Source: Betaproteobacteria bacterium (GTDB lineage Bacteria > Pseudomonadota > Gammaproteobacteria > Burkholderiales > SG8-41). Taken from it: DNA of 64,000 bases. The translations under genes and the position numbers were made by a program. Positions within the stretch are counted from its first letter, which is position 1, and every line of letters begins with the position of its first letter. The stretch spans positions 42,019 through 106,018 of the forward strand of contig CANKUB010000003.1 of the NCBI GenBank assembly GCA_947486575.1, in the 5' to 3' direction. Below, one piece after another: positions 1 to 64,000 of this stretch. Under the pieces are notes generated by a model, which ran no database searches, was not told the origin of the DNA, and was given only the letters and a program-made list of their open reading frames with translations.

Positions 1-2
1 AT

Positions 3-233
3 TTTGCCGATCAAGGACTGGAATCCGAGCACCGCATGTTCACCTTGTTTGATGCGCCTTTGGCACGGCAGTATCTGGGCCGTTTCGCACAAAATGCGGG
101 CGGCAATCCGCCGATCGATTTCCGCCGCTTCAGCCGGGCACACAATCCGACGCTCAAGCGCTACGATTTTAATTTCGCGCAATTGCTGGAACCTGCTGAC
201 CCGGCAGCCGCCAGGCGTGACGCAAAAATCTAG
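3..233 (+). CDS. C-terminal part of a CDS truncated by the window edge; product unknown
   Basis: Open frame from position 3 to TAG at 231-233; the stop overlaps the next GTG start (TAGTG). Confidence 0.5.
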   Translation, partial: FADQGLESEHRMFTLFDAPLARQYLGRFAQNAGGNPPIDFRRFSRAHNPTLKRYDFNFAQLLEPADPAAARRDAKI

Positions 234-2101
234 TGCAACGTAAACACCTAGACGCGGTGACGCCTGCGGTGCTGTCTGCGCCCTTTGTGCCGTTTGTACC
301 GCTGCGCACCCAGCTCGTGCGGCAGGTGATGCTGGCAGCACTGTTTTGCGCATTGCTGGCGAGCGTGGCGCAGGCGTTCCTCGTCAGCAGCCAGGCCCGG
401 CGCAGCTTTGATCGCGCGGTGAACGACTTTACGCGCGCGCACATGGCGCCGTTGTCTGCGGCGCTGTGGGATATCGACAGCGAACAGATTCGCGCGCAGT
501 TAAGCGATATCGCCAGCCGCGAACCCATCGCAGGCGTGCGCCTGATTACGGCAGCCGGCATAGAATTTCTGGCCGGCGCCTTGCCGCCGGATCGTGCTAT
601 GGCGAACGCCGCAGGCAGCGACCACGTGGCGCTCGACATCAAACGCCTGACCGCTGGCGGCACTGATGCTTCCGCCGTGCCGCTGGGCAGGCTTTTTGTC
701 GGATTTAATCGTGCCTTGCTCACGCGCAATATTCTGATCGAGGCGGGCAAGATCATTGCCTTCATTATGATTTTCACGGCGCTACTGTGCGCCATGATGT
801 TTCGGGTGTTACGCAGCAAAGTCACCGCACCGCTGACGAAATTGCGCGCCCATGTGTCAAGCCTCACGCCGGAAACCCTCGGTCGCTCGATGCCGCCACT
901 GCGCCCTGCGGGTAAATGGCGCGACGAAATGGATATGGTGGCCGACGGGTTTCAAACCCTGCACAGTGGCATCGAGCGCTATGTGGGCGAGCGCAACCTC
1001 GCCAATGAGCAGCCGCAAAAAGAGCGCGATCAACTCGACGCCACCGTGCGTGACCGCACAGCCGCGCTGTCAAAGCTGAACCAGTTTTTGGCCACCGTCT
1101 CCAATGTGACATTGCGATTCCTCAATGTTGAGCGCGCCGACTTTCCGGCAGCGGTGCAGAAAACCGTGCGGGAACTGGCCGAACTCACTGCATCAAAAAA
1201 GGTATGCATCGCGCAGCGCCGTGGCGCGGCGCATGACACACTGTGGTTTTGGCAAGAATTCAATGCGCACGAAATGCTTCGGGTCGGGGCAGGATTTGAG
1301 TTGCCTTTGGGCGGCTCTGAACTGGAAGTATTGCGTATCAACAACGCAAACGTCACGCCCAACTGGGCTGATGTGTTGCAAGCACAACAGGCCGGGCGTG
1401 CGGTGCTTTGCCGCCGCGACAGCGAGATACACGGTTATTTGCTGGCCCTGTTTGATCAGCAAGACGAAACACTGGGTGACCGCGAAGTGACCTTGCTCGC
1501 TGAAACGCTGTTCAGCACGCTCGCACGCTGGCGCAGCCTGCAGGAAGTAGAAGATGCCCGCGCCGAACTCACCACGCTATCCAACACCGATGCGCTGACC
1601 GGCATCGCCAACCGGCGTTACTTTGTCAGCCACCGTATCGGCGTTGCGCAGCAGGCGTTCGCAGGTGGACAAGGGTTGGCCGTGATCATGGTGGATATCG
1701 ATCACTTTAAACGCTACAACGATACCTACGGGCACGATGAGGGCGACAATTGTCTAGTGGCCGTGGCGCGCGCGGCGTCACAGGCGCTAACGGCGTCGAT
1801 ACTGTTTGCGCGACTGGGCGGCGAAGAGTTTGCGGCACTGTTCGCGTGTGATTCGGTCGACGAAGCCGCAGCCTGTGCTGAATCCGTACGCAAGGCCGTG
1901 CAGGCGCTGGCTATCGATCACACGCGTGGTGAAAACGGTCGTGTGAGTGTCAGTTTGGGCGTTGGCTTCGTACGCACTAACGAAACAGATCCCACCGCAT
2001 TACAAGCGGTGGTTGACGCATTAATGCGCTACGCCGATCAGGCGCTCTACAAAGCCAAGCGCGCCGGACGCAATATCGTAGCCACAGAGCGCATGGCATA
2101 G
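233..2101 (+). CDS. Diguanylate cyclase (GGDEF domain) with N-terminal membrane/sensor region
   Basis: DALTGIANRRYF, DIDHFKRYNDTYGHDEGD, RLGGEEFAAL; TM segments near the N-terminus; GTG start. Confidence 0.9.
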   Translation: MQRKHLDAVTPAVLSAPFVPFVPLRTQLVRQVMLAALFCALLASVAQAFLVSSQARRSFDRAVNDFTRAHMAPLSAALWDIDSEQIRAQLSDIASREPIAGVRLITAAGIEFLAGALPPDRAMANAAGSDHVALDIKRLTAGGTDASAVPLGRLFVGFNRALLTRNILIEAGKIIAFIMIFTALLCAMMFRVLRSKVTAPLTKLRAHVSSLTPETLGRSMPPLRPAGKWRDEMDMVADGFQTLHSGIERYVGERNLANEQPQKERDQLDATVRDRTAALSKLNQFLATVSNVTLRFLNVERADFPAAVQKTVRELAELTASKKVCIAQRRGAAHDTLWFWQEFNAHEMLRVGAGFELPLGGSELEVLRINNANVTPNWADVLQAQQAGRAVLCRRDSEIHGYLLALFDQQDETLGDREVTLLAETLFSTLARWRSLQEVEDARAELTTLSNTDALTGIANRRYFVSHRIGVAQQAFAGGQGLAVIMVDIDHFKRYNDTYGHDEGDNCLVAVARAASQALTASILFARLGGEEFAALFACDSVDEAAACAESVRKAVQALAIDHTRGENGRVSVSLGVGFVRTNETDPTALQAVVDALMRYADQALYKAKRAGRNIVATERMA

Positions 2102-2104
2102 CCC

Positions 2105-2134
2105 AAATAATAATCAATAAAAACAAATATTTAT
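2105..2134 (+). repeat. AT-rich 30-bp dispersed element
   Basis: aaataataatcaataaaaacaaatatttat. Confidence 0.65.
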
Positions 2135-2135
2135 A

Positions 2136-2750
2136 TTATTCTGGCGCACGCCCCCACAGCTCTTTGAGGCGTGCATCGCGGCCGCATCCATTGCGATAGA
2201 GTTTGTAGCGCACCGGATTTTTCTGGTAGTAATCCTGATGATAGTCCTCAGCCGGGTAAAACTCGCCCGCTTTGGTGATCTCGGTAACGATGTCGGCTTT
2301 GAACGGTTTGGACTTTTGCAGCGCGGCTTTTGACGCATCGGCAAATTTGCGCTGTGCATCGTCGTGATAAAAAACGCCAGAGCGATATTGCGTGCCATGA
2401 TCGCAGAATTGCGCATTCTTGACGGTGGGATCAATGTTCGCCCAAAACACTTCCAGCAGTTTTTCGTAGCTGACCTTGGCTGGATCGTATTCCACTTGCA
2501 CCACTTCGGTATGCCCGGTGCGTCCGCTTGAAACCTGTTCGTAGGTTGGGTTTTTAACCTGCCCGCCCATATAGCCGGAAATGGTGGCAATCACGCCGGG
2601 TAACTTGTCGTAGGGCGCTTCCATGCACCAGAAACAGCCACCCGCAAAGGTCGCCCTGGCGGTTTTTACGGTGGGCGTTTGTGCATGCGTCAGTGCCGGG
2701 TTGAGCATCAGCGCAGCGGTAATCAATAACAGACGGCGAAGGTAAATCAT
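2136..2750 (-). CDS. msrA: Peptide-methionine (S)-S-oxide reductase MsrA, exported form
   Basis: FAGGCFWCMEAPYDKLPG, GYMGG, SGRTGHTEVVQVEYDP; signal-peptide-like N-terminus. Confidence 0.93.
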   Translation of the reverse strand: MIYLRRLLLITAALMLNPALTHAQTPTVKTARATFAGGCFWCMEAPYDKLPGVIATISGYMGGQVKNPTYEQVSSGRTGHTEVVQVEYDPAKVSYEKLLEVFWANIDPTVKNAQFCDHGTQYRSGVFYHDDAQRKFADASKAALQKSKPFKADIVTEITKAGEFYPAEDYHQDYYQKNPVRYKLYRNGCGRDARLKELWGRAPE

Positions 2751-2931
2751 GAGATGCTCCTGGGTGAGTTACTGGATTTGCGGATCAGCAGATTGTGCGT
2801 GGTGTGAGTTTCGTCGGAATTGCTGCGCAGACCTTACAGCAACATCCGTAAGGTTCTACTGCCATGTTCGACTCAGAGCGTGAAATGGTTACACAATTCC
2901 GTAAACTACGCACAAATACAAAGGAGCCAGC

Positions 2932-3483
2932 ATGAACAGTATTCTAAGCGGTAAGGAAGTTGCCACCCTCGGGGGTGGCTGCTTCTGGTGTCTGGAAGCA
3001 GTTTTCGACGAACTCAAGGGTGTTGCCTCCGTTGAATCCGGCTATATGGGCGGCAAAAATCCAAACCCCACCTACGAGCAGGTGTGCGACGGGCGCAGCG
3101 GGCATGCCGAGGTAGTGCAGATTACCTTTGACCCCGCCGTGGTGAGCTTCAAGGAAATCCTCGAAGTATTTTTCGTGATTCATGATCCAACCACGCTCAA
3201 CCGCCAGGGCAACGATAGCGGCACGCAGTACCGATCAGCAATTTTTTATCACACGCCCGAGCAAAAAGCCGAAGCGGAACAAGTGATTAAGCATTTGACA
3301 GGTGCGGGGCTATGGCGCGACGCCGTGGTAACGGAGGTTACGGCTGCCAGCGCGTTCTACATCGCCGAGACCTATCATCAGGAATACTTTGCGCGCAATC
3401 CGGGCGCGGGCTACTGCGCAGCAGTGGTAGCACCCAAGGTGGCGAAGTTTCGCAAGCACTTTTTGGCGAAATTAAAAAAGTAA
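2932..3483 (+). CDS. msrA: Peptide-methionine (S)-S-oxide reductase MsrA, cytoplasmic form
   Basis: LGGGCFWCLEAVFDELKG, GYMGG, GRSGHAEVVQITFDP. Confidence 0.94.
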   Translation: MNSILSGKEVATLGGGCFWCLEAVFDELKGVASVESGYMGGKNPNPTYEQVCDGRSGHAEVVQITFDPAVVSFKEILEVFFVIHDPTTLNRQGNDSGTQYRSAIFYHTPEQKAEAEQVIKHLTGAGLWRDAVVTEVTAASAFYIAETYHQEYFARNPGAGYCAAVVAPKVAKFRKHFLAKLKK

Positions 3484-3500
3484 AATAAACAAGTCGTTAC
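3471..3500 (+). repeat. AT-rich 30-bp dispersed element, overlaps msrA stop
   Basis: attaaaaaagtaaaataaacaagtcgttac. Confidence 0.6.
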
Positions 3501-3510
3501 GTCGGGCTTG

Positions 3511-4479
3511 CTACCAGTCGCCGGACCCGCCACCACCGCCAGAACCACCGCCACCACCCGAAAAACTGTCGCTCGATCCCCACGAGCTTGTGCCCGAACT
3601 GGAACTTGACGACCAGCTACCGCCGCTGTGGTTGACGCCACTGAAGCGGGAGCGGCCACGGCCACGACGATCACCCGACTGCAGGTTGCGCCGCTTGAAC
3701 CATTCACTGCGCTGGATCAACAGCTTGGCAACCGGAAAGCCGACAAGGTAGGCACCCAGAATCATCATGGTGACTTTAAAACCCACCACAATGATGGGGA
3801 ACAGCGCCCAGAACGGTATCAAAAAGAAGTAAAGAAACCATCCCATGCCCGGCGTGAATACGCCGATAACAGTGAATAACCCGATGATGCCGAAAATAAA
3901 CGCACCAAACAGCAGGCGTTCCGTCATCGATAGATTGGGATCCTGAAACCCGCTTGGAGCGACTTTGCTTTCCGCCGCATCAAGCGGCAACGCGGCGCCT
4001 TCCAGCACGCTGAGGATTGCCGTGACGCCTTCATCCATGCCCTGATCGAATTTGCCTGTCTTGAAGGGCGGTGCCAGCACGTTACGAATAATGCGGCTGG
4101 CGACCACATCGGGCAATGGGCCTTCGAGACCGTAGCCGACTTCAATGCGCATTTTTTTCTCTTTGGGCACCACCAGCAGCAGCACGCCATTGTCCTTGCC
4201 CTTCTTGCCAATCTTCCAGCTTTCAAACACGCGCACGGCATAGGCTTCGACGCCTTCGTCGCCCAGAGTGGGAATGGTCAGCACCACCACTTGATTGCCG
4301 GTTTTGTCCTCGTGCGTCTTGAGTTTTGCACTGATGCTGTCACGCGCCGCAGGCGTCAGAAACTCGGCGTTATCCACCACACGCCCCGTCAGCATCGGCA
4401 CGTCGGCAGCCATCGAAACCGCAGCGCAAAAGCTCAATGCGAGCAGCGCAAGAACAGCCAACCACCGCGAGCGCATCAT
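3511..4479 (-). CDS. TPM domain protein (YgcG family) with Gly/Ser-rich C-terminus
   Basis: VVDNAEFLTPAARDSISAKL...NQVVVLTIPTLGDEGVEAYAVRVFESWKIGKKGKDNGVLLLV; GGGGGSGGGGGSGDW tail. Confidence 0.85.
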   Translation of the reverse strand: MMRSRWLAVLALLALSFCAAVSMAADVPMLTGRVVDNAEFLTPAARDSISAKLKTHEDKTGNQVVVLTIPTLGDEGVEAYAVRVFESWKIGKKGKDNGVLLLVVPKEKKMRIEVGYGLEGPLPDVVASRIIRNVLAPPFKTGKFDQGMDEGVTAILSVLEGAALPLDAAESKVAPSGFQDPNLSMTERLLFGAFIFGIIGLFTVIGVFTPGMGWFLYFFLIPFWALFPIIVVGFKVTMMILGAYLVGFPVAKLLIQRSEWFKRRNLQSGDRRGRGRSRFSGVNHSGGSWSSSSSSGTSSWGSSDSFSGGGGGSGGGGGSGDW

Positions 4480-5126
4480 GACGAACCCTCCTCAACCACC
4501 GCGCCATCCTGTAATTCGTTGCCGTGAGATTGCAGATGGATGTTTTTTTGTTTGAGCAGCGAAGCCATCGCATCAAGACCGGTGCGAAACGCTGCAACGG
4601 GCTGCCAGCCGGCCAGATGCGGCGCCATCGTCGCAATGACCGGGCCCAGATCGCCCCGCGCCAGATGCCGCGAGATGCCAGCGTCGGGCAGAATATAAAC
4701 CTTGCGTTCAAAACGGCACACCATGATCAGCAGGCCTGAGCGCTCGGTGGTACGAAAGATTTCACGCTGCAAAAATAACCCCTGCGCGTACTGCCGCACA
4801 GCAGCGGCAGCGCGCTCGCGGTTCAGAAACAGCCGCGCAAATCGTGGCACAAAAGCCGCCACCAGCGCGCTTAGCACTCCCGCTGCGAGGATAACCGCCA
4901 CGTCGCGCACCGGCGTGTGGATGCTCGCCCAGTCCGGACGAATGAATTCGTCCAGCACCACCGCCAGCGCCGTCAGCCCAGCGCCCAGGGCAAATGCCCG
5001 CCACGGAATGTCCGGGTAATCGTCGGCTTTGCCCACCACCGCAGCCACCACCTGCGCCCCTGTCGCACGCTCGAAGTTCTGCGCTAGTTCGTTGATTTCT
5101 TGTTGCTCTTTGGTATTGGGCAGCAT
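4476..5126 (-). CDS. TPM domain membrane protein, partner of the preceding gene
   Basis: TERSGLLIMVCRFERKVYILPDAGI; TM segments; overlaps the 3511-4479 CDS. Confidence 0.7.
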   Translation of the reverse strand: MLPNTKEQQEINELAQNFERATGAQVVAAVVGKADDYPDIPWRAFALGAGLTALAVVLDEFIRPDWASIHTPVRDVAVILAAGVLSALVAAFVPRFARLFLNRERAAAAVRQYAQGLFLQREIFRTTERSGLLIMVCRFERKVYILPDAGISRHLARGDLGPVIATMAPHLAGWQPVAAFRTGLDAMASLLKQKNIHLQSHGNELQDGAVVEEGSS

Positions 5127-5421
5127 GTCAGATCAATCCTCATGGTAGTACAAAAAAGGCAGCCATCTGCCCAAAGATTACACAGTCGCCCCGGCTGAGC
5201 GCAAGCGCCAATACCGGGAACGTTGGCACTAAGACTGGGCAGAGTCAGTGTTTCCTCTGACAAATATTCAAATTTCCCTCTAGGAAAGCATTGACAAGCC
5301 CGTTTTCCCTCGGCATTCTGTCGCCACCGTGCAGCCGGTCTTGCGACGGGCGGCAAGGCAAAACAGCTAAAAAAGTCATAACCTGATAACGTTTAATCAC
5401 TTTTAAAAACGGAGAACCAAA

Positions 5422-5733
5422 ATGGCAGCAAAGAAAAAAGCAGTAAAGAAAGCCGCCCCGGCGAAAAAGAAGGCCGCCAAGCGCAAACCCAATGCAGCAT
5501 TCATGAAGCCGATGAAAATCAGCGCCGACCTGGGCGCCGTCATTGGCAACAATCCGATGCCGCGTACGGAAGTCACCAAAAAAATCTGGGCCTACATCAA
5601 GAAGCACGGCCTGCAAGATGCCAAGAACCGCCGCAACATCAATGCCGACGACAAGCTGAAGCCGATCTTCGGCGGCAAAAAGCAGGTGTCGATGTTCGAG
5701 ATGACCAAACTGGTCAGCAAGCACCTGAGCTAA
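5422..5733 (+). CDS. SWIB/MDM2 domain protein with Lys-rich N-terminus
   Basis: MAAKKKAVKKAAPAKKKAAKRK... IWAYIKKHGLQDAKNRRNINADDKLKPIFGGKKQVSMFEM. Confidence 0.9.
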   Translation: MAAKKKAVKKAAPAKKKAAKRKPNAAFMKPMKISADLGAVIGNNPMPRTEVTKKIWAYIKKHGLQDAKNRRNINADDKLKPIFGGKKQVSMFEMTKLVSKHLS

Positions 5734-5750
5734 ATTTTACGCATTAAAAA

Positions 5751-5788
5751 AACGGCCAGCGTGGCAACACGCTGGCCGTTTTGTTTTT
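5751..5788 (+). terminator. Rho-independent terminator
   Basis: aacggccagcgtg-gcaa-cacgctggccgtt followed by ttgttttt. Confidence 0.9.
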
Positions 5789-5807
5789 ACGCGAAGACAT
5801 CGCGCGG

Positions 5808-6953
5808 CTACTTACGCCGTGAAAACCACGCGCCCCACAGCAGCGCCGCGCCCATCGCGAAGAACACCGGCGTCATGCCAAGGGCCGCACCCAGCGCGCC
5901 GAAGATCATCGGTATCGCCGCTTGTGTGATATTGAGCAGCAGCGTGCGCATGCCCACCGCTTCGCCGCCGCGTCCTGGCGGCGCGCTTTCGTAGAGCAGC
6001 GCCATGATGATCGGTTGTGTACCGCCGAGGCCGATGCCCAGCACAAACGATACCGCCATCAGCACCGGCACGCTTTGGGTCAGCGGAATCAACGCCAACA
6101 TCACCGCGGTGAGCAGCATTGCACCGATCAGCAGTTTGTATTCTGCAACGCGATGCACCACCCACGGCAGTATCAGCCGTGTGATAAACGTCGCGCTGCC
6201 AAACGCACCCAGCACCAGTCCGATGGTTGAAGCCGACAGGCCAATGCTGGAGCCGTGAATCGGCATTACGAACGAGTACAAATCCCAGCACATCGACAGC
6301 AGGCCGCTGACCACGAATATCCGCAGCAGGGCCGGTATGCGTAACAGGTCGACGATGCGTTTCTCCGGCGTATCCGGCGCATTGGGTTCCGCGTGCGCGG
6401 GTTTGTGCAATCGCCGGATAGCGCGTCGGCGGAAATGCAGCAGCGCCAGCGCAGCGATCACAAAGCCCGCACTTAGCAAAAACGTATTGCGATGCCCTAT
6501 CCCGTCGATGGCGAAACCGGCCATCATCGGGCCCATGAATCCCGAGGTGGAAAACGCCAGCGCCAGCACACTGAAATTGCGTGCGCGATCCTCCGGGCGG
6601 CCCACCAGTGCCGCAGCCTGATTGACGCAGATGTGATACAGCATGAAACCGCTGCCCGCCAGCACGCTCACCGCGAACAGCGTTTCAATGCGCGGGAACG
6701 CAAACGCCAGCAGCACGCCCGCCAGTACCAGCGACGCGCCAAACATCATCGGTTTGTAGACGCCGATGCGATCAATCTGCCGTCCCCAGCGCACCGAATA
6801 AAACATCGGGATCACCGCAATCAGCGAAATGATGATGCCTACTGTCAGCGGCGTCGCGCCCAAGTGCAGCGCGAACAACGACAACGTCACGCGCGCGCTG
6901 GCAAATGCCATGTGCGGCAGAATGGTGAGCAGAAAAATCAGGCTGATGCTCAT
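5808..6953 (-). CDS. MFS transporter
   Basis: About 12 hydrophobic segments; GRQIDRIGVYKPM loop. Confidence 0.85.
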   Translation of the reverse strand: MSISLIFLLTILPHMAFASARVTLSLFALHLGATPLTVGIIISLIAVIPMFYSVRWGRQIDRIGVYKPMMFGASLVLAGVLLAFAFPRIETLFAVSVLAGSGFMLYHICVNQAAALVGRPEDRARNFSVLALAFSTSGFMGPMMAGFAIDGIGHRNTFLLSAGFVIAALALLHFRRRAIRRLHKPAHAEPNAPDTPEKRIVDLLRIPALLRIFVVSGLLSMCWDLYSFVMPIHGSSIGLSASTIGLVLGAFGSATFITRLILPWVVHRVAEYKLLIGAMLLTAVMLALIPLTQSVPVLMAVSFVLGIGLGGTQPIIMALLYESAPPGRGGEAVGMRTLLLNITQAAIPMIFGALGAALGMTPVFFAMGAALLWGAWFSRRK

Positions 6954-6967
6954 GGCGAAGGCGTATT

Positions 6968-6998
6968 ATAACCTATTGTTTTTAAACATTATTTTTAA
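6968..6998 (-). repeat. AT-rich 30-bp dispersed element, overlaps 3' end of EamA CDS
   Basis: rc: ttaaaaataatgtttaaaaacaataggttat. Confidence 0.7.
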
Positions 6999-7896
6999 TC
7001 GCCGTTTTAAACGCCACAAGGCCTACACCAGCACAGGTAATCACGATGCCAGCCCAGCTGATGGCTGACGGCGTGATACCAAACCACAAGAACTCCGGTA
7101 CGATGGCGAACGCTGGCGTGAGATAAATCAGGCTGGTCACGCGCGTGGCACCACCGTGGCGCAGCAGGTAGTGCCATGCGCTCACGGCCAGTAGCGATGC
7201 GAGTATGACCAGATACAGCATCGCGCCCACCAGCGACCATGCCCAGCGTACGGTATTGTCTTCAAATGCCAGTGCCAGTGGCACCAATACCAGCAGGGTG
7301 ACAACGAACTGCACCAACGCAGCCGCACGCAAATCCACGTTCGCACAAAACGCGCGTTGATAGAGCGAGCCTGCGGTGACGCCGAATAGCGCAATCGTCA
7401 CCGCAATCAGACTGCCCACAGTGGCTTCGCGCACGTCAATTTTGTGCCACACAATCAGCGTGACGCCGGCCAGCCCGGCCAGAATGCCCAGCCATTGCAG
7501 GCGGTTCAGCTTTTCGCCCATCCAGCGCGCGGCGATGATGGCCGTTATGACTGGTTGGATACACAGCAGCACCGAAGTGATCCCAGCGGAAAGACCCAGA
7601 TACTGCGTATAATGGCTGCCGCCCAAATGGATGGCATGCATCAGCAAACCAGCGATAGCCACATGCACAAATCCCATGCGTGTGGCGGGCCATGCCGGAC
7701 GCGTAAGCCACACGAAAGGCGCAAGGCAGAGAATGCCGAACGCGAAACGCATACTCAGAAAAGTCAGCGGCGCGACATGCTGCAAGGCGATTTTGGTGGC
7801 GATGAAGCCGCTGCCCCAGATCGCCACAAAATACCAGGCAAGCAATGTGCTGCGCGTGCAACTGAAGCGAGGCCAGCGGTGATGTGGCAATGACAC
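6982..7896 (-). CDS. EamA/DMT-family transporter
   Basis: WYFVAIWGSGFIATKIAL, about 10 TM; the longer ORF start (8340) overlaps the opposite-strand PhoU-like gene; GTG at 7896 is in frame. Confidence 0.8.
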   Translation of the reverse strand: MSLPHHRWPRFSCTRSTLLAWYFVAIWGSGFIATKIALQHVAPLTFLSMRFAFGILCLAPFVWLTRPAWPATRMGFVHVAIAGLLMHAIHLGGSHYTQYLGLSAGITSVLLCIQPVITAIIAARWMGEKLNRLQWLGILAGLAGVTLIVWHKIDVREATVGSLIAVTIALFGVTAGSLYQRAFCANVDLRAAALVQFVVTLLVLVPLALAFEDNTVRWAWSLVGAMLYLVILASLLAVSAWHYLLRHGGATRVTSLIYLTPAFAIVPEFLWFGITPSAISWAGIVITCAGVGLVAFKTAIKNNV

Positions 7897-8128
7897 GATG
7901 GGGGAAATATTCGCGCGAATTCGCCGGTAGTGACGACACTGAATGACAACACGGATAGCAATAGACGCTGCGTACCGGGTCGCGAAGCCATTGCAAGGAC
8001 GAATGGTCAAGTATAGCGTGAACAAAAGCCGCACGAAACCCTGCGAAAGCCGGTAGACTGCGCGCCGCACGGCTATGATTTCGATAGAGGTGCGTTTGAC
8101 AGCCGCTGCAAATACGGGAGGGAACCTC

Positions 8129-8755
8129 ATGTTTGGCCGACTGATGCCCAAGGAAGGACGCTTTTTCGAATTATTCAACGAACACGCCGAGCAGATTGTG
8201 CAAGGCGGACGCGAACTGGCGGCGTTGATGGTGGCGGGTGATGATATCCAGCGCCGCGCATTTACCATCGAAACCATCGAAAAGCGCGCGGATAAAATCA
8301 CGCAAGCCACGATTGAGCTGCTGCACAAAACCTTTATCACGCCGCTCGATCGTGACGAAATTCACCAGCTCATCACGCGCATGGACGATGTGCTTGATTT
8401 AATGGAGGATGTGTCGCAATCGATATTTCTCTACGACATACACCAGTTAACGCCGGAAGCGCGCAAGCTGGGCGAAATCTGTGAGGCTTGTGCCCAGCAG
8501 GTGAAAGTGGCGGTGGGATTGCTCTCGAATATGCAAAATGCAATCCTGATACTCAAGGCGTGCGAAGAGATCGATCACCTGGAATCCGAGGCCGATCACG
8601 TGATGCGCGCGGCGATGGCAAAACTGTTCCGTGACGAACCCGATGTGCGTCAGGTAATTAAGCTCAAGGCAGTGTATGAGTTGCTTGAAACCGTGACAGA
8701 TCGTTGCGAAGATGTCGCCAATATCATCGAAGGCATTGTGCTTGAGAATTCGTAA
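8129..8755 (+). CDS. DUF47/PhoU-like phosphate transport regulator
   Basis: MFGRLMPKEGRFFELFNEHAEQIVQGGREL; immediately precedes pit. Confidence 0.88.
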   Translation: MFGRLMPKEGRFFELFNEHAEQIVQGGRELAALMVAGDDIQRRAFTIETIEKRADKITQATIELLHKTFITPLDRDEIHQLITRMDDVLDLMEDVSQSIFLYDIHQLTPEARKLGEICEACAQQVKVAVGLLSNMQNAILILKACEEIDHLESEADHVMRAAMAKLFRDEPDVRQVIKLKAVYELLETVTDRCEDVANIIEGIVLENS

Positions 8756-8764
8756 GGAACTCGC

Positions 8765-9757
8765 ATGACCTTCCAAATGCTGGTGGTTCTGGTGCTGGTG
8801 GCGCTGGCCTTCGATTTCATGAACGGCTTTCATGATGCCGCCAACTCCATTGCAACCATAGTTTCCACGGGCGTTTTATCGCCCAACTGGGCAGTACTGT
8901 GGGCGGCGTTTTTCAATTTCGTGGCGTTTGCCGTGTTTGGCCTGCAGGTGGCGAGTACTATCGGCAAAGGCATTATCGATCCGGCGATTGTGGATCAGCA
9001 CGTGGTGTTTGGCGCACTGATCGGCGCAATTAGCTGGAATATCATCACCTGGTATTACGGCATACCTTCAAGTTCATCCCACGCGCTGATCGGCGGTTTG
9101 GCTGGCGCTGCGGTGGCTAAGGCCGGTGTCAGCGGTTTGATCGGCAGCGGCTTTCTCAAGACGGCAGCGGCCATTGTGCTATCCCCCGCACTGGGTTTTT
9201 TGCTCGGCGCGCTGCTGATGATTGTGATTGCATGGATCTGCCGCCGCATGGCGCCGCGCCGCGTGGATAAAACGTTTCGCAGTTTGCAATTTGTGTCTGC
9301 TGCGCTTTACAGCCTTGGCCACGGCGGCAACGACGCGCAAAAAACCATGGGTATTATCTGGATGCTGTTAATTGTTGCCGCGGTGATCAAGCCGGGCGAC
9401 GATTTGCCGTTCTGGGTAATACTCGCGTGTCAAACCGTGATGGGGTTAGGCACGCTGTTTGGCGGCTGGCGCATTGTTAAAACCATGGGGCAGCGTATTA
9501 CCAAGTTGCGCCCGGTCAGTGGCTTTTGCGCGTCTGCCAGTGGCGCGGCAACGCTGTTTCTGGCCACCGGACTGGGCGTACCGGTATCAACCACGCACAC
9601 CATTACCGGTGCCATAGTCGGCGTGGGTTCGGTGCAAAAATTATCGGCTGTGCGTTGGGGCGTGGCGGGCAGTATTGTGTGGGCGTGGTTGTTCACCATC
9701 CCGTGTTCTGCCTTTGTCGCGGCAATATCGTGGTATTTGGCGCACCGATTTTTGTAG
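8765..9757 (+). CDS. pit: PiT-family inorganic phosphate transporter
   Basis: DFMNGFHDAANSIATIVSTGVL, GIPSSSSHALIGGL, GVPVSTTHTITGAIVGVG. Confidence 0.94.
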   Translation: MTFQMLVVLVLVALAFDFMNGFHDAANSIATIVSTGVLSPNWAVLWAAFFNFVAFAVFGLQVASTIGKGIIDPAIVDQHVVFGALIGAISWNIITWYYGIPSSSSHALIGGLAGAAVAKAGVSGLIGSGFLKTAAAIVLSPALGFLLGALLMIVIAWICRRMAPRRVDKTFRSLQFVSAALYSLGHGGNDAQKTMGIIWMLLIVAAVIKPGDDLPFWVILACQTVMGLGTLFGGWRIVKTMGQRITKLRPVSGFCASASGAATLFLATGLGVPVSTTHTITGAIVGVGSVQKLSAVRWGVAGSIVWAWLFTIPCSAFVAAISWYLAHRFL

Positions 9758-9772
9758 CAAACTGCACCGTAA

Positions 9773-10411
9773 CTACGGGGCCAGACGTTCGATTTCCCAG
9801 CCTTGTGCCAATTTACGATACGCCAGCCGGTCGTGCAGCCGGTTCTCACGGCCCTGCCAAAATTCCATTTCCACGGGCATGAGGCGATAACCACCCCAAT
9901 GCGCGGGACGCTGCGGCGCGCTGCCGGTGCTGCGCACGGCTTCATTAAAACGTTGTTCCAATAGGGCGCGACTTGTAATCACCTCGCTTTGCGGCGATGC
10001 AATGGCTGCATGGCGGCTGCCCAGCGGGCGCGTGGCAAAATAGGCATCAGACTCGGCGGCACTGACTTTGGTCAAGGTGCCGTCGATGCGTACCTGCCGT
10101 TCGAGTTGCAGCCAGGCAAAGAGCAACGACGCATGGGCATTACCCTCAATATCATGGCCTTTGCGGCTGGCATAGTTGGTGTAAAAAACAAAGCCGCCAT
10201 CGTCCAGACCTTTGAGCAACACCACGCGCGACGAAGGCTTGCCGTCGGCAGATACGGTTGCCAATGACATGGCGTTTGCCATGGTCAGCTCGGCTTTTTG
10301 CGCATCTTCAAACCAGCGCGCGAACTGCGCCAGCGGATCGGCAAGCGCATCCGCTTCGTCGAGGCCATCGCGCATGTATTCCTGACGCACTGGCGCAAGA
10401 TCAAGCATCAC
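9773..10411 (-). CDS. pdxH: Pyridoxamine 5'-phosphate oxidase
   Basis: SSRVVLLKGLDDGGFVFYTNYASRKG; C-terminal ENRLHDRLAYR..WEIERLAP. Confidence 0.93.
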   Translation of the reverse strand: MMLDLAPVRQEYMRDGLDEADALADPLAQFARWFEDAQKAELTMANAMSLATVSADGKPSSRVVLLKGLDDGGFVFYTNYASRKGHDIEGNAHASLLFAWLQLERQVRIDGTLTKVSAAESDAYFATRPLGSRHAAIASPQSEVITSRALLEQRFNEAVRSTGSAPQRPAHWGGYRLMPVEMEFWQGRENRLHDRLAYRKLAQGWEIERLAP

Positions 10412-10431
10412 GGTGATTCCATATTGTTATA

Positions 10432-10457
10432 CAAGTATTTGTTTTCAAAAGCTTTTA
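10432..10457 (-). repeat. AT-rich dispersed element (degenerate)
   Basis: rc: taaaagcttttgaaaacaaatacttg. Confidence 0.5.
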
Positions 10458-11003
10458 TTTCTTCCCCTGCCGGGATTCGTACTCTGCCGCCAGCTCGCGA
10501 TTGGTCTTGTAGTGCGGCACTTTGAAGGCCAGCCGCTTCCACGCTTGAATGCGCGGAATGCTGTCCCGCGCCTCGGTCTTCCAGTAATTATCGCCAAGCT
10601 CGATATTGCGCTTTTCATCCATCTCCCAGTATTTTTTGGAGTTCTCGCCGCCGAACATAAAGAGCCGTCCGTTCACGATCTTGAACGTATCGTGATTGCC
10701 GCCGAGTGGTATGGCGTACACCATGCCGTTGGAACAAAAGCCGTTGAACTGCGGCTTGAATTTATCCGGGTTGAGGCGAAACTGCTCGCGATTGGCTTCG
10801 CTGGCAAAACGATAGGTCACGCCTTCATGAACAGCCTTGAAATCAGGAAGGCCCGGCACGGGTTTGTTCAGGGTGAAATAGGCCACCGGGTCGTGGCCCT
10901 TGAGCATGAGCTGACTGTCGCCACCGTCGCTGACGGTATTGTGCGTGGCGCAGCCCGCAATCGACAGCACGAGTGCGGCAATGAGAATGAGACGATTGAT
11001 CAT
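10455..11003 (-). CDS. YHS-domain-containing lipoprotein-like protein
   Basis: Lipobox-like LSIAGCATH; LKGHDPVAYFTLNKPVPG...GVTYRFASEANREQFRLNPDKFKPQFNGFC. Confidence 0.85.
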   Translation of the reverse strand: MINRLILIAALVLSIAGCATHNTVSDGGDSQLMLKGHDPVAYFTLNKPVPGLPDFKAVHEGVTYRFASEANREQFRLNPDKFKPQFNGFCSNGMVYAIPLGGNHDTFKIVNGRLFMFGGENSKKYWEMDEKRNIELGDNYWKTEARDSIPRIQAWKRLAFKVPHYKTNRELAAEYESRQGKK

Positions 11004-11077
11004 GATGCGTCCTTAGATGGTGTGGGGAAATTATAACGCTCCGTCCGGTATACTGCGTGTCCAGAAGGAGGAGAATT

Positions 11078-11911
11078 ATGTCTGCTATAACCGTGACCAA
11101 AATCGCCGGGGCTATCGGCGCTGAAATTGGTGGCGTTGATTTGCGTCGCGAATTGCCCGATGAAACCATCGCCGAAATCCGCCGTGCATGGAACGCACAT
11201 GTGGTGATTTTCTTTCGTGACCAGGAACTTACCAATGCCCAGTACCTGGCGTTCGCCGAACGCATCGGCAAGCCGGTGGAGTATCCGTTTATTCGTGGTA
11301 TCGAAGGCTTCCCGGTGATTACGCCGGTGGTCAAACTCGAAAACGACCGTATCAATTTTGGCGGCATCTGGCATTCGGACACCACCTACCTGCAAGAACC
11401 GCCGATGGGCACATTTCTGATTGCGCGCGAAGTGCCGCCGCAAGGTGGAGACACCCTGTTTTCAAATCAATATCTCGCATATGAGTCGCTGTCAGAGGGT
11501 TTAAAGCAAACGCTTTCGACACTCACCGGCATCAGTAGTTCCGCCAAGGCCGACGTATCAAAGTCGCGCGAAGATCGCATGGCCAACAGCCCGGCCGCGC
11601 GCGCCAACGAGGTGCTTGAGGCCGAGCATCCGGTGGTGCGCACGCATCCCGAAACGAGACGCCGCGCGCTTTATATCAACGTCGGGCATACCTTGCGCTT
11701 CAAGGATTGGACAGTGGAAGAAAGCGCCCCGCTGCTGAATTATCTGCACCAGCATCAGATCAAGCCAGAGTTCACCTGCCGCTTCCAGTGGCGCACCGGG
11801 TCGCTGGCATTGTGGGACAACCGCGCGGCGCTGCATTATCCACTGAACGATTATCACGGCTACCGGCGCATCATGCATCGCATTACCTTGCAGGGTGACA
11901 GACCACGTTAA
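11078..11911 (+). CDS. TauD/TfdA-family 2-oxoglutarate-dependent dioxygenase
   Basis: WHSDTTYLQEPPMGT (HxD), TGSLALWDNRAALHYPLNDY; aggaggag RBS before ATG 11078. Confidence 0.9.
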   Translation: MSAITVTKIAGAIGAEIGGVDLRRELPDETIAEIRRAWNAHVVIFFRDQELTNAQYLAFAERIGKPVEYPFIRGIEGFPVITPVVKLENDRINFGGIWHSDTTYLQEPPMGTFLIAREVPPQGGDTLFSNQYLAYESLSEGLKQTLSTLTGISSSAKADVSKSREDRMANSPAARANEVLEAEHPVVRTHPETRRRALYINVGHTLRFKDWTVEESAPLLNYLHQHQIKPEFTCRFQWRTGSLALWDNRAALHYPLNDYHGYRRIMHRITLQGDRPR

Positions 11912-11939
11912 GCGACTGCAATAATTCAAGGAAAACACC

Positions 11940-12914
11940 ATGAGAACAAGACAGACCGTTCTGTTGATGGCTGCGGCACTGGGCTGCACGCAGGCATTGG
12001 GACAAGGTGCCGCAAACTATCCCGCGAAGTCCGTGCGCTTTATCGTACCGCAAGCCACCGGCGGCGCATCCGACGTTCTGGCGCGGATCGTTGCGCAAAG
12101 ACTGACCGAACAATGGGCGCAGCAAGTAATTGTCGATAATCGCGTGGGTGCCGGCGGCAACATCGGCACTGAGATGACCGCGCGTGCAGCGCCCGATGGC
12201 TATACCTGGGTGCTGGGATTTCCCGGCACACATGCCATCAACCCCGCGCTCTACAAGAACCTGTCGTGGGATCCGGAAAAAAATTTCGCGCCCGTGGCCA
12301 ATCTTGCGGTGGTTCCGTATGTCATCGTTGCGAATAACAGCCTGCCTGCGAAAAACATGCAGGAACTGATGACACTGGCCAAAGCCAAACCCGGCGAATT
12401 GAGATACGGCTCCGGCGGCAATGGCACCGTCAATCACCTGATCGGCCCGATGATCGCCACCGCAGGCGGCGTCAAACTCACCCACGTGCCGTACCGCGGT
12501 ATCGCCATTGCATCGACAAGCGTTATTTCAGGCGAGGTGCAACTGGCGTTCAGCAGCGTGCCCACCGTGATCGGCCACATCCGTGGTGGCTTGCTCAAGC
12601 CGCTGGCGGTCACTACCGTCAAGCGGCTCGATACGCTAAAAGACGTGCCGACCATGATCGAATCCGGCTTTCCCGGCTTTGAACTCACGCCCTGGTTCGG
12701 CATATTGACCACCGGTGGCTCGCCCGTGCCTGTGGTGCAAAAAATCAATGCCGACATTAACAAGTTATTGGGTCAGAAAGACATCGCCGAAAAATTTGCC
12801 GCGCAGGGCGCTGATCCTGCACCGTGGTCCACCGATCAGTTTGCCAAGGTAATACGGGCGGATATCGTGAAATGGGCCAAGGTCGTTAAGGATTCGGGGG
12901 CTACGCTGGATTAG
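11940..12914 (+). CDS. Bug/TctC-family tripartite tricarboxylate transporter solute-binding protein
   Basis: YPAKSVRFIVPQATGGASDVLAR, VDNRVGAGGNIGTE. Confidence 0.92.
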   Translation: MRTRQTVLLMAAALGCTQALGQGAANYPAKSVRFIVPQATGGASDVLARIVAQRLTEQWAQQVIVDNRVGAGGNIGTEMTARAAPDGYTWVLGFPGTHAINPALYKNLSWDPEKNFAPVANLAVVPYVIVANNSLPAKNMQELMTLAKAKPGELRYGSGGNGTVNHLIGPMIATAGGVKLTHVPYRGIAIASTSVISGEVQLAFSSVPTVIGHIRGGLLKPLAVTTVKRLDTLKDVPTMIESGFPGFELTPWFGILTTGGSPVPVVQKINADINKLLGQKDIAEKFAAQGADPAPWSTDQFAKVIRADIVKWAKVVKDSGATLD

Positions 12915-12925
12915 CGTCTACCTGC

Positions 12926-15900
12926 CTATACGGACCGGGTTGCCAAAAACTCCGCCAGTACGCGCGACGTATGTGACCGTTGTGGTTGCCGTGCCAAATC
13001 CTGCGGCGTGCCCTGCGCCACGATGCGTCCGCCCGCATCGCCGCCTTCCGGGCCGAGATCGATAATCCAGTCGGCATCGGCGATCACGTCGAGGTTGTGC
13101 TCAATCAATACCACGGTGTTGCCGGCGTCGACCAGCCGGTGCAGCACGCGGATCAACTTTTCCACGTCGGCCATATGCAGACCCACGGTCGGTTCGTCCA
13201 GCACGTAAAGCGTGCTCTTCTGCGCCCACGCGCGACCCGCGCGCTGCGCGGCATCAGCAATGTCTGTGCGCACCTTGGACAATTCGGTAACGAGCTTGAT
13301 GCGCTGGGCTTCGCCGCCGGAGAGTGTGGGGCTTTGCTGGCCCAGGGTCAGGTAACCCAGGCCCACATCCTGCAACAAGGTCAGCGCATGATGTATAGCC
13401 GGGTGTGCTGCAAAAAATTCTACGGCTTCATCGATGTTCATGCGCAACACATCGCCTGCTGATTTGCCTTTGAACAGTACGGCCAGCGTATCGGTATTGA
13501 AGCGCGCGCCGTGGCAGGTCTCGCACGCCACGCGCACGTCGGGCAAAAAGCTCATCTCGATTTTGCGCATACCCTGACCTTCGCAGGTTTCGCAGCGCCC
13601 GCCGCTGGTGTTGAATGAAAAGCGGCTGGCGCTGTAGCCGCGCATGCGCGCTTCGGGTACTTCCGCAAACAGGCGGCGGATGGCATCCCAGAAGCCAACG
13701 TAGGTTGCAGGGCACGAGCGCGGGGTCTTGCCGATGGGTGTTTGATCCACTTCGAGCACGCGGCCGACAGATTGCCAATTCGCAAGGGCTTTGTAACTAT
13801 TTGTTTTTATTGAATTATTTTTAACATGAGTTTTGCTTAACAAGAGCGATAGCTGCGCGTGCAAAACATCGCGCGCGAGCGTGGATTTACCTGAACCGGA
13901 TACGCCTGTGATGGCAGTAAAACGCGCCAGCGGTATGCGCACATCAATTTTCTTCAGGTTATGCAGCGTTGCGCCGCGAATTTGTATGGCCTCCGTGTTG
14001 CGATTAACCACACGCGGCGGATGCAACGGATGCAGCAGCGGCTTCAACAGAAAGCGCCCGGTAATAGATTGCGGATTGCGCATGAGATCGTCGGCTGTGC
14101 CTTCGCCGATGACTTCGCCGCCCACCTTGCCTGCGCCGGGGCCGAGGTCAATCACGTGCGCGGCACGGCGTATGGTATCTTCGTCGTGCTCGACGACCAC
14201 CAGCGTATTGCCTTTGGCTTCGAGTTTTTGCAGCGTGTCGAGGAGAACCTTGTTGTCGCGCGGATGCAGACCGATGGTCGGTTCATCCAGGATGTAGCAC
14301 ACGCCGCGCAAGTTTGAGCCGAGTTGTGCCGCGAGCCGGATGCGCTGCGCCTCGCCGCCGGACAGCGTGGGCGCAGCGCGATCCAGCGCGAGATAACCGA
14401 GGCCGACTTCATCCAGAAAGGTAAGGCGCGTGTGGATTTCCGTCAGCACGTCGCGCGCGATTTCGGCAGCGCGGCCCTTGAGCGACAATTTGCCGAAAGT
14501 CGCGGCCACCCTGGATACCGGCAGGGACGTGAGTTGCGCAATCGATTGCCCGTCGAACCGCACGGCCAGCGCATCGCGATTGAGTCGGTGGCCGTCACAG
14601 GCGGGACAGGGTTCTTCGATTTCTAGCCACTCCAGCCAGGAATCGAGCACGTGCTCTTCGGTACCCGTTTTCTCGCGCTCGGCGTCCCAGTCGAACCCGG
14701 CCAGTTTTAAGCCCGTGCCATAACACGCCGGGCACCAGCCATGGCGTGAGTTGAACGAAAACAAGCGCGGATCCAGTTCTGGAAAACTGCGGCTACATGA
14801 GGGGCAAGCGCGATTAGCCGAGTAGGCTGTTTGCGGCAGTTGCGGCATGGTCGGATCATGCTTTTCGATGGCACGTGCCAGCGTGTTCAGTTTGCCGATG
14901 ACATGCACGTTGCCTTTGCCGTGTTCCAGTGCCTGTGCTACGCCTGCGCGCAACTGGTTTTCGTTTTCCGGCAATACGTGCACGTCCGCTACCGGCAATT
15001 CAATGGTGTGTTCGCTGAAGCGCGCCAGACGTGGCCACTGCCCCGTGGGCAAAAATTCGCCATCGACACGGAGATGCGTGTGACCTTTCGCCGCAGCCCA
15101 TTTGGCGAGGTCAGTGTAGTAACCCTTGCGATTCATCACCAGTGGTGCCAGCAATCCGACACGGTCGCCACGGGACTGTTTCATGATGCTGGCGACGATG
15201 GCATCTGCGCTCTGTGGCTCGATGGCAACGTCGCAGTCAGGGCAATACTGCGTGCCAAGCTTCACATACAGCAGCCGCAGAAAATGATAAATCTCGGTGA
15301 GCGTGGCTACCGTGCTCTTGCGGCCGCCACGGCTGGTCCGCTGCTCAATGGCCACGGTGGGCGGTATGCCGGTGATGCTGTCCACGTCTGGCCTTGAAGC
15401 GCCTTGTACGAACTGGCGCGCGTAGGCGTTGAGCGATTCCAGGTAGCGCCGCTGTCCTTCTGCAAACAGGATGTCGAACGCCAGCGTGGATTTACCGGAG
15501 CCGGATACGCCAGTGACCACGGTAAATTTGCCGCGCGGAATGTCGACATCGATGTTCTTGAGGTTGTGTTCGCGGGCGTGGTGGATTTTGATGAACGGCA
15601 GCGTTTTGACCGCTGGGCGAGCAACGTATTCGGCAGGCTGTTGTGCAGCGAACGATTGTTGCGCAAGGGAGGCTTCATACGTCCGCAAAGCCCTCCCCGT
15701 ATGCGAAGTTTCGTGTGCCATCACCTGATCCGGCGTGCCCGTGCATACAATCTCGCCGCCCGCGTCCCCGCCTTCGGGCCCCAGATCGACAATCCAGTCT
15801 GACGCGCGAATCACATCCAGATTGTGTTCTATCACCACCAGCGAATGTCCTGCAGCTATCAGCTCCCGAAAAGCGCCGAGCAGCTTGGCGATGTCTTCGA

Positions 15901-18544
15901 AGTGCAAGCCGGTGGTGGGTTCATCAAACAGAAAAAGCGCGGGTCGTTTAGCAGTTGCGCTGCGTGCGGCTTCAGCCAGATGTCCGGCGAGTTTCAGCCG
16001 CTGCGCTTCGCCGCCGGAAAGTGTCGGCACCGGTTGGCCAAGGCGCAGATATTCCAGACCGACTTCCGCCAGCGGACGCAGCGCAGCACCTACTTTGGGC
16101 TCAGCCGCAAAAAATGCCAGTGCCTCGCTCACTGTCATATCCAGCACGTCGGCGATGGACTTGCCCTCGATATGAATTTCCAGAATTTCCTGGCGGTAGC
16201 GGCGGCCATCGCAGTCGGCGCAACGCAGATACACGTCTGACAAGAATTGCATTTCAACATGCTCAAAGCCGTTGCCACCGCAGGCCGGGCAACGGCCATT
16301 GCCGGAGTTGAAGCTGAAGGTGCCAGCCGTGTAGCTGCGTTCACGTGCCAAGGGTGCCCTGGTATAAAGATCGCGGATGGCATCGAACGCCCCGACGTAG
16401 CTTGCCGGGTTGGAGCGGGTGGTGCGGCCGATGGGTGATTGATCCACCATCACCGCATCGGTGATGTGTTCGTGTCCCAGTAGCGCGCGATGCGCGCCGG
16501 GCGTGTCTGAAGGCTTGCCCTTGGCCTTCATCAGCGCGGCGTACAACACATCCTGCACCAGCGTGGATTTGCCCGAGCCCGATACACCGGTAATGCAAAC
16601 CAGATGGCCCAGGGGAATGGCGACGTCAATATTCCTGAGATTGTGTTCGGTAACACCTCGCAGTTCGAGTTTGCGCACGCCGCTGCGTGGCGCTTGCCCG
16701 CGCACGCCACTGTCTGCACGCAGGGTGCCTGCAAGGTATTGCGCTGTTCTGGAAGCAGTGTTGTTAAGTGAGGTTTTTATTAAGTTTTTTGCTTCACCGA
16801 AGTAGACGATTTCACCGCCGCGTTCGCCGGGTCCGGGCCCCATGTCGAGAATGCGGTCGGCGGCCTGCATTACCTGCGGATCATGCTCGACCACGACCAG
16901 TGAGTTGCCCGCATCGCGCAGTTTGTGCATCACGCCGATCACGCGGCCCATGTCGCGCGGGTGCAAGCCAATGGAAGGTTCATCCAGCACGAACAGCGTG
17001 TTGGTGAGCGATGTACCCAGCGCTGTAGTGAGATTGATGCGTTGCACCTCGCCACCGGACAGTGTGCGCGACTGGCGGTCCAGCGTGAGATAGCCGAGTC
17101 CCACGTCGGCCAGATACGCGAGCCGCGTGCGAATTTCCTTGAGCAGCATCGCGGTCGCGTCATCGGCCATCTGCGGCAAGGTGAGCTGCTGCATGCGGGT
17201 CCGCACGGTGTCGAGCGGTAACAGCATGAGATCGTGGACAGTCAGGCCCGGCAGGTGCGCGAGCTTCACTTCGTCGAAGCCTGCCCCCACCGGTAAAAAG
17301 GGTGATTTGGCGGCTTCCGACCCAAGCCGCCACGACAATGCCTCGGTTTTCAGCCTTGCGCCACCGCAGGCTTCACAAGGGGTGTAAGCGCGATACTTCG
17401 ACAGCAGCACGCGCACATGCATTTTGTAGGCTTTGCTTTCCAGCCATTTGAAAAACCGCGCCACGCCATACCACACGCCTGGCCAGGATTTCTTCCAGCT
17501 TTCCCATTCCGGTTCGCCGCTGGTGACCCAGCGCTGTTGCGTCTTGGTGAGATCGCGCCACGGCGTGTCGAGCGGAATGCCGTGCTTTTTGGCATACCGC
17601 TCCAGATCATCCTGACATTCCTTGTTGCTGGGTGTCTGCCACGGCTTTACCGCACCCGCGCGCAGCGTTTTGGATTCGTCGGGAATCACCAAGCCATAAT
17701 CGACGCCGATCACCCGGCCAAAGCCGCGGCAGGTGTCGCAGGCGCCCAGCGGTGAATTGAACGAAAACAGGCTGGGCGTGGGATTCTGATAGTGAATGTC
17801 GCAATCCGGGCAGTGCAGTCCGGTGGAGAACTTCCATATAACCGTATTGGATGCCTCAGCCGTGGTGCTCGTGGCATGCACATTCACGCGTCCATGGCCC
17901 ACCCTCAGCGCCGCTTCCAGTGCATCGACCACACGTGCAGGCTCCGCTGTACCTGCACGGAATCTGTCTTGAATAACCTCCAGTTGCTTCTCGTTCTCGT
18001 GCAGAAACCGCGAGTAGCCCTGTGCCTCCAGCAGCTTTTTGACTTCGCTCACATTAAAGTTTGCCGGCACAGGCACCGGAAAGGCTACCGTCAAACGCGG
18101 ATCCCCCGCTGCTGCTGCGCGTTGGGTGAGCGCGTGCAGAATGGTTTGCGGCGTATCGCGCGTCACCGCAGCACCGCAGCCGCGGCAATAGAGTTCCGCT
18201 GCACGCGCATAGAGCAGTTTGAAGTGATCGTTGAGTTCCGTCATGGTGCCGACGGTGGAACGCGAGGTGCGCACCGGGTTGGTTTGATCGATGGCAATGG
18301 CTGGCGGAATGCCCTCAATGGCGTCCACCTGTGGGCGATCCTGCCGATCCAGAAACTGCCGCGCGTAGGGCGAGAACGTTTCGACGTAACGCCGCTGACC
18401 TTCGGCATACAGCGTGTCAAATACCAGCGAGGATTTGCCGCTGCCGGAGACGCCGGTAACGACAATCAGATCATTGGTGGGCAAGTCGAGCGTCAGATTT
18501 TTGAGATTATTCTGACGTGCGCCACGAATGCGGATGAATTCCAT
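12926..18544 (-). CDS. uvrA: Double-length UvrA-like excinuclease ABC subunit A (1872 aa)
   Basis: Four Walker A motifs GVSGSGKS; several [16 protein letters not shown] signatures; two complete UvrA-like modules joined head to tail. Confidence 0.93.
13793..13825 (-). repeat. AT-rich dispersed element inside the UvrA-like CDS
   Basis: rc: gttaaaaataattcaataaaaacaaatagttac. Confidence 0.75.
16763..16792 (-). repeat. AT-rich dispersed element inside the UvrA-like CDS (second copy)
   Basis: rc: gcaaaaaacttaataaaaacctcacttaac. Confidence 0.6.
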
Positions 18545-18721
18545 TGGAGATTTTTGGCAGAGCGGTTGAAGTATGGGCGGAGCGGCGATTGTGTGGCAGG
18601 ACTAGCTGCGCCATTTTACTCTGCCTTGTAGCGCCGCCCTCGGGCATTCTGGCCTACAATCATTGTATTGATGTAAATTTTCTAACGCGTATTACCCATT
18701 ATTTTCCATGGAGATTTCTGA

Positions 18722-19756
18722 ATGAAAGCCGTACTGCTCACTGGCCCCGGCCAACCTTTTCAAATGGCTACGGTGCCTGACCCCACACCCGGCCCCGGCG
18801 AAGCGGTCGCACGGGTGCTGGCATGCGGATCGGGCCTGACGATTCATCACGCACGCGCCGGGCGTCTGAAGTTGAGTCACTACCCACGCATCATCGGTCA
18901 TGAAATCGCAGCGGAAATAGTCGCCGTCGGCGCAGGTGTCACCGATGTGAAAATGGGTGATGGCGTCACCGCGTATTTTTACTTCAACTGCGGTCACTGT
19001 CACTGGTGCCGCATCAATCGCGAGACATTGTGTGAGAACTTCGGCGGCTACGTCGGGCGCGAGTCCGATGGCGGCTACGCCGAATACATCAAGCTGCCCT
19101 CGCGCAGTTTTGTGAAATTTCCGGAGGGGATCGATTGGCGCAAAAATCCCGCCGAAGCTGGCGTGATTACTGATGCACTCGCGACACCGCTGAAAGTCAT
19201 CCGCCGCGCGCGCGTGACGCCGCACGACACCGTGGTGGTATTCGGCGCAGGTGGCGGGCTGGGGATACACATGCTCAAAGTGGCGCGCTGGGCGCGGGCG
19301 AAGAAAATAATCGCAGTAGATACATCTGCCGCCAAATTTGAAACAGCCGTGAAGTGCGGCGCCGATATCACCATCGATGCCTCTGCTGGCCGGGTAGCCG
19401 AGCAACTGCTCGAAGCCACCGGCGGCAAAGGGGTTGATGTGGCGATTGATTTTGTCAGCAATGCCAGCACGCTTGAACCCGCGCTGGCATCGCTGGGGAA
19501 AGGGGGACGGCTGGTTACGCTGGGTGGCAGCGGCAAACCGTTCAACGCCGATCCGGCAAAGCTGTTGCGCGATGAAATCGAAATCATCGGCAGCCGCTAC
19601 GCCACGCGTCAGGAAGTCATGGATACGCTGGAGCTGGTGGCGCGAGGCGAATTCAGTGCGTTGGTGACCGACAAGGCCCCTCTGGAGCAGGCAGAGGCGC
19701 TGCATCAACGGCTGGAGAAGGAATTGATAATTGGGCGGGCGGCATTGGTGATTTAA
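18722..19756 (+). CDS. Zinc-dependent medium-chain alcohol dehydrogenase
   Basis: GHEIAAEIVAVGAGV, NCGHCHWCRINRETLCEN, VVFGAGGGLGIHMLKVA. Confidence 0.9.
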   Translation: MKAVLLTGPGQPFQMATVPDPTPGPGEAVARVLACGSGLTIHHARAGRLKLSHYPRIIGHEIAAEIVAVGAGVTDVKMGDGVTAYFYFNCGHCHWCRINRETLCENFGGYVGRESDGGYAEYIKLPSRSFVKFPEGIDWRKNPAEAGVITDALATPLKVIRRARVTPHDTVVVFGAGGGLGIHMLKVARWARAKKIIAVDTSAAKFETAVKCGADITIDASAGRVAEQLLEATGGKGVDVAIDFVSNASTLEPALASLGKGGRLVTLGGSGKPFNADPAKLLRDEIEIIGSRYATRQEVMDTLELVARGEFSALVTDKAPLEQAEALHQRLEKELIIGRAALVI

Positions 19757-19780
19757 ATATGCATAAAAACAATGAGTTAC
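19752..19780 (+). repeat. AT-rich dispersed element over a start codon
   Basis: tttaaatatgcataaaaacaatgagttac. Confidence 0.7.
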
Positions 19781-20676
19781 GAATAGTCGGCATTATTGGT
19801 CTCGGCATCATGGGCGGCATGATGGCCGAAGCGCTGTGTGCCGCAGGCTACAGTGTCGTGGGCTTCGATCCCACAGCACCGGCGCGCGCACGGCTGAAAA
19901 AGGCCGGCGGCCGCGTGCTCACATCCGCGACCGCTGTAGCGGCGACAGCGGATGTGGTGATTACGTCGCTGGCCAAAGCCAGCGTCCTCGAGGAAGTGGT
20001 GACAAACATCGTGGCGGCGAAGCGGTCAGCCAGCCGCGCGCCGCTGGTGGTTATTGAAACCAGCACACTCACCCTTGACGACAAGGCGCGCGCGCAAAAG
20101 GCGCTGGCCCGTGCTGGCGCGCAAACGCTCGATTGCCCGATTAGCGGCACGGCGGTGCGCATGAAGGAAGGCAGTTGGACCATCTTCGCCAGCGGGCCGC
20201 AGGCCGCGTTCAAACGCGCCAAGCCCGTGCTCGACGTGTTTACCAAAAACGTGCAATTCGTCGGCGCCTACGGCAACGGTACCAAAATGAAATTCATCGC
20301 CAATCACCTGGTGGCGATTTACAACGTCGCGGTGGGCGAAAGCATGACCTTCGCCCGCAAGATGAAGCTCGATCCGCAACAGGTATGGGATTTATTCTCC
20401 AGCAGTCCGGTGCTGGGCAACGGCGTGTTCAAGTTGCGCGGCAAACTGATGGTAGAGCAAAACTACCTGCCCGCGACGATGAAAGTTGAGGTATGGCAGA
20501 AAGACATGCAGGTGATCGGCGACATGGCGAAATCCGTCGATTGCCCGCTGCCGCTGTTTACGACTTGCGCGCCGATTTACACCACAGCAATGGCACAGGG
20601 ATTGTCGCAGCAGGATACGGCTTCGGTTTGCGAGGTGTTGGGGAGGATGGCGGGGTTGAAGACAGGTCAGCGATGA
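19759..20676 (+). CDS. 3-hydroxyisobutyrate dehydrogenase / 6PGDH-fold NAD(P)-dependent oxidoreductase
   Basis: IIGLGIMGGMMAEALCAAGYSVVGFDP, DCPISGTAVRMKEGS, KFIANHLVAIYNVAVGE. Confidence 0.9.
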   Translation: MHKNNELRIVGIIGLGIMGGMMAEALCAAGYSVVGFDPTAPARARLKKAGGRVLTSATAVAATADVVITSLAKASVLEEVVTNIVAAKRSASRAPLVVIETSTLTLDDKARAQKALARAGAQTLDCPISGTAVRMKEGSWTIFASGPQAAFKRAKPVLDVFTKNVQFVGAYGNGTKMKFIANHLVAIYNVAVGESMTFARKMKLDPQQVWDLFSSSPVLGNGVFKLRGKLMVEQNYLPATMKVEVWQKDMQVIGDMAKSVDCPLPLFTTCAPIYTTAMAQGLSQQDTASVCEVLGRMAGLKTGQR

Positions 20677-20734
20677 AAATTGATTTCCGTATTGATCTGG
20701 TGTTCGTCTATGCTTGGCCAATCAGGTAGACTAT

Positions 20735-21010
20735 ATGTTCAAGTTTGAATGGGATACGCAGAAGGCCGCAAGTAATTTGCGGAAACACGGCTTATCCTTT
20801 GACGAGGCCGTCAGCGTGTTCGCGGATGCGCTGGCGCTGACTTTCGCGGACACCGATCACTACGAATCCGAGGATAGAAGCCGGACGTATGGCATTTCAA
20901 ACAAAGGCCGGCTCCTTGTGATTGTCCACACAGAACGCCGTGAAAATGTGAGAATTATCAGCGCGCGAAAGGCGACCCGATATGAAAAAGACATCTACGA
21001 GCAAGGGTGA
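20735..21010 (+). CDS. brnT: BrnT-family toxin
   Basis: FEWDTQKAASNLRKHGLSFDEAVSVFAD...RSRTYGISNKGRLLVIVHTER...RIISARKATRYE. Confidence 0.9.
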   Translation: MFKFEWDTQKAASNLRKHGLSFDEAVSVFADALALTFADTDHYESEDRSRTYGISNKGRLLVIVHTERRENVRIISARKATRYEKDIYEQG

Positions 21011-21245
21011 TCAAGATATTCCCGAATTGAAACGCGCACAACTCGGCGTTGGCGTGCGCGGCAAGTATTTCAAGAATTTTACGCAGGCGAGCAATGTCGT
21101 TGTGTTGAAGCCCGAGATTCAGAAAGCGTTTCCCACCTCCGAGGCCGTTAACAAGGCGTTGGCGAGTATGTTGGCTTTCGCGCAGGAGACGCAGGGCCTG
21201 GCTGCCCGGTCAAAACGATCCTCCCGTAAGCGCGCGGCTGCGTAA
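20982..21245 (+). CDS. Cognate antitoxin of the BrnT toxin (BrnA-like)
   Basis: Overlaps the end of brnT; small basic protein typical of the downstream antitoxin position. Confidence 0.7.
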   Translation: MKKTSTSKGDQDIPELKRAQLGVGVRGKYFKNFTQASNVVVLKPEIQKAFPTSEAVNKALASMLAFAQETQGLAARSKRSSRKRAAA

Positions 21246-21255
21246 TTTCAGCGCA

Positions 21256-21351
21256 TTCAAGCTGCGTGGCAAGCAGATGGTGGCGCAAAATTTCCTGCAT
21301 GCCACGATGAAGGCCGTAGAGTTCGTAGCTCGTAGGTTGGGCTGACGCAGG
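21256..21351 (+). pseudogene. Fragment of a second 3-hydroxyisobutyrate-dehydrogenase-like gene
   Basis: Frame reads FKLRGKQMVAQNFLHATMKA, closely matching FKLRGKLMVEQNYLPATMKV in the 19759-20676 protein. Confidence 0.75.
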
Positions 21352-21450
21352 AAGCCCAACAACAACGTCTTGCGCGAAATTTCGACGCTTTGATATAGGA
21401 GCTATCGTGATTTCGCGGTGTTGGGCTTCGCAGGCTCAGCACCAACCTAC
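21332..21450. repeat. Imperfect inverted repeat with ~30 bp arms (GTAGGTTGGGC...GCCCAAC / GTTGGGC...ACCAACCTAC)
   Basis: gtaggttgggctgacgcaggaagcccaaca and tgttgggcttcgcaggctcagcaccaacctac. Confidence 0.75.
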
Positions 21451-21460
21451 AAAAGCTGGG

Positions 21461-21901
21461 CTAGCGCTTTTTCTTCTTCTCCGCTTTGAACTCCGCCTCC
21501 AGTTCCGGCAACGCCGTCTTCATCACATGAAACGCGTCCAGCGATGCCGGCCCGCCGCAGTACAAAAACGAGTGCAGACACATTTCGCTTAACTCGGTTT
21601 TACTGATGCCATTGCGCAGCGCGCCGCGCAAGTGAACCTTGATTTCGTTCGGGCGATTGAGGGCGATGCACTGTGCCAAAGTGATGAGGCTGCGGTCGCG
21701 CAGTGACAGGCCTTTGCGGGGCCACACGCTGCCCCAGGCAAATTCAGTGGCAATTTCCTGGAACGGCATGCTGAATTCGTCGGCGTTTTTGAAGGCGCGC
21801 TTGACGTACTCGGCACCCAGTACTTTGCTGCGGGTGGCGATGCCGGCTTTGAAGGCTTTGCTGCGCACTACTGGCTTGGTTGGTTTTTTCATCGCGCTCA
21901 C
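21461..21901 (-). CDS. Carboxymuconolactone decarboxylase family protein
   Basis: EFAWGSVWPRKGLSLRDRSLITLAQCIALNRPNEIKVHLRGALRNGISKTELSEMCLHSFLYCGGP. Confidence 0.9.
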   Translation of the reverse strand: MSAMKKPTKPVVRSKAFKAGIATRSKVLGAEYVKRAFKNADEFSMPFQEIATEFAWGSVWPRKGLSLRDRSLITLAQCIALNRPNEIKVHLRGALRNGISKTELSEMCLHSFLYCGGPASLDAFHVMKTALPELEAEFKAEKKKKR

Positions 21902-22701
21902 GCCTTGGCTCTGGCCACGGAATTACGCAGCACGCCGATGTCGTCCTGAATCACGTCGCACACCATGCCGTCTTCGAGATCGGGAATGGTGGCGTTATCC
22001 ACGCCCAGCCACAGTACGTCGCCCGGCCACAGGGTGGTGTATTGGGTGATTTTGGCGATGTAGTGTTGTGCCGAGAAAATCATCTTGTCGGTGGTGTAGC
22101 TGGAGACTTCCTTGCCGTCGAGATTGACCTTGATGGTGAGCGCCAGCGGGTCGAGGCCTGTGGTGATGAACGGGCCCATGGGTTTCCAGTTGTCGCAGTT
22201 CTTTGCGCGCCAAAGCGTGCGATCGGAGCCCTGCCAGCCACGGTCGCTGACGTCGTTGCCGAGGGTGTAACCCAGAATGCACGACAACGCATTTTGTTCG
22301 GTGAGGTTCTTGGCCTTTTTGCCGACGACGGCAACCAGCTCGCCCTCATACTGAATAGGGCCCGGCGCGTCGGCCGGAATGACGATGGTGTCACCCGTGG
22401 CGCACAGCGCGCTGGGCGAGCGGTAGCCGATGTCGGCTTTGGCGGGCGGCTTGGTGTTGGTGCCTTTGCGCTTGTTGCCCCACTCGATGTGCGCGAGGTA
22501 GTTGATGCCGGCGCAGTAAAAATTAGATGGGGTGCACGGCACCATGGTTTTCAGCGACGACAGCGCGTGCTTTTTGCTGGTGGTCTTGTAGTTGTCGAAA
22601 ATGGAGCCGTCAAGTTCAACCACTTGATCGCCTTCGACGATGCCGAAGAAAACTTTTCCCTGATGTTCGAAGCGTCCGAATTTCATGTGCTTTCCTTTCA
22701 T
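21898..22701 (-). CDS. Fumarylacetoacetate hydrolase family protein
   Basis: YEGELVAVVGKKAKNLTEQNALSCILGYTLGNDVSDR. Confidence 0.9.
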   Translation of the reverse strand: MKGKHMKFGRFEHQGKVFFGIVEGDQVVELDGSIFDNYKTTSKKHALSSLKTMVPCTPSNFYCAGINYLAHIEWGNKRKGTNTKPPAKADIGYRSPSALCATGDTIVIPADAPGPIQYEGELVAVVGKKAKNLTEQNALSCILGYTLGNDVSDRGWQGSDRTLWRAKNCDNWKPMGPFITTGLDPLALTIKVNLDGKEVSSYTTDKMIFSAQHYIAKITQYTTLWPGDVLWLGVDNATIPDLEDGMVCDVIQDDIGVLRNSVARAKA

Positions 22702-22702
22702 T

Positions 22703-22728
22703 GTAAATTATTGTTTATTAACGACTTT
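22703..22728 (-). repeat. AT-rich dispersed element over a Bug stop codon
   Basis: rc: aaagtcgttaataaacaataatttac. Confidence 0.6.
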
Positions 22729-23704
22729 GTGGCTTTTGCGATTTGGCGAGTTTTATCCACTTATCGATATCGGTGCGGATGATGGCTGCGAACTGCTCCG
22801 GTGTGTTGCCAATAATGTCGAGGCTCAGATCGGTGAGCGATTGCCGCACATCGGGCGCCTTAAGTGTTTGAACGACGCCGCCGTGCAGTTTGGTGAGTAC
22901 AGGTTTGGGCAGGTTCGCAGGCGCAACCAGGCCGTACCAGATGGTGACGTCGAACCCTGGCACACCAGATTCCGCAATCGTGGGTACATCGGGCAGCAGC
23001 GAGGATCGCGTCAGCGTTGAAATACCCAACACCCGCAGCCGGCCGCTTTTCACATGTGGCATGGATTGCGCAAAACCCGCGAACGCCATGTTCACCTGAC
23101 CGGCGATAAGGTCAGTGATGCCCACGACGCCTTTGTAGGGAATCATCAGAATATTCACATCCGCCATGCTGTTGAATAATTCGGCGGTGACCTGAATGGC
23201 GCTGCCCGGCCCCGCAGTAGCGCTGGTGAGATGGCCGGGTTTGGCTTTCGCCAGTGCGATCAGTTCCTTGATGGATTTTGCCTCGACACTGGGATGTGTC
23301 ACCAGAATGTAGGGCGAAGCGACGGCCAAGGTCACCGGCGTGAAATCGCGCTTCGGGTCGTAAGGCAGCTTGGTCGTGCTGCTGGGTTGCATCGAAAACG
23401 TGGACGAAATAAAAATCAGCGTGTGCCCATCGGGCGCGGCACGCGCGGTCAGTTCAACCGCAAGCATCCCCGCAGCGCCTGCACGGTTGTCCACCACGAA
23501 TTGCTGGCCCCAGGCATCGGTGAGCTTTTTGCTGATGATGCGTGCTACCACGTCGCTGGTGCCGCCGGCGGTAAATCCAACCAGCATGCGTACCGGGCGC
23601 GTGGGGTACGACACATCGGCCGAGAGAGCCGCACCGGAAGCAAGCGCCATGCACGCCAGAAGGCCGCGCGCGAGGGCTGAGTGAACTTTGGCGAGTTGCA
23701 GCAT
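22718..23704 (-). CDS. Bug/TctC-family solute-binding protein
   Basis: YPTRPVRMLVGFTAGGTSDVVAR, VDNRAGAAGMLAVE. Confidence 0.92.
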   Translation of the reverse strand: MLQLAKVHSALARGLLACMALASGAALSADVSYPTRPVRMLVGFTAGGTSDVVARIISKKLTDAWGQQFVVDNRAGAAGMLAVELTARAAPDGHTLIFISSTFSMQPSSTTKLPYDPKRDFTPVTLAVASPYILVTHPSVEAKSIKELIALAKAKPGHLTSATAGPGSAIQVTAELFNSMADVNILMIPYKGVVGITDLIAGQVNMAFAGFAQSMPHVKSGRLRVLGISTLTRSSLLPDVPTIAESGVPGFDVTIWYGLVAPANLPKPVLTKLHGGVVQTLKAPDVRQSLTDLSLDIIGNTPEQFAAIIRTDIDKWIKLAKSQKPQSR

Positions 23705-23781
23705 GTGGAGTTAGGCAGTGGCGGTGGTGTCTCAATGGCAGTATAACCGAGCCGAATCGCCATCGCGGTGCATGATGGCAG

Positions 23782-24819
23782 TTGTATGCACCAGTATGGA
23801 GGGCTACGATACTGGCGTTATTCAGGGGAACCACGATGCGAACAAAGCATTGCTTGAACGTTCTAAATGTTCTACGAGCTTTTTGGATGGCGCTGCTGGC
23901 TGCGTCAGCGCCCGTGCTGGCACAGGACTATCCGGCGCGCGCCATAAGGGTTGTGCTGCCGTTCGCACCCGGTGGCGGCACGGACATTCTGGCACGCGTG
24001 TTGTCGCAGCGCCTGCAGGAATCGTTCGGGCAAACGGTGCTGGTCGACAATCGCGCGGGTGCGGGCGGCAATATCGGCGCGGAAATTGTTACCAAAAGTG
24101 CGCCAGATGGTTACGCGCTGTTGTTCACGACATCCGCACTCGCGGCGAATGTAACCTTGTATCCCAAGCTCTCGTTTGACCCGCGCCGCGATTTGATCGC
24201 CGTATCGCAATTGGGCTCAGTGCCTGCGCTATTAACGGTGCATCCGTCGGTGCCAGTGAAGAGCGTCAAGGATTTGGTGGCGTTATCAAAGGCGACCAAA
24301 GGCGGGTTGAACTTTGGTTCGAACGGTACGGGCACTTCCAGCCATCTGGCAGGCGCGATGTTTCAGCAGGTAACGGGCGCGGCGATGACACACATTCCCT
24401 ACAAGGGCGCAGCACCTGCCGTGAATGCGTTGATTGGCGGTGAAACTGAAATGGCGTTTCCCGGCGTGAACAGTGCTGCGCCGTTTCTGCGTGCCGGAAA
24501 AGTGCGCGGCATTGCGGTTACCACCAAAGCGCGCTCGTCAGCGTTACCGGATGTGCCGACGCTGGATTCAATCTACCCGGGCTTTGAACTCGCCAATTGG
24601 TTCATCTTGTTTACACCTACTGCGACACCAGCAGCCATTGTTACGCGGCTGCATGGCGAATCCATCAAGGCCATGCAACATCCTGATATGAAATCGTTCA
24701 TGGCGCGTGAAGGCGCTGATCCGGTAGGCAGCACGCCCGCTGAGGCGGCCGCTTTTGTCGCGCGCGAGGTAGAAAAGCTCGGCAAGATCATCAAAGTCGC
24801 AGGTGTGAAGGCGGAGTAA
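23782..24819 (+). CDS. Bug/TctC-family solute-binding protein (start may be further in, e.g. 23836)
   Basis: YPARAIRVVLPFAPGGGTDILAR, VDNRAGAGGNIGAE. Confidence 0.9.
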   Translation: MYAPVWRATILALFRGTTMRTKHCLNVLNVLRAFWMALLAASAPVLAQDYPARAIRVVLPFAPGGGTDILARVLSQRLQESFGQTVLVDNRAGAGGNIGAEIVTKSAPDGYALLFTTSALAANVTLYPKLSFDPRRDLIAVSQLGSVPALLTVHPSVPVKSVKDLVALSKATKGGLNFGSNGTGTSSHLAGAMFQQVTGAAMTHIPYKGAAPAVNALIGGETEMAFPGVNSAAPFLRAGKVRGIAVTTKARSSALPDVPTLDSIYPGFELANWFILFTPTATPAAIVTRLHGESIKAMQHPDMKSFMAREGADPVGSTPAEAAAFVAREVEKLGKIIKVAGVKAE

Positions 24820-24820
24820 C

Positions 24821-24854
24821 GATATTGAAAATACCTATAAAAACAATATGTTAT
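24821..24854 (+). repeat. AT-rich dispersed element over a Bug start codon
   Basis: gatattgaaaatacctataaaaacaatatgttat. Confidence 0.7.
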
Positions 24855-25802
24855 ATCTCAATAAGTTTAGCGCTTATCAATGGCGTGGCGCAGTCGCAAA
24901 CTGTGCAGCCTTATCCCACGAAATCGATGCGCATCATCGTTGCGTCCGTGGCCGGCGGCGGCAGTGATTTCATTGCACGGCTGCTCGCGCAAAAGCTGGG
25001 TGAGGCATTGGGACAACAGGTGATTGTCGAGAACCGGCCCGGCGCGGGCAGCACGCTGGGCTTCGAGACGGGTATTCGCGCAGCGCCCGACGGCTACACG
25101 CTGAACATCATTACGCCGAGCTACGCGGTCAATCCCAGTTTGTACCCGCTGAAATACGATCCACTGAATGATTTCACGCCGGTAATTCCTGTGGCGCGCG
25201 GCCCGCTGGTGGTCTCGGTGCATCCGTCATTGCCAGTGAAGACGCTGCGCGACTTGATCACACTGGCAAAGGCGCGCCCCGGACAAATCGCCTATGGTTC
25301 CGCCGGGCAGGGCACGATTGTGCATCTGGCGAATGCCTTGTTCCTGCACCAGGCGGGTATCAGCATGGTTCACGTGCCGTACAAAGGCGGTTCAGTCGCC
25401 ATGACGGATCTGATCGCCGGACAGATTTCGCTGGTGTTTGCCACGCCGCAGGTTGGTCTGGCGCAGGTAAAGGCCGGCCGCATCCGCGCGCTGGCCGTTA
25501 CGACTGCCACGCGGATCGCCGCTGAACCCAATATTCCGACCATCGCCGAAGCTGGCGTGCCGGGCTACGACGTCAGCAACTGGCATGGTTTGATCGGACC
25601 CAAAGGCTTGCCGCGTCCCGTAGTGGAGCGCCTCAACAGTGAAGTCGGCAAAATCATCCGCGGCAAAGAGATGGAGGAGCGCTTGCGCGCTGACGGCGTA
25701 TCGCCCACCGGCGGCACGCCCGAAGCGCTGTATGAACAAATCCGTCGCGAGATTCCGCTGTGGCGAGATGCGGTAAAGGCTGCGGACGTCAAAATCCAGT
25801 AA
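24825..25802 (+). CDS. Bug/TctC-family solute-binding protein
   Basis: YPTKSMRIIVASVAGGGSDFIAR, VENRPGAGSTLGFE; TTG start in the ORF track. Confidence 0.9.
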   Translation: MKIPIKTICYISISLALINGVAQSQTVQPYPTKSMRIIVASVAGGGSDFIARLLAQKLGEALGQQVIVENRPGAGSTLGFETGIRAAPDGYTLNIITPSYAVNPSLYPLKYDPLNDFTPVIPVARGPLVVSVHPSLPVKTLRDLITLAKARPGQIAYGSAGQGTIVHLANALFLHQAGISMVHVPYKGGSVAMTDLIAGQISLVFATPQVGLAQVKAGRIRALAVTTATRIAAEPNIPTIAEAGVPGYDVSNWHGLIGPKGLPRPVVERLNSEVGKIIRGKEMEERLRADGVSPTGGTPEALYEQIRREIPLWRDAVKAADVKIQ

Positions 25803-25831
25803 AAATTATTTCAATAAAAACAATTGCTTAC
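25801..25831 (+). repeat. AT-rich dispersed element between Bug and MFS genes
   Basis: aaaaattatttcaataaaaacaattgcttac. Confidence 0.75.
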
Positions 25832-25838
25832 ACAATGA

Positions 25839-27110
25839 TTGCTGCAGGTTGTCCGAATGAGTGAATCCGCCCCCCGGCGCTCTGCGCTCGCGCCCTTTGC
25901 CGTGCGCAGCTTCCGTTTTCAGTGGCCTGCGGATCTCGTGACGTCGTGGGCGCTGGAGATGGAGAACATCATCCTGGCGTGGTACATCCTCGTCGAAACC
26001 CGCTCGGTGGTGATGCTGACCTTGTTCGGCTCGCTGCAATACCTGGGCACGCTGCTAGCGCCGGTGCTGGGTGTTACCGGGCAACGTATCGGCAACAAAA
26101 AAACCTATTGTGGCTTGCGGCTTGCCTATACCTCGCTCGCATCCATCACCATGGTTCTTGCGGTGACTGGCGTATTGATTCCGCTGCACATAATGATCAT
26201 CGCTTCTCTGATGGGGCTGGTGCGGCCAGCCGATCTGGTGCTGCGTTATGCGTTGGTAGGCGAAACCATGCCTGCGGCAGGCATCATCGGCGCGACCAGC
26301 GTTTCGCGCACCACGCAGGATTCCGCACGCGTGATGGGGGCGTTGACCGGTGCAGCGCTGGCGGCGTGGCTGGGCATGGCAAAAACCTACATGGTGATCG
26401 TCACGTTTTACTTCTGCGCACTGATGCTCAGCCTGCAGGTGGCGAGCAAGCCGGTGTCGCAAGCCGCGAAGGATGCGCGCCCCGCCTCGGCTCTAAGTGA
26501 TCTGCGTGAGGGGTTTGTCTATGTGTGGGGCACACCCCATCTGCTGGCTGCCATGGCGATTGCGTTTCTGGTCAACGTATCGGCCTTTCCGCTGACCAAT
26601 AGTCTGCTGCCGTATGTCGCAAAGGATGTTTATCACACAGACCAGCGCGGGCTCAGTTACCTGGCCGCGAGTTTTGCATTTGGCGCGTTGATGGGCTCAA
26701 TCATTCTCTCGCGCATAGGCTACCGATTGCCGCCTGCGCGCATGATGCTGGTGTTTTGCGCCATCTGGTATTCCATGACCCTGCTGTTCGCGCAAATGCC
26801 GGGATTTGCGGCGGGCATACCGATGATCATGCTGGCGGGCTGCGCGCAAAGCATGAGCATGGTGCCGCTGTCGGCGATGCTGCTGCGTACCACGCGCGAA
26901 GGCTTTCGCGGCCACGTCATGGGTACACGCACGCTGATGATTTACGGCGTGCCGATAGGCTTGATGATTGCCGGGCCGCTGATCGCGAACTATGGCTACC
27001 GCGCGACCGCCACGCTGTATTGCCTGTCAGGGCTGATTTGCACCGCCCTGATCGGCTGGTATTGGCGTGAGCACATCTGGCGCGCGGATGCACCCGGCAA
27101 TCGGCGCTGA
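25839..27110 (+). CDS. MFS transporter
   Basis: Multiple TM helices, MFS-like layout. Confidence 0.82.
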   Translation: MLQVVRMSESAPRRSALAPFAVRSFRFQWPADLVTSWALEMENIILAWYILVETRSVVMLTLFGSLQYLGTLLAPVLGVTGQRIGNKKTYCGLRLAYTSLASITMVLAVTGVLIPLHIMIIASLMGLVRPADLVLRYALVGETMPAAGIIGATSVSRTTQDSARVMGALTGAALAAWLGMAKTYMVIVTFYFCALMLSLQVASKPVSQAAKDARPASALSDLREGFVYVWGTPHLLAAMAIAFLVNVSAFPLTNSLLPYVAKDVYHTDQRGLSYLAASFAFGALMGSIILSRIGYRLPPARMMLVFCAIWYSMTLLFAQMPGFAAGIPMIMLAGCAQSMSMVPLSAMLLRTTREGFRGHVMGTRTLMIYGVPIGLMIAGPLIANYGYRATATLYCLSGLICTALIGWYWREHIWRADAPGNRR

Positions 27111-27154
27111 TTACACTGGCGTATGATGCGGGTTCAATTTTTCAGGAGACGATC

Positions 27155-27964
27155 ATGAGTTTTGTCGAAATCGAACGGGGCGATGGCATCATGGTGGTGC
27201 GGTTGAACCGCCCGGAGCGCATGAATTCGCTGGGCACCGAACTGCGCAATCTGCTGGCGGATGCCTGGTGCGAGTTTCGCGACAGCAAAGACCTGGAAGT
27301 GGCGATATTTACGGGCACGGGCCGCGCATTTTGCGCAGGCGAGGACATGAAGGAGTCTGTCGAGAAAGGCCGCGTGGGTTCCTCGGCCGAGTCCGCCGCA
27401 CGGGAAAATCCCTACAACGATGGCACGCTCGATAAGCCGGTGATTGTCGCGATTAACGGTTTTGCCATGGGCGGCGGCTTCATGCTCACCGAGCGCGCGG
27501 ATTTTCGCGTATCGGTGCGTGGCGCGACGTTTGAATCGTCCGAAGCCAAACGCTGGCTGCTGGGCGGGCATAGCCACGGCATCGTCAACAACCTGCCGCA
27601 TGCTATCGCCACGGAAATTGCCTTTGCCTTTAGATTTACGGCTGAGCGTCTGTATGAACTGGGCTATCTGAACCGCCTAGTGGATGCCGATCAACTGATG
27701 CCCGCTGCACGCGAAATGGCCGATCACCTGCTGAGTTTGCCGCCAGCGTCGCGTGTGAACACGCTGCACATGACGCGCGCCATGCGCGGAAGCGTGTCCG
27801 ATGAGCTTGAGGCCTATGCCAAGCTGCTGCATCAGCACGGTGCGTTGTCGGACCGCGTGGAATCGCGCAAGGCGTTTGCGGAAAAGCGCAAGCCAAATTG
27901 GAAGGGCTGGGATAACCCGGGTGATCGCGAACGCACGCCAAAATTTCGGCCAGCAGCAAAGTAA
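27155..27964 (+). CDS. Enoyl-CoA hydratase/isomerase family protein
   Basis: VVRLNRPERMNSLGTEL, FTGTGRAFCAGEDMKE, AINGFAMGGGFML. Confidence 0.92.
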   Translation: MSFVEIERGDGIMVVRLNRPERMNSLGTELRNLLADAWCEFRDSKDLEVAIFTGTGRAFCAGEDMKESVEKGRVGSSAESAARENPYNDGTLDKPVIVAINGFAMGGGFMLTERADFRVSVRGATFESSEAKRWLLGGHSHGIVNNLPHAIATEIAFAFRFTAERLYELGYLNRLVDADQLMPAAREMADHLLSLPPASRVNTLHMTRAMRGSVSDELEAYAKLLHQHGALSDRVESRKAFAEKRKPNWKGWDNPGDRERTPKFRPAAK

Positions 27965-27984
27965 TAGGGGCGAATACCCTCCAA

Positions 27985-28012
27985 TGTCATTCCCGTTTTC
28001 GCGGGAATGACA
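27985..28012. repeat. Short palindrome TGTCATTCCCG-ttttcg-CGGGAATGACA
   Basis: 11-bp perfect inverted repeat; resembles common GTCATTCCCGC-type dispersed repeats. Confidence 0.75.
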
Positions 28013-28068
28013 GGATTCGTTTTCAAGCGGCATGAAATCCGGATGAATATTAATTTGGGAAACTAAAA

Positions 28069-28860
28069 ATGTACAAAGCCATCACCTGGGAAGTTCGCGA
28101 ACACACTGGCATCCTCACCCTCAACCGGCCAGACCGGCTCAATGCCCTCGACTACACCATGCGCGAGGAAATCGCAGAGGTGGTGCGCAAGGCCGAGTAT
28201 GACCCGGACGTGTGGACGATCATCGTCACCGGCACGGGCCGCGGTTTCTGCTCTGGCGCGGATTTGAAGGCGCGCGCCGAAGCCGAAAACACCGGTGGCG
28301 GCAACAGCATATTGACTCAGCCGATGTTTGACGCGGGCCACTACTATCCGATAGCGTTCGGCGAATTATCCAAGCCGGTGATCGCGGCGATCAACGGCGT
28401 CACGCGCGGCGCAGGCAACAACATGGCTTTTGCGGCGGATTTTCGCATCGCCAGCGATAAGGCTAATTTCGGCTGCAATTTTGTCGAACGCGGTTTGATG
28501 GCGGAGGCGTCGGCATACTACCTGCCGCGACTGGTGGGCATGGCGATTGCCACCGAGATTTGCATGCTCGGGGAACCGTTCGACGCAGCACAGGCTAAGG
28601 CATGGGGCGTGGTCAATAAAGTGGTGCCGCATGACAAGCTGATGGACGAAGCCATGGCGCTTGCGCGCAAGCTTAACAGCAAAGCACCGATTGCCGTGCG
28701 CATGACCAAGCAGGCGCTGCACCGCGCGCATGACATCAGTGCCGAGCAGTTTATTGACATGCAGAACACCATGAACACCAAACTGCGCTATACCGCCGAC
28801 GCAAAAGAAGCGCTGGCGGCGTTTATCGAGAAGCGGCCTGCGAAGTTCCAGAATAAGTAG
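28069..28860 (+). CDS. Enoyl-CoA hydratase family protein
   Basis: LTLNRPDRLNALDYTM, VTGTGRGFCSGADLKA, AINGVTRGAGNNMA. Confidence 0.92.
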   Translation: MYKAITWEVREHTGILTLNRPDRLNALDYTMREEIAEVVRKAEYDPDVWTIIVTGTGRGFCSGADLKARAEAENTGGGNSILTQPMFDAGHYYPIAFGELSKPVIAAINGVTRGAGNNMAFAADFRIASDKANFGCNFVERGLMAEASAYYLPRLVGMAIATEICMLGEPFDAAQAKAWGVVNKVVPHDKLMDEAMALARKLNSKAPIAVRMTKQALHRAHDISAEQFIDMQNTMNTKLRYTADAKEALAAFIEKRPAKFQNK

Positions 28861-28901
28861 CGCGTTTTACTCGTGTTGGCGTGACAAGGGGGGGCGGACA
28901 G

Positions 28902-29702
28902 CTACCGCCCCTTAAACACCGGCTTGCGCTTCTCCATAAACGCCGTGCGCCCCTCGGTATAGTCTTCACTGCCAAAGCACTCATCAACCACGCGGTCACA
29001 CAGTGCAATATCACGAACGTGATCGTCTTTGGCGATTTCGCCGAGACAAACCTTCACCGCTTTCAGCGTCAGCGGGGCATTGCCGCCGATGGTGTTGATG
29101 TAGTTGGCGACATAAGCTTCCAGCTTGTCCACCGGCAGCACGCGATTCACAAGGCCCATGTCCTTGGCTTCCTGTGCGTCGAACTGGCGTGCGGTGTAAA
29201 AAATTTCAGCTGTGTTGGCGGGGCCAACAATATCGTTCAGCCGTTTCAGTGCATGGTATTTGTAGCCTACGCCGAGCTTGCCCGCCGGGACGCCGAAGCG
29301 TGAGTCATCGGCGCAAATACGCAGATCACACAGCAGCGCAGTGCCGAGCCCACCGCCCATGCAAAAGCCGCGAATCATGGCGATGGTGGGCTTGGTGCAT
29401 TCGAGCAATTTGTTGGCAATGGCACCGGACACTTTGTTGAACTCGGCAACCATCTGCGGATTGGCGCGCTTTTCTTTAAACTCGCTAATGTCAGCGCCCG
29501 ATACAAAGGCTTTGTCTCCCGCGCCTTTCAACACGATCACGCGAATCGCCGGATCCGCAATGAAGGCATCCAGCGCAATGTCGAGTCCGAGCCACATGTC
29601 GTAGGACATGGCGTTGCGCTTGGCCGGGTTGTTAAAAGTAATCCAGCCGGCAGCGCCGTCTTTGTGCGCCAGCAGTTTTTCTGTGTTGGTTGCGATATTC
29701 AT
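28902..29702 (-). CDS. Enoyl-CoA hydratase family protein
   Basis: ITFNNPAKRNAMSYDMW, LKGAGDKAFVSGADISEF, MIRGFCMGGGLG. Confidence 0.92.
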   Translation of the reverse strand: MNIATNTEKLLAHKDGAAGWITFNNPAKRNAMSYDMWLGLDIALDAFIADPAIRVIVLKGAGDKAFVSGADISEFKEKRANPQMVAEFNKVSGAIANKLLECTKPTIAMIRGFCMGGGLGTALLCDLRICADDSRFGVPAGKLGVGYKYHALKRLNDIVGPANTAEIFYTARQFDAQEAKDMGLVNRVLPVDKLEAYVANYINTIGGNAPLTLKAVKVCLGEIAKDDHVRDIALCDRVVDECFGSEDYTEGRTAFMEKRKPVFKGR

Positions 29703-29710
29703 GATTATCC

Positions 29711-29738
29711 TTAAATATGTTTAAATACAATAAGTTAC
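29711..29738 (+). repeat. AT-rich dispersed element between ECH and CaiB genes
   Basis: ttaaatatgtttaaatacaataagttac. Confidence 0.65.
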
Positions 29739-30937
29739 GAGTTTTCTGGTAGTAGGGCAATACCGTCGGCAATCCAGCTATCGATCTCCACGGCGCCATA
29801 GCCAAGTTCGGCCAGCACCTCCCGCGTGTGCTCGCCCTTGCGCGGCGTTTGCATGCGCACCGACAAATCGTGCTCGCCCATCTCCAGCGGCAAGCCGGGA
29901 ATGTTGGCACGCTTGCCATTGGTGAAATGCAGGTCGAGCATATGACCGCCTTGATTCAGATGCGGATCGTCAAACAAATCAGATGGCTTGGCGAGCGGCG
30001 CGAACGGGATGTTGAGGCGCTCCATCGCTTCCGCCATGTCGGCGTAGTTGCGCACCTTGATGATTTCATTGACGATGGGCGCGAGTCGGTCGTGCTGTGC
30101 TGCGCGCTGCGGATTGGTTTTCAGCGTCGGATCATTGAGCAATTCGTCGAGCGCGTATTCCTTGCAGAACGCGCGCCAGTGATTGTCGCTGGTGATGGCG
30201 ATAAAAATAGTTTTGCCGTCCGCAGTGGTGAAGGTTTCGTAAATGGCCCACGAACTCAATTTTTCCGGCATCGGCGGCGGTTCCTTGCCGGTAACGACTT
30301 GTCCGGTCATGTGCTGCGCCACCATGAAGGCGGTGGATTCAAACAGCGCGCTTTTCACCAGTTGCCCGCGCCCGGTGATTTCGCGTTCGCGTATCGCCGA
30401 GAGTATGCCGATGACGCCGAACATGCCGCCCATCAAGTCCACCACCGAAGCGCCCGCGCGCAATGGCCGACCGCTGGGGCCCGTCATGTAGGCGAGGCCG
30501 CCCATGAACTGCACCACTTCATCCAGCGCCGGGCGATGCTCGTAAGGCCCGCCGAGAAAGCCTTTCAATGCGCAATAAATTAGTCGCGGGTTTATTTTCG
30601 ACAGATCGTCGTAGCCGAGGCCGAGCCTGTCCATGGTGCCTGCCGCAAAATTTTCCACCAGCGCGTCGGCGGTGGTGACGAGCTTCAACACGATGGCCTT
30701 ACCTGCCGCCGATTTCAGATCGACACACAGGCTGCGCTTGTTGCGGTTATAGAGCGGGAACATGCCCGCGCCAAAGCCGTTGACGTGGCGGGTGCGCTCG
30801 CCTTCAGGCGGCTCGACTTTAATCACATCGGCGCCCAGGTCGGCGAACACCACCGAACACGACGGCCCCATCACGGTGTGACCCATTTCGATGATGCGGA
30901 TACCGGCAAGTGGCAGAGGGGCTTTGGATTCAGTCAT
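29735..30937 (-). CDS. CaiB/BaiF family CoA transferase
   Basis: LAGIRIIEMGHTVMGPSCSVVFADLGADVIKVEPPEGERTR. Confidence 0.93.
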   Translation of the reverse strand: MTESKAPLPLAGIRIIEMGHTVMGPSCSVVFADLGADVIKVEPPEGERTRHVNGFGAGMFPLYNRNKRSLCVDLKSAAGKAIVLKLVTTADALVENFAAGTMDRLGLGYDDLSKINPRLIYCALKGFLGGPYEHRPALDEVVQFMGGLAYMTGPSGRPLRAGASVVDLMGGMFGVIGILSAIREREITGRGQLVKSALFESTAFMVAQHMTGQVVTGKEPPPMPEKLSSWAIYETFTTADGKTIFIAITSDNHWRAFCKEYALDELLNDPTLKTNPQRAAQHDRLAPIVNEIIKVRNYADMAEAMERLNIPFAPLAKPSDLFDDPHLNQGGHMLDLHFTNGKRANIPGLPLEMGEHDLSVRMQTPRKGEHTREVLAELGYGAVEIDSWIADGIALLPENS

Positions 30938-31081
30938 GGCAGGTTGTTGGGTGGCAGATGGAGAGGCACGCCTTGAATTGTATGCGTTTCTCGTGCGCGC
31001 CGTTCATGCGATACGGTATAGTCGCGTGACGGAGTGTCGATGCTCATCCGTGACTAAAACTTTTTGTTAACAGGAGTAATC

Positions 31082-31846
31082 ATGTTCAGTCTCAAGGGAA
31101 AAGTTGCACTCATTACCGGTTCCACCAAGGGCATCGGCAAATCGATTGCAGAAGAAATGGCCAATCTCGGCGCGAAGGTGGTGATCTCCAGCCGCAAGGC
31201 GGATGCGTGTGATGCCGTTGCGGCGGAATTCACCGCGCGCGGGCAGGAAGCGCTGGCGGTGCCGTGCAACGTGGGTGATAAGGCAGCGGCGCAAAGCTTG
31301 GTCGATACCGTGATGAAAAAATGGGGGCGTATCGATAGTCTGGTGTGCAATGCCGCATCGAATCCGCACTTCGGCCCGCTGACCACAGCATCGGATGAAG
31401 TGTTCGACAAGATCATGTCCACCAACGTCAAGAGCGTGTTCTGGCTGGCCAACATGGTGCTGCCCGCAATGGGTGAACGTGGCGAAGGCGGCTCGATGAT
31501 CATCATTTCCAGCATCGGCGCGCTGCGCGGCAGTCAAGTGCTGGGCTTGTATGGCACATCGAAGGCGGCAGAGGCAGGCCTTGCCCGCGCGCTGGCCGTG
31601 CAGTGGGGCGAGAAGAACATACGCGTCAATACCATTTCACCGGGGCTGGTAAAAACCGATTTTGCCAAGGCGCTGTGGTCGGACGAAGCGCGGCTTAAGT
31701 CACGCGAAGCATCTACGCCTTTGCGACGTATTGGGCAGCCAAAAGATATCGGCGGTGTGGCGGCGTTCCTGGCTTGCGAGGCGGGAGCGTTTATCACAGG
31801 GCAGATGATTGTTGCGGATGGGGGAGTGACGATTTCTGGGTCGTAA
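31082..31846 (+). CDS. SDR-family oxidoreductase
   Basis: GKVALITGSTKGIGKSIAEEMA, CNAASNPHF, YGTSKAAEAGLARALA. Confidence 0.92.
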   Translation: MFSLKGKVALITGSTKGIGKSIAEEMANLGAKVVISSRKADACDAVAAEFTARGQEALAVPCNVGDKAAAQSLVDTVMKKWGRIDSLVCNAASNPHFGPLTTASDEVFDKIMSTNVKSVFWLANMVLPAMGERGEGGSMIIISSIGALRGSQVLGLYGTSKAAEAGLARALAVQWGEKNIRVNTISPGLVKTDFAKALWSDEARLKSREASTPLRRIGQPKDIGGVAAFLACEAGAFITGQMIVADGGVTISGS

Positions 31847-31896
31847 TAGGCTGAGCGCCAGCCTTGCGCACTTAATGAAAAATTGGACGGAAAAAT

Positions 31897-32871
31897 ATGA
31901 ATGAAAAACGCATTGCGCGTTCTATCGCCTTGTTGGCAATGAGCGCATTCGTGCCGATCGCAACAGCCCAGACCTACCCCACAAAAACGGTACGCCTGGT
32001 GCTGCCATTCGCTGCGGGTAGCGCTGTCGACGTGCTCGCCCGCCACTATGCGCAAAAAATGTCGGAGCAATGGAAGCAGCAAATCGTGGTGGACAACCGT
32101 ACCGGCGCCAATGGCATCATCGGTATGGAATTTACCGCCAAGGCGCCGCCGGATGGTTACACCATCGGCATGGGCAATGTGGCTACGCTGGCGATCAATC
32201 CGCATCTTTACGCCAGGCTGCCGTATGACTCGGTGAAGGACTTCGCGCCGGTGTTGCTGGCTGCTGAGATTAACAACTGTCTGGCGGTGCATCCGTCGGT
32301 GCCGGTAACTAACATCAAAGAATTGATTGCTTTTGCCAAGGCACGCCCTGGGCAATTGAATTATGCGTCGGGCGGTGTCGGCAGTGCGCAGCATATTCCA
32401 ATGGAAATGTTGAAGGCAATGACCGGCATCAATGTGCTGCACGTGCCCTACAAAGGGCTGGCGGCGGCGTTTAACGACACCTTGGCAGGGCAGATTCCGA
32501 TGATGATTCCCGGGCTGGCAACGGCACTGCCGCATGCCAACAGCAGCAAGTTGCGCATACTGGCGACCACGGGAGCGAAACGCGCGGCGGCGACGCCGCA
32601 GATTCCGAGCATCGCCGAATCCGGTGTGCCCGGCTACGACTTCGATTCATGGACGGGCTTTTTGCTGCCCGCGGGCACGGCGGCAGACTTGGTCTCGCGC
32701 GTGAACGCGGAGACGTTACGCGTGACGCGTTTGCCGGAGACCAAGGATCGTTTATCGGCGTTGGGCTTTGCGTTGATCGGCAGCACGCCTGCGGAGTTTG
32801 GCGAATACATCCGTGCGAATATTGCGCGCATCGGGCCAGTGGTGAAGGCCGCCGGTATCAAGCCGGAGTAA
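31897..32871 (+). CDS. Bug/TctC-family solute-binding protein
   Basis: YPTKTVRLVLPFAAGSAVDVLAR, VDNRTGANGIIGME. Confidence 0.92.
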   Translation: MNEKRIARSIALLAMSAFVPIATAQTYPTKTVRLVLPFAAGSAVDVLARHYAQKMSEQWKQQIVVDNRTGANGIIGMEFTAKAPPDGYTIGMGNVATLAINPHLYARLPYDSVKDFAPVLLAAEINNCLAVHPSVPVTNIKELIAFAKARPGQLNYASGGVGSAQHIPMEMLKAMTGINVLHVPYKGLAAAFNDTLAGQIPMMIPGLATALPHANSSKLRILATTGAKRAAATPQIPSIAESGVPGYDFDSWTGFLLPAGTAADLVSRVNAETLRVTRLPETKDRLSALGFALIGSTPAEFGEYIRANIARIGPVVKAAGIKPE

Positions 32872-32872
32872 T

Positions 32873-34087
32873 ATGCAAAAACAACACCGCAATGTTTTAG
32901 TTCTTTCCGCCTGTCAGGCCACGCTGCAAACCGGCGGCGTGACGCTGGTATTGATTACCGGATTGTCGGGCGTTGCACTGGCACCGAACGCGGCGTTTGC
33001 AACGGTGCCGCTCACGTGCTACGTCATCGGCTCGGCGCTCACCACGTATCCGGCGTCGATGCTGATGAAATCCGTCGGACGGCGCAGCGGCTTTCAGACG
33101 GGCACAGGCATCGGTATGTGTGGCGCGGGCTTGTGCGGGCTTGCGCTGTACCTGGCGAATTTCTGGCTGCTGTGTTTCGGCATGATGATCATGGGCAGCT
33201 ACACGGCGTTCGGTAAGTACTACCGTTTTGCGGCGGCGGACGTGGCAGATTCAGGCTTTCGCGCCAAGGCGATTTCACTCACGCTGGCTGGCGGCATCGT
33301 CGGCGGCTTTGTCGCGCCGGAGATGGCCAAGCGCACCAAGGATCTATTCGCCGACCATATGTTTTTGGGTTCCTATCTGTCGCTGATGGCAGTGTGCGTG
33401 GTGGCCGCGCTGCTACTCACGCAACTGGATATTCCGCAGCTTTCGGAAAAAGAGCGCAATGAAGGCGGCCGCCCGATGCGTGAAATCATGCGCCAGCCAG
33501 TGTTTATTGTGGCGGCGCTGGCCGGGGCGTTGTCGTATGGCATCATGAACTTATTTATGACATCAACACCGCTGGCCATGCGCGCGCACGATCACCATTT
33601 TAATTCGGCCGCCTTTGTGCTGGAGTGGCATGTACTGGGCATGTATGGGCCGTCGTTTTTTACCGGCTCGCTGATTCAGAAATTCGGCGTGCTGAAAGTC
33701 ATCCTGGCAGGCATTGTGCTGTTGTTCGGGGCAGTGCTGTGCGCGCTGGCGGGTACCGGCGTGATCAATTTCTGGCTGGCGCTGTTTGTGCTGGGCGTCG
33801 GCTGGAATTTCATGTACGTAGGCGGCTCGACGTTGCTGACGGAATGCCACACGCCCGCCGAGCGCGCAAAAACGCAGGCGGCAAATGACCTGATGGTGTT
33901 TTGCACCATGGCGGTTTCGTCAATGTCGTCGGGCCTGCTGCTTAACGTGAGCGGCTGGCATGCGGTGAATTACGGCACGATTCCGTTTTTGCTGCTGGCG
34001 CTGGGCGCAACCTCGTGGCTTGTTTGGCTGCGGCGGCATGGCAATTCCGGCGTGGCGCCATTGGCTCAGAGAGCGACTCGAGCTTAA
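32873..34087 (+). CDS. MFS transporter
   Basis: About 12 TM segments. Confidence 0.85.
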   Translation: MQKQHRNVLVLSACQATLQTGGVTLVLITGLSGVALAPNAAFATVPLTCYVIGSALTTYPASMLMKSVGRRSGFQTGTGIGMCGAGLCGLALYLANFWLLCFGMMIMGSYTAFGKYYRFAAADVADSGFRAKAISLTLAGGIVGGFVAPEMAKRTKDLFADHMFLGSYLSLMAVCVVAALLLTQLDIPQLSEKERNEGGRPMREIMRQPVFIVAALAGALSYGIMNLFMTSTPLAMRAHDHHFNSAAFVLEWHVLGMYGPSFFTGSLIQKFGVLKVILAGIVLLFGAVLCALAGTGVINFWLALFVLGVGWNFMYVGGSTLLTECHTPAERAKTQAANDLMVFCTMAVSSMSSGLLLNVSGWHAVNYGTIPFLLLALGATSWLVWLRRHGNSGVAPLAQRATRA

Positions 34088-34293
34088 TCTTGTAACGAAT
34101 TATTGCCGTTTTTCGGGGCGCGGTTCGTAAGCATCTGTTTTATATGGTTAATTTAATCACCATTGCCGGGCAGCAAGAGTTTGTAGCCGCCAACATGGAA
34201 CCGCCAGGATGGAACCACGTTGAGGGTTCATTGCCCAAGGCAGTGTGGGCATTAAAGGTGTTCCACAATCACAATACGAATAAAGGAATAACC

Positions 34294-34896
34294 ATGATTA
34301 GAAAATTGGCGGTAATGTTGGGTGCGGTGACTTTAATGGCAGCGGGCGCGGCATTTGCCCAGACGGCGCCCGATGCGCTGGTCAAGAGCACGGTCGATGA
34401 GGTATTGAGTGTCATCAAGGCCAACAAGGACCGGCGCGTACTGGCCAATGTGGTTGACACGAAGGTGTTGCCTAATTTTGATTTTCAGGCGATGACCCGC
34501 ATGGCAGTGGGCCGCTCCTGGCGCGACGCCTCGCCTTCGCAGCAGCAGTCGCTGGAAAAAGCGTTTCGTGCGCTGCTGGTGACCACCTACACCACCGCGT
34601 TGACGCAGTCGTCCGGCGCAGATCAAACGGTGGATGTACGGCCGGTGGCGGTGAAACCGGCGGATGACGATGTGACGGTGAAAACCATGGTGAAAGATGC
34701 CACGCGCACGCCCTTCGCCGTCGATTATCGTCTGGCCAAATCAGCGAACGGCTGGAAGGTCTACGACGTGGTGGTGGAGAACCTGAGCCTGGTGACCAAC
34801 TACCGCAGCTCGTTTAACAGCGAAATAAGCCGATCAGGCATTGATGGTTTGATCAAGGCGCTGGAAGCGAAGAACAAGCAAAACGCACAGAGTTGA
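34294..34896 (+). CDS. MlaC/Ttg2D-family phospholipid-binding protein
   Basis: Signal peptide; LVKSTVDEVLSVIKANKD, VLPNFDFQAMTRMAVGRSWRDASPSQQQSLEKAFRALLVTTYTTAL. Confidence 0.88.
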   Translation: MIRKLAVMLGAVTLMAAGAAFAQTAPDALVKSTVDEVLSVIKANKDRRVLANVVDTKVLPNFDFQAMTRMAVGRSWRDASPSQQQSLEKAFRALLVTTYTTALTQSSGADQTVDVRPVAVKPADDDVTVKTMVKDATRTPFAVDYRLAKSANGWKVYDVVVENLSLVTNYRSSFNSEISRSGIDGLIKALEAKNKQNAQS

Positions 34897-35080
34897 CCGG
34901 TCGCAGTTGCGGCCCTCTGACAAGCGGCAAATGCGTGCAGTCGGCACACGCAGGCCGCTTCGGCGATAATATCGGCTGGCGAAATCGCGGTGATTCGTCG
35001 CTGTGGTGCGCGCAGTGGTACGCAGCGCTACATTAAGCGATTTTCAGTCCTTATTACTGCGGCATGTTACGGATATAGAT

Positions 35081-36136
35081 GTGAAAAAGCACCTTAAATC
35101 AATTACTTCCAAGAGCCTTACCTACCGCGACGCCGGTGTCGACATCGACGCTGGCGATAGCCTTGTTGAAAACATCAAGCCGTATGCCAAACGCACCCTG
35201 CGGCCCGGCGTGATGGCGGGTATCGGCGGCTTTGGCGCGTTGTTTCGCCTGCCGCGTGGCTACAAGGAGCCAGTTCTGGTATCCGGCACCGATGGCGTAG
35301 GCACCAAACTCAAACTGGCGTTTGAATTGAAGCGTCACGATACCGTCGGCATCGATCTGGTGGCGATGAGCGTGAACGACATTCTCACGCTGGGTGCGGA
35401 ACCATTGTTTTTTCTGGATTACTATGCCTGCGGCAAGCTGGATGTGAGATCGGCAACGCAAGTGGTCAAAGGCATTGCGGCAGGTTGCGAGCAGGCGGGC
35501 TGCGCGCTGATCGGCGGCGAAACGGCCGAAATGCCGGGCATGTATCCGACGGGCGAATACGATCTCGCGGGTTTTGCTGTGGGCGTGGTGGAAAAATCCA
35601 AAATCATCAACGGCAAAAGCATCAAACCCGGCGACGTGATTTTGGGTTTGGCGAGCAACGGTGCGCACTCCAATGGCTATTCACTGATTCGCAAGATCAT
35701 CACTACCCAGCGCATTAATTTATCCAGCAAGCTTGGCGGCAAACCCCTGAAGGATTTGATTCTAGCGCCCACGCGCATCTACGTGAAGCCCGTGCTGGCG
35801 CTGGCAAAAAAAGTGCAGTTGAAGGGGCTGGCGCACATCACCGGTGGCGGCTTGGTGGAAAATATTCCGCGCGTATTATCAGCGGGTTTGAGCGCACGCA
35901 TCGACCGTAGCGCATGGCCCATGCCGCCACTGTTTGGCTGGCTGCAACAGCAAGGCAACGTGGCCGATAGCGAAATGCATCGCGTGTTCAATTGCGGCAT
36001 CGGCATGATCATCGTCGTCAACGCAGGTGATGCGGCAAAAGCGCAGGCGATGCTCACGCGCGCGGGTGAACGCGTGTGGCAAATCGGCGAAGTAGTGCGC
36101 CGCAAACGGGGCAGCCCGCAAACGGTCGTTGTCTGA
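35081..36136 (+). CDS. purM: Phosphoribosylformylglycinamidine cyclo-ligase
   Basis: [43 protein letters not shown]; probable GTG start 35081. Confidence 0.95.
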
Positions 36137-36150
36137 CGCTCGGCGCACGC

Positions 36151-36795
36151 ATGAAGCGCATCGTCATCCTGATTTCCGGCCGGGGTTCGAACATGGAGGC
36201 GATTCTCAATGCGCGCCTGCCGGTGCAGATCGCAGCAGTGATCAGCAACGAGCCTACGGCAAAGGGTTTAGCCACGGCACAAAGCCACAACATCCCCACC
36301 GCCGTGGTGCCGCACCGCGCGTTTACCGACCGCGAGACGTTTGACGCCGCACTGGCGATGGAGATCAATCGCTATCAGGCGAACTTGATCGTGCTGGCTG
36401 GTTTTATGCGGGTGTTAACCGAAGAATTCGTGGTGCGTTATTTGGGCCGTATGATTAATATTCATCCCTCACTGTTGCCGTCGTTCACCGGCCTGCACAC
36501 GCACCAGCGCGCGCTTGAGGCTGGCGTGCGCTTGCACGGCTGCACCGTGCATTTTGTAACGCCGGGCCTGGACAGCGGACCGATTATTGCGCAGGCCGCT
36601 GTGCCAGTGCTTGCGGATGACACTGAAGACACGCTCGCTGGACGTGTGTTGGCCGAAGAACATCGTATTTACCCGCAGGCGATTCGCTGGCTGTGCGAAG
36701 GGCGGGTGAAACTCGCTGATGACACTGTCGTCTATGCCGATGTGGCAACGGCACGCGGCACGCTGATTTCACCCGCATTCGATGACCATCTGTAA
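36151..36795 (+). CDS. purN: Phosphoribosylglycinamide formyltransferase
   Basis: MKRIVILISGRGSNMEAIL, INIHPSLLPSFTGLHTHQRALEAGVRLHGCTVHFV. Confidence 0.95.
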   Translation: MKRIVILISGRGSNMEAILNARLPVQIAAVISNEPTAKGLATAQSHNIPTAVVPHRAFTDRETFDAALAMEINRYQANLIVLAGFMRVLTEEFVVRYLGRMINIHPSLLPSFTGLHTHQRALEAGVRLHGCTVHFVTPGLDSGPIIAQAAVPVLADDTEDTLAGRVLAEEHRIYPQAIRWLCEGRVKLADDTVVYADVATARGTLISPAFDDHL

Positions 36796-36823
36796 CTATA
36801 TGTTTTTAAATATTTTTATTTTA
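36792..36823 (-). repeat. AT-rich dispersed element over purN stop
   Basis: rc: taaaataaaaatatttaaaaacatatagttac. Confidence 0.7.
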
Positions 36824-36842
36824 TTGCCGATGGCTTAGCGCA

Positions 36843-37904
36843 ATGAAACGCACACGAAGCTCGTCGCTGCTGGCTGCCATGACTCTGTCGGTGCTGGCGC
36901 ACGCCGTTACCTTGTCCGGCGGCTGGCTGTCGTTGCCGTCTGAACAAACGCGCGCTGATCCGACGCCTTTGCTCGCGCGGCTGCAACCGGCTGCACCCGC
37001 TGCAATTATAAAGCCCGCCGTGAAACGCGCTCCGGTCATCAAACCGGTGTCTGTCGCTGCCGCACCGTCACTCGTCAAAACCGATGCACTCGCGCCGTGG
37101 GCGCAACCGCTTGCCATTGCGCAAGCGCCTGAGCCTGCATCACCAGAAGTAGTAACTGCACAACCCGAACCGCTGCCTGAGCCGGTAGTCGTCGCCAAAG
37201 CTGTGCCCTCAACCTTTGCACCTGAGCCCGCTTTGATTAAAACGTTGCCCAAGCGCGGACGTATTACGTACGCACTGAATTATTATCTGAGCAGCTTGCC
37301 GACGACCATAGGCCGCACCATTCAAACGTGGGAGGCGGCCGATAACACCTACAAGCTCGACAGCCTTTCTGAAACCGTCGGTCTTGCGCGATTGACGCGC
37401 TTTGGCCCGCGCGTTTATCACAGCAGCGGCGCTGTCACCGCGCGCGGTTTGCTGCCCAAAAGTTTTACCTCCAGGGTTGTGGTCAGCGGCAATGCCGACG
37501 ATTCCGCAGCGCAGTTTGATTGGGATAAAAACACACTGCAGTTTGGCCGTGCCACGGATAGAAAGGATTCGGCATTGCCCACCGGCGCACAGGATTTATT
37601 GAGTTTTATGTATCAACTGTCGCTCGCTCCCCCGCCACGGGGCCGCGTGCAAATGCCGGTAACCAACGGCGTGCGTTTTGAAAGCTACGAACTGGGGGTG
37701 TTCGACGAAGAAACCATCGAAACGCCGCTCGGCAATCTGCGCACACTGCCGGTAAAGCAGGTGCGTCAAGCTGGCAGCGAAAGCATCGAAGTGTGGCTCG
37801 CCGCCGACTACCATTACCTGCCCGTGCGTATCCGCTTTATCGGGCGCGATGGCTCACCCGGCGGCGAACAGGTCGCCACCGAAATCAGCGTTGGTGAAAA
37901 ATAG
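36843..37904 (+). CDS. DUF3108 domain protein with Pro/Ala-rich N-terminal region
   Basis: GRITYALNYYLSSLPTTIGRTIQTWEAADNTYKLDSLSETVGLA..; position between purN and rsmB. Confidence 0.75.
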   Translation: MKRTRSSSLLAAMTLSVLAHAVTLSGGWLSLPSEQTRADPTPLLARLQPAAPAAIIKPAVKRAPVIKPVSVAAAPSLVKTDALAPWAQPLAIAQAPEPASPEVVTAQPEPLPEPVVVAKAVPSTFAPEPALIKTLPKRGRITYALNYYLSSLPTTIGRTIQTWEAADNTYKLDSLSETVGLARLTRFGPRVYHSSGAVTARGLLPKSFTSRVVVSGNADDSAAQFDWDKNTLQFGRATDRKDSALPTGAQDLLSFMYQLSLAPPPRGRVQMPVTNGVRFESYELGVFDEETIETPLGNLRTLPVKQVRQAGSESIEVWLAADYHYLPVRIRFIGRDGSPGGEQVATEISVGEK

Positions 37905-37937
37905 CCGCTCCATTGTCTTACCCTTGCATCGCACCCA

Positions 37938-39197
37938 TTGAAAATATCCGTCCCGCAGTTTGAACACGCTGTCACCGCGCTCGTCGCCGTGTTGCGTTTT
38001 GATTTTCCCGCAGATTCCATACTCAGCCGCTATTTTCGTGAGCATCGCGAGATCGGCCCGGCAGATCGCACATTTATTGCGGAAGCTGTCTACGGCGTAC
38101 TGCGCAAAAAACGGCTGCTGGATCATGTCACCACCGAAGGCCGTGCGCGCGAATTGTTGCTCGCATGGTTAACGCGTGTGCAGGGTCTCAACGCGCGTGA
38201 ACTCGAACCGGTACTGCGGCGCAGCGACGTTGAAACAGTGGCCGCGATCAAGGCTGCACCTGCGGATAACCTGCCGCTGGCGGTGCAAGCCGAATTACCC
38301 GACTGGGTGGTCGAAAATCTCTTAACCTATTGTTTAGAATCAGATATTTTAACAATGGGCAAAAGCCTCAGCGAGCCCGCGCCGCTGGATCTGCGGGTCA
38401 ACACACTGCGCGCGAAACGCGATGACGTCATTGAAAAACTCGCGGCAGATGGCCTGACCGCAACGCCTACGCCGTATGCGCCCAACGGCCTGCGCCTCAG
38501 CGGACGGCCATCGATAAATCGCCTGCCGCTGTTTCTTGATGGCACGCTGGAAGTGCAGGACGAAGGCAGCCAGTTGCTGTGCAGCTTGCTCGCCCCCTCG
38601 CGCCACGATCTCACCATCGATTTTTGCGCCGGCGCTGGCGGCAAAACACTGGCGCTAGGCGCGATCATGCACAATCGTGGGCGACTGTATGCGTTTGATG
38701 TTTCTGCAGCGCGGCTGAAAAAATTGCAGCCCCGCCTCGCGCGCAGCGGGCTATCCAATGTGCATCCGCAAACCATCGCCAGCGAAAACGATATCCGCGT
38801 AAAACGGCTAACAGGCAAAGCGGATCGTGTGTTGATCGACGCGCCGTGCAGCGGCCTCGGCACCCTTCGCCGCAACCCGGATTTGAAGTGGCGCCAATCG
38901 CCCGAAAGCGTGGCCCAGCTAGCGCGCAAACAAGCGTCGATATTACGCGCCGCAGCAGCGATGGTAAAACCCGGCGGACGTGTAGTCTACGCCACATGCA
39001 GCCTGCTGCACGATGAAAACGAAGCCATCGTCGAAGCGTTTCTCGCAGCGAATCCTGCGTTCAATTTGGTGGATTGCGATAGCGTTTTTGAGCAACAGAA
39101 AATTGACTTGCGCACCGGCAAGTATTTAAAGCTCACGCCGCATCAACACGGCACCGATGGATTTTTTGGCGCGGTGCTAGAATATTCTGCATCGTAA
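37938..39197 (+). CDS. RsmB/NOP-family rRNA (cytosine-C5) methyltransferase
   Basis: DFCAGAGGKTLALGAIM, VLIDAPCSGLGTLRRNPDLKWR, VYATCSLLHDENE. Confidence 0.93.
   Translation: MKISVPQFEHAVTALVAVLRFDFPADSILSRYFREHREIGPADRTFIAEAVYGVLRKKRLLDHVTTEGRARELLLAWLTRVQGLNARELEPVLRRSDVETVAAIKAAPADNLPLAVQAELPDWVVENLLTYCLESDILTMGKSLSEPAPLDLRVNTLRAKRDDVIEKLAADGLTATPTPYAPNGLRLSGRPSINRLPLFLDGTLEVQDEGSQLLCSLLAPSRHDLTIDFCAGAGGKTLALGAIMHNRGRLYAFDVSAARLKKLQPRLARSGLSNVHPQTIASENDIRVKRLTGKADRVLIDAPCSGLGTLRRNPDLKWRQSPESVAQLARKQASILRAAAAMVKPGGRVVYATCSLLHDENEAIVEAFLAANPAFNLVDCDSVFEQQKIDLRTGKYLKLTPHQHGTDGFFGAVLEYSAS
38322..38353 (-). repeat. AT-rich dispersed element inside the rsmB-like CDS
   Basis: rc: gttaaaatatctgattctaaacaataggttaa. 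Confidence 0.6.
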
Positions 39198-39209
39198 TCA
39201 CCGCCGTCG

Positions 39210-40511
39210 GTGCCAATCCGCGTGCTCAGCACACCCCCACTACCCAATCTGCTGACCAACCTTTGGGTTGATCTGCACAACGTCTCTTTCTTGTGGCAGG
39301 CCGCTGCAGCAGCCGTGAGTTTGTTGCTGGCGTGGCTTGCGGGCAAGCTCTTGCACCCGCGCATTGCATCAATGGAAAACTCACCTGCCGTCGGGCGCGA
39401 ACTGCTGACGGCGATTCAGTTTCCGCTGATGGCTGTGTTGCTGGTGTTGATAGCGCGCGCGGTGATGGGTGGTACCGGTTTGACCTTGCTGGATTTGATG
39501 GTGGCGCTGTTGACGGCTGCGATCATGATTCGTCTGGCCGTGGTGATGCTGCGGCAGGTGTTTGCGCCCAGTGGCTGGCGCGACACTTTGATACGCTTGA
39601 TTGCCACGCTGGTGTGGATCGGTTTTGCGCTGTACGTCACTGCGCTGTTGCCGGATTTACTGAAGTTTTTCGATGGCCTCGGCTTTTCGGTGGGCAAGCA
39701 GCGCATCTCGATACTGTTGATTTTGCAGGGCCTGTTGTCGGTACTGGCAACGCTGCTGATCGCACTGTGGCTGGGGCGGTTGATCGAAACGCGCGCAATG
39801 GCGGCTACCGACTTGGATGTGAATCTGCGCGTGATGATTTCCAAGCTCGCGCAAGCGTTGCTGGTGCTGGCAGCGATTTTATTTGCGCTGCCTGCGGTGG
39901 GCATTGATCTCACGGTGTTGAGTGTGTTCGGCGGCGCGCTCGGTGTGGGGCTTGGTTTTGGCCTGCAAAAAATTGCCAGCAATTACATCAGCGGGTTTAT
40001 TATTCTGATGGATCGATCGGTATCGCTCGGCGATCTGGTGACTATTGATTCTCACACCGGACAACTCACCAAGATGACGGCGCGTTATGTGGTGGTGCGC
40101 AGTCTCACGGGTACCGAATCGATTATTCCGAATGACACGCTGATTACGTCCACCGTCGTCAATCAGTCGTACACCGACAAGCGGGTGCGTCAATCGATCA
40201 ACATACAGGTGGGCTACGACAGCGACCTTGAACTGGCCATGCGTTTGATGGAAGAGGCTGCGGTGCGTCAGCCACGCATTCTCAAGGAGCCCGCACCCAA
40301 AGCACTGCTGCTGCGCTTTGCCGACAGTGGCGTGGAGCTTGAATTGGGCTTTTGGGTGGACGATCCTCAGGCCGGTACGCTTCGGCTTAAGTCCGATTTG
40401 CAACTGGAAATCTGGCAGGCATTTCGCCAGCAGCAGATCGAGATTCCTTACCCGCAGCGCGTGGTGCGTATGGCGGATCACGTCCCGGCGACGGCGGCAT
40501 CCGCCATATAG
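39210..40511 (+). CDS. MscS-family mechanosensitive channel
   Basis: GGALGVGLGFGLQKIASNYISGFIILMDRSVSLGDLVTI. Confidence 0.93.
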   Translation: MPIRVLSTPPLPNLLTNLWVDLHNVSFLWQAAAAAVSLLLAWLAGKLLHPRIASMENSPAVGRELLTAIQFPLMAVLLVLIARAVMGGTGLTLLDLMVALLTAAIMIRLAVVMLRQVFAPSGWRDTLIRLIATLVWIGFALYVTALLPDLLKFFDGLGFSVGKQRISILLILQGLLSVLATLLIALWLGRLIETRAMAATDLDVNLRVMISKLAQALLVLAAILFALPAVGIDLTVLSVFGGALGVGLGFGLQKIASNYISGFIILMDRSVSLGDLVTIDSHTGQLTKMTARYVVVRSLTGTESIIPNDTLITSTVVNQSYTDKRVRQSINIQVGYDSDLELAMRLMEEAAVRQPRILKEPAPKALLLRFADSGVELELGFWVDDPQAGTLRLKSDLQLEIWQAFRQQQIEIPYPQRVVRMADHVPATAASAI

Positions 40512-40512
40512 A

Positions 40513-40541
40513 GAAATTGTTCAATAAAATCAATGGGTTAA
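40513..40541 (+). repeat. AT-rich dispersed element after mscS
   Basis: gaaattgttcaataaaatcaatgggttaa. Confidence 0.6.
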
Positions 40542-40643
40542 TTTACCTCTTTCAAGGGGGAAGCTGGCAACCAAAAATCACTACCCGACCCACTTGAACT
40601 TCGGTAGACTCCGCCGATATAGAGGTTGTAAACGAGGAAAATT

Positions 40644-41807
40644 ATGTACACAGGATTACTTGATCTGCCGTGGTGGGGTTACATACTAGCCACGCTGGGT
40701 TTGACCCACATCACCATCGCTGCGGTGACAATTTATCTGCATCGCCATTCGGCGCATCGAGCGTTGGATTTGCACCCCATTGTCAGCCACTTTTTCCGCT
40801 TCTGGCTGTGGTCTACTACGGGCATGACTACCAAAGCATGGACGGCCATTCATCGTAAACATCATGCTAAATGCGAAACTGTTGAAGATCCTCACAGCCC
40901 GCAGATATTCGGCATCAATAAAGTGCTGATGACGGGAGCGGAGCTATATCGCTCTGAGGGCGCCAACAAGGAGACGCTGGAGCACTATGGCCATGGCACT
41001 CCGGACGATTGGCTGGAAAGAAATGTTTACGGCGTGCATGACCGCATAGGGATCGGCTCAATGCTGGTGCTGGACGTGATTCTGTTTGGCCCGATCGGCA
41101 TAACCATCTGGGCCGTGCAAATGATGTGGATACCGTTTTTGGCTGCGGGCGTGATCAACGGCATTGGCCACTGGTGGGGCTATCGCAATTTTCAATCTGA
41201 GGATGCCAGCACCAATGTCTTTCCGTGGGGCATTTTGATCGGCGGTGAAGAGCTGCACAATAACCATCACGCTTATGCCACGTCGGCGAAGTTATCGAAC
41301 CGCTGGTATGAATTCGATATCGGCTGGATGTATATACGCATACTCGAAATAATGGGCTTGGCCACAGTGAAAAAAGTTGCACCCGTGGTGAAGCTTAATG
41401 CGGGCAAGGCGCAATGTGATTTTGATACGCTTCAAGCGGTAATCACACACCGCTACGATGTGGTGACGCGTTATGCGCGCTCGCTGCGCGACACCTGCAC
41501 GGCTGAGATGCAGGCATTGAAAGCACGCGCAGTCAGTGTAGACGGCGCACGGCTAAAGCGCTGGCTGAACATTGATGCCGCCGCGCTGCCCGAAAAAGAA
41601 CTCGCCGAACGCGCGCAGGTTATCAGCCAGAGCACGGTGCTTAACACCGTGTATACCATGCGCGACGATCTCGCCAGCGTGTGGCAGCGCTCCACCGCCA
41701 GCAAAGAGCAATTGGTCAGCAAGCTTGAAGACTGGTGTCATCGCGCTGATACCAGTGGTATCGTACCGTTGCAGGAGTTCTCGAAGCGCTTACGCTGCTA
41801 CGCCTGA
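40644..41807 (+). CDS. Fatty acid desaturase (delta-9-like)
   Basis: YLHRHSAHRALDLHP, AIHRKHHAKCE, GGEELHNNHHAYATSAKLS histidine boxes. Confidence 0.92.
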   Translation: MYTGLLDLPWWGYILATLGLTHITIAAVTIYLHRHSAHRALDLHPIVSHFFRFWLWSTTGMTTKAWTAIHRKHHAKCETVEDPHSPQIFGINKVLMTGAELYRSEGANKETLEHYGHGTPDDWLERNVYGVHDRIGIGSMLVLDVILFGPIGITIWAVQMMWIPFLAAGVINGIGHWWGYRNFQSEDASTNVFPWGILIGGEELHNNHHAYATSAKLSNRWYEFDIGWMYIRILEIMGLATVKKVAPVVKLNAGKAQCDFDTLQAVITHRYDVVTRYARSLRDTCTAEMQALKARAVSVDGARLKRWLNIDAAALPEKELAERAQVISQSTVLNTVYTMRDDLASVWQRSTASKEQLVSKLEDWCHRADTSGIVPLQEFSKRLRCYA

Positions 41808-41878
41808 AAAAGTGCCGTGCGGTCAACTCTGCGAGTTTGTTGCAGGAGTTCTCGAAGCGCTTACGCTGCTACGCCTGA
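41768..41878. repeat. 40-bp direct repeat (period 71 bp) at the 3' end of the desaturase
   Basis: gttgcaggagttctcgaagcgcttacgctgctacgcctga at 41768-41807 and 41839-41878. Confidence 0.92.
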
Positions 41879-41910
41879 TCGTAATTATTCGTAATTATTG
41901 CCCCATAAAA

Positions 41911-41945
41911 AAGCCCGCCGGATTTGCGTCCGGCGGGCTTTTTTT
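41911..41945. terminator. Bidirectional rho-independent terminator
   Basis: aagcccgccgga-tttgcg-tccggcgggctt flanked by A-run and T-run. Confidence 0.9.
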
Positions 41946-41962
41946 GGTACCGAAGAAAGTTA

Positions 41963-42118
41963 CTACTTGATCTTCGCTTCCTTGTAGGACACGTGCTTGC
42001 GGGCAACGGGATCAAATTTCTTGATTTCCATCTTTTCCGGCTGAGTGCGCTTGTTTTTGGTGGTGGTATAGAAATGACCGGTGCCGGCAGTTGATTCGAG
42101 TTTAATTTTTTCACGCAT
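41963..42118 (-). CDS. rpmG: 50S ribosomal protein L33
   Basis: [51 protein letters not shown] read directly from the reverse strand. Confidence 0.95.
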
Positions 42119-42142
42119 GATATTTCTCCGCTTTAATCTTGG

Positions 42143-42379
42143 TTAAACCGCAACGCCACGGCCACGCAGATCAGCCAGCACGACGTCGATGCCGTTTTTG
42201 TCGATGGTGCGCAGGCCCGCTTGCGATACCCGCAAACGAATCCAGCGATTTTCGGTTTCCACCCAAAAGCGGCGGCTATGCAGATTCGGCAAAAAGCGCC
42301 GCTTGGTCTTGTTGTTGGCGTGGGAAACGTTATTTCCCACCATCGGCTTCTTGCCGGTAACCTGACAAATGCGTGACAT
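42143..42379 (-). CDS. rpmB: 50S ribosomal protein L28
   Basis: [39 protein letters not shown]. Confidence 0.96.
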
Positions 42380-42554
42380 GATGAACCCTCAGAACGATGA
42401 AGTCGTAGAAAATCGTAGAAACAGCGAAAATTCCGAAATACGTGTGCCGCGCAAAGCTCCGGCAAAGGGGGCGAATTTTACACGAATTCGGGCTAAAAAC
42501 TCAAGGACTTAGCGGTACTATTCACTATTTTCCGGCTTGGGATGAAATGGGGTG

Positions 42555-42588
42555 AATTAAAAATACATGTTTAAAAACAAATACTTAC
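42555..42588 (+). repeat. AT-rich dispersed element over the radC stop
   Basis: aattaaaaatacatgtttaaaaacaaatacttac. Confidence 0.7.
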
Positions 42589-43256
42589 AGAAAACCCCGC
42601 TCCGCAAACGACAAAGTGCTATCTGTCCCCACCACAAAATGATCCAGCACACTGACTTCCACCAGCGCCAATGCGCGCTTTTAAATTCGCGGTCAGCATC
42701 TCATCGGCCCGGCTCGGCTCACACACGCCAGAGGATGATTGTGCGCAAAAATCACCGCTGCCGCGTTGTGAAACAGCGCACGTTTGACGACCTCGCGTGG
42801 ATACACGGTGTGCGTCAATGTGCCGGTAAATAAATTCTCCACGGCCAGCACACGATTTTGCGCATCGACGAACACGACAACAAAAACTTCATGCGGGCGA
42901 TTGTGCAGCCGCAACCACAGAAAATCACGCACCGCCTGCGGCGAATTCAGCGCTACGCCCTGCTTTAATTTCTCGCCCAGCGCGCGCTGCACCATTTCAA
43001 GCACCGCCTGCAACTGCACGAATTTCGCCTCGCCCAGCCCGTGAATCTTGCAGAACGATTGCTGATCCGCACCGCACAGCGCAGTCAGCGAGCCAAATTC
43101 ACGCAACATATCGCGCGCCAGATCCACGGCGGATTTTCCCATAGCGCCGGTACGCAAAAATATCGCCACCAATTCGGCATCCGAAAGCGTGGCCGCGCCT
43201 CTTTTGAGCAGCTTCTCGCGCGGACGGTCATCAGCGGGCCAGTCAGTGATTGCCAT
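42585..43256 (-). pseudogene. radC: RadC-family JAB/MPN-domain protein, interrupted by two apparent frameshifts near the C-terminus
   Basis: [37 protein letters not shown]..; after HNHP the +1 frame reads [19 protein letters not shown], then another frame [29 protein letters not shown]. Confidence 0.85.
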
Positions 43257-43418
43257 GTTTTTGTGTGGAATTGAGCGATTAGCGCTTGAAGCAACAACAG
43301 CTATCAAGGTAAACCAAACGCTGAACCCGGAGTAACGCCGCACCACCCTTACCGTTTACTGTTTACGCTGCGACGGCTGTACGGTTACACTCACGGCTCA
43401 ATGGCGAAAGAGCGCTAT

Positions 43419-44615
43419 ATGACTGATATTACAAGCAAAAAAATAGTACTGGGCATCACCGGCGGTGTCGCCGCCTACAAAGCCGCTGAACTCGTACGCC
43501 GCCTCGGCGAACACGGCATCACGGTGCATGTGGTGATGACGCAGGCCGCCTGCGGCTTTATTACGCCGTCGACCCTGCAGGCGCTTTCCGGCAACCCGGT
43601 CTACACCGATATGTGGGATACGCGCATCCACAACAGCATGGCGCATATTGAGTTGTCGCGCGACAAAGCGGCCATCGTCATCGCGCCTGCCACCGCCGAT
43701 TTCATGGCGAAACTCGTGCATGGCCACGCCGACGATTTGCTATCCACGCTGTGCCTCGCGCGCGACTGCTCGCTCCTGGTGGCACCCGCCATGAACCGGC
43801 AAATGTGGGATCACCCCGCAACCCAACGCAACGTCACGCAGCTTGAAAAAGACGGCGTAACCCTACTCGGCCCCGCCAGCGGCGACCAGGCCTGCGGCGA
43901 AATCGGCGCGGGGCGCATGCTGGAAGCGCAGGACATCGCTGACGCCGTCGCCGCGTTTCTGGCGCCGAAAACGCTGTCCGGCCTGACTGTACTAATGACC
44001 GCCGGCCCCACATTTGAACCCATAGATGCAGTGCGCGGCATTACCAACCGCAGTTCCGGCAAAATGGGTTACGCCATCGCGCGCGCAGCCATCGGCGCGG
44101 GCGCGAAAGTCACGTTGATATCCGGCCCGAGCAGCCAGCCAGTGCCAGTAGGCGCTTCCGTCACCAACGTGCAAAGTGCTGCTGAAATGTTCGCGGCGGT
44201 AAAGCTCAACGCGAAACAAGCGGATATTTTCATCGGCGTCGCAGCGGTGGCCGACTACCGGGTTGAAAAGCCACGCGAACACAAAATCAAAAAAACCGAC
44301 AAGGCCGCACTGACGTTAAAGCTCGTGCCCAACCCTGACATCCTCGCGTGGGTAGCCGCGCAACCCAAACCACCGTTCACTGTAGGATTCGCCGCAGAAA
44401 GCCAAAATCTGGAGACCTACGCCGATGAAAAACGCCGCCGCAAAAAGGTCAACCTGATCGTTGCCAATCTCGCGCAAAACGCCATCGGCGCGGATGACAA
44501 CGAAGTGATGCTGCTGGACGACAGCGGCACGCACAAGCTCATGCGGGCGCCGAAGGAAGCTGTGGCAAAAGAAATCGTGGCGCGGATTGCAGCATTGTAC
44601 GGGGCCGCAAAATAG
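43419..44615 (+). CDS. coaBC: Bifunctional phosphopantothenoylcysteine decarboxylase / phosphopantothenate-cysteine ligase
   Basis: KIVLGITGGVAAYKAAELVRRL, PAMNRQMWDHPATQRN, TAGPTFEPIDAVRGITNRSSGKMGYAIA. Confidence 0.95.
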   Translation: MTDITSKKIVLGITGGVAAYKAAELVRRLGEHGITVHVVMTQAACGFITPSTLQALSGNPVYTDMWDTRIHNSMAHIELSRDKAAIVIAPATADFMAKLVHGHADDLLSTLCLARDCSLLVAPAMNRQMWDHPATQRNVTQLEKDGVTLLGPASGDQACGEIGAGRMLEAQDIADAVAAFLAPKTLSGLTVLMTAGPTFEPIDAVRGITNRSSGKMGYAIARAAIGAGAKVTLISGPSSQPVPVGASVTNVQSAAEMFAAVKLNAKQADIFIGVAAVADYRVEKPREHKIKKTDKAALTLKLVPNPDILAWVAAQPKPPFTVGFAAESQNLETYADEKRRRKKVNLIVANLAQNAIGADDNEVMLLDDSGTHKLMRAPKEAVAKEIVARIAALYGAAK

Positions 44616-44660
44616 GCATTCTGACCCACCACTGTCAGACAAAACCAACACACCAACCGT

Positions 44661-45686
44661 TTAGTCTGCGGTCAGCCCTGCAACCTTTGCCACTTTCGCG
44701 ATCCGGTCATAATCGGCGCGGATAAAACGCGCAAATTCCTGCGGCGTAGTGGGCGATGCTTCAGCGCCCTGAACCAGGAACTGCTCTTTTACGTCCGACG
44801 CGCTCAGCACTTTTACGATGGCCGCATTGAGTTTTGTAATGATTGCCGTCGGCGTGCCTTTCGGCACCACCACACCGGCCCAACTGGTCGAGTAATAGCC
44901 GTTAACACCGGCTTCAGCAACGGTAGGCACCTCGGGAACCTGAGGGGCCCGCTTGTCGCTGCCCACCGCCAGCGCCTTCAACCGCCCCGCACGCACGTGT
45001 GGTAGCGGCGCGCCTATGGGCGCAAATGTCCATTGCGATTCGTTGGCCACCACCGAGATTATCGACGCACCGGCGCTTTTGTAGGGCACATGCAGTGAAC
45101 GCACACCGGCCATCGAAGTAAAAAGCACACCAGCGAGGTGGCCCCCGGAGGCAATACCGGGCGAGGCCATTGCCAGTGCATCAGGTTTTGCCTTTAACAG
45201 CGCGATCAATTCGCGCACATTGCTGACGGCAATTGAGGCATGCACTGCCAACAGATTCTGGCCGTTATCGGTCAACGAAACCGGCAGCAAATCCACCAGC
45301 GCGTCGTACGGCATTTTTTTGTAAACATGCGGTGCGATGGCCAGAGCAGGCAGATTGCCGCGCGCTATGGTGTAACCGTCTGGCGCGGATTTCGATGCGA
45401 TGTCGATGCCCAGCATGCCGCCCGCACCGGGGCGGCTATCCACCACCACTTGCTGGCCAAAATGATCGCTCAGTTTTTGTGCAAGGATGCGCGTAAAAAT
45501 GTCAGCGTTGGAACCCGGACCATTGGGCAGAATGTAGCGGATCGGCCGGTTCGGATAATCGCGGGCGGCATCGGCGCTCGCACCATGCGCGGGTTGGGTG
45601 GGTATCGCGGCGACACTTGCAGCCAGCAATGCCATTACAGATATCGATAGTAACTTATTGTTTTTATTGATATTTTTTGGATTCAT
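44661..45686 (-). CDS. Bug/TctC-family solute-binding protein
   Basis: YPNRPIRYILPNGPGSNADIFTR, VDSRPGAGGMLGID. Confidence 0.92.
   Translation of the reverse strand: MNPKNINKNNKLLSISVMALLAASVAAIPTQPAHGASADAARDYPNRPIRYILPNGPGSNADIFTRILAQKLSDHFGQQVVVDSRPGAGGMLGIDIASKSAPDGYTIARGNLPALAIAPHVYKKMPYDALVDLLPVSLTDNGQNLLAVHASIAVSNVRELIALLKAKPDALAMASPGIASGGHLAGVLFTSMAGVRSLHVPYKSAGASIISVVANESQWTFAPIGAPLPHVRAGRLKALAVGSDKRAPQVPEVPTVAEAGVNGYYSTSWAGVVVPKGTPTAIITKLNAAIVKVLSASDVKEQFLVQGAEASPTTPQEFARFIRADYDRIAKVAKVAGLTAD
45650..45680 (-). repeat. AT-rich dispersed element in the 5' end of a Bug CDS
   Basis: rc: ccaaaaaatatcaataaaaacaataagttac. Confidence 0.75.
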
Positions 45687-45689
45687 GAT

Positions 45690-46709
45690 TTACGCCGTTA
45701 CGGATTTATTTAACCCGTACGCCTCAGCCAGCAATTCGTACGAGCGCATGCGCGGCGCTTGATCGTAGGTCCACGTCACCACCACCAGTTCATCAAGATC
45801 GAGCCGCTTTGCCAGCGCATCAAGGCGCGTGACGACTTGATCCACTGACCCCACCACAGCATTTTGGCGCAGCTTGTCAGAAAACACCTGTTCGTGCGGA
45901 GTCAACGGACGTGCCGACGCTTCCTCCGGTGAGATCAGCGGCTGGCGTATGCCGGACTCACGCTCGATCAGCGCGCGTTCACGGGATTTGAATTGATACA
46001 GTGCCTCGGCTTCGGTATCCGCCGCCAGCGCCCACACGCAAATGGTTGTTTGCGGCTTGGGATACAACTCGCTGGGGCGATACTGCTTGCGATACAGCGC
46101 CAGCGCTTTGTCTACATCAAAGCCGTAACTGAAAAAATACGCAAACGCATAGGGCAACCCAAAATACGCCGCGAGCTGCGCCCCGTAATCCGAGCTGCCG
46201 AGTATCCACATCTGCGGAAAAGTCGGCCCCGTCGGGTGCGCGATCACACGCCGAAACGGGTGATCGTCGGGCAGCGGCGAGCCGGTGACCCAGTGCTGCA
46301 ATTCCTGCACCTGCTGCGGGAATTGATCGTGCACATCCTGCGGATACGGATTCAGGGCACGCGAGGTGAGTTGATCCGAACCCGGCGCGCGCCCCACCCC
46401 CAAATCGATGCGCCCCGGCGCAATGGCCTCCAGCACGCGAAATTGTTCCGCCACTTTGAACGCCGAGTAGTGGGGCAGCATCACGCCCGCACTACCGATA
46501 CGTATGCGCGGCGTGGTCGCGGCAATGGCTGCCATCAACACTTCCGGTGCGGTGCCGACAATGTTGCCGGAGTTGTGATGCTCCGATACCCAATAGCGGT
46601 GATAGCCCAGCGCGTCGCAGTGTTTAGCGAGCGCGAGCGTTTCACGAATGGCAACATCCTGCGTTTTGCCTTTGGACGCGGTGGATTGATCGAGGACGGA
46701 CAATCTCAT
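45690..46709 (-). CDS. Luciferase-like (LLM class) flavin-dependent oxidoreductase
   Basis: RLSVLDQSTASKG, YHRYWVSEHHNSGNIVGTAPEVLMAAIAATT, RIDLGVGRAPGSD. Confidence 0.92.
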   Translation of the reverse strand: MRLSVLDQSTASKGKTQDVAIRETLALAKHCDALGYHRYWVSEHHNSGNIVGTAPEVLMAAIAATTPRIRIGSAGVMLPHYSAFKVAEQFRVLEAIAPGRIDLGVGRAPGSDQLTSRALNPYPQDVHDQFPQQVQELQHWVTGSPLPDDHPFRRVIAHPTGPTFPQMWILGSSDYGAQLAAYFGLPYAFAYFFSYGFDVDKALALYRKQYRPSELYPKPQTTICVWALAADTEAEALYQFKSRERALIERESGIRQPLISPEEASARPLTPHEQVFSDKLRQNAVVGSVDQVVTRLDALAKRLDLDELVVVTWTYDQAPRMRSYELLAEAYGLNKSVTA

Positions 46710-46899
46710 GGGAACTCTGCTTTTAAAATAGTTGCGGCGGAATCAACCGGTGACAAGGCAATCTATTCCAAGTGTGCGGGCGTGGCAAGCGCTGCCAGGT
46801 TCCGTATATCGGCGATTGACGCCATGCGCCCTGCCCGGAGATACTTTGGCTGCGTATTCTGCCCGGACGTTAGTGTGCGGGGTAAATCGATAGAGGAAA

Positions 46900-47880
46900 A
46901 TGGAACCTGCCCGATTGCTGTACCGTGCCATGGCCGCAATAGTGCTCGCAGGGTGTCCTGCTGTAAGCCACGCACAGGCGGTCGCTTATCCCACGAAACC
47001 CATACGCCTCATCGTGCCCTTTCCGCCCGGCGGCAGCAATGACATTGTGGGCCGCTACATTGGCCAAAAGCTCACGGCACGGCTGGGCCAGCAAATTGTC
47101 ATCGACAACCGCGCGGGGGCCGACGCCATTATCGGCACTCAACTGGCCGCAAACGCAGTGCCAGATGGCTATACCCTATTGATGGCGTCCATCACGCACA
47201 CGATGACGCCTGCCACACAACGTAAGCTGCCCTACGATCCGATCATAGCATTCACACCGGTTGCGCTAATCGGCACTGCACCCGTTGCATTCGCCAGTTA
47301 TCCACCGTCGCCCATACAAACGTTGAAGGAATTGATCGCGCTTGCCAAAGCTAGGCCGGGCCAGATTCAGTACGCGTCTTCCAGCGCAGGCGGACTGACG
47401 CATTTCGCGGGCGAATTGTTCAATCTGATGGCGGGCGTAAAGATGGTGATCGTGCCCTATAAGGGCGGCACGCCCGCGATCACCGACGTCATCGCGGGCC
47501 ACGTGCCCGTGTTGATCAACACCTTGCCGCCCCTGCTGCCGCACGTGCAATCGGGCAGACTGAAAATGCTCGGCATCAGCAGCGCCAAACGCACGGCTGC
47601 ACTGCCGGATGCGCCCACCATCGCCGAAGGGGGCCTGCCGGGCTATGAGGCGAATATCTGGTGGGGCCTGCTCGGCCCCGCCGGGCTGCCACCGAATATC
47701 ACGAACAAAATCAACGCGGAAGTCGGTGCGATTGTGCGCGAGGCGGAGAGCGTCAAATGGTTTACCTCGCAGGCAAGCGATGCCTTGACCGCAACACCCG
47801 ACGCATTCGGCAAGCTGATTGCTGCCGATATTGCCAAGTGGCAAAAGGTGGCAAAAGACGCAGGTATTGGCAATCCATAA
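46900..47880 (+). CDS. Bug/TctC-family solute-binding protein
   Basis: YPTKPIRLIVPFPPGGSNDIVGR, IDNRAGADAIIGTQ. Confidence 0.92.
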   Translation: MEPARLLYRAMAAIVLAGCPAVSHAQAVAYPTKPIRLIVPFPPGGSNDIVGRYIGQKLTARLGQQIVIDNRAGADAIIGTQLAANAVPDGYTLLMASITHTMTPATQRKLPYDPIIAFTPVALIGTAPVAFASYPPSPIQTLKELIALAKARPGQIQYASSSAGGLTHFAGELFNLMAGVKMVIVPYKGGTPAITDVIAGHVPVLINTLPPLLPHVQSGRLKMLGISSAKRTAALPDAPTIAEGGLPGYEANIWWGLLGPAGLPPNITNKINAEVGAIVREAESVKWFTSQASDALTATPDAFGKLIAADIAKWQKVAKDAGIGNP

Positions 47881-47914
47881 ATTCGTACGCCGTTTACAAC
47901 AACAGGAGGTTCCC

Positions 47915-48472
47915 GTGGCAAGACTACCGTTAGCAAGCCGTGACAGTGTTCCCGAAAACCAGCGTGCCGCGTTCGACGAACTGCTGAAAGGCTACGGCGC
48001 CGTGCCGCGCTTTGGCCCGAGTTCCATCATGGTTCACGTGCCCAAGGCGCATCAGATCATGAATGCGCTGAACCTCTATTTGCGCAACGAATCCACGCTG
48101 CCGAAAAAAATTCAGGAACTGGCGATGCTGGTCACCGCGCGCGAAAACGATTGCCAGTACGTGTGGAATGCGCATGCAGCCAGCGCGCGCGCCAGCGGCG
48201 TGCCCGACGCCCTGGTCGATGCCCTGCGCGACCGCAAGGAACTGCCCCGCTTGGCGGATGATGAAAGCGCCGTCGTGCGCTTTGCGCAGGAATTCTTCCG
48301 CACCCGCCGCGTCAGCCGTGGCGGCTTTCAGCTGGCGCTGGAGCAACTGGGACAACAGGGCGTGATTGAACTAGGGCTGATACTGGGCAACTACGCAAGC
48401 ATCGCATTGCTGGTGAATTCGTTTGACGCGGATTTGCCTCCGGATCGGAAGGAGGCGATTTTGCCGGTGTGA
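47915..48472 (+). CDS. Carboxymuconolactone decarboxylase family protein
   Basis: RNESTLPKKIQELAMLVTARENDCQYVWNAHAASARASGV; GTG start after AGGAGGT. Confidence 0.85.
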   Translation: MARLPLASRDSVPENQRAAFDELLKGYGAVPRFGPSSIMVHVPKAHQIMNALNLYLRNESTLPKKIQELAMLVTARENDCQYVWNAHAASARASGVPDALVDALRDRKELPRLADDESAVVRFAQEFFRTRRVSRGGFQLALEQLGQQGVIELGLILGNYASIALLVNSFDADLPPDRKEAILPV

Positions 48473-48519
48473 TCCAGAGTGTTGCGGCAATAATAAATAA
48501 GTTCAATCGATTGCCCTTT

Positions 48520-48609
48520 GTAGGGTGGGCAAGACGTTTTTGTTTTACCCAAGCGACTGATCGTGGTGTGCGGCAAAACGCGTGGGCACAAAAGACGTGC
48601 CCACCCTAC
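48520..48609. repeat. Inverted repeat GTAGGGTGGGCA ... TGCCCACCCTAC
   Basis: 12-bp perfect terminal arms plus extended imperfect complementarity (aagacgttttt / aaaagacgt). Confidence 0.8.
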
Positions 48610-48614
48610 GCTCA

Positions 48615-49592
48615 CTAATCGAGTTTGATGTTGGCCGCCTTGATCACTTTGCCATATTTCATTAACTCTGCTTTGATCATCGCTGCAAACTGCTGGGGAT
48701 TGGAGATAAAGGGATCGGCGCCTTGGCTATTCAATCTTTCCTTCACATCAGACATCGACAGAATCTTCGCAAGCTCAGTCGACATTTTGTCGACAATCAG
48801 TGGGGAGGTGCCTGCGGGAGCCACAACACCTTGCCAGTAGCTCACATCGAAATTCGGCACACCGGCTTCCGCGAAAGTGGGCAGTTGGGGCAGTGCCGCC
48901 AGACGCGATTCGCCTGTGATAGCCATGGCCTTTAGTCGGCCGCTTTTTACAGGGCCAATCAGGTTAATCGGCACATTGATATGCATTTGCACATGACCGC
49001 CAAGTAGATCGGTAAGCGCCGGCCCACCGCCTTTGTAGGGGATATGCTGCAGCTTGACGCTGGTGAGTTGGCTTAACACTTCCATCGCCAGATGCCCTTG
49101 CCCGCCATTGCCGGACGAAGCGTAGGTCAGTTGTCCAGGCTTGGATTTGGCCAGAGCAAGCAATTCCTGCAGGTTGTTGGCCGATAACGAAGGGTGCAGC
49201 ACCAGCATGAAAGGGATGCGTGTGAGCGTGGCCACAGGTGCAAAATCGCGCAGGGTGTCGTAAGGCAGGCTAGACGAGAAGTTCGGCAGAATGGCCAGCG
49301 TGCTATCAACAAACAAAATGGTGTAGCCATCGGGAGACGCTTTGGCCCCGATTTCGGTTCCGATAATGGTATTGCCACCGCCACGGTTGTCGACCAGCAC
49401 CTGCTGGCCCCATTTTTCAGTCAATTTCTGCCCGACAATACGAGCCACCACTGACGTGCCGCCGCCCGGCGGGTAAGGGGTGATAAATCGGATGGGCTTG
49501 TTGGGGTACAACTGGGCGACGCTGGGGCCATCAATCATCGTCTGCAACCCCAGGGTCAGGGTAATCGTCATTGCTGTTAAAAATTTCATCAT
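48615..49592 (-). CDS. Bug/TctC-family solute-binding protein
   Basis: YPNKPIRFITPYPPGGGTSVVAR, VDNRGGGNTIIGTE. Confidence 0.92.
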   Translation of the reverse strand: MMKFLTAMTITLTLGLQTMIDGPSVAQLYPNKPIRFITPYPPGGGTSVVARIVGQKLTEKWGQQVLVDNRGGGNTIIGTEIGAKASPDGYTILFVDSTLAILPNFSSSLPYDTLRDFAPVATLTRIPFMLVLHPSLSANNLQELLALAKSKPGQLTYASSGNGGQGHLAMEVLSQLTSVKLQHIPYKGGGPALTDLLGGHVQMHINVPINLIGPVKSGRLKAMAITGESRLAALPQLPTFAEAGVPNFDVSYWQGVVAPAGTSPLIVDKMSTELAKILSMSDVKERLNSQGADPFISNPQQFAAMIKAELMKYGKVIKAANIKLD

Positions 49593-49897
49593 GGCGCCTT
49601 ATTTCGCAAGAATTTGGCTCGACGCGCCGCATGGGTACCGCCCAGACACATCTCCTTCTCTCCGATCACAACACCCACGTTTGACGTCGCTTGAGGCACA
49701 GGATACCTTGGTTTTTAAGCCGATCAAGCGTTTGAAAATCTATACCCGATGGCGGCCGGTAAAAAGATGCTGAACTGTTCCATAGCGGACATTGGCCAAT
49801 TTTGCCTTCGGGGTCGTAACCATTGGTAGGAAATCGCATAGGCAAGTACTAAATTCCGTACAATTGGAATCGTAATTTGTACCGAAAAGGTTCTCCC

Positions 49898-50164
49898 ATG
49901 AATACGCTACCCGTAGCCGAACTCAAACGCCGAGGCATGGCCGCCATTGAGGATGGCTTGCGGCATGGCCCGGTACACATCCTCAAGCGCAACCGGCCTG
50001 TAGCTGTGGTGCTATCTGAAGATGCGTATCAGCAGCTTGCGCAGGGCAAGGTAGTGGCGGCGAGCGGTATGACAGCCGTGCAATGGTTGTTAACTCAGCG
50101 CGCTACCAGCAAACGCAGCAAGGCGAAGATTGATGCCGATCTTAAATCCGGGCGCGATTGGTGA
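49898..50164 (+). CDS. Phd/YefM-like antitoxin, no toxin ORF adjacent
   Basis: VAELKRRGMAAIEDGLRHGPVHILKRNRPVAVVLSEDAYQQL. Confidence 0.75.
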   Translation: MNTLPVAELKRRGMAAIEDGLRHGPVHILKRNRPVAVVLSEDAYQQLAQGKVVAASGMTAVQWLLTQRATSKRSKAKIDADLKSGRDW

Positions 50165-50217
50165 AACCGTTTTCGAAAGTGCTGGCGTGACGAATTCACG
50201 CCAGCAGATTACTCAAG

Positions 50218-51870
50218 TTACGTCGAATGCGACGAAAACGCCACGGTGCCCGCGCGTGCCGTGTCGTCTGTCTTGATATTGACCAGCGCCACCATGCCTT
50301 CATCGACTTTCTTTTGCGCCCGTATCAGCGCGGGGCCAATGTCTTCGGGTTTTTCGACGTACTCGCCATAGCAGCCCAGGCCCTCGGCCATTTTGTCGTA
50401 GCGCGTGTAGCCAAGATTGCGTCCGGTTTTTTCGCGTTTGGGGTCGGCTGTCCAGCCCCCATTCAGGCTGATCACCACCAAGATCGGCAGCTTGTGGCGC
50501 ACAGCCGTGTCAAGTTCCATGGCGTTCAAGCCGAACGAACCGTCGCCATGCACCACGATCACCTGCTTGTCGGGGCACGCGGCCTTTGCGCCCACGCCAA
50601 ACGGCATGCCCACGCCCATCATGCCGAAGGGGCCGGAATTCAGGCGATGTGCAGGCGCGAATGTCGGCATGGATTGACGACCGAAATTCAGAATTTCCTG
50701 ACCATCCACCACCAGAATGGCATCGCGCTTCATGAAGTTTTTGACTTCTTCGCACAAACGCAGCGGATGGATCGGCGTTTTGTTCATCGCCATGCCGCCG
50801 CCCGTTTCGCCTTTTTTCTTGGCTTCGCCCGCGACAAGTTTCTCGCGCCACGGTGCGTAGTTTTTAGCATCGATGCGGCCTGCCATCGCCGCCAGCATTT
50901 GTTGCAGCACGGCCTTGCAGTCGCCGACGATGCCGATATCCACTTTGCGCGGTGCGCTGGCGATTTCATCGGCATCGATATCGATGCGCGCAATCGTCGC
51001 GCCTGCGGCAAAGCGTGGTGGCGCGGCGTGTCCAATGATGTAGTTCATGCGCGTGCCGATGATCAGGATCAGATCGGCATCGCGAAATGCCGATGAACGC
51101 ATGGTGAGGAACGATAACGGGTGATCATCCGGCAGTACGCCACGGCCCTGCGGCGTGGTGTAAAACGGGATGCCCGCCTTCTCGACAAACTGCGTCAGCT
51201 CCGGCCATGCCTGCGACCAGATCACGCCGCTGCCAGTGAGAATGATCGGATTTTTCGCCTTGGCCAGTGCGGCCATCAGTTTATCGAGTTGCCTCTGTTC
51301 GCCCATCGGGCGCGGACGCAGCAGCGAGCGGCCCGATAGATCCCACTGCACTTCTTCTTCGGGACACTTGCCGTACAGAATGTCGGCGGGCATGTCCAGA
51401 TACACCGGCCCCGGCTTGCCGCCCATCGCTTTCTGAAAGGCGGTGTTGACCATTTCGGGTATGCGGCGAATTTCAATCGCCTGCCCCACCCACTTGCAGC
51501 AGCCGCGCATGATGGCCACCTGATCGATTTCCTGAAACGTTTGCCGACCGAACTGGTGTATCGCGCTGGAGCCGCCAATCGCCACCACCGGTGCGCAGTC
51601 GATCAGCGCGTTGGCCATGCCGGTGGTGAGATTAATCACGCCGGGGCCGCTGGCGGCCATGCACACACTGGGCTTTTGCAGCAGGCGGCTATAGGCCTGT
51701 GCGGAGAGCGCCGCCGCCTGCTCGTGACGCACGTCGATCATCCGGATGCCCTCCTTGGCGCACGCCGTTTCGGCGTGCTGCATCGGCCCGCCCATGATGT
51801 AAAAAATGTCCTTGGTGCCTTCGTTCTTTAGCGCCCTGCCCAGAATTTCGTTGCCGGTAATGTCTGCCAT
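50218..51870 (-). CDS. TPP-dependent enzyme (acetolactate synthase / oxalyl-CoA decarboxylase-like)
   Basis: DVRHEQAAALSAQAYSR, GPGVINLTTGMANAL; TPP motif GDGSFGLNAMELDTAVRHKLPILVVISLN. Confidence 0.9.
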   Translation of the reverse strand: MADITGNEILGRALKNEGTKDIFYIMGGPMQHAETACAKEGIRMIDVRHEQAAALSAQAYSRLLQKPSVCMAASGPGVINLTTGMANALIDCAPVVAIGGSSAIHQFGRQTFQEIDQVAIMRGCCKWVGQAIEIRRIPEMVNTAFQKAMGGKPGPVYLDMPADILYGKCPEEEVQWDLSGRSLLRPRPMGEQRQLDKLMAALAKAKNPIILTGSGVIWSQAWPELTQFVEKAGIPFYTTPQGRGVLPDDHPLSFLTMRSSAFRDADLILIIGTRMNYIIGHAAPPRFAAGATIARIDIDADEIASAPRKVDIGIVGDCKAVLQQMLAAMAGRIDAKNYAPWREKLVAGEAKKKGETGGGMAMNKTPIHPLRLCEEVKNFMKRDAILVVDGQEILNFGRQSMPTFAPAHRLNSGPFGMMGVGMPFGVGAKAACPDKQVIVVHGDGSFGLNAMELDTAVRHKLPILVVISLNGGWTADPKREKTGRNLGYTRYDKMAEGLGCYGEYVEKPEDIGPALIRAQKKVDEGMVALVNIKTDDTARAGTVAFSSHST

Positions 51871-51902
51871 GATGGTTCTCCTTGGTAGTCTTCTTCGAAT
51901 GT

Positions 51903-53135
51903 TTACGCTGCGGTAATTTTATCGGCGCGCAGTTTTGCAGCTTCATCTGCACCGATGCCGAGCCAATCCTGAAGCACTTCGTCGCTGTGCTGCCCCAGCA
52001 GCGGCGCGGGCTTGACTGGCACCGGCTTGCCGTTAAAGCGCACCGGCCACGCCGCCATCTTGAACTCGCCGTTGGTCGGGTGTTGAATTTTCTGGATGAT
52101 GCCGCGCTCCACGAAGTTGGGATCGTTCATCAATTCCAGTGTATCGCGCACCGCGCCCGCAGGCACGGCAGCACCGATGATACGCATGCACTCATACTTG
52201 TCGCGCTTGCTGGTGAAGTCGGTGATGATGGCGTCGATTTCCGCCTCGTGTTGGACGCGCGCGTCCTGTGTGGCGTAGCGCGGATCGCCGATGAGATCCT
52301 TGCGGCCCAAGGCTTCCAGCAGGCGCGGCCAATGCTCCGGATTGCCGCGGCTGGTGTAAACGTAGACGTAATCATTCGGCCCGCCCGGTGCACAAGGGTA
52401 AATATTGCACGGCGGATTGCCGCCGCTGTTGGATTGCGCACCGGTGCGCGGCGCGGGCTTGCCGGTCTTGGCGGTAATGCCGAACGAGTTGCGGATGTAG
52501 TGCAGCATCGCGTCCTGCATCGCAACCTGCAAATGCACGCCCTTGCCGGTTACGTTGCGCTGATACAGCGCCGACAGAATGCTGATCAGCATCAGCATAC
52601 CGGTGCCGGTGTCGCCGAGCGTTGGCCCCGGCTTGGCAGGCGGGCCATCTGCCTGACCGGTAATACTCATGGTGCCGCCACAGGCCTGCGAGATCATATC
52701 GAATGCCAGGTTCTTCTCGTACGGGCTGCCTTCGCCAAAGCCTTTCACCTGCCCGTAAATAATGCGAGGATTGATTTTGCTCAGCACGTCATAGCCCAGC
52801 CCCAGGCGTTCGATGGCGCCGGGCGCAAAGTTTTCCATGAACACGTCTGCCTTTTCCGCCATCTTCTTGACGATCGCAAGGCCCTGCGGATTTTTCAGAT
52901 TGACGGTGATGGAGCGCTTGTTAGAGTTGTAGTTAAGAAAATACGGATCATCTTTTTTATTGTTGGGTCCCAGGCGGCGGCCGGGATCACCGACGGTGGT
53001 GTTTTCAACTTTCGCCACGTCAGCGCCCAGCCATGCCATTACCTGGGTGCAGGAAGTGCCTGCCTCGAACTGCGTCAGATCCAGTACCCGGACGCCTTTA
53101 AGGCAACCGGGAGCTACGGGTGTCATATCTGTCAT
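51903..53135 (-). CDS. CaiB/BaiF family CoA transferase (formyl-CoA transferase-like)
   Basis: LKGVRVLDLTQFEAGTSCTQVMAWLGADVAKVENTTVGDPGRRLGP. Confidence 0.92.
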   Translation of the reverse strand: MTDMTPVAPGCLKGVRVLDLTQFEAGTSCTQVMAWLGADVAKVENTTVGDPGRRLGPNNKKDDPYFLNYNSNKRSITVNLKNPQGLAIVKKMAEKADVFMENFAPGAIERLGLGYDVLSKINPRIIYGQVKGFGEGSPYEKNLAFDMISQACGGTMSITGQADGPPAKPGPTLGDTGTGMLMLISILSALYQRNVTGKGVHLQVAMQDAMLHYIRNSFGITAKTGKPAPRTGAQSNSGGNPPCNIYPCAPGGPNDYVYVYTSRGNPEHWPRLLEALGRKDLIGDPRYATQDARVQHEAEIDAIITDFTSKRDKYECMRIIGAAVPAGAVRDTLELMNDPNFVERGIIQKIQHPTNGEFKMAAWPVRFNGKPVPVKPAPLLGQHSDEVLQDWLGIGADEAAKLRADKITAA

Positions 53136-53331
53136 GGGTTTCTCCAGCGAATTAGTGTTGTGGGAGTGGAACGGGGCAAAAGAGCAAAAGAGCGTGAGCG
53201 CGGAGAATCTTAGCGTACGCAAAGCGTCAATTGGATTTCATGTGTGATTGCAATCGCAAGTCCGCAATACGAACCGCACCGCCGGTCGGGAATTGGCCTA
53301 TACTTTTACCCAACAATAAGAGGAGATCGCA

Positions 53332-54348
53332 ATGAATAATCTGCACCAGTCTGTCGCGAATGCTGCGCTGCGCAATGCGAGTATCACGGGATGTATCGTG
53401 GCGGCTTTCGCGTTCGGTTTTCCGGCGCTCGCCATTGCGCAGACAGCGCGTTATCCCCTCCGGCCGATACGCATGATCGTGCCACTTCCCGCCGGTGGCT
53501 CTACGGATATCCTGGCACGTATCGTCGCGCAAAAATACAGTGAAGGCCTGGGCAAAACAGTGATCGTTGATAACCGGCCCGGCGCAGGGACCTCGCTCGG
53601 CAATGAACTGGTGGCGCGCGCCACACCGGATGGCTACACGCTATTGTTTGCCAGCGCGTCGATAGCCACCAATGTGCCGCTGTATCCCAAACTGCCGTTT
53701 CATCCGGTCAAAGACTACACGCCCATCGGCACGGTGGGGCAATCGTTTTATGTGTTGATTGTGCAGCCTTCGCTGGGCATTAACAGCGTGCAGGAGCTGA
53801 TCAATATGGCTAAGGCGAAGCCGAAATACATTCAGTACGCCTCGGCTGGACAAGGCACCATTACGCACATGGCAGTGGAATTGTTCATGATGAACGCGCA
53901 GATCAAAATGCAGGACGTGCCGTTCAAGGGTGGCGCACCCGCGTTGCTGGCATTCTTGAGCGGGCAGATGCCGGTGATATTCAGCCCCATCGCGGAAAGT
54001 TTGCCGTACTTGCGCGCTGGCACCAAGGTGCGCCCACTGGCGGTGACTGCGGCCAAACGTGTGCCGGATCTGCCCGACGTACCAACGCTTACCGAGGCCG
54101 GTGTGCCAGATTCGATAGTGATGTCCCGTACGGCGATATTGGCGCCGCTGGGCACGCCGCAGGATGTGGTCAAAATACTCAACACCGATTTGAATCGCTT
54201 TCTGCAACAACCTGACACACGTGAGCGCATAGCCAGCCATGGTCTGGTGCCGGTCGGTGGCACGCCTGCGGAGCTCACTGATTACCTGACTTCGGAAATT
54301 GCGCGCTGGACCAAAGTGGTCAAGGTAACCGGGATAAGGGTTGAATAA
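53332..54348 (+). CDS. Bug/TctC-family solute-binding protein
   Basis: YPLRPIRMIVPLPAGGSTDILAR, VDNRPGAGTSLGNE. Confidence 0.92.
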   Translation: MNNLHQSVANAALRNASITGCIVAAFAFGFPALAIAQTARYPLRPIRMIVPLPAGGSTDILARIVAQKYSEGLGKTVIVDNRPGAGTSLGNELVARATPDGYTLLFASASIATNVPLYPKLPFHPVKDYTPIGTVGQSFYVLIVQPSLGINSVQELINMAKAKPKYIQYASAGQGTITHMAVELFMMNAQIKMQDVPFKGGAPALLAFLSGQMPVIFSPIAESLPYLRAGTKVRPLAVTAAKRVPDLPDVPTLTEAGVPDSIVMSRTAILAPLGTPQDVVKILNTDLNRFLQQPDTRERIASHGLVPVGGTPAELTDYLTSEIARWTKVVKVTGIRVE

Positions 54349-54375
54349 TTTTAATAAATAAAATCACTAAGTTAT
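54344..54375 (+). repeat. AT-rich dispersed element between two Bug genes
   Basis: aataattttaataaataaaatcactaagttat. Confidence 0.6.
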
Positions 54376-55363
54376 GTTGTTTTCACTATGCGTGCCGCGA
54401 TTCAGCCTGACACTGATCACTGCGGCAATGGCAGCGTCTGCAACCCTGTCGTACGGACAGGCACTGTCGAAGAACGCAGGTCTGGTGTATCCAGCCAAAC
54501 CCGTACGCCTAGTCACTTCAGCCCCCGGCGGTGGGGTGGATTTCACCGCGCGCCTGCTGGCGCTGGGACTGACCGCGAAGCTTGGACACCAGTTTGTAGT
54601 GGATAACCGTGGCGGCACGCATGTGTCGTCCGTGACCGTCGCCAATGCCGTGCCTGATGGTTACACCGTACTGGTGCAGAACAATACGTTGTGGATCGCG
54701 CCGCTGTTTGAAAAAGCCACGTATTCCGTTTCACAACTTGCGCCAGTGGTGCTCGCCTCGCGCTCGCTCAACATGCTGGTGGTGCATCCTTCGCTGCCGG
54801 TGCATTCGGTGAAAGAGTTGATCGCACTGGCCAAGGCCAAGCCAGGCGAGGTGAATTACGCAGCAGGCCTGGTGGGTTCGGCCAACTTTCTGGCGGGCGA
54901 ATTGTTCAAGCAGATGGCGGGCGTTAACCTGGTGCGCATCAGTTACAAAGGCGGCGGTCCGGCGCTGAATGATGTGATTGCCGGGCAAGTCAAGATCATG
55001 TTCGCCACCACCGGCAGCGCAATGCCGCACGTGAAATCAGGCCGTCTGCGGGCGTTGGCTGTGACCAGTGCTGAACCGACTGCATTAGTACCGGGCCTGC
55101 CCGCCATTGCGGCCACTGTGCCGGGTTATGAGTCGCTGACCTTCTGCGGCCTGTTCGTACCGGCAAAAACAGCGCCCGCGATTATCGCTCGTCTGAATGA
55201 CGCCGCGCGCAAATATCTCGAATTAACGGAGACCAAAGAACGGTTTCTTGTTTCCGGTGTTGAAGCGGCAAGCAGCACGCCACAGCAATTCGACGCCGCC
55301 ATCAAAGCGGACACGGCTCGCGTGGAAAAGGTTTTGCAGGCCACCGGATTACGCGCAGAATAG
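54374..55363 (+). CDS. Bug/TctC-family solute-binding protein
   Basis: YPAKPVRLVTSAPGGGVDFTARLL, VDNRGGTHVSSVT. Confidence 0.9.
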   Translation: MLFSLCVPRFSLTLITAAMAASATLSYGQALSKNAGLVYPAKPVRLVTSAPGGGVDFTARLLALGLTAKLGHQFVVDNRGGTHVSSVTVANAVPDGYTVLVQNNTLWIAPLFEKATYSVSQLAPVVLASRSLNMLVVHPSLPVHSVKELIALAKAKPGEVNYAAGLVGSANFLAGELFKQMAGVNLVRISYKGGGPALNDVIAGQVKIMFATTGSAMPHVKSGRLRALAVTSAEPTALVPGLPAIAATVPGYESLTFCGLFVPAKTAPAIIARLNDAARKYLELTETKERFLVSGVEAASSTPQQFDAAIKADTARVEKVLQATGLRAE

Positions 55364-55384
55364 CGACACAAGCAAGGAGACCAC

Positions 55385-55981
55385 ATGACAGCAGTCAATA
55401 CCATAAGAATCGTCAACCCCGTCGGCCAGCGCGCCATCGAACGCATGGCACTGGCGCGGCGGCTCGAAACGCTTCACGGCAAATCGATCGGCTTTATCGA
55501 TAACATCAAACCCAACGCCGGGCTATTCATTCAGTTCATCGAAGAAATGATGCGCGCCGACTACAGCGGCTTGCAAACATTCACCGTGCGCAAGAATTTC
55601 ACCTCGAGCAAACTGATCGCCAATGAGCTGGAAGGCAAGGTGCAGGCACTGGTCAACGCATGGGGTGATTGAGGGGGCTGCACGTCGTGGTGTATCCACG
55701 ACTCGGTGTATCTTGAAAAGCGCGGCGTGCCCACTTCGACAGTGGTATCTACGGCGTTTCGCGTGCACGGGCGTCTGGCGGCGAAGAATCTGCAAATGGA
55801 TAATCTGCCTCAACTGGTCGTGCCACATCCACTGAACGATTTGACGCCCGACGAAGTGCGTGAGCTTGCGCGTGCGGCTTACCCGGTGGTGATTGAACAA
55901 CTCACTGGCACCAACAAGCAGGCGCTCGATACGCTGGTCAATTACGATCATCCGGCCACGCGCAGCAAGGTGCCCGCATGA
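55385..55981 (+). CDS. Putative UGSC-family selenoprotein; in-frame TGA at 55670-55672 read as selenocysteine
   Basis: Single frame: ..KLIANELEGKVQALVNAWGD-U-GGCTSWCIHDSVYLEKRGVPTSTVVSTAFR..; downstream hairpin; ATGA overlap with next CDS. Confidence 0.85.
55684..55702 (+). promoter_or_regulatory. Candidate bacterial SECIS hairpin
   Basis: GTCGTGG-TGTAT-CCACGAC, 7-bp perfect stem beginning 11 nt after the TGA; lower CAC/GTG pairing possible with a TCG bulge. Confidence 0.75.
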
Positions 55982-57075
55982 ACGCGCCGTTGACAGAAGC
56001 TCCCGTTCTCGATCTCGAAGATTCCTGGGAAGCCATCAACGAATGGTTTCTGAATAACGATTTGACAGACGGCCTGCCCATCGTGCCGCCGACCGAAGCA
56101 CGCGTGGCGGCGATGACCGCTTATGTCGAACGTGAACTCGGCTGGAAAGCTGGTGACGTGATCGGCACACTGGCGCCCAAACACGGGCAGGCAATCATCG
56201 AAAAAATCGCCGCCAATGCCGTCATGGCGGGCTGCAAGCCCGAATACATGCCGGTGATCATCGCATGTGTGAAAGCCGTCGCGGATCCGAAGTTCAATCT
56301 TGATGCCGTACAGACCTCCACCCACAACACCTCGCCGCTGCCCATCGTCAATGGCCCGGTGTGCAAGGCAATTGATTTGAATTGCGGATACAACCACACC
56401 GGCAGCCGCTGGCGGGCCACCAGCACCATCGGCCGCGCGTTGCAGTTGTGCATGATCAATATCGGCGGCACGCCTGGCTCGATCAATATTCATACGCAAG
56501 GGCACATTGCCCGCTTTGAGCATTGCATCGCCGAGAACGAAGACGAGAACCCTTGGCAGCCGCTGCATGTGGAACGCGGCTATACCGCAGATACCAGCGT
56601 GGTGACGCTGATTCCCGCTTGCCCCGCCGCGATGATCGACGACAACGGCGGCAGCCAGACCGCAAAGGATTTACTGCGCACGCTGGCATCGTCCATCGCC
56701 TACGTGGGCAATCGCAACACCAACGGCGAAGGCCAGCCACTGCTGATCCTGTGTCCGCAGCACGCGCGCCTATTGGCGAATGGCGGCTACAGCAAAGCCG
56801 AAGTCAAACGTTTCATCTGGGAGTTTGCACGCATTCCGTTCGGTAGCATTCCGCGTGGCAATCTCACCAGCTTCAGCAAGAAGCTACTCAAGCAATATGC
56901 CGATTTTGAACCCGCGTTTGGCGTACCGATTGCGGACAAGCCCGACGACATCGTGATTGTGGTGATGGGCGGCACCGGCACGCACAGTCTGTCGGTACAA
57001 ACGCGGTTGGCGTCGGAGAATGTGACAGTGCCGATCTTGCGCAGGGATGGCTCGCCGTGGCAGCAACAACCGTAA
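55978..57075 (+). CDS. Conserved protein of unknown function, coupled to the UGSC gene
   Basis: ATG overlaps the UGSC TGA (ATGA); 365 aa, no well-known motif recognised; several Cys. Confidence 0.8.
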   Translation: MNAPLTEAPVLDLEDSWEAINEWFLNNDLTDGLPIVPPTEARVAAMTAYVERELGWKAGDVIGTLAPKHGQAIIEKIAANAVMAGCKPEYMPVIIACVKAVADPKFNLDAVQTSTHNTSPLPIVNGPVCKAIDLNCGYNHTGSRWRATSTIGRALQLCMINIGGTPGSINIHTQGHIARFEHCIAENEDENPWQPLHVERGYTADTSVVTLIPACPAAMIDDNGGSQTAKDLLRTLASSIAYVGNRNTNGEGQPLLILCPQHARLLANGGYSKAEVKRFIWEFARIPFGSIPRGNLTSFSKKLLKQYADFEPAFGVPIADKPDDIVIVVMGGTGTHSLSVQTRLASENVTVPILRRDGSPWQQQP

Positions 57076-57101
57076 GTATCTGTTTTTAAATATATTTTGT
57101 A
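57072..57101 (-). repeat. AT-rich dispersed element over a stop codon
   Basis: rc: tacaaaatatatttaaaaacagatacttac. Confidence 0.65.
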
Positions 57102-57113
57102 TAACGGGCTTTT

Positions 57114-58079
57114 ATGAAAAATTTATGGGTCATCGCGCTGGCTACGGCCATGACACCGATTGCGGCGCAGGCGCAAAAAACCGATTACCCGCAACGCCCC
57201 ATCCGCCTCATCGTCGGTTTCACGCCCGGCGGCAGCACTGATCTGGTCGGTCGATTGCTGGGCGTCAGACTTTCCGAGCGCCTCGGCCAACAAGTGGTGA
57301 TCGACAATCGTCCCGGCGCCAGCGGCATCATCGCCGCTGAACTCGTCTCAAAGGCACAACCGGATGGTTACACGTTGCTGATTTCGGGCTCGTCGATCAG
57401 CGCTGTTGGCAGCCTCTACAAGAACGTCAAGTTTGATGTGCAGCGCGATCTTGAACCGCTGGCGTTGGTGGCCACCTCGGCTTACATCATGGTGGCGCAT
57501 CCATCGATCAACGTGAAATCCGTGCAGGAAATGATTACCTACGCCAAGGCGCGGCCTGGCAAAATTTCCTGGGGCGCGTCGGTGCCGGGCACGGTGCAGC
57601 ATCTGTCCGGCGAAATGTTCAAGCGACTTGCCGGCATCGATATGGTGTTTATTCCCTACAAAGGCACTGGCGCAATGATGCCGGACGTTCTCGGTGGCCG
57701 CCTGCAAATCGCCATCGATAATATTCTGGTGCTCACCTCGCACGTAAAGCTCGGCTCCCTCACCGCCCTTGCCGTCACTACCGCCAAACGCTCGCCGCTG
57801 CTGCCGGATGTGCCGTCGATTGCTGAAAGTGGTTTTCCCGGCTTCGATACCGCGGGCTGGTTCAGCCTCTACACCACGCCCAAGACGCCACAGCCGATCG
57901 TGCAGAGACTCAACACGGAAATTGTCGCCATCGTCAACACCGCAGACATGCGCGACCGCCTGATGACATTGGGCGCAACGCCACTGCCCGGCACACCCGA
58001 CGATCTGCGTCGCAAACTGGCAACCGAGGTACCCGCATGGCGCAAAGTGATTCAGGATGCCGGGCTAAAGGCAGATTGA
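57114..58079 (+). CDS. Bug/TctC-family solute-binding protein
   Basis: YPQRPIRLIVGFTPGGSTDLVGR, IDNRPGASGIIAAE. Confidence 0.92.
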   Translation: MKNLWVIALATAMTPIAAQAQKTDYPQRPIRLIVGFTPGGSTDLVGRLLGVRLSERLGQQVVIDNRPGASGIIAAELVSKAQPDGYTLLISGSSISAVGSLYKNVKFDVQRDLEPLALVATSAYIMVAHPSINVKSVQEMITYAKARPGKISWGASVPGTVQHLSGEMFKRLAGIDMVFIPYKGTGAMMPDVLGGRLQIAIDNILVLTSHVKLGSLTALAVTTAKRSPLLPDVPSIAESGFPGFDTAGWFSLYTTPKTPQPIVQRLNTEIVAIVNTADMRDRLMTLGATPLPGTPDDLRRKLATEVPAWRKVIQDAGLKAD

Positions 58080-58097
58080 TCGCGCGTAAAAAATTGT

Positions 58098-59159
58098 TCA
58101 ATCGGCTTTCAATCCCGCCTCTTTCGATACCTTGGTCCAACGCGCGAGTTCTGCGCGATACATGGCGTTGAATTCAACGTGCCCCGGCGCTGTCGGCTCC
58201 ATATCCTGCTGCTCAATTCTCGGGCGCAGATCAGGGCTTTTGATCGCCTTCACGAACTCAGCGTTGACGCGCGCGAGCACAGGTGTGGGCAAGCCCGCAG
58301 GCGCGAACAAACCTTGCCAGGTGGTCACCACAAATCCCGGTACATCGCCTTCATCCAGCGTACGCAGATCAGGCAGTGACGCGATGCGTTTTTTGCCGGT
58401 GACACCGAGCGCGCGCACACGACCATCGCGCACATGCGGCACGGCGGTGAGCACCGCGCCCATCATGAATTGCACACGCCCGGCGATCATGTCGATCAAC
58501 GACGGTGCGGTACCTTTGTAGGGAATGTGCTGCGTGGTGATGCCCACGCGCTGTGAAAACATCACCGGCGCGAGATGCGTGCTGGTACCGGTGCCCGACG
58601 AAGCGAAATTCATTTGCCCCGGCCGCGCTTTGGCATAGGCAATAAACTCTGCCACGCTTTTGATCGGCAGCGACGGATGCACCATGAAGATCAAACACCC
58701 GGCGCCAATTTCCGTCACCGGCGTAATGTCTTTCAGCGGATCGTACGACAGCTTGGAATACAATCCCGGCGACACCGCGATCGCGTTGCTTGAATACAGC
58801 AGCGTGTGGCCATCACCTGTTGCACGCGTGAGGATTTCCACCGCGATGTTACCCGCCGCACCGGGGCGGTTATCCACCACCACTTGCTGGCCGGTTTGCT
58901 GTGCGACTTTTTCGCTGACGATGCGCGCCACCACGTCCGTCGGCCCGCCTGGCGGAAAGCCGACCAGCATGCGTATCGGTTTGGCGGGCCATTGTTGCGT
59001 CTGGCAAAGCGCGCTGGCCGCCATGCTCAATATGACGCCCGCCGACAAAATTTTCATTTGAAAAATCATATAAATACGCCTTCTCGCTTTTTGATTTGTC
59101 TGCCCATTATTCACCAATTGAACTACACAGTCATGCCACGCGGTGCGCTTGCGTGACAA
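58098..59159 (-). CDS. Bug/TctC-family solute-binding protein (start probably internal, near MIFQMKILSAG)
   Basis: WPAKPIRMLVGFPPGGPTDVVAR, VDNRPGAAGNIAVE. Confidence 0.9.
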   Translation of the reverse strand: MSRKRTAWHDCVVQLVNNGQTNQKARRRIYMIFQMKILSAGVILSMAASALCQTQQWPAKPIRMLVGFPPGGPTDVVARIVSEKVAQQTGQQVVVDNRPGAAGNIAVEILTRATGDGHTLLYSSNAIAVSPGLYSKLSYDPLKDITPVTEIGAGCLIFMVHPSLPIKSVAEFIAYAKARPGQMNFASSGTGTSTHLAPVMFSQRVGITTQHIPYKGTAPSLIDMIAGRVQFMMGAVLTAVPHVRDGRVRALGVTGKKRIASLPDLRTLDEGDVPGFVVTTWQGLFAPAGLPTPVLARVNAEFVKAIKSPDLRPRIEQQDMEPTAPGHVEFNAMYRAELARWTKVSKEAGLKAD

Positions 59160-59219
59160 TTTGTGAGTTTCGCCGTTTCAGGTTAAATTGACGGGGGTTT
59201 CAACAAAGGGGATTCACAC

Positions 59220-60389
59220 ATGAGTATCAAAGGTAAAGCCTACATCGTAGGCGCTTTCGAGCATCCGCTGCGAAAAGCACCCAACCATTCGTTATCACAG
59301 TTGCATGCCGAGATCGCCAAGGGCACGCTGGAAGACGCAGGACTAACCAAGAACGACATCGACGGCTTTTTTTGCGCCGGTGACGCGCCAGGCGGAAACG
59401 TCTGGAGTCTGGCGAACTACATGAATTTCGACAAGCTCAAGCACGTCGACTCCACCGACATGGGCGGCTGCTCGTATCTGGTACACGTGGCACACGCCGC
59501 CGAGGCCATCGCCGCTGGCAAGTGCAACGTCGCACTAGTGACGCTGGCTGGACGTCCGAACTCCGAAGGCAGCAGCGGCACGCAAGTGCGCGACCGCGGC
59601 GCTGGCGTGCCGGATTCGCCGTTTGAATTACCCTACAGCCCGGTGACGGTGAATCTGTATGCCATGTGCGCCATGCGCCACATGCACCAGTACGGCACCA
59701 CCAGCGAACAACTCGCCTGGGTAAAAGTTGCGGCCTCGCACCACGCACAACACAATCCGCACGCGATGCTGCGCGACGTGGTCACGGTGGAACAAGTACT
59801 GGCCTCGCCGATGATTTCCGACCCGCTGCACCGTCTGGATTGCTGCGTGGTGAGCGACGGCGGTGGCGGCGTGATCGTGGCGCGGCCCGAAATTGCCAAA
59901 CAATTGAAGCGCCCGCTGGTAAAAATCACCGGCACCGGCGAATCCACCAAAGGCCAAATGGGTGGCGACGTAGACCTCACCTACTCCGGTGCAGCCTGGA
60001 CCGGCCCGCGCGCATTTGAAATGGCGGGCATCAAACCCAGCGACATCAAATACGCCTCAATCTACGACAGCTTCACCATCACCGTGATCATGCAAATCGA
60101 AGACCTCGGCTTCTGCAAAAAAGGTGAAGGCGGCAAGTTTGTCTCAGACGGCAATCTGATTTCGGGTGTCGGCAAGTTCCCGTTCAACACCGACGGCGGC
60201 GGCCTGTGCAACAACCACCCGGCCAACCGCGGCGGCATGACCAAAATCATCGAAGCGGTGCGCCAATTGCGCGGCGAAGCGCATCCGAAAGTTCAGGTCA
60301 AAAACTGCGACATCGCGTTAGCACACGGTACTGGCGGCGCACTCGGCGCCCGTCATGGCAGCGCCACATTGATCATGGAAAGGGAATAA
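59220..60389 (+). CDS. Thiolase-superfamily (acetyl-CoA acetyltransferase / SCP-x-like) protein
   Basis: YIVGAFEHPLRKAPNHSLSQLHAEIAKGTLEDAGLTKNDIDGFFCAGD; CDIALAHGTGGALGARHGS. Confidence 0.88.
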   Translation: MSIKGKAYIVGAFEHPLRKAPNHSLSQLHAEIAKGTLEDAGLTKNDIDGFFCAGDAPGGNVWSLANYMNFDKLKHVDSTDMGGCSYLVHVAHAAEAIAAGKCNVALVTLAGRPNSEGSSGTQVRDRGAGVPDSPFELPYSPVTVNLYAMCAMRHMHQYGTTSEQLAWVKVAASHHAQHNPHAMLRDVVTVEQVLASPMISDPLHRLDCCVVSDGGGGVIVARPEIAKQLKRPLVKITGTGESTKGQMGGDVDLTYSGAAWTGPRAFEMAGIKPSDIKYASIYDSFTITVIMQIEDLGFCKKGEGGKFVSDGNLISGVGKFPFNTDGGGLCNNHPANRGGMTKIIEAVRQLRGEAHPKVQVKNCDIALAHGTGGALGARHGSATLIMERE

Positions 60390-60391
60390 TC

Positions 60392-60793
60392 ATGGCAACT
60401 ATTTATCAGGAAAGAAAAATCCGCGACCCGTCACTCAACCCCGGTGACGAGCCCTATTTCGCAGCAGCAGGCGAAGGCAAGCTGATGCTCAAAAAGTGCA
60501 AAGACTGCGGCAAAGTGCATCACTACCCGCGCGCCATCTGTCCGTTTTGCTTCAGCCAGAATCTGGAGTGGCAACAGGCCAAAGGCACCGGCGAAATCTA
60601 CACCTTCAGCGTCACCCGCCGCGGCACGCCGACGCCCTACGCCATCGGCTACGTGGCACTCGACGAAGGCCCCAAGCTGATGACCAACATCGTCAACTGC
60701 GACCTCGATGCGTTGAAATGCGGCACGAAGGTCAAGGTTTGTTTTATTAAGTCTGAGAATGGCACTTCGGTGCCGATGTTTACGCCGGCGTAG
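60392..60793 (+). CDS. OB-fold / DUF35 rubredoxin-like Zn-ribbon protein, thiolase partner
   Basis: LKKCKDCGKVHHYPRAICPFCFS; directly follows the thiolase-like gene. Confidence 0.9.
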   Translation: MATIYQERKIRDPSLNPGDEPYFAAAGEGKLMLKKCKDCGKVHHYPRAICPFCFSQNLEWQQAKGTGEIYTFSVTRRGTPTPYAIGYVALDEGPKLMTNIVNCDLDALKCGTKVKVCFIKSENGTSVPMFTPA

Positions 60794-60928
60794 CACACAT
60801 GCCGTTCGCCCGCGTGGCGACAGGTGAATTACAAACAGAAGGGTCAGGCTCAATGCTTGGCCCTTTTGTTTGGCGACTCATGCGTGTTCTGAAAACAGTA
60901 TTACCCTGACAAAGAAAGCGCTTTTCGC

Positions 60929-61396
60929 ATGATGACTAAACAGCAAGTGATCGAAGCCATGCGTCGCGATATGGGCGTCGAAGCCGAGCCGGGCGAATGG
61001 CATGTGATGACGCAACAATGGATTGATGATTACGTTGATCTCACCGGCGAAACCGGCTGGATACACACCGACGTTGAGCGCAGCAAACAGTCAACGCTCG
61101 GCAACACGATTGCCCCCGGCAATATGGGCATCTCCATCCTACCCAAACTGAGCCGCGCGATTTCGCCCTACAGCCGTTACCCGCGCAAATACTCGCTCAA
61201 TCAAGGCTGGGATCGCATACGCTTTCTGCAGCCGCTGCTAACGGGCTCGCGTATCCGCGCGCGCTCGAAGTTGCTGGCGATTGAAGAACGCGCTGATGGC
61301 TCGCTGCGTGTTGAAGTAGAGTTTCGCATCGAAGTCGAAGGCAGCGCTAAGCCGTGGCTGACGGGCGTTAAGGTGGGACGATTTTTCTTCGAGTAG
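60929..61396 (+). CDS. MaoC-like hotdog dehydratase
   Basis: MTQQWIDDYVDLTGETGWIHTDVERSKQSTLGNTIAPGNMGISILPKL. Confidence 0.82.
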   Translation: MMTKQQVIEAMRRDMGVEAEPGEWHVMTQQWIDDYVDLTGETGWIHTDVERSKQSTLGNTIAPGNMGISILPKLSRAISPYSRYPRKYSLNQGWDRIRFLQPLLTGSRIRARSKLLAIEERADGSLRVEVEFRIEVEGSAKPWLTGVKVGRFFFE

Positions 61397-61406
61397 CATA
61401 TTAATC

Positions 61407-61436
61407 ATAACTATTTGTTTTTATTTAATAATTTAA
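61407..61436 (-). repeat. AT-rich dispersed element upstream of the amidase gene
   Basis: rc: cttaaattattaaataaaaacaaatagttat. Confidence 0.75.
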
Positions 61437-61445
61437 GGAATCCCT

Positions 61446-62846
61446 ATGACCATCGCCCGTCGCTACGATCCCCACACTTTCAAAGCGCTAACCTTTTACG
61501 ATGCCACGGCGGGTTTCAAATCCGGCAGCGACACACCGCGCGCCTATCTCGAACGCTGTCTCGACACCATCGCCGTACGCGAACCGGTGGTGAAAGCCTT
61601 CGTCGTGTTGAACACAAGCAACGCGCGCGCCGCAGCGGATGCCAGCAGCGCGCGCTGGAAAGCGGGCAAGCCATTGTCGGCCATCGACGGCATGCCCATC
61701 GCCATCAAGGATTTGCTCGAAACCAAAGACATGCCCACCGAGATGGGCTGCGAGGCGTATCGCGGCAATAACACGCTGCGCGACAACGCCGCCGTGTGGG
61801 CACTGCGTGAAGCCGGTGCGGTCATCCTCGGCAAGACAGTCACGGCAGAGCTCGGCGGCTCGCACCCCGGCCCCACCACCAATCCATTTGATCCCGCCTG
61901 CACGCCGGGCGGATCGTCGTCCGGCTCGGCCGCCGCTATTGCGGCGCACATGGCGCCTGCGGCTTTGGGCACGCAAGTCGGCGGGTCCGTTATCCGTCCG
62001 GCGGCCTATTGCGGCAACATTGCGCTCAAGCCGACGCAAGGCGGCATCAACCGGGGCGAGCGCCAAACCACCAGCATGAGCACCACCGGCGTTCACGCGG
62101 GCTGCATTGAAGACATGTGGCAGGTGGCGATCGAAATCGCACGCCGCGCGGGCGGCGATCCGGGCAAGCTGGGGCTGTTCGGCCCTTCGACACCACCGGA
62201 AGCGGTAAAACCACAAAGGCTGATCGTGATCGAATCCGCTGGCTGGGCAGTAGCGGATGCTGCCACCCGCAAGGCGTTCGAGAAATTGCTCGAGAACCTC
62301 GCTAAAAAAGGCGTTGCGTTGATCCGGCGCAATGACCATGCGTGGATCGAAGCACTGGAGCAATCCATTATTAAAGCTGCTGACATCGCCAACAACATCA
62401 CCGCCTGGGAAAATCGCTGGTATCAGGCAGCGCTGATAGAACGCTATCCGCAAGGTGTGAGCGAGCGCATCAAGTCCACCGTGAAAAAAGCGCTATCGAT
62501 GTCACCCGATGACTACCGCGCGCTGCTGCTGCAACGTGCCACCGCACAACTATGCCACGAGACGCTCGCCCCATTGGCCGATGCCATCATCATGTTGAGT
62601 TGCCCGGGCCCCGCACCGCTGTGGCCCGGCGATGTGCCCGGTCAGCCGCTGGCTCCACGCCCCACCGGTGATTCGGTATTCAACACGCCCAGTTCAATGC
62701 TGCACGCGCCGTGCGTGACCATGCCATTACTCGCTGTCGATGGCATGCCAGTGGGTGTGCAGCTCATGGGCCAGCAACATGAAGACGCGCGCATGACAGC
62801 ACTGGCGCGGTGGATGCTGCACTCGGTCGCGCCGGTTGTTGGTTGA
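61446..62846 (+). CDS. Amidase signature family protein
   Basis: GMPIAIKDLLETKDMPTEMG, GGSSSGSAAAIAAHMAPAALGTQVGGSVIRPAAYCG. Confidence 0.93.
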   Translation: MTIARRYDPHTFKALTFYDATAGFKSGSDTPRAYLERCLDTIAVREPVVKAFVVLNTSNARAAADASSARWKAGKPLSAIDGMPIAIKDLLETKDMPTEMGCEAYRGNNTLRDNAAVWALREAGAVILGKTVTAELGGSHPGPTTNPFDPACTPGGSSSGSAAAIAAHMAPAALGTQVGGSVIRPAAYCGNIALKPTQGGINRGERQTTSMSTTGVHAGCIEDMWQVAIEIARRAGGDPGKLGLFGPSTPPEAVKPQRLIVIESAGWAVADAATRKAFEKLLENLAKKGVALIRRNDHAWIEALEQSIIKAADIANNITAWENRWYQAALIERYPQGVSERIKSTVKKALSMSPDDYRALLLQRATAQLCHETLAPLADAIIMLSCPGPAPLWPGDVPGQPLAPRPTGDSVFNTPSSMLHAPCVTMPLLAVDGMPVGVQLMGQQHEDARMTALARWMLHSVAPVVG

Positions 62847-63829
62847 TGTGCGTCCTCAAGTTCAAGTGCGCCATGCTGGGCATGGCCGTATCGATATCGA
62901 TCTGGCCGGGCAACCCCGCTTTTGCCCAAACTTACCCGCAACGCCCAGTGCGATTCATCGTGCCCGTCTCCGCAGGCGGTGCCACAGACATTCTGACGCG
63001 CACGCTCGCACAGCGGCTAACCGCCACATGGGGTCAGCAGGTTCTCGTTGATAACCGGCCAGGCGGCGGCAGCAATGTCGGCTTCGAAGCCGCCGCGCAG
63101 GCGCCCGCCGATGGTCATACGCTGCTGATGGCGCAGCCCGCATTCACCGTCAATGTCAGTCTTTACCGTAAGCTCGCCTACGATCCCTTAAAAGATTTTT
63201 CCACGGTAACGCTGACAGCGTCCGGCGCCAACGTGCTGGTCATACACCCCTCGGTACCCGTGACCACGCTCAAAGAATTTATTGCGCTGGCCAAATCCAA
63301 ACCGGGGCAGCTTAACTATGCCTCATCAGGCAATGGTTCATCCGGACATTTGTCGGGACAGTTGTTCAAAACCATTGCAGGCGTTGATATCACGCACATA
63401 CCTTACAAGGGTGCGAGCACCTCGATTACCGATCTGATCGGCGGGCATGTCGACATGGCGATTGTGAGCCTGTCTTCGGTGACGGCACACCTGCAGTCCC
63501 GACGGCTGCGCGCGCTGGTCATCACCAGCGCACGACGTTCAGCATTGATGCCGGATCTGCCGACCTTTGCGGAAGCCGGCCTCAAAGGCATCGAAATTTC
63601 GGGATGGTATGGCGTGGTGGTGCCCGCGGGCACCAGCAAGGACATCATCGGCCGCCTGCACAGCGACATCACGCGTGTGCTGGCGCAGCCGGATGTCGTG
63701 CGGACGCTGGCCGCCGCAGGACTTGAAACCATGCCGCCCAACAGCCCTGAAGAATTCACCGCGCATCTGCGCACAGAAATCGCCAAATGGGCCAAGGTCG
63801 TCAAAGCCTCTGGTGCCCGCGCAGACTAA
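62846..63829 (+). CDS. Bug/TctC-family solute-binding protein
   Basis: YPQRPVRFIVPVSAGGATDILTR, VDNRPGGGSNVGFE; TGATG overlap with the amidase stop. Confidence 0.92.
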   Translation: MCVLKFKCAMLGMAVSISIWPGNPAFAQTYPQRPVRFIVPVSAGGATDILTRTLAQRLTATWGQQVLVDNRPGGGSNVGFEAAAQAPADGHTLLMAQPAFTVNVSLYRKLAYDPLKDFSTVTLTASGANVLVIHPSVPVTTLKEFIALAKSKPGQLNYASSGNGSSGHLSGQLFKTIAGVDITHIPYKGASTSITDLIGGHVDMAIVSLSSVTAHLQSRRLRALVITSARRSALMPDLPTFAEAGLKGIEISGWYGVVVPAGTSKDIIGRLHSDITRVLAQPDVVRTLAAAGLETMPPNSPEEFTAHLRTEIAKWAKVVKASGARAD

Positions 63830-63834
63830 CGTAT

Positions 63835-63851
63835 AAATAACTCAATAAAAA
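63835..63851 (+). repeat. Truncated AT-rich dispersed element abutting the IS end
   Basis: aaataactcaataaaaa then ggggtcttcgcg. Confidence 0.55.
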
Positions 63852-64000
63852 GGGGTCTTCGCGTACGAGTGTGGGTGAATTTGAGGCATTTTAGAGCACT
63901 GGCAACATGCACGTGAGTATTTTCAGTCGCAGATATTCCTCATCGCGCAGCCCGTATGCACGACGTTGAATGACGCGAATTTTGTTGTTCAATCCCTCAA
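63852..64000 (-). mobile_element. End of an ISL3-family-like insertion sequence (continues beyond the window)
   Basis: ggggtcttcgcgtacgagtgtgggtg IR-like terminus followed by the transposase 3' end. Confidence 0.65.
63891..64000 (-). CDS. C-terminus of an ISL3-like transposase (partial)
   Basis: Reverse-strand frame EGLNNKIRVIQRRAYGLRDEEYLRLKILTCMLPVL*. Confidence 0.75.
   Translation of the reverse strand, partial: EGLNNKIRVIQRRAYGLRDEEYLRLKILTCMLPVL

Follow-up and report, generated by a model that had tools for sequence, protein, structure and literature searches.

Insertion of an ISL3-family element into an AT-rich spacer element and a putative programmed frameshift in the transposase of its subgroup

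An AT-rich 8-bp target duplication has been reported for an ISL3-like transposon (PMC5559704). Frameshifting in the production of transposases has been described for other insertion sequences: A_AAA_AAA ranks with the most frequent shift motifs of IS1/IS3 elements (PMC4066793), and the frameshifting families listed in a 2016 review are IS1, IS3, IS5 and IS630 (PMC5009743). Among the open-access papers searched (ISfinder lay outside the search), no relevant one ties ISL3 to frameshifting. Here we describe an IS end at the edge of a stretch of 64,000 nucleotides (the window), which covers positions 42019 to 106018 of contig C3 of genome G000. The contig is 106018 bases long, so window and contig end together, 148 bp inside an ISL3-family IS. 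The missing side of this insertion was sought on other contigs and in related genomes, and the transposase was compared across its relatives.

The IS end and its missing half

The earlier note had described an AT-rich string running straight into an IS whose reverse strand encodes a transposase C-terminus, and this arrangement was seen at 63835-64000. The string AAATAACTCAATAAAAA (63835-63851) directly abuts GGGGTCTTCGCGTACGAGTGTGGGTG in the window sequence as read, and the reverse-strand product of 63891-63998 ends in ...EGLNNKIRVIQRRAYGLRDEEYLRLKILTCMLPVL*. This product matched Pfam DDE_Tnp_ISL3 with 29.7 bits (cut-off 23) over the last 27 profile positions (214-240 of 240) and was identical to the C-terminus of a relative, L048. 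The family and terminal sequence given in the note stood, and the start was moved to 63853 because GGGTC opens each of the nine IS ends in this genome, the first of the four Gs at the junction (63852) being part of the target. The features at this end of the window are collected in Table 1.

Table 1. Features at the right-hand end of the window
Feature	Coordinates	Strand	Evidence or remark
Amidase gene, 466 aa	61446..62846	+	Pfam Amidase, 205 bits
TctC/Bug-type solute-binding receptor gene, last before the insertion	62846..63829 (probable start)	+	Pfam TctC, 232 bits
Left half of split AT-rich element, TAAATAACTCAATAAAAAG	63834..63852	+	Rejoining with C4; matrix score 40.6
Target-site duplication ATAAAAAG, 8 bp, one copy	63845..63852	+	8/8 bases as in flank of IS left end on C4
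Right end of ISL3-family IS	63853..64000	-	Cut by contig end; identical 145-148 bp ends on five other contigs
Right terminal inverted repeat GGGTCTTCGCGTACGAGTGTGGG	63853..63875	+	19/23 bases identical to left repeat GGGTCATCGCGTCTTAGTGTGGG
Transposase C-terminal 35 residues, end of DDE domain	63891..63998	-	Pfam DDE_Tnp_ISL3, E = 7e-07

On these sequence features the IS is a member of the ISL3 family. Its terminal repeats, GGGTCTTCGCG... and GGGTCATCGCG..., agree at 19 of 23 positions and have the GG(C/G)TCTTC-like form of ISL3 ends. Of the three expected parts of the transposase, PF01610, a zinc ribbon and an HTH domain, only the end of PF01610 was present in the window's own copy and all three were present in a complete relative, which matched Zn_ribbon_ISL3, HTH_Tnp_ISL3 and DDE_Tnp_ISL3 and reached 302 bits with NCBIfam NF033550 (cut-off 180). 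The 8-bp, usually AT-rich duplication of the family was found as two exact pairs in the own genome and at 13 places in relatives.

The genome assembly is fragmented (282 contigs), and contigs C191, C135, C41, C102 and C215 each stop 145-148 bp into an identical IS end. C3 thus appears to stop through the usual short-read assembly break at a repeated element, and the insertion, being such a repeat, explains why the window ends where it does. The middle of the IS (about 1.1 kb) is on no contig of this genome, and no single contig spans the insertion. Complete relatives, 1364-1392 bp in full length, were located by searching related genomes with the 148-bp IS end; they include a complete copy of 1374 bp flanked on both sides by GTAGTTTT (L046, on G018:C56) and the L048 copy of 1374 bp, which reaches the start of its contig (G004:C10). 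When the L048 copy was used to search the own genome, three contigs, C4, C2 and C233, were found to terminate in a left IS end, all carrying the left repeat. For four copies the assembly lacks the left end, and for the copy on C2 it lacks the right end. Two candidates were rejected: C29:6591-6613, which differs from the IS end at 3 bases, is part of a long coding gene and has no IS in its surroundings, and the DDE_Tnp_ISL3 match at C3:83457 (window about 41439) belongs to a desaturase-type gene with an ISL3-like tail. The fatty-acid desaturase-type protein encoded there (window about 40644-41807; L027:2663-3826) matches the ISL3 transposase domain in its C-terminal part, and the NCBIfam model DesA_ISL3_tail covers this shared tail.

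The IS end on C4 proved to be the partner of that on C3. Its flank, CTTTTTAT, is the exact reverse complement of ATAAAAAG, and joining C3 and C4 over the duplication gives TAAATAACTCA-ATAAAAAG-AAATAGTTACAAT-ATG. The rejoined site, TAAATAACTCAATAAAAAGAAATAGTTACAAT, matches the consensus of the AT-rich element (see below) and scores 40.6 against the element matrix, for which only 1.5% of random sites score >15. A second exact 8-bp pair, AAAATAAT, was formed by C191 and C233; the rejoined sequence AAATTAAATCAAT-AAAATAAT-TAGTTAAG scores 36.5, its left half being itself one of the 18 rows in the matrix. These were the only 8/8 matches among the 18 end pairings tested, the other 16 differing at 1 to 6 of 8 bases. 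The element-splitting copy on C191/C233 (L010, L057) apparently sits where two genes face each other with their 3' ends.

The earlier note had proposed that the IS was inserted inside the core of one AT-rich element and that a repeat of about 8 bp, followed by the missing half of the element, would be found past the far IS end. The check it suggested was run on other contigs, and IS end, duplication and missing half were all found on C4, where the rejoined sequence restores a single element. The predicted repeat is an exact 8-bp duplication and AT-rich as expected, its letters being corrected from AATAAAAA to ATAAAAAG, and the missing half reads AAATAGTTACAAT, starting with AAATAGTTAC rather than CAATANGTTAC. 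The result closes the prior prediction nearly to the letter and accounts for the contig end.

Gene order points to the same pairing. The first gene past the junction on C4 encodes a Lysine_decarbox/LOG-family protein, and C3 and C4 are very probably chromosomal neighbors, since the amidase and LOG-family genes adjoin, in the same orientation, in four genomes of the same genus (G002, G006, G011 and G013). The tctC gene, which among these genomes lies between them only in G000, is absent from that place in those four congeners and would therefore have been gained here or lost there. Its ATG overlaps the amidase stop codon (TGATG), and we place its start at 62846, the open reading frame being listed from 62810. 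In G002 the LOG-family start codon is immediately preceded by an AT-rich element (ATTAAAAACAATAACTTACA), and AT-rich strings like it lie upstream of the LOG-family gene in G003, G004, G005, G010 and G012.

Taken together, an ISL3-family IS of about 1.38 kb has almost certainly transposed into the AT-rich spacer between tctC and the LOG-family (Lysine_decarbox) gene. Bordered by the 8-bp duplication ATAAAAAG, it divides a lineage-specific element of about 32 bp into halves that are now on C3 and C4. Since the IS end lies 21 bp before the ATG of the LOG-family gene, the insertion may also cut this gene off from upstream transcription. Two other origins of the junction were weighed. The identical ends of the IS copies would in principle permit homologous recombination, so that C3 and C4 could be the ends of two copies brought to an 8-bp match by recombination or by chance; the exact match, the restored element and the gene order in four congeners all agree against this, and we regard it as highly improbable. 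An assembly chimera, which might be suspected because the contig ends within the IS, is just as hard to credit, as six different flanks adjoin the same IS end, the break lies precisely at the IS terminus in every case, and two end pairs carry exact duplications. We therefore retain transposition into the spacer. This IS is present in the genome in seven or more copies, each at a different AT-rich 8-bp site. As far as they are assembled, the six right ends do not differ in sequence, nor do the three left ends, an indication that the IS expanded recently. The insertion itself, a recent one of an ISL3 element into an AT-rich spacer element, is ordinary.

The AT-rich element and the choice of target

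The motif cut by the IS is repeated far beyond chance. Within the window, the 17-mer AAATAACTCAATAAAAA has 6 matches at ≤3 mismatches versus 0.02 expected. A genome-wide count of the core TCAATAAAAACAATA gave 149 copies at ≤1 mismatch and 411 at ≤2 mismatches, numbers that greatly exceed those of the reversed control (0 and 29, respectively). Thirty exact copies gave the consensus AAAwwaTCAATAAAAACAATArsTTAYrat, with no similarity beyond about 32 bp. In the window the element lies at 2114, 6974, 13799, 19760, 24834, 25811, 40521, 45656, 54355, 61413 and 63834. Within the family, genera g1, g6, g7 and g8 carry it often (5 to 165 copies at ≤1 mismatch), and genera g2, g3, g4, g5 and g9, like the remaining order, have almost none; among congeners the copy number varies widely, from 5 to 149. 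Copies are mostly located in spacers, and the right-hand gene points toward the element in 20 of 30 cases by our home-made gene calls, so that a gene 3' end often adjoins it. At L106, L080 and L099 the element runs into the starts of genes that apparently encode signal peptides, and the motif would therefore be translated there.

The target 8-mers of the seven insertions in this genome are 87.5% A+T, compared with 42% for the window. The 13 other places with perfect 8-bp duplications in relatives, where the IS ends are GGGTCTTC and GGCTCTTC, average 80% A+T. Of the seven own-genome insertions, two (C3/C4 and C191/C233) clearly lie in an element and one more (C2, score 19.5) weakly so, which could be taken to mean that the IS recognizes the element specifically, in the way that site-directed transposons recognize their attachment sites. 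We consider this very unlikely, and in its strict form it is already refuted. Four of the seven insertions have no element on the visible side, at least two copies apparently lie inside genes (C102 and C135), and the cut falls at a different position of the element in each of the two clear insertions. Relatives in other phyla likewise use AT-rich 8-mers. Moreover, of the window positions with an 8-mer of ≥7 A/T, 26.5% are element-like (score >15), so two or three of seven insertions would be expected in elements with no special targeting. We conclude that the IS prefers AT-rich 8-mers without recognizing the element. The site on C3 would then have been chosen as an AT-rich 8-mer, such 8-mers probably being concentrated in the elements and other spacers of this 58% G+C genome.

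The transposase reading frame in the ISL3 subgroup

Among 84,980 species genomes scanned, 216 places encode relatives of the transposase; the best 80 of the 216 have 68-100% identity and come from many phyla. Three of these 80 are metagenome-assembled genomes labeled Bordetella parapertussis, a species label that is doubtful. The relatives encode the N-terminal segment (e.g., MAQSTRRQRRLWDAYTFPGFRPLHTLRGIFGEPKARVITLVRRSKK) and the part from the zinc ribbon onward (TACGACG...) in different frames, the latter being -1 to the former, and the two meet at NNA_AAA_AAA_C. Of the relatives, which span several phyla, 72 could be assigned. The -1 relation was found in 62 of these (with an A run of exactly seven in 52) and a +1 relation in 9 (several with six A's or decayed). 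A single continuous frame, which is usual for ISL3 and not strictly defining, occurred in only 1 of the 72. These relatives are at L046:920-2293, L048:1-1374, L049 and loci L109-L187.

In an alignment of 61 elements, the variable third codon position switches phase at the A run, with a mean entropy of 1.59 upstream at the ORF1 third-position phase and 1.45 downstream at the ORF2 third-position phase. Because third-position variability changes phase there, selection for protein coding seems to act on both frames, with the frame switch at the A run. The AAA AAA at the joint is kept, and elsewhere AAA makes up only 26% of lysine codons. The joined protein aligns N-terminally with the single-frame transposase of ISKpn25. 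A Shine-Dalgarno-like motif upstream of the A run was absent in 58 of the 61 elements, and stable structure downstream of the A run showed no excess (mean fold z, 0.05). The left ends in the own genome have the same ORF1 start (ATGACAAAATCAACGAGAAGACAACGG) and break off before the A run; by analogy with the relatives, the window's own copy would also be frameshifted.

From these comparisons, a widespread ISL3 subgroup probably makes its transposase by a programmed -1 frameshift, either on the ribosome or through slippage in transcription, with a conserved A7 run as the site where the N-terminal segment passes into the zinc-ribbon/DDE part. In the papers searched such recoding is undescribed for ISL3, and at least one database record would carry a false N-terminus. 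That record, L188 (CP114560.1, 296-1444), is a plasmid ISL3 transposase annotated from a wrong-frame start (MLWGSEGPDHPTSTTGKK...), and the annotation leaves out the true N-terminus, which is encoded before the A7 run. If true, frameshifting in this subgroup would change the annotation of its transposase genes and add a family to the recoded ISs. The putatively frameshifted subgroup and the lineage-restricted element matter more than the insertion itself, and the two element copies split by the IS offer natural test cases for the role of this high-copy element.

Comparison with described elements

The IS resembles the ISL3 family in its transposase domains, its ends (GGGTCTTC.../GGCTCTTC...), its AT-rich 8-bp duplication and its length of about 1.38 kb. 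With the -1 frameshifting of IS1 and IS3 the subgroup shares the A_AAA_AAA motif and a fusion protein that is the transposase; it differs from them in family and in that neither an upstream Shine-Dalgarno motif nor an excess of downstream structure was found. Homology to the ISAon1 model NF049917 ('ISAon1_downstr') is weak, the score of 48 bits being far below the cut-off of 250, and the name of this model hints at a known split transposase in a neighboring group. The transposases of the named plasmid ISL3 elements ISKpn25, ISCfr12 and ISPpu12 are homologous over most of their length, but with only 25-30% amino acid identity, which places them in another subgroup. ISKpn25 is annotated with one continuous frame, whereas in the subgroup described here the frame changes from 0 to -1 at an A run between the N-terminus and the rest of the protein.
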